A stretch of 64,000 nt of DNA from positions 62,001 through 126,000 of the forward strand of contig NZ_QJKC01000010.1 of NCBI RefSeq assembly GCF_003202035.1, given 5' to 3'. The notes beneath the pieces were generated by a model, which worked only from the letters and a program-made list of their open reading frames with translations, did not search any database and had not been told where the DNA came from. Every line of letters begins with the position of its first letter. Position 1 is the stretch's first letter. Of the stretch, positions 1-64,000 are shown piece by piece. A program made the position numbers and the translations under genes. Origin of the DNA: Aquitalea magnusonii (GTDB lineage: Bacteria; Pseudomonadota; Gammaproteobacteria; Burkholderiales; Chromobacteriaceae).

Positions 1-1
1 C

Positions 2-1603
2 CGGGTGGAAATCACCCTTCCTGCCGCCAATACGCCGGTGGATGTACGGCGCGACGGCAAAGACCTGGTACTCGACGTGATGAGTGCCAATCTGCCGCGC
101 ACCCTGGAGAAGCGCATGGATGTCAGCGACTTCGCCACCCCGGTGGACAAGGTGATCGCCAGCAATCAGGGGCGCAACAGCCGCATTCTGATCCAGCCAC
201 AAGGCGACTGGGAGTTCTCCTCCTACCAGACCGAACGCAAGCTGGTGGTGGAAGTACGCAAGGCCGTGGTGGAAAGCGCCAGCAAGAACGAACTGAACAG
301 CAAGCCGCAATACAAGGGCGACAAGCTGTCGCTCAATTTCCAGAACATCGAAGTGCGCACGGTCTTGCAGGTGATTGCCGAATTTACCGGGCTGAACATT
401 GTCACCAGCGACTCGGTCACCGGCAATATCACCCTGCGCCTGAAAGACGTGCCATGGGATCAGGCACTGGACCTGATCTTGCAGACCAAGGGACTGGACC
501 AGCGCCGCAACGGCAACATCATCAACATTGCCCCACGTGAAGAACTATTGGCGCGCGACAAACAGATACTGGAAGGCAAGCAGCAGCTGACGGCACTGGA
601 GCCGGTACGCTCGGAAACCTTTGTATTGCGTTATCGTTCGGCCGAGGACTTCAAGAAGATTCTGGACGGCAGCAGTACCACCAGCGGTACCAACAATACG
701 GCCAATAACGGACTGCTCTCTTCGCGTGGCAGTGCGCTGATCGATCCGAAAACCAATACGCTGATCATCAACGACACGCAAAGCGTGATCGACAAGATCC
801 GTGACCTGATAGTCAAGACCGATATCCCGGTCAAGCAGGTACTGATCGAAGCACGCATCGTCGAAGCCACCGATGACTGGAGCAAGAGCCTGGGGGTGAA
901 GCTCAATGTGGCCAGGGCAGGATCCGGCTTCAGCCTGGGCGGTAGCGTTGCCGACGCCATCACCAGCCACAATATCGGCACCGGTGCCACCACCGGCACC
1001 ATTCCGCTCAATTCCGGGGTCAACCTGGGCTTGTCCGGCACCTACAACTCCATCGGCGCAGTGTTTGGGGCCGGCTCACGTGCCGCCATCGGACTGGAAC
1101 TGGATGCAATGGAGAGCGGCGACAAGGGCAAGGTGCTGGCTAATCCGCGCATCATGACCGCCGACCGGGTGGAAGCCAGTATCGAACAGGGCACGGAAAT
1201 CCCCTACCAGGAGGCCAGCTCCAGCGGCGCCACCTCGGTTTCGTTCAAAAAGGCCAACCTTAGCCTGAAGGTGACCCCGCAGATCACCCCCGACAACCGC
1301 GTGCTGATGGAAATCCAGATCAACAAGGATACGGTCAACAGCACCCTTATCGTCAACAGTACCCCGGCCATCGACACCAAGGTAGTCAAGACGCAGGTGA
1401 TGGTAGAAAACGGTGGCACCGTGGTGATTGGCGGCATTTATCAGCAGACGCTGGACAACACCACCAACAAGGTTCCGCTGCTGGGTGACATCCCCTTCCT
1501 TGGTGCGCTGTTCCGCAGCAAGGTGGAGAAGAACAACCGCACGGAGCTGCTGGTTTTCATCACCCCGCGTGTGGTGGAAGACCTGAACCTGCAAAACCGC
1601 TGA
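2..1603 (+). CDS. pilQ: Type IV pilus secretin PilQ (5' end outside window)
   Basis: Outer-membrane secretin through which type IV pili are extruded. The gene is cut by the window edge: the frame is open from base 2, and the first possible start (GTG at 5) is inside a domain, so about 533 C-terminal residues are present. Visible in order: the end of an AMIN domain (to about residue 85), an STN/N0-like domain (about 105-175), an N-domain with LRYRSAEDFKKIL (about 205-280), and the secretin core (about 355-530) with the VENGGTVVIGGI and VPLLGDIPFLGALF signatures. It lies 66 bp before aroK, the usual end of a pilMNOPQ operon in this group. The rest of that operon would lie upstream. Confidence 0.95.
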   Translation, partial: RVEITLPAANTPVDVRRDGKDLVLDVMSANLPRTLEKRMDVSDFATPVDKVIASNQGRNSRILIQPQGDWEFSSYQTERKLVVEVRKAVVESASKNELNSKPQYKGDKLSLNFQNIEVRTVLQVIAEFTGLNIVTSDSVTGNITLRLKDVPWDQALDLILQTKGLDQRRNGNIINIAPREELLARDKQILEGKQQLTALEPVRSETFVLRYRSAEDFKKILDGSSTTSGTNNTANNGLLSSRGSALIDPKTNTLIINDTQSVIDKIRDLIVKTDIPVKQVLIEARIVEATDDWSKSLGVKLNVARAGSGFSLGGSVADAITSHNIGTGATTGTIPLNSGVNLGLSGTYNSIGAVFGAGSRAAIGLELDAMESGDKGKVLANPRIMTADRVEASIEQGTEIPYQEASSSGATSVSFKKANLSLKVTPQITPDNRVLMEIQINKDTVNSTLIVNSTPAIDTKVVKTQVMVENGGTVVIGGIYQQTLDNTTNKVPLLGDIPFLGALFRSKVEKNNRTELLVFITPRVVEDLNLQNR

Positions 1604-1669
1604 GAACGAACCCGGGCAAGCGATTTTGTCGTCGGCCCGCGCAGACAGACCCAGCCTGCATCAGCTACA

Positions 1670-2212
1670 ATGCCTGCCATGGAGAACATGGCAGGCAATT
1701 TTTTTCTTGTCGGGCTGATGGGCGCCGGCAAGACCACCGTTGGCAGAGCCCTGGCGCGCAAGACCGGCAAAACCTTCTACGACTCGGATCATGAAATCGA
1801 GGCGCGCACCGGTGTTCGCGTTGCCACCATATTCGATATCGAAGGCGAGCTGCGCTTTCGCGACCGGGAAAGCTCGGTCATTGCCGATCTGGTCAGAATG
1901 AACAATATCGTGCTGGCCACCGGTGGTGGTGCAGTACTGCGGCCGGAAAACCGCGCCGAACTGGCCCGTCACGGTGTGGTGATCTATTTGCGGGCATCCA
2001 TCGACGACCTGCTGGCCCGTACCATGCACGACAAGAACCGTCCCCTGCTGCAAATTGCCGATCCGCGCGCCAAGCTGCAAAGCCTGCTGGAGCAGCGCGA
2101 CCCGCTGTATCGCGAAGTGGCCGACATCGTGGTCGATACCTCGCAGCAAAACGTCAACCTGCTGGTCAGCCGCCTGCTCGATCAGCTGCATCACATCCCA
2201 GCCAAGACCTGA
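1670..2212 (+). CDS. aroK: Shikimate kinase
   Basis: Phosphorylates shikimate with ATP in the cytoplasmic chorismate pathway. The Walker A motif GLMGAGKTT lies near residue 15, followed by the shikimate-binding DSD and the glycine-rich ATGGGAV (about residue 83); the lid arginine region is KNRPLL. Length (about 180 aa) is normal. Three in-frame ATGs (1670, 1679, 1688) are possible; conserved homology starts at GNFFLVGL, so 1688 would suffice and the longest form is given. All lie in a terminator-like hairpin. aroB starts 3 bp after the stop, so the two are co-transcribed. Confidence 0.96.
1671..1705 (+). terminator. Terminator-like hairpin overlapping the aroK start
   Basis: Arms TGCCTGCCATG (1671-1681) and CATGGCAGGCA (1687-1697) are perfectly complementary around a 5-nt loop and are followed by A and seven T (1699-1705). 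This is a textbook intrinsic terminator shape. It covers all three candidate aroK start codons (1670, 1679, 1688). It could end pilQ transcripts, act as an attenuator, or hide the aroK initiation region. The structure is visible; the function is inferred. Confidence 0.65.
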
Positions 2213-2215
2213 CCC

Positions 2216-3319
2216 ATGATCACGCTCGACCTGACCTTGCCGGACACCCGCTACCCCATTCACATTGGCCACGGACTGCTCGATCAGGTCGAACTGATCC
2301 TGCCCCACCTGCCCATCCCGCAGGTGGCCATCATCACCAATGAGGTCGTCGCCCCGCTCTATCTGCAGCGTCTCACCCAGCAGCTGGAACAGCATGGCGT
2401 CCGCACCATTCCGGTGGTGCTGCCGGATGGAGAAGAGCACAAGAACTGGCAAACGCTGAACCTGATCTTCGACGCACTGCTGGCTGCCAATGCCGAGCGC
2501 AAGACCACGCTGATTGCCCTGGGTGGCGGCGTGATCGGCGACATGACCGGCTTTGCCGCTGCCTGCTATCAGCGCGGTGCCCCCTTCATCCAGATTCCCA
2601 CCACCTTGCTGGCGCAGGTGGACTCCTCGGTGGGAGGCAAGACCGCCATCAACCACCCGCTGGGCAAAAACATGATTGGTGCCTTCTACCAGCCCAGACT
2701 GGTGCTGGCCGACATGGACCTGCTCGCCACCCTGCCGGAACGCGAACTGTCCGCCGGCATTGCCGAAATCATCAAATACGGCTTGCTGGGTGATATCGAC
2801 TTCCTTGGCTGGCTGGAAGCCAATATGGACCAACTGCGTGCACGCGACCCGGCTGCCCTGCAATACGCCGTACGCCGTTCCTGCGAAATGAAAGCCGAGA
2901 TTGTCGGCCAGGATGAAAAGGAACAGGGCGTACGTGCCCTGCTCAACCTGGGCCACACCTTCGGCCATGCCATTGAAGCCGGCCTGGGCTATGGCCAATG
3001 GCTGCATGGCGAAGCAGTAGGCGCCGGCATGGTGCTGGCTGCCGCCGCCTCGCAAGCCCTGGGCTGGCTGACAGAGGAGGACGTGGCCCGCGTGCAGGCC
3101 TTGATTGCGGCAGCCGGCCTGCCAGTACGCAGCCCGGACTTTGGCGCAGCAGAGTGGCTGCGCCACATGGGTCACGATAAAAAGGTCGAAAGCGGCGTCA
3201 TCCGTTTTGTGCTGCTCAAGAAACTGGGGCAGGCCGTCATCCAGCCCGGACTGCCGCCCCCCCTGCTGGAGTCGCTGTTCCACAGCCAGCATATCGACCC
3301 GACACTGGCACTGCAGTAA
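2216..3319 (+). CDS. aroB: 3-dehydroquinate synthase
   Basis: Converts DAHP to 3-dehydroquinate, the second step of the shikimate pathway, using NAD and a divalent metal. Diagnostic stretches are the NAD-binding [11 protein letters not shown] (about residue 103), the substrate-binding [11 protein letters not shown] (about 140), KYGLLGD, and the metal-ligand region [13 protein letters not shown] with HGEAV (about 245-270). At 367 aa it is full length. It follows aroK by 3 bp, the aroKB pairing common in proteobacteria. Confidence 0.97.
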
Positions 3320-3448
3320 GCCACGCCCGCCCGGAACAGATAAAACCTTTACGCCATTAAGGAGTTCTACGGATTGCGGTGAGGTGCGGCTACCCGAATA
3401 ATCGACTGCATAATTCAAGCAGAGAGAGAATCTCGGAGGGAAGCCCAG

Positions 3449-3832
3449 GTGGATGCCATTACCGCATTGACGGCCAGTTTCGGCCTGATGAGCACTTACT
3501 ACCTTGCCCGTCAGCTGTGGCGCAAGGCGACATATAAAAAACCGCGCGCCCGTGGCATCGACCCAGTGGGCGAAGCCGAGGTTTTCCTGGCTTATGGCCG
3601 TAGCGCTGATGCGGTGCGGGTCCTCAAGGACGCCATGAAGGACGAGCCGCACAATCTGTCGATCAAGGTCACGCTGCTGCGAGCCTATTCCTCCGAAGGC
3701 AATGGCAAAGCCTACTGCCGCCTTGCGCGGGACATCCAGGCCCAGGTGAAAGATCAGCCGGTATGGCGCACCATCCAGGAGGCGGGCCGCCAGCTGGCTC
3801 CGCAGGACCCCCTGTTTGCGGCCAAGGCCTGA
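3449..3832 (+). CDS. Small FimV C-terminal-like protein with one membrane segment
   Basis: A 127-residue protein with a GTG start preceded by GGAGGG at 3436-3441. Residues 3-23 form one hydrophobic segment. A basic linker (residues 25-35) follows, then a helical TPR-like repeat beginning DPVGEAEVFLAYGRSADAV. This block resembles the conserved C-terminal domain of the pilus-related peptidoglycan-binding protein FimV. There is no LysM domain, so it is a stand-alone C-terminal module rather than FimV. Its place behind pilQ-aroK-aroB suggests a role in pilus or polar assembly; that is inference. Confidence 0.8.
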   Translation: MDAITALTASFGLMSTYYLARQLWRKATYKKPRARGIDPVGEAEVFLAYGRSADAVRVLKDAMKDEPHNLSIKVTLLRAYSSEGNGKAYCRLARDIQAQVKDQPVWRTIQEAGRQLAPQDPLFAAKA

Positions 3833-3854
3833 TACGCGCGCTGCCAGCATCATG

Positions 3855-3884
3855 AAAACAGGCTGCCTCACGGCAGCCTGTTTT
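3855..3884. terminator. Bidirectional terminator between FimV-like gene and msbA
   Basis: A 13-bp perfect stem (AAAACAGGCTGCC with GGCAGCCTGTTTT) around a TCAC loop, with T-runs on both strands. It sits between the convergent ends of the FimV-like gene (3832) and msbA (3907). Confidence 0.9.
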
Positions 3885-3906
3885 GTTTACCTGGCCACTC
3901 ACATCA

Positions 3907-5658
3907 TCAGACGGCCCCGGCCTCGGGCTCCCGGAACTGCAGACTGTGCAAGCGGGCATACAGCCCATCCTGCAACATCAATTGCTGATGACTCCCCTGT
4001 TCCGCCACCCGCCCCTGATGCATCACGATGATGCGATCGGCGTTTTCGATAGTGGACAGGCGATGGGCGATGACGATGGTGGTGCGATTCTTCATCAGGT
4101 TCTCCAACGCCGCCTGCACCAGCCGCTCCGACTGGGTATCCAGCGCCGAAGTCGCTTCATCCAGAATCAGCAAGGGGGCATTCTTCAGCAGGGCACGGGC
4201 AATGGCCAGACGTTGACGCTGACCGCCAGACAATCGCACCCCGTTTTCACCAATCTGCGTGTCCAGCCCTTCCGGCATGGCTTCAATAAATTCCAGTGCA
4301 TTCGCCGCACGCGCCGCTTCGATGATCTGCTCACGGCTGATATTGTCGCGTGCGCCATAGGCGATGTTTGCTGCCACGGTATCGTTGAACAGCACCACAT
4401 CCTGGCTCACCATGGCGATGTGATGGCGCAGATCAGCCAGGACGATGTCGTCCAGCGCAATGCCATCCAGGGTGATCTGCCCCGACAAGGGCTCATAAAA
4501 ACGCGGAATCAGGCTGACCAGCGTGGTTTTGCCGCTACCGGAAGAGCCTACCAGCGCCACGGTTTCACCCGAGTTCACCTCCAGGCTGACCTGCTGCAAC
4601 ACATCGCGTTCGGCATTCGGATAGCGGAAGGACACCTTGTCAAAACGCAGGCGCCCCTGAGTTTGCGGTAGACGGCGGGTGCCATGATCCGGCTCGCCCG
4701 GTTCGTCCAGGAAAGTGAACACACTTTGCGCCGCCGCCAGGCCGCGCTGCATGGCCTGGGAAATGCCGGTAATCCGCTTCACCGGTGCGAACAGCAGCAT
4801 CATGGCGGTAAGGAAGGACATGAAGTCACCCGCAGTGAACGAACCATGCTGGGCGCGCAAGGCGGCAAAATACAAAATGGCGGCCAGCGCACAGGCGATC
4901 ATCAGCTGCGTCACCCCGGTATTGGCCGAACTGGCGGCGCTCTGCTTCACCCCGTTACGACGGATGGCCTGCGCCGCCTCGTTAAAGCGGCTTTCTTCGT
5001 ATTCTTCGCCACCATAAACCTTGATCACTTTCTGACAATCCACGCCCTCGCCCAGAATCTGGGTCAGGTCTGCCATGTGCTGCTGATTCTCCAGCGCCAG
5101 GCCGCGCAGGCGTTTGGCCACCATGCGCATGCACACGGTCACCACCGGCATCACCACCAGGCAGATGATGGTCAGCTGCCAGTCGATATACAGCAGCCAG
5201 GCCAGCAGGCTGACCGCAGTCACCCCGTCTTTTACCGTGACGGTGATGACATTGAAGCCCGCCTCGGTCACCTGGTTGACGTCAAAGGAAATACGCGACA
5301 CCAGACGGCCGGACTGATTGTCGGCGTAATACGGCACCGGCAGACGCAGCATCTTGGCAAACATTTGCTGGCGCAGGGTTTGCACCAGATGCCCGGCCAG
5401 CCAGCTGGAGGTGTATTCGTTGATGAAACTGGTGATGCCGCGCACCAGGAATACCCCGACGATGGCCATCGGCACCCAGACAATGGCCTTCGGGTCCTTG
5501 TTGACAAAGCCACCGTCAATCAACGGTTTCATCAGGCGGGCAAACGCCGGCTCGGTCAGGGCGGCAATGGTCATGGAGACCAAGGACAGGGCGAAAACCT
5601 TCCAGTACTGGGCCAGATAACCCAGCAGGCGGCGGTAGATGGGCCAGCTATGTTTCAA
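3907..5658 (-). CDS. msbA: Lipid A flippase MsbA (ABC exporter)
   Basis: An ABC half-transporter (583 aa) that flips core-lipid A across the inner membrane as a homodimer. The N-terminal half (about residues 1-310) holds six hydrophobic helices. The ATPase domain has Walker A GSSGSGKTT (about 375), ABC signature LSGGQRQRLAIARAL (about 475), Walker B LLILDEATSALD and the H-loop IVIAHRLST. It is the last gene of a minus-strand run of four glycosyltransferases, which supports an LPS substrate over a drug substrate. The start ATG is 18 bp from the preceding gene. Confidence 0.95.
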   Translation of the reverse strand: MKHSWPIYRRLLGYLAQYWKVFALSLVSMTIAALTEPAFARLMKPLIDGGFVNKDPKAIVWVPMAIVGVFLVRGITSFINEYTSSWLAGHLVQTLRQQMFAKMLRLPVPYYADNQSGRLVSRISFDVNQVTEAGFNVITVTVKDGVTAVSLLAWLLYIDWQLTIICLVVMPVVTVCMRMVAKRLRGLALENQQHMADLTQILGEGVDCQKVIKVYGGEEYEESRFNEAAQAIRRNGVKQSAASSANTGVTQLMIACALAAILYFAALRAQHGSFTAGDFMSFLTAMMLLFAPVKRITGISQAMQRGLAAAQSVFTFLDEPGEPDHGTRRLPQTQGRLRFDKVSFRYPNAERDVLQQVSLEVNSGETVALVGSSGSGKTTLVSLIPRFYEPLSGQITLDGIALDDIVLADLRHHIAMVSQDVVLFNDTVAANIAYGARDNISREQIIEAARAANALEFIEAMPEGLDTQIGENGVRLSGGQRQRLAIARALLKNAPLLILDEATSALDTQSERLVQAALENLMKNRTTIVIAHRLSTIENADRIIVMHQGRVAEQGSHQQLMLQDGLYARLHSLQFREPEAGAV

Positions 5659-5676
5659 GTTGATAGTCCAATCGGT

Positions 5677-6786
5677 TCAATGTGATACGGCCAGCAGGCC
5701 GGAAAGCCCGCTCAAGGCCATGATCTGCTGCAGATTGCTGTCCGGCGCAAAGCGTTGCCGGACATCAAGCGCACCGGCCGCCGCCATGGCACGCTGCTGC
5801 GGCATGGTATCCAGCGCACTGGCAATCGCGTCGGCCCAGGCCTGGGCGTTACCGGCCTCCACCAGGGTGCCGGTCTGGCCATGTGTTACTGTTTCCGGAA
5901 TGCCGCCGGTATGGCTGGCCAGTACCGGGCAATGCAAGGCCAGCGCTTCGATCTGCGACATGCCCAGCGGCTCGTAAGTGGATGGCATCAGCAGCAGGTC
6001 GGCCCGCCGATACAGCGGTGCCACCGGAGAAACCACACCAGCCAGCAGCACACGTTGCTGCAAGCCCAGGCGCTGGATTTCGGCTTCGATATCTGCTCTG
6101 GCCACCCCATCACCGGCCACCAGATAGCGCCAGTTTGGATGGCTGTCACGCAAAATGGCCATTGCTTGCAGGATGGTCAGATGCCCCTTTTCGCCACGCA
6201 GCATGGCAGCATGCAGCAGCACCGGGCGGTCATCTGCCGCCAGCCAGCTGGCGATATGAGGCGGCACCACCTGATCAACGGCGGCATCCAGCCCGACAAA
6301 GTCTATCCCCGGATACACTACGTGGATGCGCTCGGGCCGGATGGCCGGATTTTGCAGCAAGGCATCGCGCAGGTAATGACTGGGCACCATGGTGGCATCC
6401 ACCAGCCGGTTATACGACCATGCAGACGGCTTGCCCGGCTGATAGGTACGCGAACGCAGCAAGAACGGGCGGCGCCATACCAGGCGCGCGGCGATGGCCA
6501 GATTATTGCTGTCATGACCGCTGTGGCAAATGGCCAGGCGTGGCTGATGCTGGCTGATCCAGCGTCGCAAAATGGCAATGGACGGCAGGTGCAGGCTGTT
6601 ACGGAAACGCACTGGCAACACCGACAGCCCTTGTTGCAAGGCCACCTGCTCCACCCGGCTACCAGGACGGCAGGCCAGCATGGTGCGCAGGCCGTGCGTC
6701 TGCATCTGGCGCATTTGCTGCATCAGTTGCAGCTCCTGGCCACCCACATTGTCGGATGACTCGGTAAACAACACCCAGTCAGTCAT
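5677..6786 (-). CDS. Glycosyltransferase family 4, probable LPS core
   Basis: A 369-residue GT-B enzyme. The N-terminal acceptor half begins WVLFTESSDNVGGQELQ. The C-terminal nucleotide-sugar half has LLHAAMLRGEKGH (about 210) and the GT4 signature MPSTYEPLGMSQIEALA with an EX7E pattern (about 285-300), then GGIPETV. No signal peptide or membrane helix is seen, as for a cytoplasmic or peripheral transferase. Its first 8 bp overlap the end of the upstream GT9 gene, so translation is probably coupled. Neither sugar nor acceptor can be read from sequence; the msbA and heptosyltransferase neighbours suggest LPS core. Confidence 0.88.
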   Translation of the reverse strand: MTDWVLFTESSDNVGGQELQLMQQMRQMQTHGLRTMLACRPGSRVEQVALQQGLSVLPVRFRNSLHLPSIAILRRWISQHQPRLAICHSGHDSNNLAIAARLVWRRPFLLRSRTYQPGKPSAWSYNRLVDATMVPSHYLRDALLQNPAIRPERIHVVYPGIDFVGLDAAVDQVVPPHIASWLAADDRPVLLHAAMLRGEKGHLTILQAMAILRDSHPNWRYLVAGDGVARADIEAEIQRLGLQQRVLLAGVVSPVAPLYRRADLLLMPSTYEPLGMSQIEALALHCPVLASHTGGIPETVTHGQTGTLVEAGNAQAWADAIASALDTMPQQRAMAAAGALDVRQRFAPDSNLQQIMALSGLSGLLAVSH

Positions 6787-7951
6787 GATCTATTCCTTCC
6801 GCAGCGCCGGCCGTCTGGCTGATCTGCAGCAACTGTTGCAGGGTTTGCCATGCGGCAGTCGCACTGATGGCTTCCATGCACAGGGCACGGCGGCATGCAT
6901 TGGCACCATTACCAAAACGGCGGAAACAGCGCAAAGCCCAGTCCACGTCGCGATGGTGCACACTGCGCTGGTTACGGCAGGGGAAGATGGCAGGCCCTAC
7001 CCCCAGGCAGTGATAGTGCGCAAAGAAACGGCTGGTACCAAACAACACCTCGCTGCCCGGGCCAAACAGCATCAGCAATGGCGTGCCGGCTACCTTGGCC
7101 AGATGCGCCACCCCGGTATCAGGGCAAACACAGGCACGCGCGCCAGCCAGCAGCTGGCGTAACTGCAACAGGCTCAGACAACCAGCCATGCGTACATCAC
7201 AGGCCGGCGGGTCGATTTCACGCAGCAGGGCATCCTCGCCCGGCCCGCAAGACCATACCACCGACAGCTGGGCCGCACGAATGGCATCTGCCAGAGCCTG
7301 CCAGTGTGCCGCAGGCCAGAAGCGGGTAGCCGAGCTGGCCCCCACATGCAGCACGATGTAGTTATCCGGCAAGTCGGGCAGGCTCTGCGGCGGCATGGGC
7401 CAGTCTTCCACGCGGTAGGGACGAGGCTCCGGCCCCTCTATCAAACACGCAGCAGTATCAGTCCACGCTTCAGGCTCTTGCGCATAGGGTACTGCCTCAT
7501 CCAGCAGCCAGTTCTTGTGGGCGGGTTGTTCACCGGCGAAACCGACAATCCAGCGCGCCCCGATGGCACGGGCCAGATAACTCAGCCGGTTTTCGCCCAT
7601 CAGCAACACCAGGTCAAAGCGCGGCATGGCAAACAATTGGCATATCGAGGCAAAGTTGCGAATATGCCAGCCAAAGGCCCGCACACCATAAGGTTGACCT
7701 GCATACAATGCGACCTGACCGGGTGGGCAGGCCATGACAATATCGGCCAGCGGATATTGTTCGCGCGCCTTCGCCAGCAAGCTGGTCGCCATCAAGGCAT
7801 CACCCAGCAGGAACTGGTGCAATATCAATACGCGTTGTAGCTGCTCAGGCCTTGGCTTGTGGCGCAACCATTGTCCGGGCAGACGGAGAAGTACACTGCC
7901 GAGTATCAACAAGCGGCTTAGTAAACTTTGGCTTTTAATCCTTTTTGGCAT
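6779..7951 (-). CDS. Glycosyltransferase family 9 (heptosyltransferase-like)
   Basis: A 390-residue protein of the ADP-heptose:LPS heptosyltransferase family. RVLILHQFLLGDALMATSLL (about 40-60) matches the N-terminal signature of the family. YIVLHVGASSATRFWP and CPDTGVAHLAKVAGTP with LFGP (about 200-310) match the donor-binding half. The extra N-terminal basic-hydrophobic segment (about 38 residues) and a cysteine-rich tail (CRNQRSVHHRDVDWALRCF) are not typical of WaaC or WaaF. It could be a divergent WaaQ/RfaF-like enzyme. It overlaps the next gene by 8 bp within one LPS operon. Confidence 0.87.
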   Translation of the reverse strand: MPKRIKSQSLLSRLLILGSVLLRLPGQWLRHKPRPEQLQRVLILHQFLLGDALMATSLLAKAREQYPLADIVMACPPGQVALYAGQPYGVRAFGWHIRNFASICQLFAMPRFDLVLLMGENRLSYLARAIGARWIVGFAGEQPAHKNWLLDEAVPYAQEPEAWTDTAACLIEGPEPRPYRVEDWPMPPQSLPDLPDNYIVLHVGASSATRFWPAAHWQALADAIRAAQLSVVWSCGPGEDALLREIDPPACDVRMAGCLSLLQLRQLLAGARACVCPDTGVAHLAKVAGTPLLMLFGPGSEVLFGTSRFFAHYHCLGVGPAIFPCRNQRSVHHRDVDWALRCFRRFGNGANACRRALCMEAISATAAWQTLQQLLQISQTAGAAEGIDHD

Positions 7952-7959
7952 GATATGAA

Positions 7960-9090
7960 TTACGATTTGTTCAACTCATGAAAAAGCGCAATCATTTCCA
8001 TCACCATTTTCTCTTCCGTAAACTTCAAAACCGACTCCCTAACTTCGATACTTAGATCATACCAATGATCTTTTATATCAAGCCATCTTTTCACATTCAC
8101 CACCCATTGCTCATGATCTGTAACACTGGCAATCCAACCGGTCTTATTTTCCTGCACCAGCTCTGCCCCACCACAACGGTTACTTACAAAAACAGGGAGT
8201 CCGCAAGCCATAGCTTCCGCAATAACCAATCCGAATGGCTCATAAACAGATGGTAAAATGAAAGCATCACTCATCCCATAGTAATCGATGACATTTGATT
8301 TAGATCCAACAAAATAAACTCTTGCATCAACCCCAAATTTGATAGCAACTTTTCTATACCAGTTAATTTTTTTATCGCTTCCAACAACAATCAATCTAAC
8401 ATCCGGAAATTGAGCAATAAGTTCAATTGCTTGATAAAGACCTTTCCTATTAAATCCAGAACCAACAAAAACCATAACAGGAACATCAGCTGCTATATTT
8501 AATTCCGCCCGCATCCTTTCTCTATTTCTGCGAGCATCACGAGGGTTAAAGCGCTGCGTATCGATACCATTATAAATAACATGGCATTTTTCAGAAGGAA
8601 GACCAATAAAGTCAATCACATCGCGCCTAACCATTTCAGATATACAAATCACACCTCGAAAGTCTGGATGACTGTACATCCTTCTCTCAACTTGCCGCAT
8701 ATACAGATGGAACGGATTTAAAAAAACAGCTACCCGCGCCTTGAAACCATATTTCTTTTTTCTTGTATCTAGCCATGCAGCGTGAACACCATCGTCTGCA
8801 CGGTATACATTACATCCTGGTATTCGCTCATGTGAGAGAACTAAATCTGCCCTCATCCGTTGCCACGCTCGTCGTGCAGCGCGGGCAAAGCTCCAGTCAC
8901 GCCAGATGCTGCCCAAGTAGAAGGGATTGACGCGACACACGGTCACGCCATCCAGTTGTTCCCAATTGCGGTTGATCAGCACCGGCTCCAGTTCATCTTG
9001 TAGTTTAAGCTGGCCCAAGATGGCGCTGACAATCCGTTCGGCACCACCGGCCGGATTATATTTCTGCCTCACAATCGCCAGACGGCTCAT
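7960..9090 (-). CDS. Glycosyltransferase family 4 with a composition break inside the gene
   Basis: A 376-residue GT4 enzyme starting MSRLAIVRQKYNPAGGAER. The C-terminal half has the donor-site features FVGSGFNRKGL (about 205) and PSVYEPFGLVIAEAMACGLP (EX7E). The start is set by a 4-bp ATGA overlap with the upstream gene. The first 70 or so codons (8881-9090) have the high GC of the region. From about 8880 to the stop, GC falls to about 40 percent with AT-rich codons, unlike every neighbour. This suggests replacement of the 3' part by recombination with a foreign allele. The sugar specificity is unknown. Confidence 0.88.
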   Translation of the reverse strand: MSRLAIVRQKYNPAGGAERIVSAILGQLKLQDELEPVLINRNWEQLDGVTVCRVNPFYLGSIWRDWSFARAARRAWQRMRADLVLSHERIPGCNVYRADDGVHAAWLDTRKKKYGFKARVAVFLNPFHLYMRQVERRMYSHPDFRGVICISEMVRRDVIDFIGLPSEKCHVIYNGIDTQRFNPRDARRNRERMRAELNIAADVPVMVFVGSGFNRKGLYQAIELIAQFPDVRLIVVGSDKKINWYRKVAIKFGVDARVYFVGSKSNVIDYYGMSDAFILPSVYEPFGLVIAEAMACGLPVFVSNRCGGAELVQENKTGWIASVTDHEQWVVNVKRWLDIKDHWYDLSIEVRESVLKFTEEKMVMEMIALFHELNKS

Positions 9091-10169
9091 ACGCTTTCTC
9101 CCAGTACCACATCCACCGCATCCAGCACTTGTTGCAGGCTGATCAGGTTCAGGCATTCGCTGTTCCAGCCGCCGCCGCAACCGGCATTGCCACAGGGCCG
9201 GCAAGCGACCTTGGCGGCCACCACCCGATGCGGCACTTGCCACGGCCCCCACTCGATGTCGCCCGATGGGCCGAACAGTGCCACACAAGGCGTTTTCATC
9301 GCCGAGGCGATGTGCATGGGCACCGAATCCACCCCGATATACAGGCGGGCATGGTCGATGGCTGCCGCCAGTTCCTTCAGGGTAAGCTGCCCCGCCAGGC
9401 TGGCGACAGGGCTGGTCAGACGCGACTGGATATCACCCAGCATGGCCATTTCATCCGGACTGGGGGCGGCAGTCAGCAGTACCTTGAGTCCGCGTTGCTG
9501 CAGGGTGTTGATCAGCGCCGCCATGTTTTCCACCGTCCAGCTTTTGAACAGCCAGCGTGAGGTGGGGTGGACCAGAATGTACTGCCCGGCTTGCAAGCCT
9601 TGTTGTTCCAGCTTGGCCGCCAGCGTGGCCTCGGCATTGTGGCCGGGAACCAGAGTCAATGCACGCTGCTCAGCTGAGGGATACACACCAATGCGGCGTA
9701 GCGCATCCAGATGGATTTCAATGGTATGGCGGCGGTTGCCCGGCACCTGCAAGTAGCGGTGGGTAAAGCTGTTGCGAAACAGCTTGCCATAGTGGCCATC
9801 CGGCCCCACCGACCAGCGCGGTGACAGCAGGCGCACCAGCCAGGCGCCGCGCTTGTGTTCGGTCAGGGTAATCACCAGGTCGTAACGACGCTGGCGCAAT
9901 TGGGTCAGCAAGCCCAGTTCGGCCTTGCACTGGCCGAACAAGCCCAGCTTTTTCCAGTTGCGATCTATGGTATGCAACTGGCTGATGGCCGGATGCAGGC
10001 TGAGCATTTCCTGCGTGTCGCGATAGACCAGTGCATCGATTTCCAGATGCGGAGCCTGCTGCTTCAGCACGGTAAATACCGGAGAAGTCAGCAGGACATC
10101 CCCATGATGGCGCAGTTTGATGACCAAGACGCGCCGTACCTGGTTCAGATCGATGGAATCGTTAAGCAT
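9087..10169 (-). CDS. LPS heptosyltransferase III-like protein (WaaQ family)
   Basis: A family 9 transferase of about 360 residues. RVLVIKLRHHGDVLLTSPVF near the N-terminus is the signature of WaaQ-type heptosyltransferases, and YILVHPTSRWLFKSW and YIGVDSVPMHIASAM with LFGPSGD mark the donor site. The start is taken at the ATG MLNDSID (10169); the 14 extra upstream codons look non-coding. WaaQ adds a side-branch heptose to the inner core in enteric bacteria; here the exact linkage is unknown. It is the first gene of the minus-strand LPS run, only 22 bp from the end of ptsI and just after the ptsI terminator. Confidence 0.88.
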   Translation of the reverse strand: MLNDSIDLNQVRRVLVIKLRHHGDVLLTSPVFTVLKQQAPHLEIDALVYRDTQEMLSLHPAISQLHTIDRNWKKLGLFGQCKAELGLLTQLRQRRYDLVITLTEHKRGAWLVRLLSPRWSVGPDGHYGKLFRNSFTHRYLQVPGNRRHTIEIHLDALRRIGVYPSAEQRALTLVPGHNAEATLAAKLEQQGLQAGQYILVHPTSRWLFKSWTVENMAALINTLQQRGLKVLLTAAPSPDEMAMLGDIQSRLTSPVASLAGQLTLKELAAAIDHARLYIGVDSVPMHIASAMKTPCVALFGPSGDIEWGPWQVPHRVVAAKVACRPCGNAGCGGGWNSECLNLISLQQVLDAVDVVLGESV

Positions 10170-10178
10170 AGATAAGGT

Positions 10179-10204
10179 AAAAAAAGCCGGATCAGGCATC
10201 CGGC
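10179..10204 (-). terminator. Intrinsic terminator containing the ptsI stop codon
   Basis: A 7-bp stem (GCCGGAT at 10186-10192 with ATCCGGC at 10198-10204) and a 5-nt loop, followed on the minus strand by seven T. The last three codons of ptsI form one arm. The TGA stop (10192-10194) straddles the loop and stem. Confidence 0.85.
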
Positions 10205-11931
10205 TCGACATTCAGCAGTTGCAAAAGATCGGCGATTTTATCAGGGTCTTCGGATCGAAGCATGCGCCCCGCAATGGGCGCGATATCGTCCAGATGGGTG
10301 TTGAGCACCATGCGTTTCACCGCCAGCAGGCTGGCCGGATGCATGGAGAACCTGCGCAGGCCCATGCCCAGCAGCAGGCGGGTCAGGCGCGGGTCGCCCG
10401 CCATTTCGCCGCATACCGACACCGGCACCCCACCCTTGATGCCGGTGCGGATGGTATGCAGGATCAGCTTGAGCACGGCCGGATGCACCGGGTCGTACAG
10501 GTGGCTGACCGAATCGTCGTTACGGTCGATAGCCAGGGTGTACTGGATCAGGTCGTTGGTGCCGATGGACAGGAAATCCACATGCTTGATGAAACTGCCC
10601 ACCACCAGCGCGGCGGAGGGGATTTCAATCATCGCCCCCACTTCCACATGCTCGTCGAAAGGCAGGCCTTCTTCGTGCAGCTCCTGCTTGGCGTAATCCA
10701 GCTGGGCAATGGACTGCTTGAGTTCGCCCAGTGAATTGAGCATGGGGAACAGGATCTTGACCTTGCCGTAATGCGAGGCACGCAACAGCGCGCGCAACTG
10801 GGCACGGAACATCAAGGGTTCGGCCAGACACAGGCGGATGCCGGTCAGGCCCAGCGCCGGGTTATCGGCCACATCGTGGTTCAGCCACTTGGGATTCTTG
10901 TCGGCCCCCAGGTCCATGGTGCGGATGGTGACCGGCAGGCCTTTCATGTCTTCGGCCACCTTGCGGTAAGCCTCGAACTGTTCGTCCTCGGTAGGCAGGG
11001 TGTCACGGCCCAGAAACAGGAATTCGCTGCGAAACAGGCCGACGCCCACCGCACCGGACCCCTTCACCACCTCCACATCCTGCGGCAATTCGATATTGGC
11101 CAGCAGTTCGATCACCGTGCCATCTTTGGTTTTGGCATCGGATTTGCGGATGGACGACAGCTTGCGCTTGGCATCGCGCCAGGCACGCTGGCGGCGGCGG
11201 TATTCGCTGAGCACCAGCTCATCCGGGTTGACGATCAGCACACCCTGCTGACCATCGACGATGATCTGTTCTTCTTCGCGGATCAGCTCGCGTGCGTGGT
11301 GCAGCGCAATGACCGAGGGCAGGTCGAGGCTGCGCCCCAGAATGGCGGTATGCGAGGTGGCACCGCCGACGTCGGTGACGAAGGCGGCGAAGTTGGAATC
11401 CTTGAAATACACCATGTCGGCCGGCGACAGGTCGTGCGCCACCAGAATGGTATCGTCCAGCAGATCGCCGGGAGCCGGCAATTGCGGGGCGTGGCCGTCC
11501 AGGTTCTTGAAAATGCGTTCCACCACCTGCAGCACATCGTTTTTGCGCTCGCGCAGGTAGTCTTCTTCGATGGCGTCGAACTGCTCGACCAGCAGGTCAC
11601 ACTGCAGCTTCAGCGCCCATTCGGCATTGCAGCGCTGCTTTTCAATGATTTCGCGTGGTTCGCGCGAGATGGTGACATCGCCCAGCAGCATGATGTGCAA
11701 GGACAGGAAGGCGCCCAGCTCGGCCGGTGCATTTTCCGGGATGCTCCCCCACAGCATTTCCAGCTCTTTGCGCGTGGCGCGCACCGCCTCGTCGAAGCGC
11801 GCCATCTCGGCCGGGATGTCTGCGTCCTCCAGGCCGTAATGCGCCACATCGTCCATGCTGCGCGAGATGAGATGGGCCCGGCCAATTGCGATGCCGCCAC
11901 CAATGGCCACACCATGCAGGGTGATATTCAT
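10192..11931 (-). CDS. ptsI: Phosphoenolpyruvate-protein phosphotransferase (enzyme I)
   Basis: Takes phosphate from PEP and passes it to HPr; cytoplasmic. The phosphorylated histidine is His194 in DVGGATSHTAIL. The PEP-binding barrel shows LFRSEFLFL, GIRLCL, EVGAMIEIPSAA, DFLSIGTNDLIQYTLA and the active-site CGEMAGD. At 579 aa it is full length. A strong ribosome site (GAGGAGGGG) precedes the ATG. It lies 29 bp after the HPr gene in an EIIA-HPr-EI operon without any sugar permease, so its role is likely regulatory or serves permeases elsewhere. Confidence 0.97.
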   Translation of the reverse strand: MNITLHGVAIGGGIAIGRAHLISRSMDDVAHYGLEDADIPAEMARFDEAVRATRKELEMLWGSIPENAPAELGAFLSLHIMLLGDVTISREPREIIEKQRCNAEWALKLQCDLLVEQFDAIEEDYLRERKNDVLQVVERIFKNLDGHAPQLPAPGDLLDDTILVAHDLSPADMVYFKDSNFAAFVTDVGGATSHTAILGRSLDLPSVIALHHARELIREEEQIIVDGQQGVLIVNPDELVLSEYRRRQRAWRDAKRKLSSIRKSDAKTKDGTVIELLANIELPQDVEVVKGSGAVGVGLFRSEFLFLGRDTLPTEDEQFEAYRKVAEDMKGLPVTIRTMDLGADKNPKWLNHDVADNPALGLTGIRLCLAEPLMFRAQLRALLRASHYGKVKILFPMLNSLGELKQSIAQLDYAKQELHEEGLPFDEHVEVGAMIEIPSAALVVGSFIKHVDFLSIGTNDLIQYTLAIDRNDDSVSHLYDPVHPAVLKLILHTIRTGIKGGVPVSVCGEMAGDPRLTRLLLGMGLRRFSMHPASLLAVKRMVLNTHLDDIAPIAGRMLRSEDPDKIADLLQLLNVEPDA

Positions 11932-11960
11932 CGTCCCATCCCCTCCTCAAGCGGGCTGAT

Positions 11961-12230
11961 TCATTCAGCCTCGTCAAACCGGTTGTTGATCAGTGCCACC
12001 AGCGCATCCAGCGCTTCCTGTTCATCAGGACCTTCCACATCCAGCTCGATGGTGGAGCCCTTGGCCGCAGCCAGCATCATCACCCCCATGATGCTCTTGC
12101 CATTGACGCGGCGGCCATTGCGGGCAATGCCCACATCGCTCTTGAAGCGGCTGGCAAGCTGGGTGAATTTACTCGATGCGCGAGCATGCAGGCCAAGTTT
12201 ATTGATAATTTGTATTTCAACGCGCAGCAT
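11961..12230 (-). CDS. ptsH: Phosphocarrier protein HPr
   Basis: An 89-residue phosphocarrier between enzyme I and EIIA. His15 lies in KLGLHARAS, and Ser46 lies in VNGKSIMGVM, the context recognised by HPr kinase in bacteria that have HprK. The ATG at 12230 gives the normal HPr length; longer open frame upstream is the overlap with the EIIA gene. The start overlaps the EIIA stop by 14 bp, which suggests coupled translation. Confidence 0.96.
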   Translation of the reverse strand: MLRVEIQIINKLGLHARASSKFTQLASRFKSDVGIARNGRRVNGKSIMGVMMLAAAKGSTIELDVEGPDEQEALDALVALINNRFDEAE

Positions 12231-12624
12231 TACCGTCCCCCGGTAGAATATAAAGCACACCTTCCAGCCCGCCGGTAATGGCCTTGCTGACCACGATCTC
12301 CAGTGGCTGGCTGCTATAGCTGAGCGCTCGCACCAGCATGGGCAGGCTGACGCCGGCAACGGCCTCGACCTTGCCCGGATTGATCAGCCGGCTGGCGATA
12401 TTGGATGGCGTGCCGCCATACATATCTGTCAACACCACCACGCCATCGCCCTGTTCCAGGCGTGCCACCAGCGCAGCGGCTTCGACCAGTTTCTGATCCG
12501 GATCCTCGGTTTTTTCCACCGCCAGCGTGGCGATATTGTCCGGGTCCCGTCCCAATACGTGCCGGGCGCAGTCCAGTAGACAGGCGCCCAGATTGCCATG
12601 TGATATGACTAGTACACCAACCAT
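12217..12624 (-). CDS. PTS EIIA component, mannose family
   Basis: A 135-residue EIIA of the mannose/fructose family. The phosphorylation site is His9 in VLVISHGNLG, and the second conserved block VVLTDMYGGTPSNIA lies near residue 64. No EIIB, IIC or IID partner is encoded nearby. The gene heads the EIIA-HPr-EI operon, a layout known in betaproteobacteria and linked to regulation rather than sugar uptake. The exact output of this phosphorelay cannot be read here. Confidence 0.94.
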   Translation of the reverse strand: MVGVLVISHGNLGACLLDCARHVLGRDPDNIATLAVEKTEDPDQKLVEAAALVARLEQGDGVVVLTDMYGGTPSNIASRLINPGKVEAVAGVSLPMLVRALSYSSQPLEIVVSKAITGGLEGVLYILPGDGNAAR

Positions 12625-12683
12625 GCCCGAGTCTTCTTGTCCGTAACGGTTATTGGCACACAGCAGGTTTTATCCCGCTGTAC

Positions 12684-14105
12684 TCATGTCTGCGGCGAAT
12701 CCGCCATTGTAGCAGGCCCGTTTTCCACCCGCCGGTACCAGGCCAGTTTATCCGCCAGCGTGACCACGCTGCCCACTATGATAAGCGCAGGCGAGGCAAC
12801 GCCATAGGAAGAAATCAATGCCGGCAGGCTGCTCAGGGTGCCGGTCAGCGTCCGCTGCCGTGCCGTGGTGGCCCATTCGATCACCGCCACCGGGGTATCT
12901 GCCGGCTTGCCATGCTGGATGAAGGCGGCACACAGCTCCGCCGCCATGGTCAGCCCCATGTACACCACCACGGTCTGATCCGGGCGGGTGAGTGCCGGCC
13001 AGTCCAGATTGATGCTGCCATCTTTCTTGTGGCCGGTGACAAAGGTGACCGACTGGGCATGGTCGCGGTGGGTCAAGGGTATACCGGCATAGCTGGCCGC
13101 GCCATTTGCCGAGGTAATGCCCGGTACCACCTCAAACGGAATGCCATGCTCGGCCAGGGTTTCGATTTCCTCGCCGCCGCGGCCGAAGGTAAAGGGATCG
13201 CCCCCCTTCAGGCGCAGCACCCGCTTGCCTTCGCTGGCCAATCTTACCATCAGCAGATTGATGTCTTCCTGCGGCAGGCTGTGGTTGGCACGGGCCTTGC
13301 CCACATAAATGCGCTCGGCGTCGCGCCGTACCAGCTCCAGCAATTCCCGAGCCACCAGGTTGTCATGCAAGACCACGTCGGCCTGCTGCATCAGGCGCAG
13401 TGCGCGGAAGGTGAGCAGGTCCGGATTGCCGGGACCGGCTCCCACCAGGTAGACCGCGCCACTGGGCGTGTCCTGGGTGCTGGCCAGCCGCTTTTCCATT
13501 TCCTGACAGGCGGCTTCTTCACGGCCATTCATCACGGCTTCGGCCACCGGGCCTTCCAGCACGGATTCCCAGAAGGCGCGGCGCGCTTCCACATCGCCGA
13601 AACGGGCTTTCACCTTGTCGCGAAAGCGCGCGGAAAAGGCGGCCAGCAGGCCGAAACCGGCCGGGATGATGCTTTCCAGCCGGGCACGCACCAGCCGCGC
13701 CAGCACCGGGACCGCCCCGCCGGAAGAGACGGCGATCACCAGCGGCGAACGGTCGATGATGGCTGGCGTGATGTAGGTCGACAATTCCGGATCATCCACC
13801 ACATTCACCGGAATATTGTGAGCCTGGGCTGCGGCGGAAACCTGCTGATTCACCGCGCGCTGGTCGGTGGCGGCCACCACCAGCCGCATGCCGGCAACCT
13901 GCTCGGAAGCGAAATACCCTGGCAACCAGTGCAGGCTGCCCTGCTGCGCCATTTCGCCCAGTTCGGCGGTCAGCTCAGGCGCAACCACGGTGATGCGGGC
14001 AGCGGCCGCCTTGAGCAGACGAATCTTGCGCAAGGCGACATCGCCTCCCCCCACCACCAGGCAGGGCGCATCCTGCAGCTTCAGAAAAATCGGAAAGTAA
14101 TCCAT
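12684..14105 (-). CDS. cysG: Siroheme synthase, trifunctional
   Basis: Makes siroheme from uroporphyrinogen III for sulfite and nitrite reductases. The N-terminal dehydrogenase/ferrochelatase part has the NAD site VVGGGDVALRK, Asp104 in NVVDDPEL and Ser128 in AVSSGGAVPVLAR. The C-terminal methyltransferase part (from about 216) has VGAGPGNPDLLT, LKGGDPFTFGRGGEE, VVPGITSA and GIPLTHRD. At 473 aa it matches fused CysG. The ATG at 14105 is chosen because MDYFPIFLKL is the conserved N-terminus; ten codons upstream are not needed. No cysteine-pathway genes are adjacent. Confidence 0.96.
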   Translation of the reverse strand: MDYFPIFLKLQDAPCLVVGGGDVALRKIRLLKAAAARITVVAPELTAELGEMAQQGSLHWLPGYFASEQVAGMRLVVAATDQRAVNQQVSAAAQAHNIPVNVVDDPELSTYITPAIIDRSPLVIAVSSGGAVPVLARLVRARLESIIPAGFGLLAAFSARFRDKVKARFGDVEARRAFWESVLEGPVAEAVMNGREEAACQEMEKRLASTQDTPSGAVYLVGAGPGNPDLLTFRALRLMQQADVVLHDNLVARELLELVRRDAERIYVGKARANHSLPQEDINLLMVRLASEGKRVLRLKGGDPFTFGRGGEEIETLAEHGIPFEVVPGITSANGAASYAGIPLTHRDHAQSVTFVTGHKKDGSINLDWPALTRPDQTVVVYMGLTMAAELCAAFIQHGKPADTPVAVIEWATTARQRTLTGTLSSLPALISSYGVASPALIIVGSVVTLADKLAWYRRVENGPATMADSPQT

Positions 14106-14379
14106 GCATCGCTCCACAAGCAATGGCCACAGCATACTTTATTTGTTGCATAAAAACGACGAGCGGCCGGCACTCTGCCTGATTTTCGTCATCACATCTT
14201 TGCGGCGAAATGCCATGATGGAATGAAGCACTGCCCACACAGCCGTGCCAAGGGTCGCCGCGGCAGACCGTCTGCGGGCTGCGGCAGGAGCGGTGCAAGG
14301 CCAGCGCGGGATGGGCTTGGCCGGTGCGGGCACTCGGCAAGAGATAAACAGCGCAACTTCAGGAAGCGGCGGGTACTCA

Positions 14380-16683
14380 TTGAATATCTTCAGATCGACA
14401 TGCAGCAGAACAGGCTACGGCACGGTCTTGATACTGGCGCTGGGCAGCCCGCTGGCCTGGGCGGGCGAACTGCCTCACGCCACCTGGGACTGGCCGCTGG
14501 CCAGTCTGCTCGGTGCTGCGGCCGGGATCTGGCTGGGCAGCCTGTGGCAGCGACGCCGCCAGGAGCAAGAGCAGGCAGATACCCTGCGCTTTCTGGTGGG
14601 ACACTCCAGCGCCGCGCTGCTGGCACTGGACGGACAAGGCCAGTTGCAAGCAGCCGGACAGGGCTGCGCCTCCCTCTTCGGGCGGCAACCGCGTAGCCTG
14701 GAGGACTGTGGCCTGCCGCCGGCGCTGTGCCAGGCATTGCAACAGCAGACTGCCTTGCTGGCACCTCCGCAGCATGTCGAACTGCAGGATGCACAGGGCC
14801 GCACCCGCCAGCTCGGTCTGCAGCACATCGTGCTGCCGGCCGGCAGAGCACCGGGCAACTGGCGACTGCTGCTGTTGCACGATGCCGGCGAGGAAGGCCG
14901 CCCGGTGCAACTGGGCAATGCCATCAGCACGGTATTGCAAGGCACGCGCATCGGCCTGTGCGAATTCGACCTGGGCAAACAGCAGGTCAGCTGTTCGCCC
15001 GGCTCGCTGCACAAGCTGCTGGGGCTGGATGCGCAGCTGGAAAAAATGAGCCTGGACGACTGGCTGCAGCTGCTGCATCCGGAAGACCGCCCCTTGCTGG
15101 AAAACGCCCTGCAGGCAGCCTGCCATCACCCGGCCACCAGCCATAGCCTGGAATGCCGCATGCGGCACGCCGACCAGCATTGGGAATGGCTGGAGCAGAA
15201 TCTGCAAGCCGATCCGCAAGCGGGCGACGGCGCCATCGTGCTGGCGCTCAATCAGGTCATCACCGCGCGCAAGCTGGCCGAGGCCGCCATGCGGCGGCGC
15301 GAACAGGAGTTCCGCACCCTGGTGGAAAACTCCACCGACATCATCGCCCGCTACGATCTGGAACTGCGCTGCCAGTTCATCAATCGCAGCGTCAGCCGTT
15401 ACTCGCCGCTGATCCGCGATGAGCATATCGGCAAAACCGTGGGCGAAAAGGGCTGGCCGGCCGATGTGGTTGCGCTGTTCGAGTCGCAATGCCGGCAATT
15501 GATCGACACCTGGGAGCCACGCTGCTTCGAAATGGAGCTGCTGGCGCATAACCGGCGCTATATTTTCGAAACCCGGCTGTTTCCCGAGTTCGACAGCAAT
15601 GGCAAGCTCACCAGCATTCTGTCGGTGGACCGGGAAATTACCGACACCCGCCAGGCCAATCGTCTGCTGAGCGAAGAAAATGCGGTGATGGAGATGATCG
15701 CCTCCAATCAGCCGCTGCAAGACACGCTGGCGCAGATCTGCACCATGATCGAATCCCAGCTCACCGGCGGCTTGTGTTCGGTGATGCTGCTGACCGAAGA
15801 TGGCCAGCACCTGCATGTTGCCTCCGGCAACAGCCTGCCAGCAGGCTACAGCGCACATATTGAAGGCATTGCCATCGGCCCCGAGGTCGGCTCCTGCGGC
15901 ACCGCGGCCTACTGGAAGCGCACCATCATCGTCGAGGACATGGAAAATAGCCCGCTGTGGCAGCCCTATCTGGACTTTGTCCGGCCCTACCGGCTGCGCG
16001 CCTGCTGGTCGACGCCACTGTTCAGCAGCACGCGCGAGCTGCTGGGCACCTTTGCCATTTACTACACCGAGCCGCGCACGCCCAACCCCGATGAAATGCG
16101 GCTGGTTTATCGCAGCTCACACATCACCGCCATTGCCCTGCAGCGTGACATCCACGAGAAAAAGCTGTTCCAGCTGGCCACCAAGGACGAACTGACCCGG
16201 CTGGACAACCGCCGTCACTTTCTGGAGCAGGCCGAGCGTGACATCAAGCGCAGCCAGCGCTACCAGCAGCCGATGGCCGTGCTGATGATGGACCTGGACC
16301 ATTTCAAGAACATCAACGACCAGTACGGCCATGCCGCCGGTGATCAGGTCATCACCCACTTCGCCACGCTGTGCCGTGAGGTGCTGCGCACCTCGGACCT
16401 GACCGGACGACTGGGTGGCGAGGAGTTTGCCGCCCTGCTGCCCAATACCGAAGGCAGCGCTGCGCTGGCGGCGGCCGAACGGATACGCGAGGCGGTCAGC
16501 CAGAGCCGGGTCGAAGTCAACGGGCAGCAGATCCACTACACCGTCAGCGTGGGGCTGTCCTTGCTGCGCAGTACGGATCTGCATGTGGATGACCCGCTGA
16601 AGCGGGCCGACAAGCTGCTGTATCAGGCCAAACACCTGGGACGCAACCGGGTTTGCCATGACCTGCCGCCGGCGCTGGATTAA
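14380..16683 (+). CDS. Membrane-anchored PAS-PAS-GAF-GGDEF diguanylate cyclase
   Basis: Probably makes cyclic di-GMP from two GTP. The N-terminus has a signal-like helix (VLILALGSPLAWAGE) and a second hydrophobic stretch (WPLASLLGAAAGIWLG). Then come PAS-like blocks (about 70-330), a PAS with EQEFRTLVENSTDIIARYD, a GAF domain (about 450-590), and GGDEF with active site RLGGEEF. The product-inhibition site RTSD stands five residues before GGEEF. The start is uncertain: the frame opens with GTG at 14245, but codons before 14380 look random. TTG at 14380, right before the signal segment and with AGGAAG/GGCGGG upstream, is preferred. Confidence 0.9.
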   Translation: MNIFRSTCSRTGYGTVLILALGSPLAWAGELPHATWDWPLASLLGAAAGIWLGSLWQRRRQEQEQADTLRFLVGHSSAALLALDGQGQLQAAGQGCASLFGRQPRSLEDCGLPPALCQALQQQTALLAPPQHVELQDAQGRTRQLGLQHIVLPAGRAPGNWRLLLLHDAGEEGRPVQLGNAISTVLQGTRIGLCEFDLGKQQVSCSPGSLHKLLGLDAQLEKMSLDDWLQLLHPEDRPLLENALQAACHHPATSHSLECRMRHADQHWEWLEQNLQADPQAGDGAIVLALNQVITARKLAEAAMRRREQEFRTLVENSTDIIARYDLELRCQFINRSVSRYSPLIRDEHIGKTVGEKGWPADVVALFESQCRQLIDTWEPRCFEMELLAHNRRYIFETRLFPEFDSNGKLTSILSVDREITDTRQANRLLSEENAVMEMIASNQPLQDTLAQICTMIESQLTGGLCSVMLLTEDGQHLHVASGNSLPAGYSAHIEGIAIGPEVGSCGTAAYWKRTIIVEDMENSPLWQPYLDFVRPYRLRACWSTPLFSSTRELLGTFAIYYTEPRTPNPDEMRLVYRSSHITAIALQRDIHEKKLFQLATKDELTRLDNRRHFLEQAERDIKRSQRYQQPMAVLMMDLDHFKNINDQYGHAAGDQVITHFATLCREVLRTSDLTGRLGGEEFAALLPNTEGSAALAAAERIREAVSQSRVEVNGQQIHYTVSVGLSLLRSTDLHVDDPLKRADKLLYQAKHLGRNRVCHDLPPALD

Positions 16684-17468
16684 AATGGCGCTTTTGTCAG
16701 GCAGCCGCCCATCGTGAGTCACTGGCACACCGACTATCTGTCCCACCCGCTCTACCAGCCGCTCTGCGCGCTCATCACCAAGCTGCCTCTGGCCGACTGG
16801 CCCGGGCAGGCCGACTACGACCGGCTGCGGCAACTGGCCGCGCCAGCCGGCCTCCCCGCCGGCCTGCGCTTTTGCTGCGACCTGGAGGCAGCCGCCTACT
16901 ACGAAACCCATATTGCCGACACCGGCGAAGTGCCCACCCGCAGCGGCAACTGGCACGACTGGTTCAATGCCCTGGCCTGGCTGGCCTGGCCCTTGAGCAA
17001 GGCCGCGCTGAATGCGCGCCATGTACGCGCCATCCGCCGTGGCGAGATCCAGCGCGGGCCGCGCCGTGATGCCGCCACCTTGCTGGATGAATGCGGGATC
17101 ATCGTCGCCTGCGCCGAGCCGGCACTGGGGCAGGCGCTGGATGACATGCAATGGCAAACGCTGTTTGTGCAGCGGCGTGACGCCTGGGGGCGGCAGATCA
17201 GCGTGCATGCGCTGGGGCATGCACTGTTTGAAACCGGCCTGACACCGCATCTGGGCTGGTGCGGCAAGGCGCTGCTGCTGGCGGTGGAGCCAGACTTCTT
17301 CGCCCTGCCCGAGGCCGTGCAGCGCGAGCAACTGGACAGCCGGCTGGCCAGCATGCTGGCCGATGACGACTGGCTGGCCAGCCCGCGCCAGCTATGGCCG
17401 CTCCCCTTGCTGGGCATTCCCGGCTGGTGGCCGGATAACGAAAACCCGGCCTTCTACCAGAATACCGA

Positions 17469-19482
<2,014 letters not shown>

Positions 19483-19534
19483 TACAGGGCGGGCGCGCTG
19501 GCCTGGCCGCGCACTCGCTGATTTTCTACCTCTT

Positions 19535-19555
19535 GCGCAGCACGGATTGCTGCGC
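19535..19555 (+). other. Perfect hairpin in front of the amidotransferase-like ORF
   Basis: GCGCAGCA (19535-19542) and TGCTGCGC (19548-19555) form an 8-bp perfect stem with a CGGAT loop. The 3' arm ends just before GGGA and 14 nt before the ATG at 19570. There is no T-run, so it is not a classic terminator; it could influence translation of the small ORF. Confidence 0.5.
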
Positions 19556-19569
19556 CGGGAACAAGCTTT

Positions 19570-19827
19570 ATGTGTGGAATTGCCGGTTTCTTTTCCCGGA
19601 CCCCCGTTGCCGCGGCAACGGCCGATGCCATGTTGCTGGAACTGGCCCGGCGCGGGCCGGATGCCGCTCATCAGTTGCGGCTGGACCAGCACGGTCAGCG
19701 CGCCGCGGATGCCTTCAGCCAGGCTTACCGCCAGGGTGACAGCGCACTGGCCGAGCAGGTGCTGCAATTGCTGATTCTGGATGAAAGCCTGCAGCAGCTG
19801 GACGCGCTGCGTCGCGCCCTGCCCTAG
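19570..19827 (+). CDS. Small protein with the N-terminus of asparagine synthetase; remnant or micro-amidotransferase
   Basis: An 85-residue ORF. It opens MCGIAGFFSRTP and has ARRGPDAAH at about residue 27, exactly the start of the class II glutamine amidotransferase domain of AsnB-type enzymes, with Cys2 as the would-be nucleophile. After about residue 35 the similarity ends: the remaining 50 residues form an Ala/Gln/Leu-rich helical stretch ending DESLQQLDALRRALP. The rest of the glutaminase domain and the synthetase domain are absent. GGGA lies 9 nt before the ATG. It may be a decayed fragment or a small gene built on a reused N-terminus. Its stop codon shares CTAG with the opposing araC-type gene. 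Confidence 0.55.
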   Translation: MCGIAGFFSRTPVAAATADAMLLELARRGPDAAHQLRLDQHGQRAADAFSQAYRQGDSALAEQVLQLLILDESLQQLDALRRALP

Positions 19828-20630
19828 CCGCCGGAGATCACCGAGTCATGTTCATCCGGCAGCGGCGCATAAAAGCTGCTGGGTGATACGCCCAGCTCGC
19901 GCTTGAACATGGTGGCAAAGGCACTGGGGCTGGCATAGCCCAGGTCCAGTGCCACTTCCAGCACGCTGGCCCCGCAGGCCAGCTTTTCCAGTGCGGCAAT
20001 CAGCCGGGCCTGCCGCCGCCACTGCCCCAGCGACAGGCCGGTTTCGCGACTGAAACGCCGCTGCAGCGTGCGCGCATCCATGGCCAGTTGCGCGGCCCAC
20101 TCCTCCACCGAACGCGCATCACCCGGATCGGCCTGCAAGGCAGCACACAGGCCTTGCAGGGCCGCACTGTGCGGCCGTGGCAAGGACAGCGCCAGCGTGG
20201 GCAGGCTGCGGATTTCATCCAGTAGCAGTTTCATCAGCCGCTCATCGCGCGAATCGGCCGCATACGGCACAGCGATATCCATGGCCGCCAGAATCAGCTC
20301 GCGCAACAAGGGCGAAATGGCCAGCACCCGGCATTCCTGCGGCAGCCCGTCCAGGCTGTCTTCCCGCACATACACCGTGCGCATGCGCACCGCGCTGATC
20401 ATCCGCACCTGGTGCCAGGTGGCAATCGGCAGCCAGATGCCACGGGTAGGCGGCACGATCCACTGCCCCAGTGCGGTGCTCACCACCATCACCCCTTCCA
20501 CCGCATACAAGAGCTGGGCGGTGGGATGGGCATGCCGCGGGGTGCTTTCTCCGGCCGGATAATCGCGCGCCTTGGCCACCACCGGCGCAATACCAGTGTC
20601 GTACTGGTGCAGATGCTGATAATCAGTCAT
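19824..20630 (-). CDS. AraC family regulator with cupin sensor domain
   Basis: About 268 residues. The N-terminal cupin part has HAHPTAQLLYAVEGVM and RGIWLPIATWHQV; the C-terminal part holds two helix-turn-helix motifs, with LGYASPSAFATMFKRELGVSPS as the second. This is the short cupin-AraC type that often controls an adjacent exporter. It is divergent from the Fsr-type exporter, with about 70 bp between the starts, so control of that gene and of itself is likely. ATG 20630 or 20639 may be used. Confidence 0.9.
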   Translation of the reverse strand: MTDYQHLHQYDTGIAPVVAKARDYPAGESTPRHAHPTAQLLYAVEGVMVVSTALGQWIVPPTRGIWLPIATWHQVRMISAVRMRTVYVREDSLDGLPQECRVLAISPLLRELILAAMDIAVPYAADSRDERLMKLLLDEIRSLPTLALSLPRPHSAALQGLCAALQADPGDARSVEEWAAQLAMDARTLQRRFSRETGLSLGQWRRQARLIAALEKLACGASVLEVALDLGYASPSAFATMFKRELGVSPSSFYAPLPDEHDSVISGG

Positions 20631-20698
20631 GACTGTCATTTTCTCGCAGATAATTGCCCTTCATGCGCAGGACGGGCAGGACACCCCTTGATAGCATG

Positions 20699-21925
20699 AT
20701 GAACCCACCACCACAAGACGACATCATCATGACAAGCGCCAGCCAGAGCATGGCACCGCCGCAGGACACCCGCTTCCGGGTATTGGGTGCCATCAGCTTT
20801 ACCCATTTCCTCAACGACATGTTGCAGTCGCTGATTCTGGCCATCTACCCCGTGCTCAAGGGTGGCTTTCACCTGAGCTTTGCCCAGATCGGCCTGATGA
20901 CCCTGGTTTACCAGTGCACCGCCTCGCTGCTGCAGCCGCTGGTCGGCATCTATACCGACAAGCGCCCACTACCCTACTCGCTGGTTTTCGGCATGGGCTC
21001 CACGCTGTGCGGCCTGTTGCTGCTGTCCGTGGCAGCCAGCTATCCGGTGCTGCTGATCGCCGCCGCACTGGTGGGCACCGGCTCGTCCATCTTCCACCCG
21101 GAATCCTCGCGCGTGGCGCGCATGGCCTCCGGCGGCCGTCATGGTCTGGCGCAGTCGCTGTTTCAAGTAGGGGGCAATACCGGCTCTGCCACCGGCCCCT
21201 TGCTGGCGGCGCTGGTGGTGTTTCCCTACGGCCAGCCCAGCCTGGCCTGGTTCTCGCTGGCCGCCCTCTTGGGCATGCTGGTGCTGTGGCGCATCGGCGT
21301 CTGGTATAGCCACCAGCAACGCACGGCCAAGGCGCACAAGGCCATTGTGCCCACCGGCCTGTCACCGCAGCGTACGGCGTTCACGCTGGGGGTGCTGGTG
21401 CTGTTGGTGTTCTCCAAGTATTTCTATCTCACCAGCATCACCAGCTATTTCACCTTTTACCTGATGCAGCACTTCGGGCTGGGTATTCAGGCGGCACAGC
21501 TGCATTTGTTCATCTTCCTGTTTGCCGTGGCCGCCGGCACGGTGCTGGGCGGGCCGATTGGCGATGCCATCGGCCGCAAGCGGGTGATCTGGTTTTCGAT
21601 TCTGGGCGTGGCACCGTTTACCCTGGCCTTGCCGCATGTGGACCTGTTCTGGACCAGCGTGCTGTCCTTCATCATCGGCTTCATTCTGGCCTCGGCCTTC
21701 TCCGCCATCCTGGTGTATGCGCAGGAGCTGGTGCCGGGCAAGGTGGGCATGGTGTCCGGGCTGTTCTTCGGCTTTGCCTTCGGCATTGGCGGTATCGGTG
21801 CGGCGGTGCTGGGCAAGGTGGCCGACCATTACGGCATCGAAACCGTCTACCAGCTGTGCGCTTTCCTGCCCTTGCTGGGAGTGATTACCGTGCTGCTGCC
21901 CGACCTGCACCGTAAAAAAGCCTGA
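20699..21925 (+). CDS. fsr: MFS exporter, fosmidomycin resistance (Fsr) type
   Basis: A 12-helix major facilitator exporter of about 408 residues. ISFTHFLNDMLQSLILAIYP and GTGSSIFHPESSRVARMASG are characteristic of the Fsr family, and GGPIGDAIGRKRVIW is the MFS loop motif. E. coli Fsr exports fosmidomycin; the natural substrate is unknown. Possible starts are 20696/20699 and 20729; conserved sequence begins near TRFRVLGAIS, so all are compatible. The divergent AraC gene is the likely regulator. Confidence 0.88.
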   Translation: MNPPPQDDIIMTSASQSMAPPQDTRFRVLGAISFTHFLNDMLQSLILAIYPVLKGGFHLSFAQIGLMTLVYQCTASLLQPLVGIYTDKRPLPYSLVFGMGSTLCGLLLLSVAASYPVLLIAAALVGTGSSIFHPESSRVARMASGGRHGLAQSLFQVGGNTGSATGPLLAALVVFPYGQPSLAWFSLAALLGMLVLWRIGVWYSHQQRTAKAHKAIVPTGLSPQRTAFTLGVLVLLVFSKYFYLTSITSYFTFYLMQHFGLGIQAAQLHLFIFLFAVAAGTVLGGPIGDAIGRKRVIWFSILGVAPFTLALPHVDLFWTSVLSFIIGFILASAFSAILVYAQELVPGKVGMVSGLFFGFAFGIGGIGAAVLGKVADHYGIETVYQLCAFLPLLGVITVLLPDLHRKKA

Positions 21926-21949
21926 GTCACGCGGCACCTTGACAAACAA

Positions 21950-22142
21950 CCCTCTCGCTTTCTGAAAGGAAAGCAAGGCTCCTTTCTTCAATTGGCAAGG
22001 CCAGGACGGGGGAAAGGCGAATAGATGGGAAGGCTGCGGAATCAGTGACTTAATCGAAAGGCCCGGCTTTGCCGGGTCCAGTACAATGGCTCCAAATAAC
22101 TTTGTCAGCAGCCTGAAAACCGGCCATCACGGCCGGTTTTTT
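21950..22142 (+). repeat. Dispersed intergenic element, copy A (about 190 bp)
   Basis: This sequence matches the reverse complement of 55322-55510 over almost its whole length. Shared blocks in order are CCCTCTCGCT, AAGGAAAGC, AGGCTCC, GAATAGATGG, AAGGCTGCG, a block from TCGAAAGGCCCGGC to GGGTCCAGTACAAT, CAAATA, and TTGTCAGCAGCCTGAAAA. Both copies end in a terminator hairpin. The core has a CCCGGC-TTT-GCCGGG hairpin. It lies between the convergent fsr and mliC genes. No transposase or clear target duplication is seen. It may be a REP/MITE-like repeat or a duplicated non-coding RNA. Confidence 0.75.
22116..22142. terminator. Terminator at the end of repeat copy A
   Basis: A 10-bp perfect stem (AAAACCGGCC with GGCCGGTTTT) around ATCAC, followed by two more T. 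It can act in both directions between the convergent fsr and mliC genes. Confidence 0.85.
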
Positions 22143-22549
22143 CATGGTGCGGGCGGGGTGGGGACCGCAGGGATGGGGGCGGCTGCCAGCGGCTGGCAAT
22201 CGCGCGCCAGCGTACGCCCGCCGCGGGTGAGCAAGACCGACTGCTCGCCCTTGTTCCACCACACCAGCAGCTGGCTGGCATAACGCACGCCGCTGGCACT
22301 GCTGACCCGCACCAGCCGGTAGTGCTGCCCCTGCCAGAGAATGCGGATGGGCAGCACATCGGCCACTTCCGGCTGCGGATATTCCACGCTGAGCAGGCGA
22401 TGGGCCGCGCATTGGTAATCCACCCGCTGCATGGCCGGTACGGCCTCGCCGGAGACCGCCTCGCCAGCCTTCTCCAGCAGCAGGGGCTGCGGTTCGGCCA
22501 GCAGCGGCAAGGGTAGCAGGCAGGCCAGCAATACAGGCAACAGCTTCAT
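22142..22549 (-). CDS. MliC-family C-type lysozyme inhibitor-like periplasmic protein
   Basis: A 135-residue protein with a clear signal peptide (MKLLPVLLACLLPLPLLAEP). The mature part has YQCAAHRLLSVEY and SGVRYASQLLVWWNKGEQ, the pattern of the MliC/PliC lysozyme-inhibitor fold. There is no lipobox cysteine, so it is probably soluble in the periplasm. The C-terminus is Pro/Ala-rich. Its ATG overlaps the ampG stop (ATGA), so it is translated with a muropeptide permease, a sensible pairing for cell-wall protection. Confidence 0.82.
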   Translation of the reverse strand: MKLLPVLLACLLPLPLLAEPQPLLLEKAGEAVSGEAVPAMQRVDYQCAAHRLLSVEYPQPEVADVLPIRILWQGQHYRLVRVSSASGVRYASQLLVWWNKGEQSVLLTRGGRTLARDCQPLAAAPIPAVPTPPAP

Positions 22550-23826
22550 GACGTTTCCTTGTCGATGGTGTCCCCATGCCACGGGGCCACCTTCAGCAAC
22601 AACAACATGCCGGGCAAGGCCAGTACCGCGCACAGCAGGAAAAACCCGCCCCAGCCCACGGCATCCACAATATAGCCGGTGGCGGCATTGGCAAAGGTGC
22701 GCGGCACCGCTGACAAGCTGGTAAACAGGGCAAACTGGGTGGCGGTATAGGCCGGATGGGTGGTGCGGGCGATAAAGGCGACAAAGGCTGCCGTCCCCAG
22801 GCCGACGCCCAGCGCCTCGAAACCGATCACCAGGGCCAACTGGCCTAACTGGACAGGACCAACCTGCTGAAAATGGCCATAGCTGGCCAGCCAGGCGAAG
22901 CCCAGTATCGACAGCAGCTGCACCACGCCAAACAGCCATAGCGCACGGTTGATGCCCAGCTTGAGCATCCACACCCCGCCCAGCAGGCCGCCGATGACCG
23001 CCGGCCACAGTCCGGCGTTCTTGGCCACCAGGCCGATCTGCGACTTGGCAAAGCCCATGTCCAGGTAAAACGGCGTGGCCAGCGCGGTGGCCATGCTGTC
23101 ACCCAGCTTGTACAGGAAGATGAAGCCCAGAATGGTGGCGGCAGCCTGCCAGCCCTGGCGCTGGATGAATTCGTGAAACGGCTCCACCACCGCCTCGCGC
23201 AGGGTCTTGGGTGGTGCTGCCGCCAGCTTGGGCTCGGACACCAGCAGGGTCATCAGCACCCCGGGCAGCATGAACAGCGCGGTGATGATGAAGACATTGG
23301 CCCAACTGGTGTGATCAGCCAGAATCAGCGACAAAGAGCCCGGCACCAGGCCGGCCAGCCGATAGGCATTGATATGGATGGCATTGCCCAGCCCCAGCTC
23401 GGCCTCGTCCAGCAGCTCGCGGCGGTAGGCATCCAGCACGATGTCCTGGCTGGCGGAGAAAAAGGCCACCACTGCCGCCAGCATGGCGATCTGCTGTAGT
23501 TGCAGCCGTGGATCGAACAGACCGAACAGGGCCATGCTGATGAGCAGGGCCAGCTGGCTGAGCAGCATCCAGCCGCGCCGTCGCCCCAGCAGCGGCGGCA
23601 CGAAACGATCCAGCAGCGGCGACCACAGGAATTTCCAGGTATAGGGCAGGCCGATCAGGGCAAACAGGCCGATGGCCTTGAGATTGACACCTTCGCTGCG
23701 CAGCCAGGCTGGCAACAGGTTGATCAGCAGATACAGCGGCAAACCGGAAGCAAAGCCGGTGAACACGCAAATCAGCATGCGGCGCGACAGGATGGCCTCG
23801 CGCCAGTGCAGGGGAGCTTGTTTCAT
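22546..23826 (-). CDS. ampG: AmpG-family muropeptide permease
   Basis: A 426-residue MFS permease importing anhydro-muropeptides for cell-wall recycling. VFTGFASGLPLYLLINLLPA and LPYTWKFLWSPLLDRFVPP near the N-terminus and SASQDIVLDAYRRELL (about 125) are diagnostic of AmpG. ATG 23826 is chosen because the conserved N-terminus begins at MKQAPLHWREA. It is followed directly by the lysozyme-inhibitor-like gene with a 4-bp overlap. No ampC or ampR is nearby. Confidence 0.93.
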   Translation of the reverse strand: MKQAPLHWREAILSRRMLICVFTGFASGLPLYLLINLLPAWLRSEGVNLKAIGLFALIGLPYTWKFLWSPLLDRFVPPLLGRRRGWMLLSQLALLISMALFGLFDPRLQLQQIAMLAAVVAFFSASQDIVLDAYRRELLDEAELGLGNAIHINAYRLAGLVPGSLSLILADHTSWANVFIITALFMLPGVLMTLLVSEPKLAAAPPKTLREAVVEPFHEFIQRQGWQAAATILGFIFLYKLGDSMATALATPFYLDMGFAKSQIGLVAKNAGLWPAVIGGLLGGVWMLKLGINRALWLFGVVQLLSILGFAWLASYGHFQQVGPVQLGQLALVIGFEALGVGLGTAAFVAFIARTTHPAYTATQFALFTSLSAVPRTFANAATGYIVDAVGWGGFFLLCAVLALPGMLLLLKVAPWHGDTIDKETS

Positions 23827-23854
23827 GAATCCTTGTGGCCGGGGCCAGCAATGC

Positions 23855-23878
23855 AAAAAGGCGACCGTAGCCGCCTTT
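23855..23878 (-). terminator. Terminator after metW
   Basis: A 7-bp stem (AAAGGCG with CGCCTTT) and 8-nt loop, followed on the minus strand by TTTTT including stem bases. It lies 16 bp past the metW stop and before ampG. Confidence 0.7.
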
Positions 23879-23893
23879 GTGGGTCATCGGTAC

Positions 23894-24496
23894 TCAGCCG
23901 GGCTGGCGGGCTACACGGTAGAACGCCAGGCTGCCGCGCAGATTGGGCAGGAAATGAATGCGCTTTGCCTCGTTCATCACCACCCGCTCCAGCACGCGGA
24001 TGCCATTCTTGGCACACAGCGCCTCGAAGTCGCCCAGCATGCACCAGTGGATGTTCGGCGTGTTGTACCACTCGTAGGGAATGGTTTCCGATACCGGCAT
24101 ATGGCCTTGCAGAATCTGCCAGCGGTTTTCCCAGTAGCCGAAATTGGGGAAGGTGACGATGGCCTCGCGGCCGACGCGCAGCATTTCCACCAGAATCTGC
24201 TCGGTATTGTGCATGGCCTGGATGGTCTGCGACAACACCACATGGTCGAAGCGCTGGTCTTCGAACTCGGCCAGACCGGTTTCCAGGTTGCCCTGGATGG
24301 CGTTGACGCCCGCTTCCACGCAGCGCACCACATTGTTGACGTCAAAGTCCACGCCATAGCCACGCACCGCCTTGTGGCGGTTCAGCCAGGACAGCAGCGC
24401 ACCATCGCCGCAGCCCAGGTCCAGCACGCGGCTGGAGGGGGCCACCCAGTCGGCAATCAGTTGCAGGTCGGCCCGCAAGGTTTGGTTTGCGCTCAT
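23894..24496 (-). CDS. metW: Methionine biosynthesis protein MetW
   Basis: A 200-residue methyltransferase-fold protein that works with MetX in many proteobacteria. The SAM-binding-like motif [12 protein letters not shown] is near residue 32, followed by YGVDFD and [15 protein letters not shown]. No independent methyltransferase reaction is established in this family. The start overlaps the metX stop by 4 bp, the usual metXW arrangement. Confidence 0.95.
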
Positions 24497-25635
24497 GCGT
24501 TCACCTCCTCGGCCACGCGGTTGAGATAGGCGCGCATCAGCTTGACATAGGGTTCGTCCAGCATCAGGAAGGCATCATGGCCGTGCACCGATTCGATTTC
24601 GCCGTACACCACTTCCTTGTCCGCCGCCACCAGCGCCTTGACGATTTCGCGCGAGCGCTCTGGCGAAAAGCGCCAGTCCGAGGTAAAACTGGCCACCATG
24701 AAGCGGGCGCTGGCTTTACGCAGCGCCGCCACCAGGTCGTCGTTCAGGTCCTTGGCCGGGTCGAAGTAATCCAGCGCCTTGGTCATCAGCAGATAGGTAT
24801 TGGCATCGAAGTAATCTGAAAACTTGTCGCCCTGGTAGCGCAGGTAGGATTCGATCTCGAATTCCACCTCGAAACCAAACTGGTAATCCCCGCTTTTCAG
24901 CATGCGGCCGAATTTCTCGCCCATGCCGTCGTCGGACAGATAGGTGATATGCCCCAGCATGCGCGCCAGCCGCAGGCCACGGCGCGGAATGGCATGCTGG
25001 GCGTAGAAGTCGCCGCCATGGAAATCGGGGTCGGTGAGAATGGCCTGACGGGCGACATCATTGAAGGCAATGTTCTGTGCCGACAGCTTGGGCGCCGAGG
25101 CAATCACCAGCGCATGCGCCACCCGCTCCGGGTAGTCGATGCTCCACTGCAGGGCCTGCATGCCGCCCAGGCTGCCGCCAATCACCGCCGCCCAGCGGTC
25201 TATGCCCAGCCGGTCGGCCAGCCGCGCTTGCGAGCGCACCCAGTCCGGCACCGTCACCACCGGAAAGGAAGACCCCCAGGGCTGGCCGGTGGCCGGATTG
25301 ATGGAGGACGGGCCGGTACTGCCGTGGCAGCCGCCCAGATTGTTCAGCCCCACCACAAAAAAACGGTCGGTATCGATGGGCTTGCCGGGCCCCACCATAT
25401 TGTCCCACCAGCCGGCGGCCTTATCATCGGCAGCATAGCGCCCCGCCACATGGTGGTGGCCGGACAGCGCATGGCAGATCAGGATGGCATTGCTGCGCGC
25501 GGCATTGAGCGTGCCATAGGTTTCAAAACACAGTTGGTAGGCAGGCAGCACGGCAGCGCTGGCCAGATGCAGCGGGGTATCGAACTCCGCGATCTGTGCC
25601 TTTACGATGCCGACAGACCTTGTCAGATCAGACAT
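24493..25635 (-). CDS. metX: Homoserine O-acyltransferase MetX
   Basis: Activates homoserine with an acyl-CoA for methionine synthesis; cytoplasmic alpha/beta hydrolase fold of 380 residues. The nucleophile is Ser155 in [14 protein letters not shown]. The acid and base lie in the C-terminal part, with His in [22 protein letters not shown] near residue 54 is typical. Whether the donor is acetyl-CoA or succinyl-CoA cannot be decided by eye, and many proteobacterial MetX use succinyl-CoA. It forms an operon with metW. Confidence 0.95.
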
Positions 25636-25770
25636 AACAAAAAAGGCCTCTATTGATTATTGCCCCGCCGGCGGCCTTGCTGGCCATTCTCGCTGCGGAG
25701 CCTCCTGTAGGCTACGGCTGCTATCATCGCCTGTCTGGCCGATTATATCCATAGCCTTGCTTGCTACCGT
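25636..25770 (-). promoter_or_regulatory. metX leader with candidate -10 and attenuator-like element
   Basis: On the minus strand TATAAT is present at about 25743-25748, which would leave a leader of about 100 nt. The leader ends AAGGCC (25673-25678), a 24-nt loop, GGCCTT (25643-25648) and six T only 3 nt before the ATG. A second GGCC just upstream could compete for pairing. No Shine-Dalgarno is visible close to the ATG. I cannot match it to a known SAM riboswitch class. Confidence 0.35.
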
Positions 25771-25819
25771 ACCGCCGGCACCGCATAATCGGCCCGGTTT
25801 TCTTCTCTCCGTCCCCGCC

Positions 25820-26002
25820 ATGATCGGTCGCCTGTTCCGCCTGTTGCTGCTGTTTGCCGTGCTGTATGCCATCGCACGCTGGCTGCTGGACCGGCGTCAG
25901 CGGGCAAGCCTGCGCGAATTCATCAGCACCCTGGCCACCGCCCTGCTGGCCGCCTCGGCCATCTTCGTGCTGCTGTACTGGCTGGGCTTTCATCAGCTCT
26001 AG
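25820..26002 (+). CDS. Small two-helix membrane protein
   Basis: A 60-residue ORF starting MIGRLFRLLLLFAVLYAIARWLL, with a second hydrophobic stretch (ATALLAASAIFVLLYWLGF) after a basic loop (DRRQRASLRE). Composition and codon use match the region. No family is recognised. It lies divergent from metX. It could be a small inner-membrane protein; the lack of a strong ribosome site keeps confidence moderate. Confidence 0.5.
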   Translation: MIGRLFRLLLLFAVLYAIARWLLDRRQRASLREFISTLATALLAASAIFVLLYWLGFHQL

Positions 26003-26355
26003 CCCGGCCGGGCAAGGCACGGTGTCGTTCGCATACCGCCCGGCAGCGACTCACCCGATAGCCTGGCAGCCCAGGCGCAAGGCAGGCTCAGGCAAACAAT
26101 CCGCAGGATATTCAAGGCTGGATGCGGGAGGCACCAGGCCGCAGCAGGCTTGCTGCAAATGGCTGCAGTGCATGCGCAGCACGGTCAGACCGCCAGGGCG
26201 GGAAGAGGTGGAAGCACAACCAGTGGGGGCTACACCGCCGGACAGCGGCAGGGCACCGTCAGGCACAGGCAGATATAGCTTAGTGGACAGACCTTGCGCA
26301 ATCCGGTGTCTTGTCAGTGCGGTCCCGGCTCCGTGCGCAAGCTAGCAGGAGTGTG
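26003..26355. other. Intergenic region without recognised gene
   Basis: 353 bp of GC-rich sequence between the small membrane protein and the convergent fimbrial gene. Open frames here have implausible Cys/Pro/Arg-rich translations. I see no strong terminator, tRNA or repeat. Confidence 0.5.
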
Positions 26356-26889
26356 TTACTGGTACTGAACCGTGTAGTAGACGCTGGCGGTCACCGTGCC
26401 CGCCACGGCCACACCCGTGGCATAGTATTTCGCCTGATAGCGTAAGGTGGCCGTGCCACTGCTGATCGGAAATGCCGCGCCGCTACTGCCAAACGCACCA
26501 CTTCCCTGGCCGACGGCGATGGGGGTGGTGGACGAGAGGTTATACAAGGCGACATCGACATTCCTGGCTGTGCCGGTATTGATCAGGCGCCCGGCGGCAT
26601 TGACATTGCTGTCGTATTCAAACCAGATGGCCGCCTGGGTGGAGGCACCGCTGCATGCGGTCAGCGAAATGGAAAAATCCGTGGTACCGGCGGTGGCGGC
26701 GGCGACAGCCAGCGCTTTGGTCGACACCGTGGGCAGGGTGATGCTGCCGCTGCTGGAACCCCCGGCCACGCTGATGGTGCAGCTTTCTGCAGAAACATTG
26801 CCATTGATGGTGAGAGTCCCATCGTAAGCATACGCTTGTGAAACAAGCCCAGCCAAAGCCGTACCGAGAATAATCAATGACCTGTGCAT
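26356..26889 (-). CDS. Orphan type 1 fimbrial-type subunit
   Basis: A 177-residue secreted protein with signal peptide MHRSLIILGTALAGLVSQAYA. The mature part begins YDGTLTINGNVSAESCTIS, typical of chaperone-usher pilins, with Cys37 and Cys79 able to form the usual disulfide. The C-terminus ends in alternating hydrophobics with a penultimate-type Tyr (VYYTVQYQ), the donor-strand-exchange pattern. GGGAG lies upstream of the ATG. No chaperone or usher is encoded nearby, so it needs partners elsewhere or is a relic. Confidence 0.8.
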   Translation of the reverse strand: MHRSLIILGTALAGLVSQAYAYDGTLTINGNVSAESCTISVAGGSSSGSITLPTVSTKALAVAAATAGTTDFSISLTACSGASTQAAIWFEYDSNVNAAGRLINTGTARNVDVALYNLSSTTPIAVGQGSGAFGSSGAAFPISSGTATLRYQAKYYATGVAVAGTVTASVYYTVQYQ

Positions 26890-27277
26890 TTTGCCGCTCC
26901 CTGAATATTTGATTCATCGCTTAACAAGAAAAGTCACTCTTTTTTATTGCTTGTGTTACGACTGAAGCCATTGGCTTCAAGTGACTGTTTTCTATATAGG
27001 AAATAATTTGATCTATGTAAAACTACTTAGAAATTTTTCTGCAAAAAACTTCTGCGGCAATGGCTGGCTGCAGCTTGGCCATTCCCGCCCGGCAGGCCGC
27101 GCTGGCAACCGTCCACGCCCCCCGAACCCCCCCTCCTTCAGCCCATGCCGCGGCTTGCTCGGCCGTGTACATAAAAATTAGCCATTGGCTATCAGATCAG
27201 CCTGAACAATCGTAAAGTTTGCATGTCAGATTCCGCTTGTTGCTGCGACAAAGAAACACAGCACCGGAGAAACCATC
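26890..27277. promoter_or_regulatory. Divergent upstream region of the fimbrial gene and msrP
   Basis: 388 bp. The part next to the fimbrial gene (about 26920-27050) is clearly AT-rich, with TATATAGG and GTAAAACTACTTAG-like stretches, unlike the flanks. The half near msrP returns to high GC. It probably holds both promoters and any switch for the fimbrial gene. No perfect inverted repeat of the fim-switch type is visible. Confidence 0.45.
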
Positions 27278-28186
27278 ATGCTCATCAAGAAACCCGCAGA
27301 TATCCAGCCGTCGGAAATCACTCCCGAAGGCGTGTACTTCAACCGCCGCCAGTTCATGCTGGGCAGTGCCGGGCTGTTGCTGTCCGGTGAAACCCTGGCC
27401 GCACTGGCGGGCAAGAAAAGCCCGCTGTCCAGCGCGGACAAACCCAACAGCCTGAAAGACATCAGCAGCTACAACAACTACTACGAGTTCGGCACCGACA
27501 AGAGCGAACCGGCCCTGTATGCCGGCAGCCTGAAAACCCGGCCGTGGAATGTGGTGGTGGATGGTGAAGTGGGCAAGGTGCGCAGCTTTGGCATCGAGGA
27601 ACTGCTGAAACAGCCGCTGGAAGAACGCATCTACCGCCTGCGCTGCGTGGAAGGCTGGAGCATGGTGATTCCGTGGATAGGCTTTCCGCTGGCCAGCCTG
27701 CTTAAACAGGTGGCCCCCACTTCGCGTGCCAAATACGTGGCCTTTGAAACCCTGCAACGCCCGTCCGAGATGCCCGGCCAGCGCAGCCGGGTGCTGGACT
27801 GGCCTTACCGCGAGGGTCTGCGCATGGATGAAGCCATGCACCCGCTCACCATTCTGGCGGTCGGCCTGTACAACGATGTGCTGCCCAATCAGAACGGCGC
27901 GCCGATCCGGCTGGTGGTGCCGTGGAAATACGGTTTCAAGAGCATCAAGTCCATTGTGCGCATTCATTTGCAGGAGCAAATGCCGGCCACCAGCTGGAAT
28001 ATGGCCAATGCCCATGAGTACGGCTTCTATTCCAATGTGAACCCGGAGGTGGACCACCCGCGCTGGAGCCAGGCCAGCGAGCGGCGCATCGGCGAATTCC
28101 TCAAGCGCAAGACGTTGATGTTCAATGGCTATGGCGATCAGGTGGCCAGCCTGTATCGCGGCATGGACCTGCGGCGGAATTTCTGA
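27278..28186 (+). CDS. msrP: Periplasmic methionine sulfoxide reductase, molybdopterin subunit
   Basis: Repairs oxidised methionines in periplasmic proteins with a Mo-molybdopterin centre. A Tat signal is present ([17 protein letters not shown], residues 22-38). Cys123 in [11 protein letters not shown] is the expected Mo ligand. At 302 aa it is close to E. coli MsrP. CCGGAG precedes the ATG. It is followed 1 bp later by its membrane partner msrQ. Confidence 0.96.
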
Positions 28187-28187
28187 C

Positions 28188-28814
28188 ATGACCACCCTGC
28201 GCATGAAAAACCCTGCCGCCAGCCGCCAGCCATCCCGTTTCAACTGGCTGAAGATTTCGGTGTTTATGCTCTGCCTGCTGCCACTGGCCCGTGCGGCGTG
28301 GATTGTGCTGTCCGGCATGGCGGTCAACCCGGTGGAGTTCATCACCCGTTCCACCGGCACCTGGACGCTGAGCTTTTTGCTGATCACCCTGGCCATCAGC
28401 CCGCTGCGCCAGCTGTCCGGCTGGAGCTGGCCGCTGCGCCTGCGCCGCATGCTGGGCCTGTATGCCTTCTTTTACGGCTGCCTGCACTTCACCACCTATG
28501 TGTGGCTAGACCAGTTTTTTGACTGGCCGGGCATGCTGCACGACATCGCCAAGCGGCCCTTCATCACCGTGGGCTTTGCCGCCATGCTGCTGATGACGCC
28601 GCTGGCCATCACCTCGACCCAGGGCTGGATGAAACGGCTGAAACGCAACTGGGGGCGGCTGCACCGCCTGGTTTACCCGGTGGCGCTACTGGGCGTGCTG
28701 CACTACTGGTGGCTGGTGAAAAAGGACCTGACCCAGCCCATGCTGTACGCCAGCGTGCTGGCGGTGCTGCTGGGCTGGCGGCTGCTACGCAAGCTGCGCC
28801 AGCGGTCTAGCTGA
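28188..28814 (+). CDS. msrQ: Heme-binding membrane subunit MsrQ
   Basis: A 208-residue ferric-reductase-type membrane protein that passes electrons from the quinone pool to MsrP. Five to six hydrophobic helices are seen. Histidines sit in YGCLHFTTYVW, RLHRLVYPVALLGVLHYWW, as expected for b-heme ligands. The start at 28188 follows the msrP stop by one base. The end overlaps the convergent thiolase gene by 8 bp. Confidence 0.95.
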   Translation: MTTLRMKNPAASRQPSRFNWLKISVFMLCLLPLARAAWIVLSGMAVNPVEFITRSTGTWTLSFLLITLAISPLRQLSGWSWPLRLRRMLGLYAFFYGCLHFTTYVWLDQFFDWPGMLHDIAKRPFITVGFAAMLLMTPLAITSTQGWMKRLKRNWGRLHRLVYPVALLGVLHYWWLVKKDLTQPMLYASVLAVLLGWRLLRKLRQRSS

Positions 28815-30015
28815 CCCGCTCCAGCACCACGGCAATGCCCTGCCCCACGCCAATACACATGGTGCACAGGGCATAGCGGCCTTGGCGGCGTTGCAGCTCG
28901 TAACTGGCGGTGGCCAGCAGCCGCGCACCACTCATGCCCAGCGGATGGCCCATGGCAATCGCCCCGCCATTGGGGTTGATATGCCCGGCGTCCTCCGGCA
29001 GACCCAGCTCGCGCAGCACCGCCAGCGCCTGGGCGGCAAAAGCCTCGTTGATTTCAATCACCTCCATTTGTTCCAGTTGCAGGCCCAGCCGCTGCAATAG
29101 CTTGCGGCTGGCGGGCACCGGGCCCATGCCCATCAGCCGTGGCTCCACCCCGGCGCAGGCCATGCCCAGCACGCGGGACAAGGGGCGCAAGCCGTGTTGC
29201 TGCACTGCGCGTGCCGAGGCCAATAGCAAGGCGCAGGCTCCGTCGTTTACCCCGGAGGCATTGCCCGCCGTTACCGACAGCGCCTTGCCATTGATGCCGG
29301 ACAGCCTGGCCAGCCCTTCCAGCGTTACATCGGGGCGCGGATGTTCGTCGCAGACGAAAATCCGCTCCGGCTGACGCGGCGGCTGCAAGCTCACCGGGAT
29401 GATTTCCAGCTCAAAGCGGCCCTGTTGCTGTGCGGCGTGCCAGCGTTGCTGCGACTGCAGGGCAAAGCAGTCCTGATCGGCACGGCTGATGCCAAAGGCG
29501 GCGGCGACGTTGTCCGCCGTCTGCGGCATGGAATCCGTACCAAACTGCTGTGCCAGCAAGGGATTGATAAAGCGCCAGCCAATGGTGGTATCGAACAGCG
29601 TCTGGCTGCGGTCAAACGCCTGGCCAGCCTTGCCCAGCACCAGGGGCGCACGCGACATGCTCTCCACCCCGCCCGCCAGCAGCATATCTGCCTCGCCCAG
29701 TGCGATGCAGCGGGCGGCACTGCCCACCGCATCCATGCCGGAACCGCACAGCCGGTTCAGCGTCACCCCGGCCGTGCTGATGGGCAGGCCCGCCAGCAAA
29801 CCGGCCATGCGCGCCACATTGCGGTTGTCCTCCCCGGCCTGGTTGGCACAACCCAGCCAGATGTCATCCAGGGCCGCCCAGTCCAGTTCCGGGTGGCGCG
29901 CCCGCAGCGCCCGCAAGGGCAGGGCCGCCAGATCATCACAGCGAATGGTGGACAGGCTGCCGCCATAGCGGCCAATCGGGGTACGTACCGCGTCACAAAT
30001 AAAAGCGTCTTGCAT
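28807..30015 (-). CDS. pcaF: 3-oxoadipyl-CoA thiolase
   Basis: Probably cleaves 3-oxoadipyl-CoA to succinyl-CoA and acetyl-CoA. It has 402 residues with nucleophile Cys90 in LNRLCGSGMDAVG, the His region INPNGGAIAMGHPLG and the second active Cys in CTMCIGVGQG. GCANQAGEDNRNVARMA near residue 56 is a stretch typical of PcaF/PaaJ thiolases rather than general beta-ketothiolases. The ATG overlaps the stop of the upstream dehydrogenase (TAATG). It is the last gene of the putative dicarboxylate operon. Confidence 0.9.
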   Translation of the reverse strand: MQDAFICDAVRTPIGRYGGSLSTIRCDDLAALPLRALRARHPELDWAALDDIWLGCANQAGEDNRNVARMAGLLAGLPISTAGVTLNRLCGSGMDAVGSAARCIALGEADMLLAGGVESMSRAPLVLGKAGQAFDRSQTLFDTTIGWRFINPLLAQQFGTDSMPQTADNVAAAFGISRADQDCFALQSQQRWHAAQQQGRFELEIIPVSLQPPRQPERIFVCDEHPRPDVTLEGLARLSGINGKALSVTAGNASGVNDGACALLLASARAVQQHGLRPLSRVLGMACAGVEPRLMGMGPVPASRKLLQRLGLQLEQMEVIEINEAFAAQALAVLRELGLPEDAGHINPNGGAIAMGHPLGMSGARLLATASYELQRRQGRYALCTMCIGVGQGIAVVLERVS

Positions 30016-31556
30016 TACAGCTCCTTGGCATCGATACAGGCAGGGGAAGCATCGGCAGCACGCTGCTGCAACCAGCCTGAGACACGGTAATGGCCATCGC
30101 CGTGGTAATCCGCCAGATGGCGCAGCACCCGAACCAGCCAGCCATAGCCCAGACGCTGCCCCCAGGCCAGCGGCCCTTGCGGATAGTTCAGCCCCAGGCA
30201 CATGGCGCGGTCGATATCCGCCGCACTGGCCAGCCCTTGTTGCAGCACCTCGGCCGCCTCGTTCACCAGCATCGCCACCGTGCACAGCACCGGCAGCCCT
30301 GCCCCATCCGGCAAATGGCACAGGCGGATGCCTGCCGCGTTCAATACCGCCTCCAGCCCTTGTCGGTCCGCTGCGGATAACTGCGGGCTGGACTGGGCGG
30401 CCAACAGGCTGACTTGCTGATAATCGCAGGCCTGATCCAGCAGCAGGCAAGGCTGCTGAAGCGCCTGTTCGCGCTGTGCCGCCGGGCGGCCATCGCTTAA
30501 ATGGACCTGCGCGCCCCCCACCCGTAACAGCCAGTCCGCGGCCGCATCGTGACTGCCCGCCAGCTGCACCCCGGCTTGCTGCAGCCGCTGTGCCAGCACG
30601 GCGGCCACCGGCTGCGCCAGGTTGACGCTGACCTGGCGCCAGTCCGGCTGCTGCGCCGGCAAGGGTTCCAGTGCGGCAGGTGCGGCTTGCGGATACTGGT
30701 AATACCCGCGGCCGCTTTTGCGCCCCAGCCAGCCCGCCGCCACCATTTCCTGCTGAATCCACAGCGGGGTGTAGCGCGGGTCGTAGCACATGGCCTGCCA
30801 GATGGAGCGGTGCACCGCCAGGTTCACATCCAGGCCAATCAGGTCCATCAGGGCAAACGGCCCCATGCGGAAGCCGCCCGCATGCTGCAACAGGCTGTCC
30901 AGCGTGGCGCAATCAGCCAGCCCCTGTTGCAGGCAGCGCAGGCTTTCCAAATAGAAGGGTCGGGCAATGCGATTGACGATAAAGCCCGGGCTGGAACGCA
31001 CCTGCACCGTCTCCTTGCCCCAGGCACGCGCGGTGGCGCTCACCTGCGCCAGCAGGTCGGCATCGGTGGCCAGGCCACGCACCATTTCCACCAGCCGCAT
31101 GGCCGGTGCCGGATTGAAGAAATGCATGCCCACCAGCCGCTGTGGCGCGGCCATGCCGGCGGCAATGGCGGTGATGGACAGCGAGGAGGTATTGCTGGCC
31201 AGCAGGCAATCGCTGGCGACCAGCTGTTCCAGCTGGCCAAACAGCGCCTGCTTGGCGGCCAGATCTTCGGCAATGGCCTCGATCACCAGACCTGCCCGCG
31301 CCAGCTGCGACAGGTGCTCGGCCCGGGACAGCCGCCCGCATAGCCGGTCCAGCTGCGCCGCCGATAATTTGCCCTGCCCGACCTGGTGCTGCCAGTGTTG
31401 GCGGATGGCCGCCAGTGCCTGGATGCTGGCAGGGCCGTTGACATCGTACAAACACACCGGATGGCCGGCGGCAGCTGCGACCATGGCAATGCCACGGCCC
31501 ATCACGCCACTGCCGATGATGGCCACCTGGCGATCTACGGAAAGGGCTTGTTGCAT
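30015..31556 (-). CDS. paaH: 3-hydroxyacyl-CoA dehydrogenase, PaaH type
   Basis: NAD-dependent oxidation of a 3-hydroxyacyl-CoA, here probably 3-hydroxyadipyl-CoA. The Rossmann motif VAIIGSGVMGRGIAM starts at residue 10, the catalytic His is in VGMHFFNPAPAMRLVE, and GFIVNRIARPFY follows. At 513 aa it has the duplicated C-terminal domain of PaaH/PaaC (second copy with NEAAEVLQQGLASAADID). The ATG at 31556 is preferred; about 108 upstream codons overlap the hydratase gene in another frame. No ring-oxygenase paa genes are adjacent, which argues against phenylacetate use. Confidence 0.9.
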   Translation of the reverse strand: MQQALSVDRQVAIIGSGVMGRGIAMVAAAAGHPVCLYDVNGPASIQALAAIRQHWQHQVGQGKLSAAQLDRLCGRLSRAEHLSQLARAGLVIEAIAEDLAAKQALFGQLEQLVASDCLLASNTSSLSITAIAAGMAAPQRLVGMHFFNPAPAMRLVEMVRGLATDADLLAQVSATARAWGKETVQVRSSPGFIVNRIARPFYLESLRCLQQGLADCATLDSLLQHAGGFRMGPFALMDLIGLDVNLAVHRSIWQAMCYDPRYTPLWIQQEMVAAGWLGRKSGRGYYQYPQAAPAALEPLPAQQPDWRQVSVNLAQPVAAVLAQRLQQAGVQLAGSHDAAADWLLRVGGAQVHLSDGRPAAQREQALQQPCLLLDQACDYQQVSLLAAQSSPQLSAADRQGLEAVLNAAGIRLCHLPDGAGLPVLCTVAMLVNEAAEVLQQGLASAADIDRAMCLGLNYPQGPLAWGQRLGYGWLVRVLRHLADYHGDGHYRVSGWLQQRAADASPACIDAKEL

Positions 31557-31584
31557 GGTTTCTCTCTTTCGTGAACAGGCGGGA

Positions 31585-32373
31585 TCAACATCCCTGCCAC
31601 TGCGGTGAGCGTTTTTCCAGAAAGGCGCGGATGCCTTCCTGCCGGTCCTGGCTGGCGGCCAGGGTGACAAAGTGGGCACGCTCCAGCGCCAGCCCGGCAG
31701 ACAGGCCGGTTTCCTGTGCCGCCAGCAGCGCCGCCTTGGCCAGGCGCAAGGCCAGCGGGGCCTGACCGGCAATGCGCTGCGCCAGCTGCTGTGCCTTGAA
31801 CAGGCATTCGGCATCCGGCCATACCTCGGCCACCAGCCCGGCCTGCCGCGCTTCTTGTGCGCCGATAAAGTCGCCGCCAAGCACCATCTTCATCGCCAGC
31901 GATTTGCCCACCGCGCGCAGCAGGCGCTGGGTACCGCCAGCACCGGGCATGATGCCCAGCCGGATTTCCGGCTGGCCGAAGCAGGCCGACTCACCGGCAA
32001 TGATGATGTCGGCGTGCATGGCCAGCTCGCAGCCGCCACCCAGGGCATAGCCACACACCGCCGCCAGCAAGGGCTTGGGAAAGCGGGCAATGGTGGCAAA
32101 CAGCTGTGGGCGTTGGTCGCACAGCATGGCGGGCAGGTCCTTGTCCGCCATTTCCGCCAGATCGGCCCCGGCGGCAAACACCTTGTCGCCACCGGTCAGC
32201 ACCACCACGGCCACGGCGCTGTCCTGTTCGGCCCGCGCCAGCACCGCCACCAAGGCGGCCAGCAGCGGGGTAGACAGGGCATTGCGGACGGCGGGGCGGT
32301 GCAAGGTCAGGGTCAACACGCCATCAAACGGCCCGGCGCACTGTAATAAATCGGGGATATCGGCATAGGGCAT
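31585..32373 (-). CDS. Enoyl-CoA hydratase/isomerase family
   Basis: A 262-residue crotonase-fold enzyme, likely hydrating the 2,3-dehydroacyl-CoA in this operon. The oxyanion-hole segments are FAAGADLAEMA (about 66) and VCGYALGGGCELAM (about 105). The two catalytic glutamates are expected in GGGCELAM and in FGQPEIRLGIMPGAGG. It lies 28 bp before the dehydrogenase gene and is closest in character to PaaF-type hydratases. Confidence 0.9.
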   Translation of the reverse strand: MPYADIPDLLQCAGPFDGVLTLTLHRPAVRNALSTPLLAALVAVLARAEQDSAVAVVVLTGGDKVFAAGADLAEMADKDLPAMLCDQRPQLFATIARFPKPLLAAVCGYALGGGCELAMHADIIIAGESACFGQPEIRLGIMPGAGGTQRLLRAVGKSLAMKMVLGGDFIGAQEARQAGLVAEVWPDAECLFKAQQLAQRIAGQAPLALRLAKAALLAAQETGLSAGLALERAHFVTLAASQDRQEGIRAFLEKRSPQWQGC

Positions 32374-32400
32374 GCTTGGCTCTCCAGCAGAAAAGATTGA

Positions 32401-33750
32401 TCAATGCGCCTGCCTGACCACCGGGGGCGCGGTCGGAGCCACCTGTCCGGCGGCCAGCTGGACGTCCTGTTGCGGGATGCGCTTGAGCAGCCACAGCGTG
32501 CTGAACAGCGACACCAGTGCATAACAGGCCGAAATGGCGGCTACCCAGCTGATGCCACCGGTGGCATTGAGCAGCCATTGCGCCAGTACCGGGGTGCCAC
32601 CACCGATCAGCAAGGAACACAGCTGATAGGAAAACGACATGCCGGTGTAGCGCAGTTGCACCGGGAAAGCCTGGGCCAGCAGGCCGCCAATGGCGCCGTA
32701 GAACATGGAGTGCGGAATGGTGGCCAGACACATGGCGACCATGGCCAGCCAGTAGCTGCCGGTGGCGATGGCCCAGAACATCAGCGGCATCAGCAGAAAC
32801 TCCGGCAGCAATATCCACAGAATGGCCTTGACCTTGTCGAAGCGGGACACCAGCACGGCACCAAACGGCTGCACCACAAACTGCACCACCAGGGCTGCCA
32901 GGATGATCTGCAAAAAGCTTTCCCGGCTATAGCCCAGTGCGCTGGTGGCCCAGGACAGGGCAAAGGTGGTTTTCAGATAGGTCACATGGATGACGGTAGG
33001 CACCAGCATGGCCATCCACACCAGCATGCCGTGCTGACGGATCACGCTCAGCAGCGGCAGCCGCTCCACCTTTTTCTCGGCAATGACTTGCTGCATGGCG
33101 GCGGATTCGCTCAGTTGCAGGCGGATGAACAGCCCCACCAGCACCAGCAAGGCCGATAGCAAAAAGGGAATGCGCCAGCCCCACAGTACAAAGTCCGGCA
33201 GCGGCATGCTGCTGAGCAGGAAAAACACCAGCGTGGCCAGCAGATTGCCCGCTGGTGAACCTTGCTGGGCAAAGGCGGCATACAGGATGCCCTTGTTTTT
33301 GGGCGCATTTTCACTGGCAATCAGCACCGCCCCGCCCCACTCGCCGCCCACCGCAATCCCCTGCACGATGCGCAGCAGCACCAGCCCTATCGGGGCCAAT
33401 ACGCCAATGCTCTGGTAGGAGGGCAACAGGCCGATGCCCAGCGTGGACAGGCCCATCAGCATCAGGGTGATCACCAGCGTGGTCTTGCGGCCGATGCGGT
33501 CGCCAAAATGGCCAAAAATGATGCCGCCCAAGGGCCGGGCGATAAAACCGGCCCACAGGGTGACAAAGGACAGCAGCGTGGCCACGCCGGGGTCGAGCGA
33601 GGCGGGAAAGAACACCTTGCCGAACACCAGTGCAGCGGCCAGTCCATAGATATAAAAGTCGTACCACTCGATGGTGGTGCCGACAAAGGCGGCGATGGCG
33701 GCCCGCATCGGTTTTTTCTTGTTGTCCGCCTGGGTATGCGTGTGAGGCAT
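32401..33750 (-). CDS. MFS transporter of the metabolite:H+ symporter (MHS) family
   Basis: A 449-residue, 12-helix importer. AFVGTTIEWYDFYIYG at the N-terminus and GGIIFGHFGDRIGRKTTL are the signatures of the MHS family (ShiA, KgtP, ProP relatives), whose members import organic acids with protons. ATG 33750 is set by the family-like start and an upstream GGAGAG. It lies among acyl-CoA degradation genes, so a dicarboxylate or related acid is the probable substrate; this is inference. Confidence 0.88.
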   Translation of the reverse strand: MPHTHTQADNKKKPMRAAIAAFVGTTIEWYDFYIYGLAAALVFGKVFFPASLDPGVATLLSFVTLWAGFIARPLGGIIFGHFGDRIGRKTTLVITLMLMGLSTLGIGLLPSYQSIGVLAPIGLVLLRIVQGIAVGGEWGGAVLIASENAPKNKGILYAAFAQQGSPAGNLLATLVFFLLSSMPLPDFVLWGWRIPFLLSALLVLVGLFIRLQLSESAAMQQVIAEKKVERLPLLSVIRQHGMLVWMAMLVPTVIHVTYLKTTFALSWATSALGYSRESFLQIILAALVVQFVVQPFGAVLVSRFDKVKAILWILLPEFLLMPLMFWAIATGSYWLAMVAMCLATIPHSMFYGAIGGLLAQAFPVQLRYTGMSFSYQLCSLLIGGGTPVLAQWLLNATGGISWVAAISACYALVSLFSTLWLLKRIPQQDVQLAAGQVAPTAPPVVRQAH

Positions 33751-33825
33751 GGAAAGTCTCTCCAGAAAATGGCACGGCCCCGCCGGCGCCACAGAGCGCG
33801 GTGGCGGGTAGCACACAGGGTGGTT

Positions 33826-35019
33826 TCAGCGCGGGCCGATCACCGTTCCGGCATCCAGCAGCGCCTGCTGCTGTGCCGCCGCATAGCCCAGCTCGGCCAG
33901 CACGGCACGGTTGTCCTGCCCGAGCGCCGGAGGGGGGGTGTCATAACGGGCCGGGGTGCGAGACAGCTTGATCGGCGAGGCGGTGCCACGGTAAGGCCCC
34001 ATTTCCACCAGCAACTGGCGGTAGGCGGTATGCGGATGGGCCACCACCTGCTCCACCCCCTGGACCGGGGCGCAGGGCACGCCGTCACGCAGCAGGTATG
34101 GCGCCAGCTCCTCGGCCCGGTAGGCTTGCAAGGCCGTTTCCAGCGCCTGCTTGAGTTGCGGGCGATGGGCACAGCGGCTGCGGTTGTCGATAAAGCGCGG
34201 GTCGCCGGGCAAAGTGGGGAGATCCAGCAGCTGGCACAGCCGGGCAAACTGGCGGTCGTTGCCTACCGCCAGGTACAAGGGCACGCTGGCGGTACGGTAG
34301 CTGTCGTAAGGAGCGATATTGGGATGGGCATTACCACTGCGCGGGGTGGCGTGGCCGGTGCCAAAGTAATTGGGCAGATGCGGATGCAGCAGTGACACGC
34401 CACAATCGTACAGCGCAATATCCAGCGACTGCCCCAGCCCGCTGCGTTCGCGCTCATACAAGGCCAGCAGGATGCCGGACAGGGCATTCAGACCGGTCAC
34501 CATGTCCACCACCGGCAGCCCCACCCGCAGCGGCGGGCCATCGCGCTCGCCATTGACGCTCATCAGCCCGGTCATGGCCTGGATGGCAGCGTCGTAGCCA
34601 GGCAAGCCACCCAGCGGGCCATCCGCACCAAAGCCGGTGACCGCACAATGAATCAGCCGCGGAAAGCGCGGTGCCAGATCGCGGGCGTAATCCATGCCCC
34701 AGCGCGCCAGCGTACCGGGCTTGAAGTTTTCCAGCAGTACATCGGCCTGTTCCAGCAATTGCCATACGATGTCACGCCCGGCGGCTTGGCTCAGGTCGAC
34801 GCAAATGGCGCGCTTGTTGCGGTTGACGCCCTCGAAATACCAGGCGGTATTCTCCAGGAAGGGCGGCCCCCAGCCACGGGTTTCATCGCCGGAGGGGGGC
34901 TCCAGCTTGATGACATCCGCGCCATGGTCGGCCAGCGCCTGGCTGCAATAGGGCCCGCCCAGGACCCGGCTCAGGTCCAGCACGCGCACGCCGTGCAAGG
35001 CGCCCCCGGCCGGCCTCAT
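33826..35019 (-). CDS. Class III CoA-transferase (CaiB/BaiF family)
   Basis: Transfers CoA between acids. The 397-residue protein starts GVRVLDLSRVLGGPYCSQ, has GADVIKLEPPSGDETRGWGPP, NRNKRAICVDL, and the catalytic Asp172 in VGLPVVDMVTG. The family includes formyl-CoA transferase and succinyl-CoA:glutarate CoA-transferase. Given the 3-oxoadipyl-CoA-type thiolase in the operon, activation of a dicarboxylate with succinyl-CoA is the simplest reading. The start overlaps the dehydrogenase stop (ATGA). Confidence 0.88.
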   Translation of the reverse strand: MRPAGGALHGVRVLDLSRVLGGPYCSQALADHGADVIKLEPPSGDETRGWGPPFLENTAWYFEGVNRNKRAICVDLSQAAGRDIVWQLLEQADVLLENFKPGTLARWGMDYARDLAPRFPRLIHCAVTGFGADGPLGGLPGYDAAIQAMTGLMSVNGERDGPPLRVGLPVVDMVTGLNALSGILLALYERERSGLGQSLDIALYDCGVSLLHPHLPNYFGTGHATPRSGNAHPNIAPYDSYRTASVPLYLAVGNDRQFARLCQLLDLPTLPGDPRFIDNRSRCAHRPQLKQALETALQAYRAEELAPYLLRDGVPCAPVQGVEQVVAHPHTAYRQLLVEMGPYRGTASPIKLSRTPARYDTPPPALGQDNRAVLAELGYAAAQQQALLDAGTVIGPR

Positions 35020-36764
35020 GCCTGCGCTCCAGACGGCAGGCAGGCCATGGCTTCTGCCAGGCTGATGGCCTGTCCATCCAGCAGCTTTGCGGCCAGACCT
35101 GCAGGCAGATCATCCGCCGCCAGCGCCAGTGGATCGCGTGGCAGTACCCGGTGGCGCAATACCAGATGTGCCAGTGCCAGACGGCGGTAATCCGGCGCCA
35201 GTTTTGCCCCTTCCCAGGCCATGAACAGCGCGGTCAGGACGTGGTAGAACTGGCTGCCCACCTGGCGGATGGACTGCGTCTGGTCACGCTCGGCCAGCTG
35301 AGTCAGATTTTCGGCGGCCCGGCTCAGCACATGCCGGAACAGCTTATCGCTGGCAGGCGGCAGGCTGGCGGCATCCAGCAAATCCTGCGCATGTGCCAGG
35401 ACAGGAGGCAGCGCCCCGGCGCGCCTGACCGCACGCAGGATGTCCAGCGCCACGATATTGCTGGTGCCTTCCCAGATCGAGCCCAGATGGGCATCACGCA
35501 CCAGGCGGGCATCGCTCCATTCCTCGATGTAACCCAGGCCGCCACGCACCTCCATGGCGTCGCCGGTCACCCGGCGTGCATCGCGGCAGGTACGGAACTT
35601 GATCAGCGGGGTAAGCAAGCGCACCGCGCCTTGGGCGACGGCATCGCCGGCATCGGCCCGGCCCAGCATTTGCGCGGTATGCATGAACATGGAGCGGCCC
35701 TGCTCGGTGGGCAGCAACATTTTCAGCAACTGGCGTTGCATCAGCGGCATGTCGATCAGCCGCTGGCCAAAGGCCTGGCGCTGGCTGGCCACGTACAAGG
35801 CTTCGGACAGCGCCCGGCGCATCAGTCCGGCAGACCTCACCCCATTGGACAGGCGCGACATATTGATCATGTCGGCCATTTGCTGAAAGCCACGGCCAAT
35901 CTGGCCAATCAAATAGGCGGTGGCTCCCTCCAGCACGATTTCCCCACTGGCCATGGAGCGGGTGCCCAGCTTGGGTTTGAGGCGCACGATGCGGTAGGCA
36001 TTACGCTGCCCGTCCGGCAAATGCTTGGGCAACAGGAACAAACCCAAGCCGTGTATCCCGGCCGGAGCGCCCTCCGGCCGCGCCAGCACCATGGCCAGAT
36101 CGGCATCCGGATTCGAGCAAAACCATTTGTCGCCAAACAACTGCCAGTGTTCGCTGCCGTCTGCAGCCTGGCTGCGCACGGCACGGGTGGCCACCTGGCC
36201 AACATCCGAACCGGCCTGCTGCTCGGTGATGAACATCGCGCCCTGATACAGCTGGTCAAAATCACGGGTGCTCAGCATGGGCAAATAACGCGCCACCAGT
36301 GCCGGCTCGCCAAATTTGCACAAGGTGCGGGTGAGCGAATCGGTCATGCTGACCGGGCAGCACAGGCCGAATTCAGCCTGCACAAACAGATAAGTCAGGA
36401 CATATTTCAGTAATGGGGGATTATTCTTGCCGTCGTGACTTAACGCAGCCAGACCCAATTCGGCATAGGCCACTTTCTCCAGTGCGACATAAGCCGGATG
36501 CTTTTCAATATGATCAACCGCTTCGGCACGGCGATTGCGTGGATATAATACCGGTGGATTGCGATCGGCCAGCATGGCCAGGGCATCCAGCTCTCCGCTT
36601 ATTCTGCCACCCAGCTCAGATAATTCATTTTTAATACTGGAATAATATTCGGCACCCAGCTGCAATTGCAGCAAAGCCGCCAGATCCTTATCCATTTCAA
36701 AGAAATTACACCCACTGCTATCGGGAATATTATTCCCCGCCACAACTGCCTGCTCCATTGCCAT
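35016..36764 (-). CDS. Acyl-CoA dehydrogenase, AidB-like long form
   Basis: An FAD enzyme of 582 residues, longer than the usual 380-400. FITEQQAGSDVG and WFCSNPDADLAMVLAR (about 180-235) form the flavin and substrate region. RVTGDAMEVRGGLGYIEEW and GSIWEGTSNIVALD (about 420-470) carry the catalytic-base area. The C-terminal extension is AidB-like. The start is fixed by TAAGGAG 7 nt upstream. As the first gene of the operon it would introduce the 2,3-double bond of the acyl-CoA. The first 130 or so codons are visibly lower in GC than the rest. Confidence 0.9.
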   Translation of the reverse strand: MAMEQAVVAGNNIPDSSGCNFFEMDKDLAALLQLQLGAEYYSSIKNELSELGGRISGELDALAMLADRNPPVLYPRNRRAEAVDHIEKHPAYVALEKVAYAELGLAALSHDGKNNPPLLKYVLTYLFVQAEFGLCCPVSMTDSLTRTLCKFGEPALVARYLPMLSTRDFDQLYQGAMFITEQQAGSDVGQVATRAVRSQAADGSEHWQLFGDKWFCSNPDADLAMVLARPEGAPAGIHGLGLFLLPKHLPDGQRNAYRIVRLKPKLGTRSMASGEIVLEGATAYLIGQIGRGFQQMADMINMSRLSNGVRSAGLMRRALSEALYVASQRQAFGQRLIDMPLMQRQLLKMLLPTEQGRSMFMHTAQMLGRADAGDAVAQGAVRLLTPLIKFRTCRDARRVTGDAMEVRGGLGYIEEWSDARLVRDAHLGSIWEGTSNIVALDILRAVRRAGALPPVLAHAQDLLDAASLPPASDKLFRHVLSRAAENLTQLAERDQTQSIRQVGSQFYHVLTALFMAWEGAKLAPDYRRLALAHLVLRHRVLPRDPLALAADDLPAGLAAKLLDGQAISLAEAMACLPSGAQA

Positions 36765-36919
36765 TGCTGTCTCCTTAGCACGCCACCAATCTCCCAAACC
36801 CTGTTTGATTGAGCCGATTGATGTAGAGCAGCAGGCTAAAGAGTGAGGACTTGCCAGGTCCAATACATTTGCTTTGTCATACGATAAGCAAACATGATGG
36901 ACAGCGGAGACAGATGCTG
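36765..36919. promoter_or_regulatory. Divergent promoter region of the CoA operon and its LysR regulator
   Basis: About 155 bp between opposing starts, with AT-rich stretches such as CAATACATTTGCTTTGTCATACGATAAGC. LysR regulators usually bind such a gap; a precise T-N11-A operator is not certain by eye. Confidence 0.5.
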
Positions 36920-37852
36920 ATGGAACTCAGACAATTACGTTATTTTGTTGCTGTGGCAGAAGAATTGCATTTTGGCCGTGCTGCCAAACGGTTGCATATT
37001 TCGCAGCCGGCACTGAGTTTTGATATTAGGAAACTGGAACAAAGAATGGGGGTGCAGCTTTTTCAGCGCAATAACAAAAGCGTGCGCCTCACCCAATGCG
37101 GTGCGGCACTGCTGGGCAAATGCAGAAACCTGCTGCACAGTGCCGCAGACATACAGCAGATGCTGCAACGCTATGCCGAGGGCAAGCAGGGCCTGATCCG
37201 GCTGGGTTTCATCAACTCCATGCTCTACCGTGGCTTGCCACAGGCCCTGCAACAGTTCTCCCGGCACTATCCCGACGTGGCTATCGCGCTGCAGGAAATG
37301 GGCACCCAGGAGCAGATTCAGGCACTGGAACGACGGCAGATCGACCTGGCTTGCGTCAACGATGCCCATTATCCGGCCAGCATCGCCGGCGATGTGCTGG
37401 CGGCCGAGCCCTTGTGCTGCTGCCTGCCACGGCAACACCCCTGTGCCGCGCAGCCTGCCATCACCCTGCCCATGTTGCAGGAACAGCCGTTCATCCTGTT
37501 TGCGCCGGAAGTTTCGCCCTACTATCACCACCAGATTCTGGCGCAGTGCGCGGCGGCCGGTTTCTATCCGCACATCCAGCACCAGGCGCGCACCTGGCTG
37601 AGCATCATCCGGATGGTGGGCATGGGCCTGGGGGTGGCACTGGTGCCGCAAGGGCTGCAACACCTGGCCACCGAACAGGTATGCTACCTGCCCCTGCCCG
37701 CCCCCATGCCCAGTACGCGGTTGATGCTGCTGCATCAGCAGGACGAGGCGGAAAGCTGTGTGCAATTGCTGCGCGCCGCGCTGCTGGCGGCACTGCCCAC
37801 CCCGGCCGAAGCTGCGGTCGAACGGTTTGCAGTTGACCGCCACAGCCACTAA
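36920..37852 (+). CDS. LysR family transcriptional regulator
   Basis: About 310 residues. The winged helix-turn-helix is MELRQLRYFVAVAEELHFGRAAKRLHISQ-like at the N-terminus, followed by a LysR substrate-binding domain with GLIRLGFINSMLYRG and a C-terminal lobe with MVGMGLGVALVPQGL. ATG 36914 is also possible but lies only 4 nt from GGAG, so 36920 is used. Its divergent position makes it the probable activator of the acyl-CoA operon with the acid or its CoA ester as inducer. It resembles the CatR/BenM branch of aromatic and dicarboxylate regulators. Confidence 0.92.
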   Translation: MELRQLRYFVAVAEELHFGRAAKRLHISQPALSFDIRKLEQRMGVQLFQRNNKSVRLTQCGAALLGKCRNLLHSAADIQQMLQRYAEGKQGLIRLGFINSMLYRGLPQALQQFSRHYPDVAIALQEMGTQEQIQALERRQIDLACVNDAHYPASIAGDVLAAEPLCCCLPRQHPCAAQPAITLPMLQEQPFILFAPEVSPYYHHQILAQCAAAGFYPHIQHQARTWLSIIRMVGMGLGVALVPQGLQHLATEQVCYLPLPAPMPSTRLMLLHQQDEAESCVQLLRAALLAALPTPAEAAVERFAVDRHSH

Positions 37853-37884
37853 AGTAGCCGTTTTGCCGTAACAGACAGACAGAT

Positions 37885-38367
37885 ATGTCCAAGGAAAAAG
37901 CGCCGGTCACCCAGGCCATTCGCGTGTTGCGCGAACACAAGGTGGAATACAGCGAGCATCTGTACAAGTACGAAGACAAGGGCGGCACCACGGTGTCGGC
38001 CCGCGAACTGGGCGTGGATGAGCACTGCGTGGTGAAAACGCTGATCATGGAAGACGAGCAGAAGCACCCCTTGATCGTGCTGATGCATGGCGACCGCGAA
38101 GTAGGCACCGGCATGCTGGCCAAGCAGATCGGGGTGAAGAAGATCAGCCCCTGCGACCCGAAAACCGCCGACAAGCACAGCGGCTACCAGGTGGGTGGCA
38201 CAAGCCCCTTCGGCACCCGCCACCCGATGCCGGTGTATATGGAAAGCAGCATTGCCCAGCTGGATCGCATCTATATCAACGGCGGCAAGCGCGGCTTTCT
38301 GATTGGTGTGGACCCGCAGGAAGTCATCCGCGTGTTGCAGCCGGTGCTGGTGCAGGCGGCCGCCTGA
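37885..38367 (+). CDS. ybaK: Cys-tRNA(Pro) deacylase YbaK/EbsC
   Basis: A 160-residue editing protein that hydrolyses cysteine misloaded on tRNA-Pro in trans. The conserved lysine is expected in CVVKTLIM (about residue 50); GVKKISPCDPKTADKHSGYQVGG and SPFGTRHPMPVY (about 88-118) are hallmark YbaK segments. Full length. It lies between the LysR gene and the convergent Bcr-type exporter, apparently as a single gene. Confidence 0.95.
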   Translation: MSKEKAPVTQAIRVLREHKVEYSEHLYKYEDKGGTTVSARELGVDEHCVVKTLIMEDEQKHPLIVLMHGDREVGTGMLAKQIGVKKISPCDPKTADKHSGYQVGGTSPFGTRHPMPVYMESSIAQLDRIYINGGKRGFLIGVDPQEVIRVLQPVLVQAAA

Positions 38368-38376
38368 GCCGGCGAG

Positions 38377-39579
38377 CTAGCCGCGCAGCTTGATACGGCG
38401 GCGATAAGCACTACGGAAGACAAAACCGAGCAGCAGAAAACCCGCCATGCAGCAGGCCAGGTTGAGCGTGCTGCCCCATACCAGCGGCGCAATCACCCCG
38501 GCCACAATGCTGGACAGCATGGTCTGCAAAAAGCCCTGCAGGGACGACACCGTGCCGCGCAGCGCCGGAAACTGGTCCATCAGGTTGAGCGTGATGGATG
38601 GCGCGGCCAGCGACATGCCGGTGGTGTACAGCGCCAGCGGCAACACCGCCCACGGCATGGCGGCTTGGGCCGCCAGCAGATTGTAGGCAAAATTGGCCGT
38701 GGCCGCGGCAAACATCAGCCCGTAACCCAGCGACACGATTTCACGCGCGCCGCGCCGGCCGGCCATCTTGCCGGACAAAAAGGCTCCAAACATGATGCCG
38801 GACACCGCCGGGCCGAACATCCACAAAAACTGGTCTGGCCGCAAATGCAGATGCTGCAGCAAAAACACCGGTGCCGACGGGATATACAGGAAGAAACCGG
38901 CAAAATTGCAGGACACCGCCGCTGCCAGCAACTGGAAATCACGCTTGCGCAGTACCTCCAGGTAATTCTGCAGCAGCGAACGCCAGGCCAGCGGGGTACG
39001 CAAATGGGCGTGATGGGTTTCGTCCAGCGCAAACCAGCTCATCACAAACAGTGCCAGGCCGATCAGCGCCATGAACACAAAGATGGAATGCCAGCCAAAG
39101 GCACCGAACAGCCAGCCGCCCACCACCGGCGCGATGGCTGGCGATAGTGAAAACAGCATGGTCACCTGCGACATCAGCCGCTGCGCCTCGGCCCCGTCCA
39201 GCTTGTCGCGGATGATGGCCCGCCCCACCACCAGCCCGGCCCCGCCGCACAGCCCCTGCAAACCACGAAACAGCAGCAGCCAGCCCAGTGACGGCGCCAG
39301 TGCGCAGCCGAGCGAAGCCAGGCTGAACAGCAAGGTGGTGGCCAGCACCACCGGCCGGCGGCCGATGGCATCGGAAATCGAGCCGTGCCACAACATCATC
39401 ACCGCATAGCACAGCAGGTAGACGGTGAGCGCCTGTTGCATTTGCAACGGCGACGCGGACAAGGACAGGCCGATGGCCTGCATGGCCGGCAAAAAGGTGT
39501 CGATCGAGAAGGGGCCCAGCGTGGACAGGGCTGCCAGCAACAAGGCCAGGCCAAAGTGGCTGCGAGCGGAATGCGCCAT
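38377..39579 (-). CDS. Bcr/CflA family multidrug exporter
   Basis: A 12-helix MFS exporter of 400 residues. GPFSIDTFLPAMQAIGLSL at the N-terminus is typical of the Bcr/CflA group, and WHGSISDAIGRRPVVL is the loop motif. ATG 39579 is chosen because the upstream 20 codons are not family-like. It ends 9 bp from ybaK, convergent. The substrate is unknown; relatives confer bicyclomycin or chloramphenicol resistance when overexpressed. Confidence 0.9.
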   Translation of the reverse strand: MAHSARSHFGLALLLAALSTLGPFSIDTFLPAMQAIGLSLSASPLQMQQALTVYLLCYAVMMLWHGSISDAIGRRPVVLATTLLFSLASLGCALAPSLGWLLLFRGLQGLCGGAGLVVGRAIIRDKLDGAEAQRLMSQVTMLFSLSPAIAPVVGGWLFGAFGWHSIFVFMALIGLALFVMSWFALDETHHAHLRTPLAWRSLLQNYLEVLRKRDFQLLAAAVSCNFAGFFLYIPSAPVFLLQHLHLRPDQFLWMFGPAVSGIMFGAFLSGKMAGRRGAREIVSLGYGLMFAAATANFAYNLLAAQAAMPWAVLPLALYTTGMSLAAPSITLNLMDQFPALRGTVSSLQGFLQTMLSSIVAGVIAPLVWGSTLNLACCMAGFLLLGFVFRSAYRRRIKLRG

Positions 39580-39860
39580 GAAAATCCGATAAAGACAGTG
39601 GGGGCGGCCCATGTTACCGCCCGGCCGGTACAAAGCCAAACCCTTGGCAAGTACGCCGGGCAGGGCGAGAATGCGCGCCGGGCGAAAACAGTGATACGCC
39701 GCAGGCGATCAGCACTACACAAAGAAAAAGTTTTCTGCCTAAGATGGAAGTCGCTGACCCAACCCGCCGCGCCCTGGCGGCGCAGCGCGGCCCTGCCCTG
39801 CACCACGGTGTGCGGCAGCACCATCTTCCTGACCCACCATAATCAAAAGGGAGACCATTC

Positions 39861-40211
39861 ATGATCCGTCTGTACCACAACCCGCGTTGTTCCAAATCGC
39901 GCGAGGCGCTGGCCCTGCTGCAGGAGGCCGGTGCCGATGTCGAGGTCATCGAATACCTCAAGCATCCGCCCAGTGCTGCCGAGCTGGACCACATCCTCAC
40001 CCTGCTGCAGCTGGACCCGCGCGACCTGCTGCGCACCAAGGAAGAAGAATACGAAACCCTGTGCCTGGATGACATCACGCTGGAACGCGACAAGCTGATC
40101 GAAGCCATGGTGGACAACCCCATGCTGATCGAGCGCCCGATTGCCGTCAGCGCCGACATGGCCGTGCTGGGCCGTCCGCCGGAAAAGGTACTCAGCCTGC
40201 TGCAGCGCTAA
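39861..40211 (+). CDS. arsC: ArsC/YfgD-type thioredoxin-fold reductase
   Basis: A 116-residue glutaredoxin-dependent arsenate reductase homologue. The active-site Cys10 lies in YHNPRCSKSRE, and the arginine triad region includes LLRTKEEEY and ERPIAV. No arsB, arsR or acr3 is adjacent, so a role in arsenic resistance is unproven; many such solitary genes are of the YfgD type with unknown substrate. AAAGGGAG lies before the ATG. A strong terminator follows. Confidence 0.92.
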   Translation: MIRLYHNPRCSKSREALALLQEAGADVEVIEYLKHPPSAAELDHILTLLQLDPRDLLRTKEEEYETLCLDDITLERDKLIEAMVDNPMLIERPIAVSADMAVLGRPPEKVLSLLQR

Positions 40212-40240
40212 ACCCGCCCACCCCACCCCGTTTGCATATG

Positions 40241-40267
40241 CACCAGGCGATTCCGCCTGGTGTTTTT
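40241..40267 (+). terminator. Terminator after arsC
   Basis: A 9-bp perfect stem (CACCAGGCG with CGCCTGGTG), ATTC loop and five T. Confidence 0.9.
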
Positions 40268-40332
40268 CATTGCGGCCAGCAGTCGCTTGTCGTAGCAAAG
40301 CGACAGCCAGACTCCGGCAGGATGGCTTCCAT

Positions 40333-40367
40333 ACAAATAATAACTTGAATAATAATAACGTACGTTA
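40333..40367. promoter_or_regulatory. Candidate marR promoter/operator
   Basis: Holds ACAAATAATAACTTGA (40333-40348), repeated exactly before the efflux operon at 40926-40941. It also has a second AATAATAAC (40351-40359) and the 12-bp palindrome TAACGTACGTTA (40356-40367). TTGAAT at 40345 could be a -35. This suits autoregulation by the MarR protein 15 bp downstream. Confidence 0.65.
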
Positions 40368-40381
40368 CTAAAATATCAGCC

Positions 40382-40876
40382 ATGAACAAATCATTCCATC
40401 ATCTGGAACAGGCAGTCGACCGCATCGAAAGCCGCTTTCCCGGCGTGCCACGCCAGGAAGTGATTCTGACCAGGCTCTACTACCACATCATGCCCCGCCT
40501 CACCTGCTATCTGAACCAGGGCATGAAGGAATACGGCCTTAACGAATCGCTGTGGATGTCCTTGCTGGCCATGTATGCCTGCCCGCAGCAAAAGCTGTTT
40601 CCGTCCGACATCAGCGACACGCTCGACTCCTCGCGCACCAATGCCACGCGCATTGTCGACGAACTGGTGCGCAATGATTGGGCCACGCGGATTCCCTGTG
40701 CCGAAGACCGGCGCAAGATCGGCCTGGAACTGACGCCCAAGGGCCTGGCACTGGTGGAAGAACTGCTGCCGATTTCCCGTGCCAACCATCGTGCGCTGTG
40801 GCAGGACTTCGACGCCGAGGAACGGCAGCTGATGGAAAAGATGATGCGCAAGCTACTGGCCAGGCTGGGCGGCTGA
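40382..40876 (+). CDS. MarR family regulator of the efflux operon
   Basis: A 164-residue MarR/EmrR-type repressor. The winged helix region is FPSDISDTLDSSRTNATRIVDELVRNDW with the wing RIPCAEDRRKIGLELTPKG (about 75-125), flanked by dimerisation helices. It is immediately upstream of an outer-membrane factor, EmrA and EmrB genes, and the two transcription units share an upstream 16-bp motif. Repression relieved by a toxic ligand is the expected mode; the ligand is unknown. Confidence 0.93.
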   Translation: MNKSFHHLEQAVDRIESRFPGVPRQEVILTRLYYHIMPRLTCYLNQGMKEYGLNESLWMSLLAMYACPQQKLFPSDISDTLDSSRTNATRIVDELVRNDWATRIPCAEDRRKIGLELTPKGLALVEELLPISRANHRALWQDFDAEERQLMEKMMRKLLARLGG

Positions 40877-40925
40877 ACCGCTGCCGGCGCGCGCCGGCGG
40901 CCTCCCGCTGGCCGTCATGCTGCGC

Positions 40926-40941
40926 ACAAATAATAACTTGA
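40926..40941. promoter_or_regulatory. Second copy of the marR upstream motif
   Basis: ACAAATAATAACTTGA, identical in 16 of 16 bases to 40333-40348, and 50 bp before the first efflux gene. Probably the regulator's operator, perhaps overlapping a -35 (TTGAGT). Confidence 0.65.
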
Positions 40942-40990
40942 GTGACTATCACACCATCAATCATCACGATGGAATCTGGAGACCCACAAG

Positions 40991-42436
40991 GTGAATAAAC
41001 CCAATTGGCAGCAGACCGCTGGCCTGCTGATGCTTACCGCCATGCTGGGTGGCTGCGCCGGTTTCGGCGAGGACACTACCCCGGCACGGCCGTTGTCTGC
41101 GACCCAGCTGCAGTTGGGCGAGCACGCGGCCAGCCAGGTACATGCCGGCTGGTGGCAGCAACTGAATGATCCGCAGCTCAACCAGCTGATCGACACAGCG
41201 CTGCAACAAGCGCCGTCACTGAAAGTGGCCGATGCCCGCCTGCGTGAAGCACGCAGTGCCGTCGGCATGGCGCAAAGCAAGGAAGGCCCGCAGGTCGAAG
41301 CCAGTGCCAATCTCGACCGCGAGCGCTATTCGCTGTACGGCTTGCTGCCTCCTCCCATTGGCGGCAACTACTACAACGTCTACACCCTGTCGCTGGGCGC
41401 CAGCTGGGAAATCGATTTCTGGGGCAAGCACCGCGCCGCCGTCCAGGCCGCGCTGGGCAACCAGCAGGCCATTGCACTGGAAGGCCAGCAGGCCCGTCTG
41501 GTCATCACCCAGGCCGTGATCGCCCAGTACACCAATCTGCAACGCATCCTGGAACAAAGCCGGCTGCTGCAGGCACGCCAGCAACTGGCAGAAAGCCAGC
41601 TGGCACTGACCCGTGCCCGCGTCAGCGCCGGCCTGCTGCCGCCCGACAGCCTGCGCGAGCGTGAAATCCAGCTCAAGCGCCTGAGCCAGCAGAGCAGCGC
41701 GCTGGCCAATGATGCCGAGCACGCCCGCCATGCCCTGGCCGCCCTGACCGGCCAGCCGCCCAATGCGCTGGCCAGCCTGCAGCCCGCCCCCCTGCGCTCG
41801 GCACCGGCCATGCCGGAGGCCGCCCTGACGCTGGACATCCTCAGCCAGCGCCCGGACATCGTGGCCCAGCGCGCCCGGGTAGAGGCCATGAACCAGTCGG
41901 TGACGGTAGCCAAGGCCGAGTTCTATCCCAATGTCTCGCTGTCCGCCTTTGTTGGCCAGTCGGCACTGGAAACCTCGGATCTGTTCAATGCCGGCTCCAA
42001 GATCGTCGGCATCACCCCGGCCATCCACCTGCCGATCTTCACCTCCGGCGCGCTGCAGGCCAATCTGGCGTCCAGCCGCGCCCGCTACGACATCGCGGTG
42101 GAAAACTACAACCAGACCGTGCTGGACGCGCTGCGCGATGCGGCAGACAGCCTGTCCACCTGGCAGAAAACCGCCAGCCAGCTGTCCGACGCCCACCAGG
42201 CCACCCAGCTGAGCCGCAAGGCCTCCGACTCCACCGTGCTGCGCTTCAAGGCCGGCCTGGTCAACAAGCTGGCCGTACTGGATGCACAGGAAGCCGACCT
42301 CAACCAGCAAGCCGGCAAGATCGACGCCACCGCGGCCAACCGTCTGGCCTGGGCCGCACTGAATACCGCACTGGGCGGGGGTTTCGCCACCAGTGAAACC
42401 ACCCAACAGCCCGCTAAGGACACCCATCATGGATAA
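40991..42436 (+). CDS. Outer-membrane efflux lipoprotein, NodT family
   Basis: The TolC-like exit duct of a tripartite pump; 481 residues. The signal peptide ends in a lipobox (AMLGGC, Cys22), so it is lipid-anchored. Two outer-membrane efflux repeats follow, with YTLSLGASWEIDFWGKHRAA (about 130) and EFYPNVSLSAFVGQ (about 310) typical of the NodT subfamily. The GTG start at 40991 has GGAG upstream. It overlaps the next gene by 8 bp. Confidence 0.94.
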   Translation: MNKPNWQQTAGLLMLTAMLGGCAGFGEDTTPARPLSATQLQLGEHAASQVHAGWWQQLNDPQLNQLIDTALQQAPSLKVADARLREARSAVGMAQSKEGPQVEASANLDRERYSLYGLLPPPIGGNYYNVYTLSLGASWEIDFWGKHRAAVQAALGNQQAIALEGQQARLVITQAVIAQYTNLQRILEQSRLLQARQQLAESQLALTRARVSAGLLPPDSLREREIQLKRLSQQSSALANDAEHARHALAALTGQPPNALASLQPAPLRSAPAMPEAALTLDILSQRPDIVAQRARVEAMNQSVTVAKAEFYPNVSLSAFVGQSALETSDLFNAGSKIVGITPAIHLPIFTSGALQANLASSRARYDIAVENYNQTVLDALRDAADSLSTWQKTASQLSDAHQATQLSRKASDSTVLRFKAGLVNKLAVLDAQEADLNQQAGKIDATAANRLAWAALNTALGGGFATSETTQQPAKDTHHG

Positions 42437-43574
42437 GCAGATCGAGACGGCAAAAAGCCGCAAACGCAATCTTTTTGTCGCCACCGGCCTCATCGCCGCG
42501 CTGGCCATCGGCTACGGCGCCTACTGGGGCCTGGTACTGAGCCATCAGGAAAACACCGACGACGCCTATGTCGCCGGCCATATGGTGCAGCTGACCCCGG
42601 AAGTGGGCGGCACCGTGGTCAAGATCAGCGCCGAGGATACCGACCGCGTCGACAGCGGCCAGACCGTGGTGGCGTTTGACAACAGCGATGCCAAGCTGGC
42701 TTTCGAGCGCGCGCGCAATGAATTCGCCCAGACCGTGCGCGAAACCCGCCAGCTGATGACCAGCACCCAGCAACTGGCCGCCCAGGTTGCCGTGCGCGAA
42801 GCCGAACTGACCAAGGCCCAGGCCGACCTGAAGCGCCGCGAAACCCTGGCTGGCTCCGATGCCATCTCCAGCGAAGAACTGGGCCATGCCCGCGACGCCG
42901 TCAGCACCGCCAAGGCCGCACTGGATGCCGCCCGCGAACAGGCCAAGGCCACCGACGCACTGGTGGGCAAGGATGTACTGGCCAAGCAGCCGAACGTACA
43001 ACGCGCCGCCAGCAAGCTGAAGGAAGCCTGGCTGGCCCTGCAGCGTACCGAAGTCAAGGCACCGGTGTCCGGCTATGTGGCCCGCCGTAATGTGCAGGTC
43101 GGCCAGCGCGTGGCCACCGGCACACCGCTGATGGTGGTGGTGCCGCTGGACAGCGTGTGGGTGGATGCCAACTTCAAGGAAGTGCAGCTGGCCAAGATCC
43201 GCATCGGCCAGGACGTGGAACTGACTGCCGACGTGTACGGCAGCAAGGTGGTTTACCACGGCAAGGTGCAGGGCCTGTCGGCCGGCACCGGCAGCGCCTT
43301 CTCCCTGCTACCGGCACAAAACGCCACCGGCAACTGGATCAAGGTGGTGCAGCGTGTGCCGGTGCGCATCCAGCTGGATCCCAAGGAGCTGAAAGACCAT
43401 CCGCTGCGCGTCGGCCTGTCGGTGGATGCCGTGGTGGACACCAGCAAGCAGGATGGCCCCAGCCTGGCGCAAAGCCCGCGCGGTAATCCGACCCAGGAAA
43501 CCCATGCCCTGACGCCGGACCTGAAACAGGCTGACGAACTGGTCGCCAGCCTGCTGGCCGCCAACGCCCAGTAA
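42429..43574 (+). CDS. emrA: EmrA-type membrane fusion protein
   Basis: The periplasmic adaptor (381 aa) linking an EmrB pump to the outer-membrane factor. One N-terminal membrane helix (about 17-38) is followed by NTDDAYVAGHMVQLTPEVGG, the standard HlyD/EmrA start, a coiled-coil hairpin (about 95-190) and the closing lipoyl/barrel part with VKAPVSGYVARRNVQVGQRV. The ATG overlaps the upstream gene, so the three pump parts are translated together. Confidence 0.95.
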   Translation: MDKQIETAKSRKRNLFVATGLIAALAIGYGAYWGLVLSHQENTDDAYVAGHMVQLTPEVGGTVVKISAEDTDRVDSGQTVVAFDNSDAKLAFERARNEFAQTVRETRQLMTSTQQLAAQVAVREAELTKAQADLKRRETLAGSDAISSEELGHARDAVSTAKAALDAAREQAKATDALVGKDVLAKQPNVQRAASKLKEAWLALQRTEVKAPVSGYVARRNVQVGQRVATGTPLMVVVPLDSVWVDANFKEVQLAKIRIGQDVELTADVYGSKVVYHGKVQGLSAGTGSAFSLLPAQNATGNWIKVVQRVPVRIQLDPKELKDHPLRVGLSVDAVVDTSKQDGPSLAQSPRGNPTQETHALTPDLKQADELVASLLAANAQ

Positions 43575-43640
43575 TCTCCCGGCCGCTACCGGCTGCGGCA
43601 GCATGCCGCACCGGCAGCGCCGTCTTGAGGACTTTCCGTC

Positions 43641-45176
43641 ATGAATCATCCACCACTGTCAGGCTCGCGCCTGGTGTGGATCACGCTGGCGCTGTCGATG
43701 TCGGTGTTCATGCAGGTGCTGGACACCACCATTGCCAACGTGGCACTGCCCACCATCTCCGGCAACCTCGGTGCCGCCACCAGCCAGGGCACCTGGGTCA
43801 TCACCTCGTTCGGCGTGGCCAATGCCATCGCCGTGCCGCTGACCGGCTGGCTGGCCAAGCAGGTGGGCGAAGTCAAGCTGTTCACCATCTCCACCCTGCT
43901 GTTCGTGCTCACCTCCTGGATGTGCGGCATGGCCAACAGCCTGGAAATGCTGATCCTGTTCCGCGTGCTGCAAGGCGCAGTGGCCGGCCCGATGATCCCG
44001 CTGTCGCAAAGCCTGCTGATGGCCTGCTACCCGCCCGCCAAGAAAGGGCTGGCGCTGGCGCTATGGGCGATGACAGTGATCGTGGCACCGGTGTTCGGCC
44101 CCATCCTGGGTGGCGTCATCAGTGACAACTGGCACTGGGGCTGGATCTTCTTCATCAATGTGCCGGTGGGGATGGCTGCCGCCTTCATCAGCTGGAAGAT
44201 TCTGAAAGAACGGGAAACCGGCCTGGTACGCCAGCCCATCGACAAGCTGGGCCTGGCCCTGCTGATCGTCGGCGTGGGCGCGCTGCAGATGATGCTGGAC
44301 CGCGGCAAGGAGCTGGACTGGTTCAACTCCACCGAAATCGTGGTGCTGGCCATTGTCTCTGCGGTGTCGCTGATTTATCTGGTGATCTGGGAGCTGGGGG
44401 AAAAACACCCCATTGTCGATCTCACCCTGTTTGCCAAACGCAACTTCACCGTCGGCACCGTCGCCATCAGCCTGGGCTTCATGCTGTATTTCGGCGCGGT
44501 AGTGCTGCTGCCACTGATGCTGCAGACCCAGATGGGCTACACCGCCACCTGGGCCGGCCTGGCCGCCGCCCCCATCGGCATCCTGCCGGTCTTCCTGTCG
44601 CCCATCATCGGCAAGAACGCGCACCGGCTGGACATGCGCTGGCTGGTCACCATCAGTTTCAGTGTCTATGCCATCTGCTTCTTCTGGCGCAGCACCTTCA
44701 ATACCGAGATGAATTTCGCCTATGTGGTCTGGCCGCAGTTCATTCAGGGCATCGGCGTGGCCTGCTTCTTCATGCCGCTCACCACCATCACCCTGTCCGG
44801 CCTGCGCCCGGATCAGATTGCCAGTGCCTCCAGCCTGTCCAACTTCCTGCGCATTCTGGCCGGCAGTATCGGTACCTCCATCACCACCACGCTGTGGGAC
44901 CGACGCGAAGCCCTGCACCACGCCCAGCTCACCCAGCATGTGACGCTGTACGATCAGGCCAGCCAGATGTGGTTCCGCCTGCTGGAAACCACCGGCATGT
45001 CCACCAGCCAGCAGCAGGCTTACACCGCGCTGCAGATTACCCGCCAGGGTTCGCTGATCGGCGTGAACGAGGTGTTCTGGCTGTTCGGCATCATGTTTGT
45101 CGCGCTGATTGCCCTGGTATGGTTTGCCCGGCCACCGTTCACCTCCAGTGGCGCGGCTGACAGCGGCGCGCACTGA
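43641..45176 (+). CDS. emrB: EmrB-type drug exporter, DHA2 family MFS
   Basis: A 14-helix proton-drug antiporter of 511 residues. MQVLDTTIANVALPTISGNL (motif D1) and the antiporter motif region ALWAMTVIVAPVFGPILGG are present; GWIFFINVPVG is typical of EmrB. It completes the tripartite pump with the NodT-type duct and EmrA. A perfect 16-bp terminator follows the stop. Confidence 0.95.
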   Translation: MNHPPLSGSRLVWITLALSMSVFMQVLDTTIANVALPTISGNLGAATSQGTWVITSFGVANAIAVPLTGWLAKQVGEVKLFTISTLLFVLTSWMCGMANSLEMLILFRVLQGAVAGPMIPLSQSLLMACYPPAKKGLALALWAMTVIVAPVFGPILGGVISDNWHWGWIFFINVPVGMAAAFISWKILKERETGLVRQPIDKLGLALLIVGVGALQMMLDRGKELDWFNSTEIVVLAIVSAVSLIYLVIWELGEKHPIVDLTLFAKRNFTVGTVAISLGFMLYFGAVVLLPLMLQTQMGYTATWAGLAAAPIGILPVFLSPIIGKNAHRLDMRWLVTISFSVYAICFFWRSTFNTEMNFAYVVWPQFIQGIGVACFFMPLTTITLSGLRPDQIASASSLSNFLRILAGSIGTSITTTLWDRREALHHAQLTQHVTLYDQASQMWFRLLETTGMSTSQQQAYTALQITRQGSLIGVNEVFWLFGIMFVALIALVWFARPPFTSSGAADSGAH

Positions 45177-45186
45177 TCCACCACTG

Positions 45187-45221
45187 AATAACAAGGCCCG
45201 CACCATGCGGGCCTTGTTATT
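45187..45221. terminator. Strong bidirectional terminator between emrB and the pilin operon
   Basis: A 16-bp perfect stem from AATAACAAGGCCCGCA to its complement around a CCA loop. It serves the convergent emrB and pilE-like genes. Confidence 0.9.
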
Positions 45222-45239
45222 CCGGACTACCCGGCCTGG

Positions 45240-45677
45240 CTAATCCACCCGGCAGCGCAACTTGCCGACATCATTGACGGCACACAGCCGGATATTGCCG
45301 TCCTGGTCCAGTACCAGCATTTCCTCACCCAGCCAGGCCTGACCGGGCTTGGGGATGGCGCGCAACTGGAAACTGTCCGCCCGTGCATTGCCATCCTGTG
45401 CACCGAAGTGGAGTTCGTAATAGGCTGTCGCGCTCACCGGCAATGTCGGCCAGTGGCCGCTGCCCGCCGTATAGCGGCCATGCTCGCTGCGCCACTGCTC
45501 CATGAAGTGGCTGGCCTGCAGCAAGGCCACCCGGGCCTCGGCCTGGCGCAGCCTGAGCACATGGCCCCGCCACAATGGCAGGGCGATCAGCAGCAATAGC
45601 GACAGCATGGCCAGTACGGTCAGCAACTCGAGCAGGCTGAAACCGCGGTGCAATCTGTTCAGCGTAATTCGCGCCAT
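45240..45677 (-). CDS. pilE: Type IV minor pilin, PilE-like
   Basis: A 145-residue pilin with leader MARITLNRLHRG cut before FSLLELLTVL, with Glu5 present. A long hydrophobic N-terminal helix and a small C-terminal domain with two cysteines (LCAVNDVGKLRC) forming the usual D-loop follow. It is the last gene of the minor pilin operon, so it is a minor subunit rather than the main pilin. Its start overlaps the pilX end by 19 bp. Confidence 0.88.
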   Translation of the reverse strand: MARITLNRLHRGFSLLELLTVLAMLSLLLLIALPLWRGHVLRLRQAEARVALLQASHFMEQWRSEHGRYTAGSGHWPTLPVSATAYYELHFGAQDGNARADSFQLRAIPKPGQAWLGEEMLVLDQDGNIRLCAVNDVGKLRCRVD

Positions 45678-46348
45678 GCCAGCCTCCTGACACGCCAGCT
45701 GCCTGTCGACTCCGGCAACAACAGCACATGGCTTTGCACAGTCACCGCACTATCCGGCAAACGGCCCCAGCCACGCGCTGTCACACGCAATAGCAGGCCG
45801 CGCTGTTCACCATCCACATACTGTGGGTCCAGCAACTCGAGCAGATAATGCGGGTCACTCCAGAACCAAGGCCCGGTGGTCACGACCGGGCAGCGTCCAG
45901 CCGTCGCCACCGACTGCAGCTCCAGCCGCAATGCCACGCCACAAGGGTGCAGCAGCGCCACGCCGCTCTCATCCAGCCGCTGCCAGGGCGGTGCGATCGG
46001 CTGCCGGGCCAGTGTTGCCGACAGGCATAAGCCCTGCTGCCAACCCGCCGGATTACGCGACTGCCGGCAGGACAGGGTAAACGGTGACTCGCTCTGCCGT
46101 AGCGCACTGTGGCTCATGCCGGCCACTTGCGCGGCAAACGGCAGCTTGGCCAAGGCCTGCTCGCCGGCCTGCAAACCCAGCTCGGCCAGCTGGAAGGCAC
46201 GCTGGGCATCATCCAGCTGACTGCCGATGCGCTGCTCATCGCGCAATAAGCGGCTCAGCCCCAGCACCAGTGCGCTCATCAACAGCAGCAACAGCAAGGC
46301 TGTCAGCAGTACCACCCCACGCGCCCCCTGGCGCATCAGGCCAGACAT
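45659..46348 (-). CDS. pilX: Type IV minor pilin, PilX/PilK-like
   Basis: A 229-residue protein starting MSGLMRQGARGVVLLTALLLL. The leader peptidase site is G/VVLLT, and the usual Glu at position 5 is missing, as in GspK-type tip pilins. A long soluble domain follows. Upstream codons of the open frame belong to the pilW overlap; ATG 46348 gives a short normal leader. It overlaps pilW by 13 bp. Confidence 0.82.
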   Translation of the reverse strand: MSGLMRQGARGVVLLTALLLLLLMSALVLGLSRLLRDEQRIGSQLDDAQRAFQLAELGLQAGEQALAKLPFAAQVAGMSHSALRQSESPFTLSCRQSRNPAGWQQGLCLSATLARQPIAPPWQRLDESGVALLHPCGVALRLELQSVATAGRCPVVTTGPWFWSDPHYLLELLDPQYVDGEQRGLLLRVTARGWGRLPDSAVTVQSHVLLLPESTGSWRVRRLAWRELR

Positions 46349-47145
46349 GCAGGCCCCGCCCGACTCATCACTTGCAGGCGATACGGTAGCGCATTGCTGC
46401 CGCTGGCTTGGCGCATGGCCAGTTGCAAGGTCCACCACGACCGGGGCGCACTGCCCGGACAGGCGGGCAATGTTTCTGCCTGCAAGTGCAGACGGGCAAT
46501 GCCACTGGCCAGCCATAGCTGTGGCTGACCAGTCTGCTCCAACCACAGCTTGCCCTCCGCACTCTCCTGGTCCAGCCGGTAGTGGCGCTGCTGCAAGGCC
46601 AGCAGCTCAAGCGAGGGCAGATGATGCTCGGCCATATGTGCGCGCAATGGGCTGTTAACAGCCAGTTGTAACCAGAATGCGCCATCCTGCTGCTGCAGGG
46701 AGACATCACTATCCAGCTTCAGCAAGTCGACACGGCGGCAGCTGGCCAGCAGCAAAGGCTGTTCTGATGGCCAGGCTGGTGGCGGCTGCAGCAAGCGCCA
46801 GCGGCTGATCTGCCCCTGGCTGTCCGCCGGCTCGGCCAACAGGGCGATGCCGCCATCGCCATAACTCAGGCTCAATACGCCCTCGCCTGCCTGCGGCATG
46901 ACTTGGCTCCCGCTGGCAAGCCACTGCGCCGGCCCCGCGCAGGCAAAACTGCCGGCCATGCGCAGATCACGCGCCAGCTGCTGCAGCACAAAACGGGCTT
47001 CCTGTTGTGACGCCAGCCGGGTGCTGGCAAAGCTGCGGGTTTGCAATACCGCATGCAGGCTGTGCCACAGCAAACCGCACAGCAGCAAGCCCAGCAAGCT
47101 GCTGAGCATCAGCTCCACCAGCGAGAAGCCACGCGCCGCCGGCAT
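46336..47145 (-). CDS. pilW: Type IV minor pilin, PilW-like
   Basis: A 269-residue minor pilin with leader MPAARG and FSLVELMLSSLLGLLLCGLL (Glu5 present). DLRMAGSFACAG near residue 60 is typical of PilW/PilJ. In known systems PilV, PilW, PilX and PilE form the tip complex that primes assembly. It lies 7 bp after pilV. Confidence 0.88.
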   Translation of the reverse strand: MPAARGFSLVELMLSSLLGLLLCGLLWHSLHAVLQTRSFASTRLASQQEARFVLQQLARDLRMAGSFACAGPAQWLASGSQVMPQAGEGVLSLSYGDGGIALLAEPADSQGQISRWRLLQPPPAWPSEQPLLLASCRRVDLLKLDSDVSLQQQDGAFWLQLAVNSPLRAHMAEHHLPSLELLALQQRHYRLDQESAEGKLWLEQTGQPQLWLASGIARLHLQAETLPACPGSAPRSWWTLQLAMRQASGSNALPYRLQVMSRAGPACLA

Positions 47146-47152
47146 CAGCGGC

Positions 47153-47566
47153 TCACTCCAGCGCCAGCGGCAAAAGCCCCGCCGCTACGGCCGGCTGCAG
47201 CAGCCATACCCTGCCGCTGGCCTGGCAATCCTGCGCCAGTGGCACGGCCGGCAAGGCGCCTGCATGGCGACAGAGCAAGAGACTTCCCCCCTGCCCTTCC
47301 GGCCACAGCACGCGCACATCCTGCTGCAGTTGCTCTTGCGCTGAAGCGGCGTAACGCCCACCGGAGCGGCCAGACAAGGCCTGCTGCTGATCCGCCTGCA
47401 TGGCCTCGGCCAGATTCAGGCTGGCCAGTAACAACCGGCTATCGGCATCGCTGGCGCGTAACTGCCGCAGGCTCTGCCCGGCCATGCCGGACAGGCTGAG
47501 CAGGCCAAACAGCAGGATCAGCACGCCCAGCATCACTTCGACCAGGCTGAAACCCCGGCTGCGCAT
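47153..47566 (-). CDS. pilV: Type IV minor pilin, PilV-like
   Basis: A 137-residue pilin beginning MRSRGFSLVEVMLGVLILLFGLLSL, with Glu5 and the PilV-like pattern SGMAGQSLRQLRASDADSRLLLASLNLAEAM broken over residues 28-58. The ATG at 47566 is chosen for its short basic leader; the longer frame upstream overlaps fimT in another frame. It follows fimT by 4 bp. Confidence 0.87.
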   Translation of the reverse strand: MRSRGFSLVEVMLGVLILLFGLLSLSGMAGQSLRQLRASDADSRLLLASLNLAEAMQADQQQALSGRSGGRYAASAQEQLQQDVRVLWPEGQGGSLLLCRHAGALPAVPLAQDCQASGRVWLLQPAVAAGLLPLALE

Positions 47567-47570
47567 CTGC

Positions 47571-48125
47571 CTAGTCACAGCAGTTGTCCTGGCTGCACCA
47601 TTGCGCCTTGCCACTGGGCTGCAATAGCAGGCTGTGGCACTGGCCTCCTGGAGTACGCAACTGAAAACGCGGCACCGTGCCGCTGTGCAGGCGACCATGG
47701 GGCGTAAAGGCAAAATCCTGGCGATTGGCACTGAGCTGCACGCTGGTGCTGCTGAACAGCAGGTGATGCAGCCGCTCGCCGCTGTCGTAACGGCCATCTG
47801 GGCGGGATGGTGCATCGGCAAACACCAGCAAGCCTTCGCTCCAGTTGCCGGCGCCATTGCCGGACTGGCAGCCCTGGATCTCCAGATTGACCTTGCTGTT
47901 GAGTGCACACACCCATACGGTGCGATTACCACGAATGGCCTCGCTGCGTGCCAGCTGCAGGCCGGATTGCAATAACTGGCCCCGGGCGAGCAGGCGCTGC
48001 CGCTCCAGCATGTCCTGCATGGCCGGCAGCGTCTGGGCCAGCAGGATCGCGCTGACCGCCAGCACGATCAGTAACTCGTACAAGGTAAAACCGCCACCGC
48101 GGCGACCAGCATCAGGGCAGGACAT
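47571..48125 (-). CDS. fimT: Type IV minor pilin, FimT/GspH-like
   Basis: A 184-residue pseudopilin with leader MSCPDAGRRGG and FTLYELLIVLAVSAILL (Glu5 present). LARSEAIRGNRTVWVC (about 55) and a C-terminal GspH-type beta domain with NWSEGLLVFAD follow. It is the first gene of the operon fimT-pilV-pilW-pilX-pilE. The 204 bp between it and polA include a GGCAGGA/TCCTGCC inverted repeat (48155-48181 region) and presumably the operon promoter. Confidence 0.87.
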   Translation of the reverse strand: MSCPDAGRRGGGFTLYELLIVLAVSAILLAQTLPAMQDMLERQRLLARGQLLQSGLQLARSEAIRGNRTVWVCALNSKVNLEIQGCQSGNGAGNWSEGLLVFADAPSRPDGRYDSGERLHHLLFSSTSVQLSANRQDFAFTPHGRLHSGTVPRFQLRTPGGQCHSLLLQPSGKAQWCSQDNCCD

Positions 48126-48267
48126 GGGCAGGTCACCTCCATGAGCGCAAGCAAGTGATGGGCAGGACTGGATATCCTGCCCCGCCCGGCCCGGACGGGC
48201 TTGCAGCTACTGCTGAGACAACAGCGGAATACTCTGATAAAGCGCCGTCCACACCCATTTCAAACAA

Positions 48268-48295
48268 AGAAAAAGCCACCGGCATGGGTGGCTTT
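48268..48295 (-). terminator. Terminator after polA
   Basis: A 9-bp stem (AAAGCCACC with GGTGGCTTT) and 6-nt loop, followed on the minus strand by TTCTTT. It lies 35 bp past the polA stop. Confidence 0.82.
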
Positions 48296-48329
48296 GGCTG
48301 AAGGATTGAAGATGATGAAGTGCTGAAGC

Positions 48330-51125
48330 TTAGTGGGCGGCTTCCCAGCTGCTACCGGCACCCACTTCCGCCAGCAGCGGCACCTTGAGTTGCGCCACAC
48401 CGGCCATGATTTGCGGCAGCTGCTGTTTGACCCGTTCCAGCTCGGTATCCGGCACTTCCAGCACCAGTTCATCGTGTACCTGCATGATCAGCAGGCTGGA
48501 CAGCTTCTCCGCATCCAGCCAGTTTTGCACGGCAATCATCGCCAGCTTGATCAGGTCGGCGGCGGTACCTTGCATCGGCGCATTGATGGCGGCACGTTCG
48601 GCCCCGGCGCGGCGGGCCGGGTTGGCCAGCTTGATTTCCGGCAGATACAAGCGACGGCCGAATACGGTTTCCACATAGCCTTGCTCGCGCGCGGTTTCGC
48701 GGGTGCGCTGCATGTAGTCGGCCACGCCGGGATAGCGCATGAAGTAGCGGTCGATGTATTGCTGGGCGGCGCTGCGTTCGATGTCCAGCTGGGCCGCCAG
48801 GCCAAAGGCACTCATGCCGTAGATCAGGCCGAAGTTGATGGCCTTGGCGGCGCGGCGCTGATCGCTCGTCACCTGCTCCAGTGTCACGCCGAATACTTCA
48901 GCAGCCGTGGCCTTGTGAATGTCCTCGCCACTGGCAAAGGCGGCCAGCATGCCTGCGTCGTCGGACAGATGCGCCATGATGCGCAGTTCAATCTGCGAAT
49001 AGTCGGCACTGACGATGCTGTGGCCGGGCTTGGCGATAAAGGCCTCGCGCACGCGGCGGCCTTCGGCGGTGCGTACCGGGATGTTTTGCAGGTTAGGGTC
49101 GGAACTGGCCAGCCGCCCGGTAATGGCCACGGCTTGCGAGTAATTGGTATGCACCCGGCCGGTGTCCGGGTTGATCAGCGTCGGCAGCTTGTCGGTATAG
49201 GTGGACTTGAGCTTGGTCAGGCTGCGGTATTGCAGGATGCATTTGGGCAGCGGGTAATCCAGCGCCAGCGCTTCCAGTACCGATTCGTCGGTGGAGAAAC
49301 CACCGGACGGGGTTTTCTTGATGCCCTTGGTGGGAATGCCCAGTTTGCCGAACAGGATTTCCTGCAACTGCTTGGGCGAATTCAGATTGAAGGGCTGGCC
49401 GGCCAGTTCATAGGCTTGGCTTTCCAGTTGCAGCATCTGCGTGCCCAGCTGATGGCTCTGCGCCGCCAGCTGCTCGCGGTCGATCAGCACGCCATTGCGC
49501 TCCATGCGGAACAGCACTTCGGCCACCGGCAGTTCGATATCGCGGTAAATTTCGCCAAGCCGGCCGCTCAGTTGCGGGGCAAAGTACTGGTTCAGCCGCA
49601 GGGTGATGTCGGCATCTTCTGCCGCGTAATTGGCGGCGATCTCGATATCCACCTCGCCAAAGCCGATCTGCTTGGCTCCCTTGCCGCAGATGTCTTCGTA
49701 GCTGACCGTGGTTTCGCCCAGATGGCGGGCGGCCAGGTCGTCCATATTGTGGCGCTGGTGGCTTTCCAGCACATAGGAGGCCAGCATGGAATCGTCCACC
49801 ACCCCGGCCAGCTGGATGCCGTGATTGGCAAACACATGGCGGTCGTATTTCAGGTTCTGGCCGCATTTGGGCTTGCTGGCGTCTTCCAGCCAGGGCTTGA
49901 GCCGGGCCAGTACCTCGTCCAGCGCCAGTTGCTGCGGTGCGCCGGCATAGTGATGACCCAGCGGCAGGTAGGCGGCCTCGCCGGCTTGCAGGGCGAAGCT
50001 GATGCCGACAATGCGCGCCTGCATCTGGTCGAGGCTGGTGGTTTCGGTGTCCAGCGACACCAGCGCACCGCTACCCAGCTTGTCCAGCCAGCCTTGCAGC
50101 GCGGCCTCATCCAGAATGGTGTGGTAATGGCGGGAGATGGCGCTCACTGGCGGGGCGACCGGCGCAGGAGCGGATACCGCAGCGGCCATGGCAAACATAT
50201 CGTCCGTCTGGCCGACACTCGCGGCAGGCGCATCGACCACAGCCGGGCTGCTGAGCGGCGCATCTTCGCCTTCGGTGACTTCGCGGTAGAAGGTACGGAA
50301 GCCGTGGTCCTTGAACAGCTCGGCCAGGCGCGGACGGTCTTTCACGCCGTGCTGCAGGCTGTTCAGGCCATAGGGCATGTCCTGCTGCAGATCGACATCG
50401 CACTTGATGGTGATAAGCTGATGACCGCGCGGCAGCCAGTCCAGTGCGGCGCGCAGGTTTTCGCCCACCTTGCCGCCCACCTTGTCGGCATTGGCGATGA
50501 TATTGTCCAGCGTGCCGTATTCTTCCAGCCACTTGACGGCGGTTTTGGGGCCGCACTTGTCCACGCCGGGGACGTTGTCCACCTTGTCACCGATCAGGGT
50601 GAGGTAGTCGATGATACGTTCGGGCGGCACGCCGAACTTCTCTTTCACCCCGGCCTGGTCCAGGTTTTCATTGGTCATGGTGTTCACCAGCGACACCATG
50701 GGCGTCACCAGCTGGGCCATGTCCTTGTCGCCTGTGGAAATGATGACCCGGAAGCCGGCAGCCTCGCCCATGCGCGCCAGTGTGCCGATGACATCGTCCG
50801 CTTCCACCCCGTCCACCATCAGCAGCGGCCAGCCGGAGGCTTGCACCACCTCGTGCACCGGCTTAATCTGTGCGGCCAGCTCTTCCGGCATGGAAGGCCG
50901 GTTGGCCTTGTATTCCGGGTACAAGTCATCGCGGAAAGTCTTGCCTTTAGCGTCGAAAACGCAGGCGCTATAATCGAACTGCACCTCTTTCTCCAGCCGG
51001 CGCAGCATGTTGACCATGCCGTAAACCGCCCCGGTGGGCCGGCCATCCGGAGAACGCAAATCGGGCATCGCATGAAAGGCGCGATACAGGTAGGAAGAGC
51101 CGTCGATCAATAACAATGTTTTCAT
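48330..51125 (-). CDS. polA: DNA polymerase I
   Basis: A 931-residue repair and Okazaki-maturation polymerase. The N-terminal 5'-nuclease shows LLIDGSSYLYRAFHA and GVEADDVIGTLA. The 3'-5' exonuclease keeps its metal ligands (LDTETTSL, about 357-363; YAAEDADITLRL), so proofreading is likely active. The polymerase motifs are SADYSQIELRIMAHLS (A), RRAAKAINFGLIYG (B) and MQVHDELVLEVP (C). An unusual Ala/Pro-rich linker (about 295-335) joins the first two domains. It is divergent from a LOG-family gene with only 13 bp between the start codons. Confidence 0.97.
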   Translation of the reverse strand: MKTLLLIDGSSYLYRAFHAMPDLRSPDGRPTGAVYGMVNMLRRLEKEVQFDYSACVFDAKGKTFRDDLYPEYKANRPSMPEELAAQIKPVHEVVQASGWPLLMVDGVEADDVIGTLARMGEAAGFRVIISTGDKDMAQLVTPMVSLVNTMTNENLDQAGVKEKFGVPPERIIDYLTLIGDKVDNVPGVDKCGPKTAVKWLEEYGTLDNIIANADKVGGKVGENLRAALDWLPRGHQLITIKCDVDLQQDMPYGLNSLQHGVKDRPRLAELFKDHGFRTFYREVTEGEDAPLSSPAVVDAPAASVGQTDDMFAMAAAVSAPAPVAPPVSAISRHYHTILDEAALQGWLDKLGSGALVSLDTETTSLDQMQARIVGISFALQAGEAAYLPLGHHYAGAPQQLALDEVLARLKPWLEDASKPKCGQNLKYDRHVFANHGIQLAGVVDDSMLASYVLESHQRHNMDDLAARHLGETTVSYEDICGKGAKQIGFGEVDIEIAANYAAEDADITLRLNQYFAPQLSGRLGEIYRDIELPVAEVLFRMERNGVLIDREQLAAQSHQLGTQMLQLESQAYELAGQPFNLNSPKQLQEILFGKLGIPTKGIKKTPSGGFSTDESVLEALALDYPLPKCILQYRSLTKLKSTYTDKLPTLINPDTGRVHTNYSQAVAITGRLASSDPNLQNIPVRTAEGRRVREAFIAKPGHSIVSADYSQIELRIMAHLSDDAGMLAAFASGEDIHKATAAEVFGVTLEQVTSDQRRAAKAINFGLIYGMSAFGLAAQLDIERSAAQQYIDRYFMRYPGVADYMQRTRETAREQGYVETVFGRRLYLPEIKLANPARRAGAERAAINAPMQGTAADLIKLAMIAVQNWLDAEKLSSLLIMQVHDELVLEVPDTELERVKQQLPQIMAGVAQLKVPLLAEVGAGSSWEAAH

Positions 51126-51138
51126 AGAAGAGGGGCGA

Positions 51139-51870
51139 ATGATGAGCTTGTCCGATAAGTTGCCGCAGACCAGTGATCGTTACGACATGATGCAGCGCTT
51201 CCGCTCGCGCGAGGCGTGGCACGTGATGAAGATCATGTCGGAGTTTGTCGATTCGGCCGAAGAACTGCAAGGCATCACGCCGGCAGTCAGCATCTTCGGC
51301 AGCGCCCGCACTCCGCGCGACCATCCCTATTATAAGCTGACCGAGGAAGTGGCCCGGCTTCTTTCTGATTCCGGTTTCTCGGTGATTTCCGGGGGCGGCC
51401 CCGGCATCATGGAAGCGGCCAACAAGGGCGCCTTTTATGGCAAGAGCCCGTCGGTGGCGCTCAATATCGTGCTGCCACACGAACAGAAGCCCAACGAATA
51501 CCAGGATCTGTCGATCAAGTTCAACCACTTTTTCAGCCGCAAGGTGATGTTCGTCAAGCATGCCATCGCCTATGTGGTGATGCCGGGCGGCTTTGGTACC
51601 CTGGATGAAATGTTCGAGGCGCTGACGCTGATCCAGACCGGCAAGTCGCGCCCCATCCCCATCATCCTGTGCTGCAGCGAATTCTGGAGCGGTCTGATCG
51701 ACTGGGTAAAAAACCATCTGGTAAAAGAAGGTATGATCAACCCTGACGACGTGAACCTGATCCAGCTGATCGACGAACCCGGCCAGATCGTGGAAACCAT
51801 TTTCAAGCACTACGAAACCCGCGGCTTCGAGGCTCTGCCGGAAGAACGCGAAAAACTGCTCAACCTATAA
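51139..51870 (+). CDS. LOG family protein (nucleotide 5'-monophosphate phosphoribohydrolase-like)
   Basis: A Rossmann-fold protein of 243 residues of the TIGR00730/LOG group. SIFGSARTPRDHPYY, ISGGGPGIMEAANKGA and the active-site MPGGFGTLDEMFEALT (about 149-165) match the GG-x-E nucleotide-hydrolysis signature. Plant and bacterial relatives release cytokinin bases from riboside monophosphates, while others act on purine monophosphates. Two ATGs (51139, 51142) follow AGGGGCGA. Promoter sequences must lie within polA; TTTAGC-17-TATAAT at 50946-50974 is a candidate. Confidence 0.9.
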   Translation: MMSLSDKLPQTSDRYDMMQRFRSREAWHVMKIMSEFVDSAEELQGITPAVSIFGSARTPRDHPYYKLTEEVARLLSDSGFSVISGGGPGIMEAANKGAFYGKSPSVALNIVLPHEQKPNEYQDLSIKFNHFFSRKVMFVKHAIAYVVMPGGFGTLDEMFEALTLIQTGKSRPIPIILCCSEFWSGLIDWVKNHLVKEGMINPDDVNLIQLIDEPGQIVETIFKHYETRGFEALPEEREKLLNL

Positions 51871-51897
51871 CGACACTGTCACCAAGGACCCATCATC

Positions 51898-52218
51898 ATG
51901 CGTCGCTTCCTTGCCCTCCTCGCCCTGCTGCCGCTTGCGGCCGCCTGGGCCGACACGCCGGCCCCGGCCACCGTTCCGCCGCCGCCCACCATTTCGCCGG
52001 ATGCTGCCGCCACGGCCGAACCGGAAGTACGCATCATCCAGCGCGGTGACGACAAGATCGAGGAATACCGCCTCAATGGTCAGCTCTACATGATGAAAGT
52101 CACCCCTGCCATTGGTTTCCCTTACTACCTGATGGATGAAGAGGGCAATGGCAGCATGAAGCAGGTGGACCCGAATCGCCGCATCGTCATCCCGCAATGG
52201 GTTCTCAAGCGCTTCTGA
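51898..52218 (+). CDS. DUF2782 family periplasmic protein
   Basis: A 106-residue protein with signal peptide MRRFLALLALLPLAAAWA. A Pro/Ala-rich spacer (about 20-45) precedes a conserved domain with VRIIQRGDDKIEEYRLNGQ and IGFPYYLMDEEG. The function of DUF2782 is unknown. It often stands next to thrB in this group, as here, where thrB starts 9 bp after the stop. Confidence 0.87.
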   Translation: MRRFLALLALLPLAAAWADTPAPATVPPPPTISPDAAATAEPEVRIIQRGDDKIEEYRLNGQLYMMKVTPAIGFPYYLMDEEGNGSMKQVDPNRRIVIPQWVLKRF

Positions 52219-52227
52219 GGAACAGGC

Positions 52228-53166
52228 ATGTCGGTTTACACCACCGTCAGCGATGACATGATGCAAGGCTGGCTGAGCCGCTATGCGCTCGGCCAGCTGG
52301 TCGAACTCAAGGGCATCGCCGCTGGCGTCACCAATACCAATTACTTTGTCACCACCACCCATGGCCGTTACGTCCTCACCATCTTCGAAACCCTGAAGCT
52401 GGAAGAACTGCCCTACTACCTGACGCTGATGAGCCATCTGGCGCGTCACGGCGTGGCCTGCCCGGCCCCGCTGGCCGATCACACCGACCAGTTTGCCTCG
52501 CTCCTGGCCGGCAAGCCGGCTTGCCTGGTGAGCTGCCTGTCCGGTGCCGACATCAGCCGGCCCAGCGCCATCCAGTGCCGGGCCGTGGGGGAAATGCTGG
52601 CCCAGATGCATGTGGCCAGCGCCACCTTCCCGCGCAAGATGAAGAATCCGCGTGGCCCGCGCTGGTGGAGCGAAACCGCCACGGCCATGTATCCCTACAT
52701 GGACGCGGCCGATGCCGCCAGCCTGCGTGAAGAGGTGCAATTCCAGGACAGCCACCGCTTTGATCACCTGCCCAGCGGCGTGATCCATGCCGACCTGTTC
52801 AAGGACAATGTGCTGATGGACGGCGACAAAATCGCCGGTTTCATCGACTTTTACTACGCCTGCAACGACATCCTGCTGTATGACGTAGCCATTGCCTTCA
52901 ACGACTGGACGCGGCTGGAGGACGGCAGCATCTGCCCGGAACGGGCCACTGCCTTGCTGGCCGGCTACCAGTCGGTGCGTCCGCTGACCGCCGAGGAAAT
53001 CCGCGCCTGGCCGGTGATGTTGCGCGCCGCCGCGCTGCGCTTCTGGACCTCGCGCCTGCTCGACCTCTACCAGCCCATGGCCGGCGAGCTGACCTACACC
53101 AAGGACCCCAAGGTGTTTCAGCGTCTGGTGGAAGCCCATCGCCAGCGCAGCGACTACTGGCTGTAA
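52228..53166 (+). CDS. thrB: Homoserine kinase, aminoglycoside-phosphotransferase fold
   Basis: Phosphorylates homoserine in threonine synthesis. It is the proteobacterial second type of ThrB (312 aa), not the GHMP type. GIAAGVTNTNYFVTT is the nucleotide loop (about 31), GVIHADLFKDNVLMD the catalytic Asp loop (about 185), and GFIDFYYACND the metal-binding Asp. AGGAACAGGC precedes the ATG. It probably shares a transcript with the LOG and DUF2782 genes. Confidence 0.95.
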   Translation: MSVYTTVSDDMMQGWLSRYALGQLVELKGIAAGVTNTNYFVTTTHGRYVLTIFETLKLEELPYYLTLMSHLARHGVACPAPLADHTDQFASLLAGKPACLVSCLSGADISRPSAIQCRAVGEMLAQMHVASATFPRKMKNPRGPRWWSETATAMYPYMDAADAASLREEVQFQDSHRFDHLPSGVIHADLFKDNVLMDGDKIAGFIDFYYACNDILLYDVAIAFNDWTRLEDGSICPERATALLAGYQSVRPLTAEEIRAWPVMLRAAALRFWTSRLLDLYQPMAGELTYTKDPKVFQRLVEAHRQRSDYWL

Positions 53167-53203
53167 GCAGCCGGTTCACCAGCCGGCCCTGCCGCTACCC
53201 GCC

Positions 53204-53233
53204 ACGGCCTTGCGGGCCAGCCCGCAGGGCCGT
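53204..53233. terminator. Terminator between thrB and yeiE
   Basis: A 13-bp stem with a single T-G wobble (ACGGCCTTGCGGG with CCCGCAGGGCCGT) around CCAG, followed by TTT. It lies between two convergent genes. Confidence 0.75.
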
Positions 53234-53234
53234 T

Positions 53235-54101
53235 TCACATGCGGTTGAACGCCAGCATGCCACGCGTCTGGCTCTTGTCCTTGTGATGAATGCGGTACAG
53301 CGGGCGATGCAAGGCAGGCAGGGGGGCCAGTACCGCCACCACCTGCCCGCTGTCCAGCAGTTCCTGCACCACATGCAAGGACAGGCAGCTCACCCCCAGC
53401 CCGGCGGCCACCACCCGCTTGATGGCTTCGGAATGGCCCATTTCCATGACCTGGGCAAAACCGCCCACATGCGGCAGCAACAGGCGCTCCACTTCCTCGC
53501 GCGTGCCGGAACCGCTCTCGCGCAATACCCACTGTGCCTGTGCCAGCCGTGACAGGCTGACCGCACCCTGTGCCAGTGGATGGCTGGCGGCAGCAAACAC
53601 CACCAGAATATCGTCCTGCCAGGGTTCCACCACGATATCCGGGTGGTGGCAGGGCCCTTCGATAAAGCCCATGTCCACCTTGAAGCCAGCCACCGCCTCC
53701 ACCACATCGGCGGTATTGGCCACCAGCAGTTCCACCCTGGCCTGCGGCTGCTGCAGCTGGAAACGGGCAATCTGTTCCGGTAGCAGATAATTGGCGATGG
53801 TGGTACTGGCGGCCAGCCGCAGATGCATGGCCGCCTCGCTGTCGAACAGCCGCTGCATGTCCTGCGCAGCATCCAGCATGGCGCGGGCGCGTGGCAGCAG
53901 CAGCCGGCCATGTTCATTCAGCACCAGCCGTCGCCCCACGCGGTCGAACAGCGGAGCGGCCAGCCCGGTCTCCAGTGCCGCCAGTGCCTGGCTGGCAGCT
54001 GACTGGGTCAGCGCCACCTGCCCGGCGGCCGCGGTCACCGTTCCCTGCTCGGTCACCGCCACAAACACTTCCAGTTCGCGCAAGCTCAAACGCAATGCCA
54101 T
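53235..54101 (-). CDS. yeiE: LysR family regulator, YeiE-like
   Basis: A 288-residue LysR protein. The DNA-binding part is [18 protein letters not shown] and [17 protein letters not shown], followed by [25 protein letters not shown] of the ligand domain, broken here into short parts. [14 protein letters not shown] is typical of the CysB-like/YeiE branch. It is divergent from yeiH, the same pairing as in enterobacteria, where YeiE has been tied to sulfite stress. ATG 54101 is used; 11 upstream codons are not conserved-looking. Confidence 0.87.
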
Positions 54102-54277
54102 CTGCCGCTCCTGTTGCGGCTGCTCGCCAGACACGGCGGCCAGCCGGATTGCCGTCCATTCAATATATTAATTTTTCTAATTATTTAAAGATATTTTATC
54201 CGTTTTTCAACTTTCAGGTGGCGGCGTATCGTTCAGACATCGGGGCAAAGCCCCCCACATCTTGCAGGTCGCTCATC
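54102..54277. promoter_or_regulatory. AT-rich divergent control region of yeiE and yeiH
   Basis: The stretch at about 54157-54225 is very AT-rich (ATATATTAATTTTTCTAAT and onwards) in an otherwise GC-rich region. A small GGGGC-AAA-GCCCC hairpin lies in the yeiH leader (54242-54254). It probably contains both promoters and the YeiE site. Confidence 0.6.
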
Positions 54278-55309
54278 ATGAACACGCTACGTCAGCACAC
54301 CCCCGGCCTGTTGCTGGTTCTGGTCCTGGCTCTGGGTTCGCTCCATGCCGCCACGTTGCCCTGGTTCAGCCAGCTGGGCCTGTCGGCACTGACCATCGCC
54401 ATCGTCGGCGGCATGGTGCTCGGCAACACCCTCTATCCGCGCATTGCCCTGTCCAGTCACAGCGGCGTCACCTTTGCCAAGGGCCAGATCCTGCGCCTGG
54501 GCATCATCCTGTTCGGCTTCAAGCTGACGTTTCAGGACATCGCGGCGGTCGGCATCAGCGGCATCCTGATCGATGCCTGCGTATTGAGTTCCACCTTTTT
54601 GCTGGCCTTCTGGCTGGGTCGACGCAAGCTGGGGCTGGACGAGCAAAGCGTCATCCTGATCGGCGCGGGCAGCTCGATTTGCGGTGCTGCGGCCATTCTG
54701 GCCACCGAGCCGGTGGTGAAGGCGCATGCCGAGAAGGTTGCGGTGGCAGTGGCCACGGTGGTGGTATTCGGTACGCTGGCCATGTTTTTGTATCCCCTGC
54801 TGTTTTCGCTGGTGCAGGCGCTGGGCGTGTCCGAATTTGCCTATGGCGTGTTTACCGGCTCCACCGTGCATGAAGTGGCCCAGGCCGTAGCGGCCGGCCG
54901 GGCGGTGAGCGAGCAGGCGGCCAATAGCGCGGTGATTACCAAGATGATCAGGGTGATGATGCTGGCACCGTTTCTGTTGATCCTGTCGACCTGGCTGGGC
55001 CGCCGCCATCAGGCCGGCAGCAAGGAGGCGCGCCGCATCACCATTCCGTGGTTTGCCCTGGGTTTTCTCGCCATGGCGGCTTTCAATTCGCTGCACTGGC
55101 TGCCGCAAGCCTGGGTGGCGCAGCTGATTGCGCTGGATAATCTGCTGCTGGCCATGGCCATGGGCGCACTGGGCCTCACCACCCACTTTTCCGCCATCCG
55201 CCGTGCCGGCAGCAAGCCGATGTGGCTGGCCAGCGCGCTGTTTGGCTGGCTGCTGGTGGGCGGCACGCTGATCAATAGCGGCATCACTTATTTGCTGCAC
55301 CAGCTGTGA
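54278..55309 (+). CDS. yeiH: YeiH/UPF0324 family membrane protein (putative sulfate-type exporter)
   Basis: A 343-residue protein with about ten hydrophobic helices. [34 protein letters not shown] and [22 protein letters not shown] are typical of UPF0324. [18 protein letters not shown] is the second conserved loop. Family members are often called putative sulfate exporters; transport has not been shown to my knowledge. Its divergent partner is the LysR regulator YeiE. Confidence 0.9.
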
Positions 55310-55321
55310 AACACTGTGTGC

Positions 55322-55512
55322 AATAAAAAACCGCCCGGCATCGGGCGGTTTTTCAGGCTGCTGACAACGATATTTGCTGCGATTGTACTGGACCCGGCAA
55401 AGCCGGGCCTTTCGACTAAATAACCGATTTCGCAGCCTTGCCATCTATTCCCTATCCCCTCACCCTTTCCCTGAAAGGGAGCCTCGCTTTCCTTGCAGGC
55501 AGCGAGAGGGAG
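55322..55512 (-). repeat. Dispersed intergenic element, copy B (about 190 bp)
   Basis: Reverse-complement counterpart of 21950-22142, with the same ordered blocks and a terminal hairpin. The hairpin stem differs (CCGCCCG here, CCGGCC in copy A) but stays fully paired. It lies between convergent yeiH and ybdD and is flanked on both sides by the same terminator hairpin in direct orientation, 192 bp apart. There is no coding capacity. Confidence 0.75.
55326..55353. terminator. Terminator after yeiH (end of repeat copy B)
   Basis: A 12-bp perfect stem (AAAAACCGCCCG with CGGGCGGTTTTT) around GCAT. It lies 16 bp past the yeiH stop. An identical hairpin recurs at 55518-55545. Confidence 0.88.
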
Positions 55513-55517
55513 AATCG

Positions 55518-55545
55518 AAAAACCGCCCGGCATCGGGCGGTTTTT
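55518..55545. terminator. Terminator after ybdD, identical to the yeiH terminator
   Basis: The same 28-bp hairpin sequence as 55326-55353, in the same orientation, 18 bp past the end of ybdD on the minus strand. Confidence 0.85.
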
Positions 55546-55562
55546 CTATGGCTGTCGGCTAA

Positions 55563-55751
55563 TCAGCACGGACACTTTTTCATCGACTTGCCACCATAAC
55601 GCTCGGACTGGCAGTGGGCGAAAAAGTCCTCGCGGCTCATCACCGGGGCATTGGGGCTGCAACGGCGGCGGCTGGCGACATACTTGTCGTAGTCTTTCAC
55701 CCCCACCATCAGCCGCGCCGCCTCGGTCAGCTGGCGCAATAACTCAGACAT
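55563..55751 (-). CDS. ybdD: YbdD/YjiX family small protein
   Basis: A 62-residue protein with LMVGVKDYDKYV and DFFAHCQSERYGGK, the pattern of the YbdD/YjiX family always found next to CstA-type transporters. It has four cysteines including a CSP and a terminal CPC, more than most relatives. Its start overlaps the cstA stop by 8 bp. Its role is thought to be accessory to CstA. Confidence 0.9.
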   Translation of the reverse strand: MSELLRQLTEAARLMVGVKDYDKYVASRRRCSPNAPVMSREDFFAHCQSERYGGKSMKKCPC

Positions 55752-57810
55752 TGGCTTCTCCCTGACGATAGACCGCCGGCACTTCCTTGGTGGTGACCCA
55801 CTTCACGGCCAGCGCCTTGCGGATGACATTGACGGAGAACAGCAGCATGGCCACCACCACGGCAATGAACATGGCGGTGAGGGTGGCATCCACATAATCA
55901 TTGAAGATGATCTGCTGCATTTGCGCCAGGCTTTTCGCCGGGGCCAGTACTTCACCCTTGGCCGCAGCGGTGGCGAACTTGTCGGCATGGGCGAGGAAGC
56001 TGATCTTGGGGCTGGCATGGAACAGCTTTTGCCAGCCGGCCACCAGGGTGACGATCAGCAGCCACAGGGTGGGCAGGGCAGTCACCCACACATAGCGCAG
56101 TTTTTGCATCTTGATCAGCACCACGGTGGCCAGGATCAGCGCAATGCCGGCCAGCATCTGGTTGGCAATGCCGAACAGCGGCCACAGGGTATTGATGCCG
56201 CCCAGCGGATCCACCACCCCCTGGTAGAGGAAGTAACCCCAGCCGGCCACGGCCAGGCCGGTGGCGGTCAGGTTGGCGCCCCAGGATTCGGTATTGGCCA
56301 TGGGCTTGATGAAGATGCCCAGCAGGTCCTGGATCATGAAGCGCAGCACGCGGGTGCCGGCGTCGATGGTGGTGAGAATGAACAGCGCTTCAAACAGGAT
56401 GGCAAAGTGATACCAGAAGGCCATCATGGTCTTGCCGCCAATCACGCCGGACAGGATGTGCGCCATGCCCACCGCCAGTGTCGGTGCGCCACCGGCACGC
56501 GACAGGATGGTGGTTTCGCCCACATCCTTGGCCATCTGGGTCAGCACATCCGGGGTGATGACAAAGCCCCAGCTGGAAATCACCTGTGCCGCGTCCACCG
56601 CGGTCTTGCCGATGACGGCTGCCGGGCTGTTCATGGCGAAGTACACGCCCGGATCCAGCACGCAGGCGGCAATCAGCGCCATGATGGCGACAAAGCTTTC
56701 CATCAGCATGGCACCGTAGCCGATGACACGGGCGTGGGTTTCGTTCTCGATCAGCTTGGGCGTGGTACCCGAAGCCACCAGCGCGTGGAAGCCGGACACG
56801 GCACCGCAGGCAATGGTGATGAACAGGAAGGGGAACAGGTTACCGGCAAAGACCGGGCCGCTGCCATCGATAAACTTGGTCAGCGCCGGCATGTGCAGGT
56901 TAGGCGCCACGATCAGGATGCCGATGGCCAGACCGATGATGGTGCCGATCTTGAGGAAGGTGGACAGATAGTCACGCGGGGCCAGCAGCAGCCATACCGG
57001 CAGCACCGAAGCGACAAAGCCGTAGCCGATCAGCACCCAGGCCAGGGTGGTGCCCTGCAGGGTGAACAGCGGTGCCAGCGTGGCGCTCTTGGCCACATCG
57101 CCGCCATAGACAATGGCCAGCATCAGCAGCACAAAGCCGATAACGGAAATTTCGCCAATCTTGCCCGGACGGATATAGCGGGTATAGATGCCCATGAACA
57201 GGGCAATCGGAATGGTGCAGGCGATGGTAAAGCTGCCCCACGGGCTGCCGGTCAGCGCCTTGACCACCACCAGCGCCAGTACCGCCAGCAGGATGATCAT
57301 GATCATCAGGATGCCGATGGAGGCAATCACGCCGGGAATCGGCCCCAGTTCCAGCCGGATCATTTCACCCAGCGACTTGCCGTCGCGGCGCATGGACAGG
57401 AACAGCACCAGGAAATCCTGTACCGCGCCGGCCAGCATCACGCCGATGAGAATCCACAGCGTGCCCGGCAGATAGCCCATCTGCGCGGCCAGTACCGGCC
57501 CCACCAGCGGACCGGCCCCGGCAATGGCAGCAAAGTGGTGGCCGAACACCACCCATTTATTGGTGGGGACGTAGTCCAGGCCGTCGTTGTGCTTTTCCGC
57601 CGGGGTCAGCCGTTTGGCATCCAGCTCCAGCACACTATTGGCAATGAAACGGCCATAAAAACGGTAAGCGATGGAGTAGACCGACACGGCGGCCACCACC
57701 AGCCAGATGGCATTGACCGGCTCGCCACGATTGAGTGCCACCACGGCAAAAGCGACGGCGCCCGCCAGGGCCACGGCAATCCAGATTGCCCATTCCTTTA
57801 AGCGTTGCAT
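55744..57810 (-). CDS. cstA: Carbon starvation protein CstA (pyruvate/peptide transporter family)
   Basis: A 688-residue protein with about 16-18 hydrophobic helices. DYVPTNKWVVFGHHFAAIAGAG (about 54-76, given in part) and GPLVGPVLAAQMGYLPG are CstA signatures. FHALVASGTTPKLIENE lies mid-protein. E. coli CstA and its paralogue BtsT take up pyruvate, and CstA has also been tied to peptide use. It is divergent from the RstA-like regulator with 167 bp between. The small ybdD gene follows. Confidence 0.94.
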   Translation of the reverse strand: MQRLKEWAIWIAVALAGAVAFAVVALNRGEPVNAIWLVVAAVSVYSIAYRFYGRFIANSVLELDAKRLTPAEKHNDGLDYVPTNKWVVFGHHFAAIAGAGPLVGPVLAAQMGYLPGTLWILIGVMLAGAVQDFLVLFLSMRRDGKSLGEMIRLELGPIPGVIASIGILMIMIILLAVLALVVVKALTGSPWGSFTIACTIPIALFMGIYTRYIRPGKIGEISVIGFVLLMLAIVYGGDVAKSATLAPLFTLQGTTLAWVLIGYGFVASVLPVWLLLAPRDYLSTFLKIGTIIGLAIGILIVAPNLHMPALTKFIDGSGPVFAGNLFPFLFITIACGAVSGFHALVASGTTPKLIENETHARVIGYGAMLMESFVAIMALIAACVLDPGVYFAMNSPAAVIGKTAVDAAQVISSWGFVITPDVLTQMAKDVGETTILSRAGGAPTLAVGMAHILSGVIGGKTMMAFWYHFAILFEALFILTTIDAGTRVLRFMIQDLLGIFIKPMANTESWGANLTATGLAVAGWGYFLYQGVVDPLGGINTLWPLFGIANQMLAGIALILATVVLIKMQKLRYVWVTALPTLWLLIVTLVAGWQKLFHASPKISFLAHADKFATAAAKGEVLAPAKSLAQMQQIIFNDYVDATLTAMFIAVVVAMLLFSVNVIRKALAVKWVTTKEVPAVYRQGEANV

Positions 57811-57977
57811 GTGATTTTCTCTGTCCTTGGTTGATCATGGGCCGCTGCCGAAGCCGGCCTGACTGCCTCGTATGTGCAGCGTCGATTCTGTCCGCATAAA
57901 CCGGGAAATACAAGCCGGATGCCAGCCCTGCCATACATGGTGATACTATTTCCACCATTGATTTTCGCAGGCATGGC

Positions 57978-58685
57978 ATGACACCCCACATTCTCATTAT
58001 CGAAGATGATATTCATCTGGCTCAGCTGATTTCCGCCTACCTTGGCAAACACGGCTACCAGGTGAGCCTGCATGGTCGCGGCGACACCGCCGCCGATGTG
58101 ATTCTGGATACCCGGCCGGACCTGGTGATTCTGGATGTAATGCTGCCAGGCAAGGAAGGCTTCGATGTCTGCCGCGAGGTGCGGCTGCGCTACCATGGCC
58201 GCATCCTGATCATGACCGCCCGCGACGAGGACGTGGACGAAATCCTCGGGCTGGAACTGGGCGCCGACGACTATCTGGCCAAGCCGGTCGAGCCGCGCCG
58301 CCTGCTGGCACGGGTGCGCGCCCTGCTGCGCCGTGGCGTCGACGATGGCGGCAGCAGCGACAGCAGCGACCACGATGACCTGGTGTTCGGCCAGTTCAGC
58401 ATCAGCCAGGGCACGCGCTCGGCCTCGCTCGCCGGCGAGGAAATGGAACTGACCACCGCCGAATTCGACCTGCTGTGGCTGCTGGCCAGCCATGCCGGCC
58501 AGGTGTTGTCGCGTGATGACATCATGAACGAATTGCGCGGCATCGGCTTTGACGGGCTGGACCGCTCCATCGACGCCCGCATCTCGCGCCTGCGCAAAAA
58601 GCTGGGCGACAGCCCCGATTCGCCCACCCGCATCAAGACCGTGCGCGGCAAGGGCTATCTGTTTTCGCGCAGTGACTGGGAATGA
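57978..58685 (+). CDS. OmpR-family response regulator, RstA-like
   Basis: A 235-residue regulator. The receiver has Asp10, Asp11 and phosphorylated Asp53 (LVILDVMLPG) and ends LGADDYLAKPVEPRRL. The winged helix has LTTAEFDLLWLLASHAGQVLSR and IDARISRLRKKLGD. TACTAT at about 57945 is a candidate -10. It overlaps the kinase gene by 4 bp. Sequence style is closest to RstA; the signal and targets are unknown, and cstA, its divergent neighbour, is one candidate target. Confidence 0.92.
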   Translation: MTPHILIIEDDIHLAQLISAYLGKHGYQVSLHGRGDTAADVILDTRPDLVILDVMLPGKEGFDVCREVRLRYHGRILIMTARDEDVDEILGLELGADDYLAKPVEPRRLLARVRALLRRGVDDGGSSDSSDHDDLVFGQFSISQGTRSASLAGEEMELTTAEFDLLWLLASHAGQVLSRDDIMNELRGIGFDGLDRSIDARISRLRKKLGDSPDSPTRIKTVRGKGYLFSRSDWE

Positions 58686-60052
58686 TGAAGCTGCCCCTGT
58701 TGCGAGCGGACAAAAAACCGCGCCCGGGCAAAGCCTCCAAGGCATCACTGGCCACGCTGTTTGCCCGCTACTTCATCATCGCCATGGCGGCCGAGCTGGC
58801 CATCATCATCGGTTTCGCCTTCATGCTGGGCAAGCTGTACCAGAATAGCGACAGTGAAAACGCCCGCCGCATGCTGGATGGCCCGGCCTCGCTGCTGGTG
58901 CAGGAACTGGAGCGGGTCCCGCCAGCCGGCCGCGAACACGCCCTGCCACAGCTGACGCGTCATTTCAGCTATCCGGTCAAGCTGATCACGGAATTGCCGG
59001 CCGATCTGGACCCGGAGAGCAGGCAGAACTTTGCCGCCGGCAAAACCTATCTCGATTTCGACAACAACCTGCTGTACATCCCGCTGCGCGACGAGCACCG
59101 CATGGTGCTGATGGGGCCGCTGGATGCCACCAGCAACAGCAACGACAGCGGCTGGATTACCGAAGACATCGAAGTGCTGCTGCTGTGGATCCTGTTTACC
59201 GGCAGCACGCTGGGCCTGCTGATCTACTTTTACCTGCGGCCGATGTGGCGCGATCTGGTTTCGGTGCGCGATGCCGCCGAACTGTTCGCCAACGGTGATT
59301 TCCACGTACGCACCCCGCAGGCGCACAGCCGGCTGTTCGCCCCCCTGTCCACTGCCCTCAACAGCATGGCGGCCAGGCTGGAGCGCTTGCTGGAAATGCA
59401 TCAGGCGATGAGCCATGCCGTGGCGCATGAAATCCGTACCCCCATTGCCCGGCTGCGTTTCGGCCTGACCATGCTGGAAGAAGAAGAGGACGAGGCCGAA
59501 CGCCAGCGTTACCGCGACGGCATGGAACGTGACATGCAGGAGCTGGAAGAGCTGATTACCGCCAGCATGGAATACGCCAAGCTCAACCGGGGCGACTCCA
59601 TCCTGCAGCGGGAACAGGTCGACCTGTACGACTGGTTCGACGACCTGCTCGACCTGGTCCATCCCCTGAAACCGGCCAATCTCAGCCTGTCCATGGATTG
59701 CGCGCGCGGCCAGGCCACCTTCGACCGCAAGCTGATCTATGTCGCCAGCCGCAACCTGCTGCTGAACGCCTTCAAATACGCCCAGCGCCAGGTGCATCTG
59801 ATTGTCGAGCGCCATGGCAACATGCTGGAAATCCATGTCGACGACGATGGCCACGGCATTCCGCCGCAGGACTGGGAACGGATTTTCGAACCCTTCCGCC
59901 GGCTGGACCGCAGCCGGGACCGCGCCACCGGCGGCTATGGTCTGGGGCTGTCCTATGTCAGGCTGATTGCCGAACATCACGGCGGCAATGCCTTCGCCAG
60001 CAAGAGTCCGCTGGGCGGAGCCCGGCTCACCCTGCGCATCGCCCTCAGCTGA
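58682..60052 (+). CDS. Sensor histidine kinase, RstB-like
   Basis: A 456-residue kinase. Helix 1 (about 30-50) and helix 2 (about 165-185) enclose a periplasmic sensor of about 115 residues. A HAMP-like linker follows, then the phosphoacceptor His249 in SHAVAHEIRTPIARLRF and the ATP domain with RNLLLNAFKYA, DDGHGIPPQDW and GGYGLGLSYV. ATG 58682 or 58685 may be used. Co-translated with the response regulator. Confidence 0.92.
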   Translation: MMKLPLLRADKKPRPGKASKASLATLFARYFIIAMAAELAIIIGFAFMLGKLYQNSDSENARRMLDGPASLLVQELERVPPAGREHALPQLTRHFSYPVKLITELPADLDPESRQNFAAGKTYLDFDNNLLYIPLRDEHRMVLMGPLDATSNSNDSGWITEDIEVLLLWILFTGSTLGLLIYFYLRPMWRDLVSVRDAAELFANGDFHVRTPQAHSRLFAPLSTALNSMAARLERLLEMHQAMSHAVAHEIRTPIARLRFGLTMLEEEEDEAERQRYRDGMERDMQELEELITASMEYAKLNRGDSILQREQVDLYDWFDDLLDLVHPLKPANLSLSMDCARGQATFDRKLIYVASRNLLLNAFKYAQRQVHLIVERHGNMLEIHVDDDGHGIPPQDWERIFEPFRRLDRSRDRATGGYGLGLSYVRLIAEHHGGNAFASKSPLGGARLTLRIALS

Positions 60053-60063
60053 CAGAGTCACAG

Positions 60064-60085
60064 CCTGTCACAATCCTGTGACAGG
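60064..60085. promoter_or_regulatory. Inverted repeat upstream of the hydrolase
   Basis: CCTGTCACA and TGTGACAGG (9-bp arms, 4-nt spacer). It could be an operator or the terminator of the kinase gene, though no T-run follows. It can also be read as two direct CTGTNAC repeats spaced by 11 bp, which recalls a Pho box. Placement is 69 bp before the hydrolase start. Confidence 0.5.
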
Positions 60086-60153
60086 AAACTGACAGACTGG
60101 CTGCTTTATCTTGCGCATACTGCAGGCTGTTCACTTTCCTGCCGGAATTTTCC

Positions 60154-60984
60154 ATGCCTTCACCTCGTCCCGCCGCCCTGCTGATTCACGGCCTGGGTGG
60201 TACCGTTTACGACCTCGGCTCGCTGGGCCGCACCCTGGAAGAAGCCGGGATCGATACCCATGCCCCGCTGCTGCCTGGCCACGGCACCGTACCGGACGAT
60301 TTGCTGGCAACCGGCTGGCAGGACTGGATAGACAGCATGCGCGCCCAATACCGCACGCTGAAGCAGCGCCATGGCGTGGTGCATCTGGCCGGCGTCTGCC
60401 TGGGTGCGCTGGTGGCACTGGAAGTGGCACGGCTGGAAAACCATCAGGACAAGCTGGCACTGTATGCGCCACCGCTGTTTCTGGATGGCTGGAGCCTGCC
60501 GCGCCTGACCTGGTTGCGCAAGCTGGGCTATATCCTGCCGGGCATGGCCAAACGCATGCGCGTGCCGGAAGCCGAACCATTCGGCATCAAGAATGCGCGC
60601 ATCCGCAAGCTGATCCAGCAACGCTTCGAACGCGGCGAACGTTTCCATTACCCGTATGTGCCGCTGGCCTGCATCCGCGAGGTCGACAAGCTGCGCAAGC
60701 AGCTGATGCCGCGCCTGCAGGAAATCACCTGCCCCACGCTGATCGTGCATGCCGACGAAGACGACATCACCAGCCCGCGCTCGGCACACCACCTGCAAAA
60801 ACATCTGGGCGGGCCGGTCGACTTCATGCCGCTGTCCGACAGCTATCACATGATTCTGGTGGATAACGAACGCATGGCGGTGCTGGCGCGCAGCGTGGAT
60901 TTTTTCCGGGCCCGTCCGGCCAGCAAGCCGCGTCCGGCCAGCACGACACAGCCGCTGTGGCAGGGTGAGGCCATCACCGCCTGA
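60154..60984 (+). CDS. Alpha/beta hydrolase with a cysteine nucleophile
   Basis: A 276-residue cytoplasmic protein of the carboxylesterase/monoglyceride-lipase type. The oxyanion motif LLIHGLGGTVYDLGSL opens the fold and PLLPGHG follows. The nucleophile elbow is AGVCLGAL, with Cys82 where most relatives have Ser. The rest of the triad is present as Asp204 (HADEDDITSP) and His232 (SYHMIL). Cys elbows occur in dienelactone hydrolases and PHA synthases, but the overall sequence looks like neither. The C-terminus is a Pro/Arg-rich tail. It follows the RstAB-like pair. The substrate is unknown. Confidence 0.87.
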   Translation: MPSPRPAALLIHGLGGTVYDLGSLGRTLEEAGIDTHAPLLPGHGTVPDDLLATGWQDWIDSMRAQYRTLKQRHGVVHLAGVCLGALVALEVARLENHQDKLALYAPPLFLDGWSLPRLTWLRKLGYILPGMAKRMRVPEAEPFGIKNARIRKLIQQRFERGERFHYPYVPLACIREVDKLRKQLMPRLQEITCPTLIVHADEDDITSPRSAHHLQKHLGGPVDFMPLSDSYHMILVDNERMAVLARSVDFFRARPASKPRPASTTQPLWQGEAITA

Positions 60985-62320
<1,336 letters not shown>

Positions 62321-62326
62321 GCCAGC

Positions 62327-63922
62327 CTACTCCACGCCGGGCGGCTGCCCCTGCAGGTCGACACAGACCCGGTTGCGACCCTCCTGCTTGGCCCGGTACA
62401 TGGCGTCATCAGCCCGTTTAAGCACTGCCCCCGCCTTGCTGTCGCTGGCCAGCACCACGGCACAGCCCATGCTAGCAGTGACCTTATCCGGCAGGCCCAG
62501 CTTGGCCCAGTTCAGCCGCTCCAGCTGCAGGCGCAGACGGACGGCCGCCTTCATCGCATCGCGCAGCTCGGTGGCCGGCAATACCAGCACGAACTCCTCG
62601 CCCCCCAGCCGCGCCACCAGATCCTGGCTGCGCAGCATGCGCCGTGCCAGCCGTACCAGCACTTTCAGCACCTCGTCGCCCACGGCATGGCCGAAGGTGT
62701 CGTTGATTCTCTTGAAGTGATCCAGGTCCACCATTACCAGCGCAAACATCTCGCCGGTCTCGTGATAGCCCTGATACAGCTGTGACAGCACCGCCTGAAA
62801 GGCGCGGTGGTTCAAGGCGCCGGTCAGCGCATCGTGTTCGGACAGGCGACGCAGTTCGCGGTTGAGCACCCAGGTGCGGTTGAGCAAGGCCAGGGCCAGC
62901 CACAGCAGCAAGGCTGCCACGATGCCCGGTGCCGTGCCCTTGGCGATCTCCAGCGCCAGCACCTCATTGGGCAGGTAATGCAGCACCCGCATGCCGCTAT
63001 CGCCCACGGCAAACACCTTGACATGGGCGGTGGGGCCGGCGCGGTAGTCGGCCATCACCGGCAGGCGCAACAGGTTTTCCTGCGGCAGGGCCTCCTCGGT
63101 ATTGGCGGCAACAATCTGGTTCTGGGCATTCAGCAGATACAGCTTGCCCAGCACCTCGCCCGCGCTGCCCAACAGCTGATGCAGGGTGGGAACGCCGACA
63201 TCCATGTACAGCGCGCCGTAAAAATGCCCGCCGGCCACAATGGGCTGACCGATGGTCAGCATGGCGCCCTTGCCCGCCTGATCGATATAGACGGGCGTGA
63301 TGAAACGCCGGCCCGCCGGGTTTGCCTCCGGCAGCGCCATGCGCCAGAACACGCCGTTGGGCGTGGCCAGGGTGTAGTGGTAATCGGCGGCGGGGGCGAA
63401 GGGATAAAGGTAGATGAACTGCTGGCGTGACACGTAGTAGACCCAGGCCACGCCATGGTCATCCAGATTGCGGTAGGCTGCGGTCAGCATCGGTGCCAGC
63501 CCCAGCGCCACCGCCATTTCGCGCTGGCGTGAGGGCTCGGGCTTGCCGGGCAACACCAGCCCGGTCAGATTGCCGATCTGCTGATGGCTGAGCGGCGGCG
63601 GCAGCTGGTCCAGCGAGAAATAATTGCTCCCCGGCACCGCGCGCAGTGCGGACAGCTGGCCATCCACATCGCGCGGTGGCTCGTTCCATTGCAGCTCACG
63701 GACGGCTTCGGCCTGAATGGTATCGATAAAACCGGATATTTTTTCAAAATGCTGGCGCAGGCCGGCCACCGCACGGTGGGCATACTGGTCGGACAGACTG
63801 AGCGAACGGGAATAGACATACCAGCCGTTGGAAACAACCAATAGCATGAATACCAGCGTCAATATGCCGCGAAATAGCCGCTGGTGGTCCAGCACCATCT
63901 CGCCCAACAGCATCCTACGCAT
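62327..63922 (-). CDS. Membrane sensor diguanylate cyclase
   Basis: A 531-residue GGDEF protein. Helix 1 (about 18-38) and helix 2 (about 335-355, IVAALLLWLALALL) enclose a large periplasmic sensor of the double-Cache type, with VAWVYYVSRQQFIYLYPF and LYMDVGVPTLHQLL. The GGDEF domain has active RLGGEEF and the inhibition site RSQD five residues before it, so it is probably active and feedback-regulated. Starts at 63922, 63913 or 63898 are possible; the first is given because its basic leader precedes helix 1. A small-molecule signal is likely but unknown. Confidence 0.92.
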   Translation of the reverse strand: MRRMLLGEMVLDHQRLFRGILTLVFMLLVVSNGWYVYSRSLSLSDQYAHRAVAGLRQHFEKISGFIDTIQAEAVRELQWNEPPRDVDGQLSALRAVPGSNYFSLDQLPPPLSHQQIGNLTGLVLPGKPEPSRQREMAVALGLAPMLTAAYRNLDDHGVAWVYYVSRQQFIYLYPFAPAADYHYTLATPNGVFWRMALPEANPAGRRFITPVYIDQAGKGAMLTIGQPIVAGGHFYGALYMDVGVPTLHQLLGSAGEVLGKLYLLNAQNQIVAANTEEALPQENLLRLPVMADYRAGPTAHVKVFAVGDSGMRVLHYLPNEVLALEIAKGTAPGIVAALLLWLALALLNRTWVLNRELRRLSEHDALTGALNHRAFQAVLSQLYQGYHETGEMFALVMVDLDHFKRINDTFGHAVGDEVLKVLVRLARRMLRSQDLVARLGGEEFVLVLPATELRDAMKAAVRLRLQLERLNWAKLGLPDKVTASMGCAVVLASDSKAGAVLKRADDAMYRAKQEGRNRVCVDLQGQPPGVE

Positions 63923-64000
63923 CTTGCCAACCCGCTTGCGACTCTCTCGACACCATAGCAATGTACTTTATATATGCTCACACGCTAACACGGGTATTAG

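What the first reader, a model, noticed from the sequence alone, without database searches (positions are those of the whole stretch)
21950..22142. Two-copy intergenic element of about 190 bp ending in a terminator with a re-paired stem
The sequence at 21950-22142 matches the reverse complement of 55322-55510 in ordered blocks over its whole length, including an almost unbroken match through the CCCGGC-TTT-GCCGGG hairpin. The last hairpin differs in sequence between copies (CCGGCC versus CCGCCCG) yet stays fully paired in both. Paired changes hint at selection on RNA or DNA structure. Both copies sit between convergent genes. This could be a MITE/REP-like element that carries its own terminator, or a duplicated small RNA. 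I do not recognise it as a named family.
Basis: partly seen in the sequence, partly recalled or inferred. Interest (0 to 1): 0.78.

Follow-up and report, generated by a model that had tools for sequence, protein, structure and literature searches.

The report
Mobile repeat that duplicates terminator hairpins
A small gene-less mobile DNA element, present in about 9 to 23 old copies in each freshwater Aquitalea genome, lands at stem-loop sequences (mostly transcription terminators) and leaves a full copy of the stem-loop on each side of itself, a way of inserting that I could not match to any described bacterial element.

Summary
The repeat is real but is not a two-copy element. The host genome (Aquitalea) holds 16-17 copies, every congeneric genome examined holds about 9-23, and relatives occur in Vogesella, Pseudogulbenkiania, Chitinibacteraceae and one more family. 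The element is about 140-185 bp and ends at ...TTTGTCAGCAGCCTG. The closing hairpin is not part of it. It is the host's own stem-loop at each site, usually an intrinsic terminator. In 76 of 122 copies the same locus-specific hairpin also stands at the 5' end. Orthologous empty sites carry one hairpin and filled sites two, including two independent insertions in opposite orientation at the same terminator. One insertion duplicated a stem of a glycine riboswitch, so the target is a hairpin rather than a terminator as such. The duplicated length (13-37 bp) follows the stem borders. The changed but still paired last stem is therefore a different target, not covariation. Genuine covariation does exist inside the element (8 of 15 pairs), so it is a structured RNA or single-stranded DNA. 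No transposase was found: IS1182-type, Y1 and reverse transcriptase genes are missing from all or most carriers. Best reading: a non-autonomous mobile element inserted by an unknown enzyme acting at both bases of a hairpin.

The parts
21938..22115 (+). Element copy A (body; 5' end degenerate, begins ..CTTGACAAACAACCC; 3' end ..CTTTGTCAGCAGCCTG)
   Evidence: Alignment of copies; empty orthologous sites in G001-G006 and G009
22116..22142 (.). Host terminator hairpin at copy A (AAAACCGGCCATCACGGCCGGTTTTTT), the insertion target, present alone in empty sites
   Evidence: empty sites carry the single terminator AAAACCGGCC(TTGATG/ATCACG)GCCGGTTTT; no upstream copy at this site
21957..21974 (+). Internal hairpin 1a GCTTTC/GAAAGC of copy A
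   Evidence: Sequence; stem changes paired in L024 and L020
22031..22114 (+). 3' domain of copy A closed by helix P1 (22031-22037 with 22108-22114)
   Evidence: P1 compensatory changes, e.g. AGGCTGC/GCAGCCT versus AGACTGC/GCAGTCT
22060..22079 (+). Internal hairpin P2 GGCCCGGC-TTT-GCCGGGTCC of copy A
   Evidence: Compensatory changes in 4 of 8 pairs
55354..55517 (-). Element copy B (5' end degenerate CGATTCT-CCCTC; 3' end CAGCAGCCTG)
   Evidence: empty in G001, G002, G005, G007, G009, G015; filled in G000, G003, G004, G006
55518..55546 (-). Upstream copy X1 of the duplicated host terminator hairpin (GAAAAACCGCCCGATGCCGGGCGGTTTTT)
   Evidence: 29/29 identical to X2; single in empty sites
55325..55353 (-). 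Downstream copy X2 of the duplicated host terminator hairpin

Best explanation
It is a family of small non-autonomous mobile elements (MITE-like, 140-185 bp, no gene) that insert at DNA hairpins, usually the intrinsic terminators between genes. Shown: empty sites have one hairpin; filled sites have the element with, in about 60% of copies, a copy of the whole hairpin on each side; the borders of the duplication follow the stem borders; orientation is free; ends are TIR-like (CAGRYTGYTGACAAA); two internal helices covary. Inferred: an enzyme supplied in trans recognises the folded hairpin (cruciform or single-stranded), cuts the two strands at opposite bases of the hairpin, joins the element ends, and gap filling duplicates the hairpin, so that both flanking genes keep a terminator. 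Copies without the 5' hairpin probably lost it by deletion. The internal fold is probably needed for mobility, as the RNA or single-stranded DNA recognised by the machinery.
For: 16-17 copies in the genome and 9-21 matches reported in every congeneric genome, including one only 61% complete. Locus-specific hairpin duplicated at the element borders: 57/106 copies versus 1.2% in mismatched controls; 76/122 on the larger set. Borders of the duplication lie within 2 nt of the stem on the left in 68/75 and on the right in 62/75; 113/122 copies abut a hairpin versus 15% of control positions. Empty sites for three insertions, with an independent opposite-orientation insertion at the same terminator in G008 (L181), hairpin again duplicated. 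Insertion in a glycine riboswitch stem, stem duplicated. The same behaviour in distant families (L244, L299, L300, L246). 86 distinct sites. Covariation in P1/P2: 28 cells versus 5.8 in shuffles, 0/500.
Against: No enzyme was identified: reverse transcriptase, Y1 and IS1182-type transposase families are absent from most or all Aquitalea carriers, and no autonomous copy with the same end was found. About 40% of copies, including copy A in the window, lack the upstream hairpin. The 5' terminal repeat is far less conserved than the 3' one, which is unusual for a plain DNA transposon. No transposition has been observed.
Confidence: 0.78

Rival explanations
1. A retroelement-like (SINE-like) RNA: the structured RNA is copied by a reverse transcriptase at a nick beside the hairpin, giving a precise 3' end, variable 5' ends and a long target duplication.
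For: Precise 3' end and often degenerate or truncated 5' end; a 5'-truncated copy joined to the 3' end of another in G113 (L302); internal covariation; group IIC introns and diversity-generating retroelements are reverse-transcription elements known to use hairpin targets (own knowledge; the DGR paper PMC3240598 was seen as a title and abstract only).
Against: RVT_1 proteins are absent from 7 of 10 Aquitalea genomes; the one in the host genome lies beside an Rfam RT-15 RNA and is not shared with most relatives. TIR-like complementarity of the two ends is not expected.
Confidence: 0.15
2. Non-autonomous derivative of a known DDE insertion sequence, for example IS1182 family, that prefers palindromic targets.
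For: IS1182-type elements in G028, G031, G011 and G005 have ends of the type CAGRCTGTGTAAAAACG or GAGGCTGTGTGAAAACG, and some sit in palindromic targets; the element's right end reads CAGGCTGCTGACAAAGT. G005, with the most similar copies at different sites (96.7%), carries IS1182 genes.
Against: IS1182 genes are absent from G000-G004, G008 and G009, which carry many copies. The IS1182 copies inspected duplicate at most a few bases, not a hairpin. TIR similarity beyond CAGGCTG is weak.
Confidence: 0.2
3. A conserved small RNA or 3'-UTR regulatory RNA gene family spread by duplication and kept for function.
For: Strong internal conservation and covariation across families; a terminator lies directly downstream, so a discrete transcript is plausible.
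Against: Sites are polymorphic between species of one genus, insertion occurs in both orientations at one site, and there are 86 sites; no Rfam match.
Confidence: 0.1

Closest known systems
Bacterial MITEs and small dispersed repeats (ERIC, Correia, RUP/BOX/SPRITE, QMITE)
   Same: Short, gene-less, intergenic, multi-copy, TIR-like ends, empty sites, fold into stable stems
   Different: To my knowledge known ones duplicate a few bases (for example TA); here the whole 13-37 bp target hairpin is duplicated and insertion is tied to hairpins. The MITE review searched here (PMC10969869, text search) showed no such case.
Insertion sequences that target REP palindromes (ISPsy8, ISRm22, IS621)
   Same: Palindromic extragenic DNA is the target
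   Different: They break the palindrome near its axis with 3-6 bp repeats in the cases reported (PMC1525189) and recognise a given REP sequence; here any hairpin serves and is duplicated intact
Group IIC introns
   Same: Insert at intrinsic terminator hairpins (own knowledge)
   Different: No intron domain V or reverse transcriptase in the element, and no hairpin duplication is known to me for them
CRISPR spacer integration / casposase-type integration
   Same: Attack at the two ends of a (often palindromic) repeat duplicates the whole repeat (own knowledge)
   Different: No Cas1-type enzyme tested or linked; here the inserted element is a fixed repeat and the target is variable

Membership tests
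MITE (non-autonomous DNA transposon) | Multiple copies, no coding capacity, empty orthologous sites | tested here: met
MITE (non-autonomous DNA transposon) | Terminal inverted repeats | tested here: inconclusive
   Ends CAGATTGTTGACAAA / reverse complement CAGGCTGCTGACAAA agree at 12 of 15 positions, but the 5' end is degenerate in many copies
MITE (non-autonomous DNA transposon) | Target site duplication | tested here: met
   76/122 copies, but of variable hairpin length rather than a fixed length
MITE (non-autonomous DNA transposon) | Related autonomous insertion sequence with the same ends | tested here: not met
   Not found with the 3' end motif in 349 genomes of the order or in own and related genomes; the 5' end motif was not searched
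REP/REPIN with RAYT | Y1 transposase (PF01797) in the genome | tested here: not met
   0 of 10 Aquitalea genomes
IS1182-derived element | IS1182 transposase (PF13751) in carriers, same ends | tested here: not met
   Absent from 7 of 10 Aquitalea; ends only partly alike
Group IIC intron or other reverse-transcribed element | Reverse transcriptase in carriers | tested here: not met
   Absent from 7 of 10 Aquitalea
Known RNA family | Match to an Rfam model | tested here: not met
   None at gathering score over the window; only chance-level matches for the element
Structured RNA/ssDNA | Compensatory changes in helices | tested here: met
   8 of 15 pairs, 0/500 shuffles reach the count; RNAalifold on the full-length mixed alignment gave no usable consensus

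The most novel reading that the evidence does not exclude
A new class of mobile element in which a structured RNA or single-stranded DNA, not a sequence-reading transposase, finds and duplicates hairpins: insertion happens at the base of any hairpin, the whole hairpin is copied, and the RNA made from the element ends at the captured terminator, so the host signal becomes part of the mobile RNA.
Probability: 0.2. Interest if true: 0.9.

Novelty: new variant of a known kind. Interest (0 to 1): 0.7.

Why it matters
It shows a safe-landing strategy not matched to any described element: by targeting hairpins and copying the whole hairpin, the element sits between genes without leaving either gene unterminated. 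It predicts an enzyme that senses DNA hairpins without regard to sequence and cuts at both bases, which would matter both for understanding integration and as a tool. It also explains paired flanking terminators in these genomes that would otherwise look like RNA covariation.

Tried and rejected
Covariation of the last hairpin: rejected, it is the target. Known RNA family: none. Plasmid, phage or viral carriers: none. RAYT, IS1182 and reverse transcriptase as general partner: not supported. An autonomous copy sharing the 3' end: the isolated end matches inspected in non-carrier genomes look like chance hits, most of them apparently in coding sequence. RNAalifold on the mixed full-length alignment gave a poor, misleading fold, so helices were tested on the 3' domain only. 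Mutual information on full-length Aquitalea copies supported one pair clearly (hairpin 1b, 96% paired), most of the rest being noise. IS110 bridge RNA was considered and dropped without a test, because targets share no sequence. Literature searches found no hairpin-duplicating element; the library lacks most subscription journals.

Full report
What was reported and what is there. It is not a two-copy element: blastn in the host genome gives 16 copies at E < 1e-13 and one more diverged copy (L024), spread over many contigs. A 171-base consensus finds 9-21 copies in each of nine other genomes of the genus (about 20 candidates were scored per genome; one of the nine is only 61% complete) and up to 23 in other genera. 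A pattern scan of named genomes places the genus as Aquitalea and adds Vogesella, Pseudogulbenkiania, Chitinibacter and pond Neisseriaceae MAGs. There is no match in plasmids, phages or viral contigs and none in Rfam.

Borders. Aligning the copies shows that similarity ends sharply at ..ACTTTGTCAGCAGCCTG on the right and, where intact, begins at CAGATTGTTGACAAAC on the left. The hairpin after the right end is different at every locus. In 57 of 106 copies the same hairpin stands directly before the left end (ungapped score of at least 14), against 1.2% when left and right flanks of different copies are paired at random. On 122 distinct copies, 113 abut a hairpin within 12 nt of the right end, against 15% of random positions in the same loci, and 76 show the duplication (score of at least 13). 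The duplicated stretch is 13-37 bp (median 23). Its left border is within 2 nt of the stem border in 68 of 75 and its right border in 62 of 75; duplicate length and hairpin length correlate (Spearman 0.49). About two thirds of the duplicated hairpins have a T-rich tail and look like intrinsic terminators (48 of 76).

Empty sites. For copy B, downstream of the gene ending at 55563, six relatives (L175, L176, L177, L182, L183, L184) have a single terminator and no element. G000, G003, G004 and G006 have the element with two terminators. G008 (L181) has an element in the opposite orientation at the same terminator, again with two hairpins, so it is an independent event. For copy A, seven relatives are empty and G000, G007 and G008 are filled; here no upstream hairpin is present and the left end is degenerate. 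A third site lies inside the second aptamer of a tandem glycine riboswitch (G000:C7:60135, L168). The element sits after a stem AGACAGCACGCGTTGTCG, which is repeated in diverged form as AGACAGCCCCTGCAGTCG after it (the two stems are identical, AGACAGCCCACGCTGTCG, in G005, L052), while relatives have a single short stem at that place. The target is therefore a hairpin, not specifically a terminator. The 122 copies represent 86 distinct sites by right flank.

The hairpin whose sequence changed yet stayed paired is the host target, which differs by locus. It is not evidence for covariation of the repeat.

Internal structure. Two helices in the 3' domain do covary. P1 pairs AGGCUGC with the terminal GCAGCCU, and P2 is GGCCCGGC-UUU-GCCGGG-U-CC. 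With diverged copies from Chitinibacteraceae and a further family included, 8 of 15 pairs show changes on both sides, 28 cells against 5.8 in shuffles (0 of 500), and 98.9% of cells are paired, against 48.5% or less when the partners are slid (a smaller set). These counts are of sequences, not independent events: some changes are shared by one lineage. In the hairpin 1b stem a closing pair varies as GC, TA and AT with 96% pairing. Single-sequence folds are more stable than shuffles (z -3.2 to -5.9). The alignment does not say whether RNA or single-stranded DNA is the folded form. P1 uses the terminal repeat itself.

Distribution and age. A covariance model of the 3' domain finds carriers in 11 of 349 genomes of the order, in three families, and in none of the other genomes sampled across the class. 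Distant carriers duplicate hairpins in the same way (L244, L251, L299, L300, L246). In the host genome the most similar pair of copies at different sites is 85% identical, so no recent jump is seen there; G005 has a pair at 96.7% over the last 150 nt.

Enzyme. None was found. Reverse transcriptase (PF00078) is absent from 7 of 10 Aquitalea genomes; the one in the host genome has an Rfam RT-15 RNA beside it. Y1 transposase (PF01797) is absent from all ten. IS1182-type transposase (PF13751) is absent from seven; copies in other genomes share up to the first seven bases of the end but do not duplicate hairpins. The right-end motif was searched in 349 genomes of the order: the matches inspected in genomes without the element look like chance hits, most apparently in coding sequence. 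Solo right ends next to hairpins exist (L137, L144, L139) and look like remnants.

Mechanism proposed. Shown: gain of an element at a hairpin with duplication of that hairpin; free orientation; constant right end. Inferred: an enzyme supplied in trans recognises the folded target, cuts the two strands at opposite bases of the hairpin, and repair duplicates it. The outcome resembles repeat duplication in CRISPR spacer integration (own knowledge), but no link to such an enzyme was tested. Loss of the left hairpin in about 40% of copies is most simply later deletion, although a reverse-transcription route with 5' truncation is not excluded.

Relation to known elements. It works like a MITE and meets the copy-number, non-coding and target-duplication criteria; the terminal repeats are imperfect and no autonomous partner was found. 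Insertion sequences aimed at REP palindromes break the palindrome and make 3-6 bp repeats (PMC1525189). A review of prokaryotic MITEs, searched for relevant terms, shows no hairpin-length duplication (PMC10969869). Group IIC introns target terminators (own knowledge) but are a different machinery. I therefore call it a new variant of a known kind, with the caveat that the library searched lacks most subscription journals.

Noticed in passing
L168 (G000:C7:60050-60700), also L052, L093, L240: The element sits inside the second aptamer of a tandem glycine riboswitch upstream of what looks like a serine dehydratase gene in several Aquitalea species; a natural test of whether the riboswitch tolerates it.
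   Followed up: partly
L200 (G000:C4:36975-37634): A reverse transcriptase gene with an Rfam RT-15 RNA just upstream; motif GLPIGNLSSQ resembles diversity-generating retroelements (own knowledge). Found in the host genome, not in most other Aquitalea genomes.
   Followed up: partly
L139 (G006:C27:176550-176599): One hairpin flanked on both sides by element right ends: a full element on one side and only a 16-base end on the other.
   Followed up: no
L302 (G113:C85): Two elements in tandem, the second lacking about 40 bases of its 5' end and joined directly to the 3' end of the first.
   Followed up: no
L148, L154, L161 (IS1182-type elements): IS1182-type insertion sequences flanked by inverted GTCCGCTATTGGCC-like sequences, as if inserted at the centre of a palindrome.
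   Followed up: partly
L034, L073, L099: Elements after different hairpins downstream of the same gene (looks like a fumarate hydratase) in different genera; recurrent insertion or old vertical inheritance.
   Followed up: no
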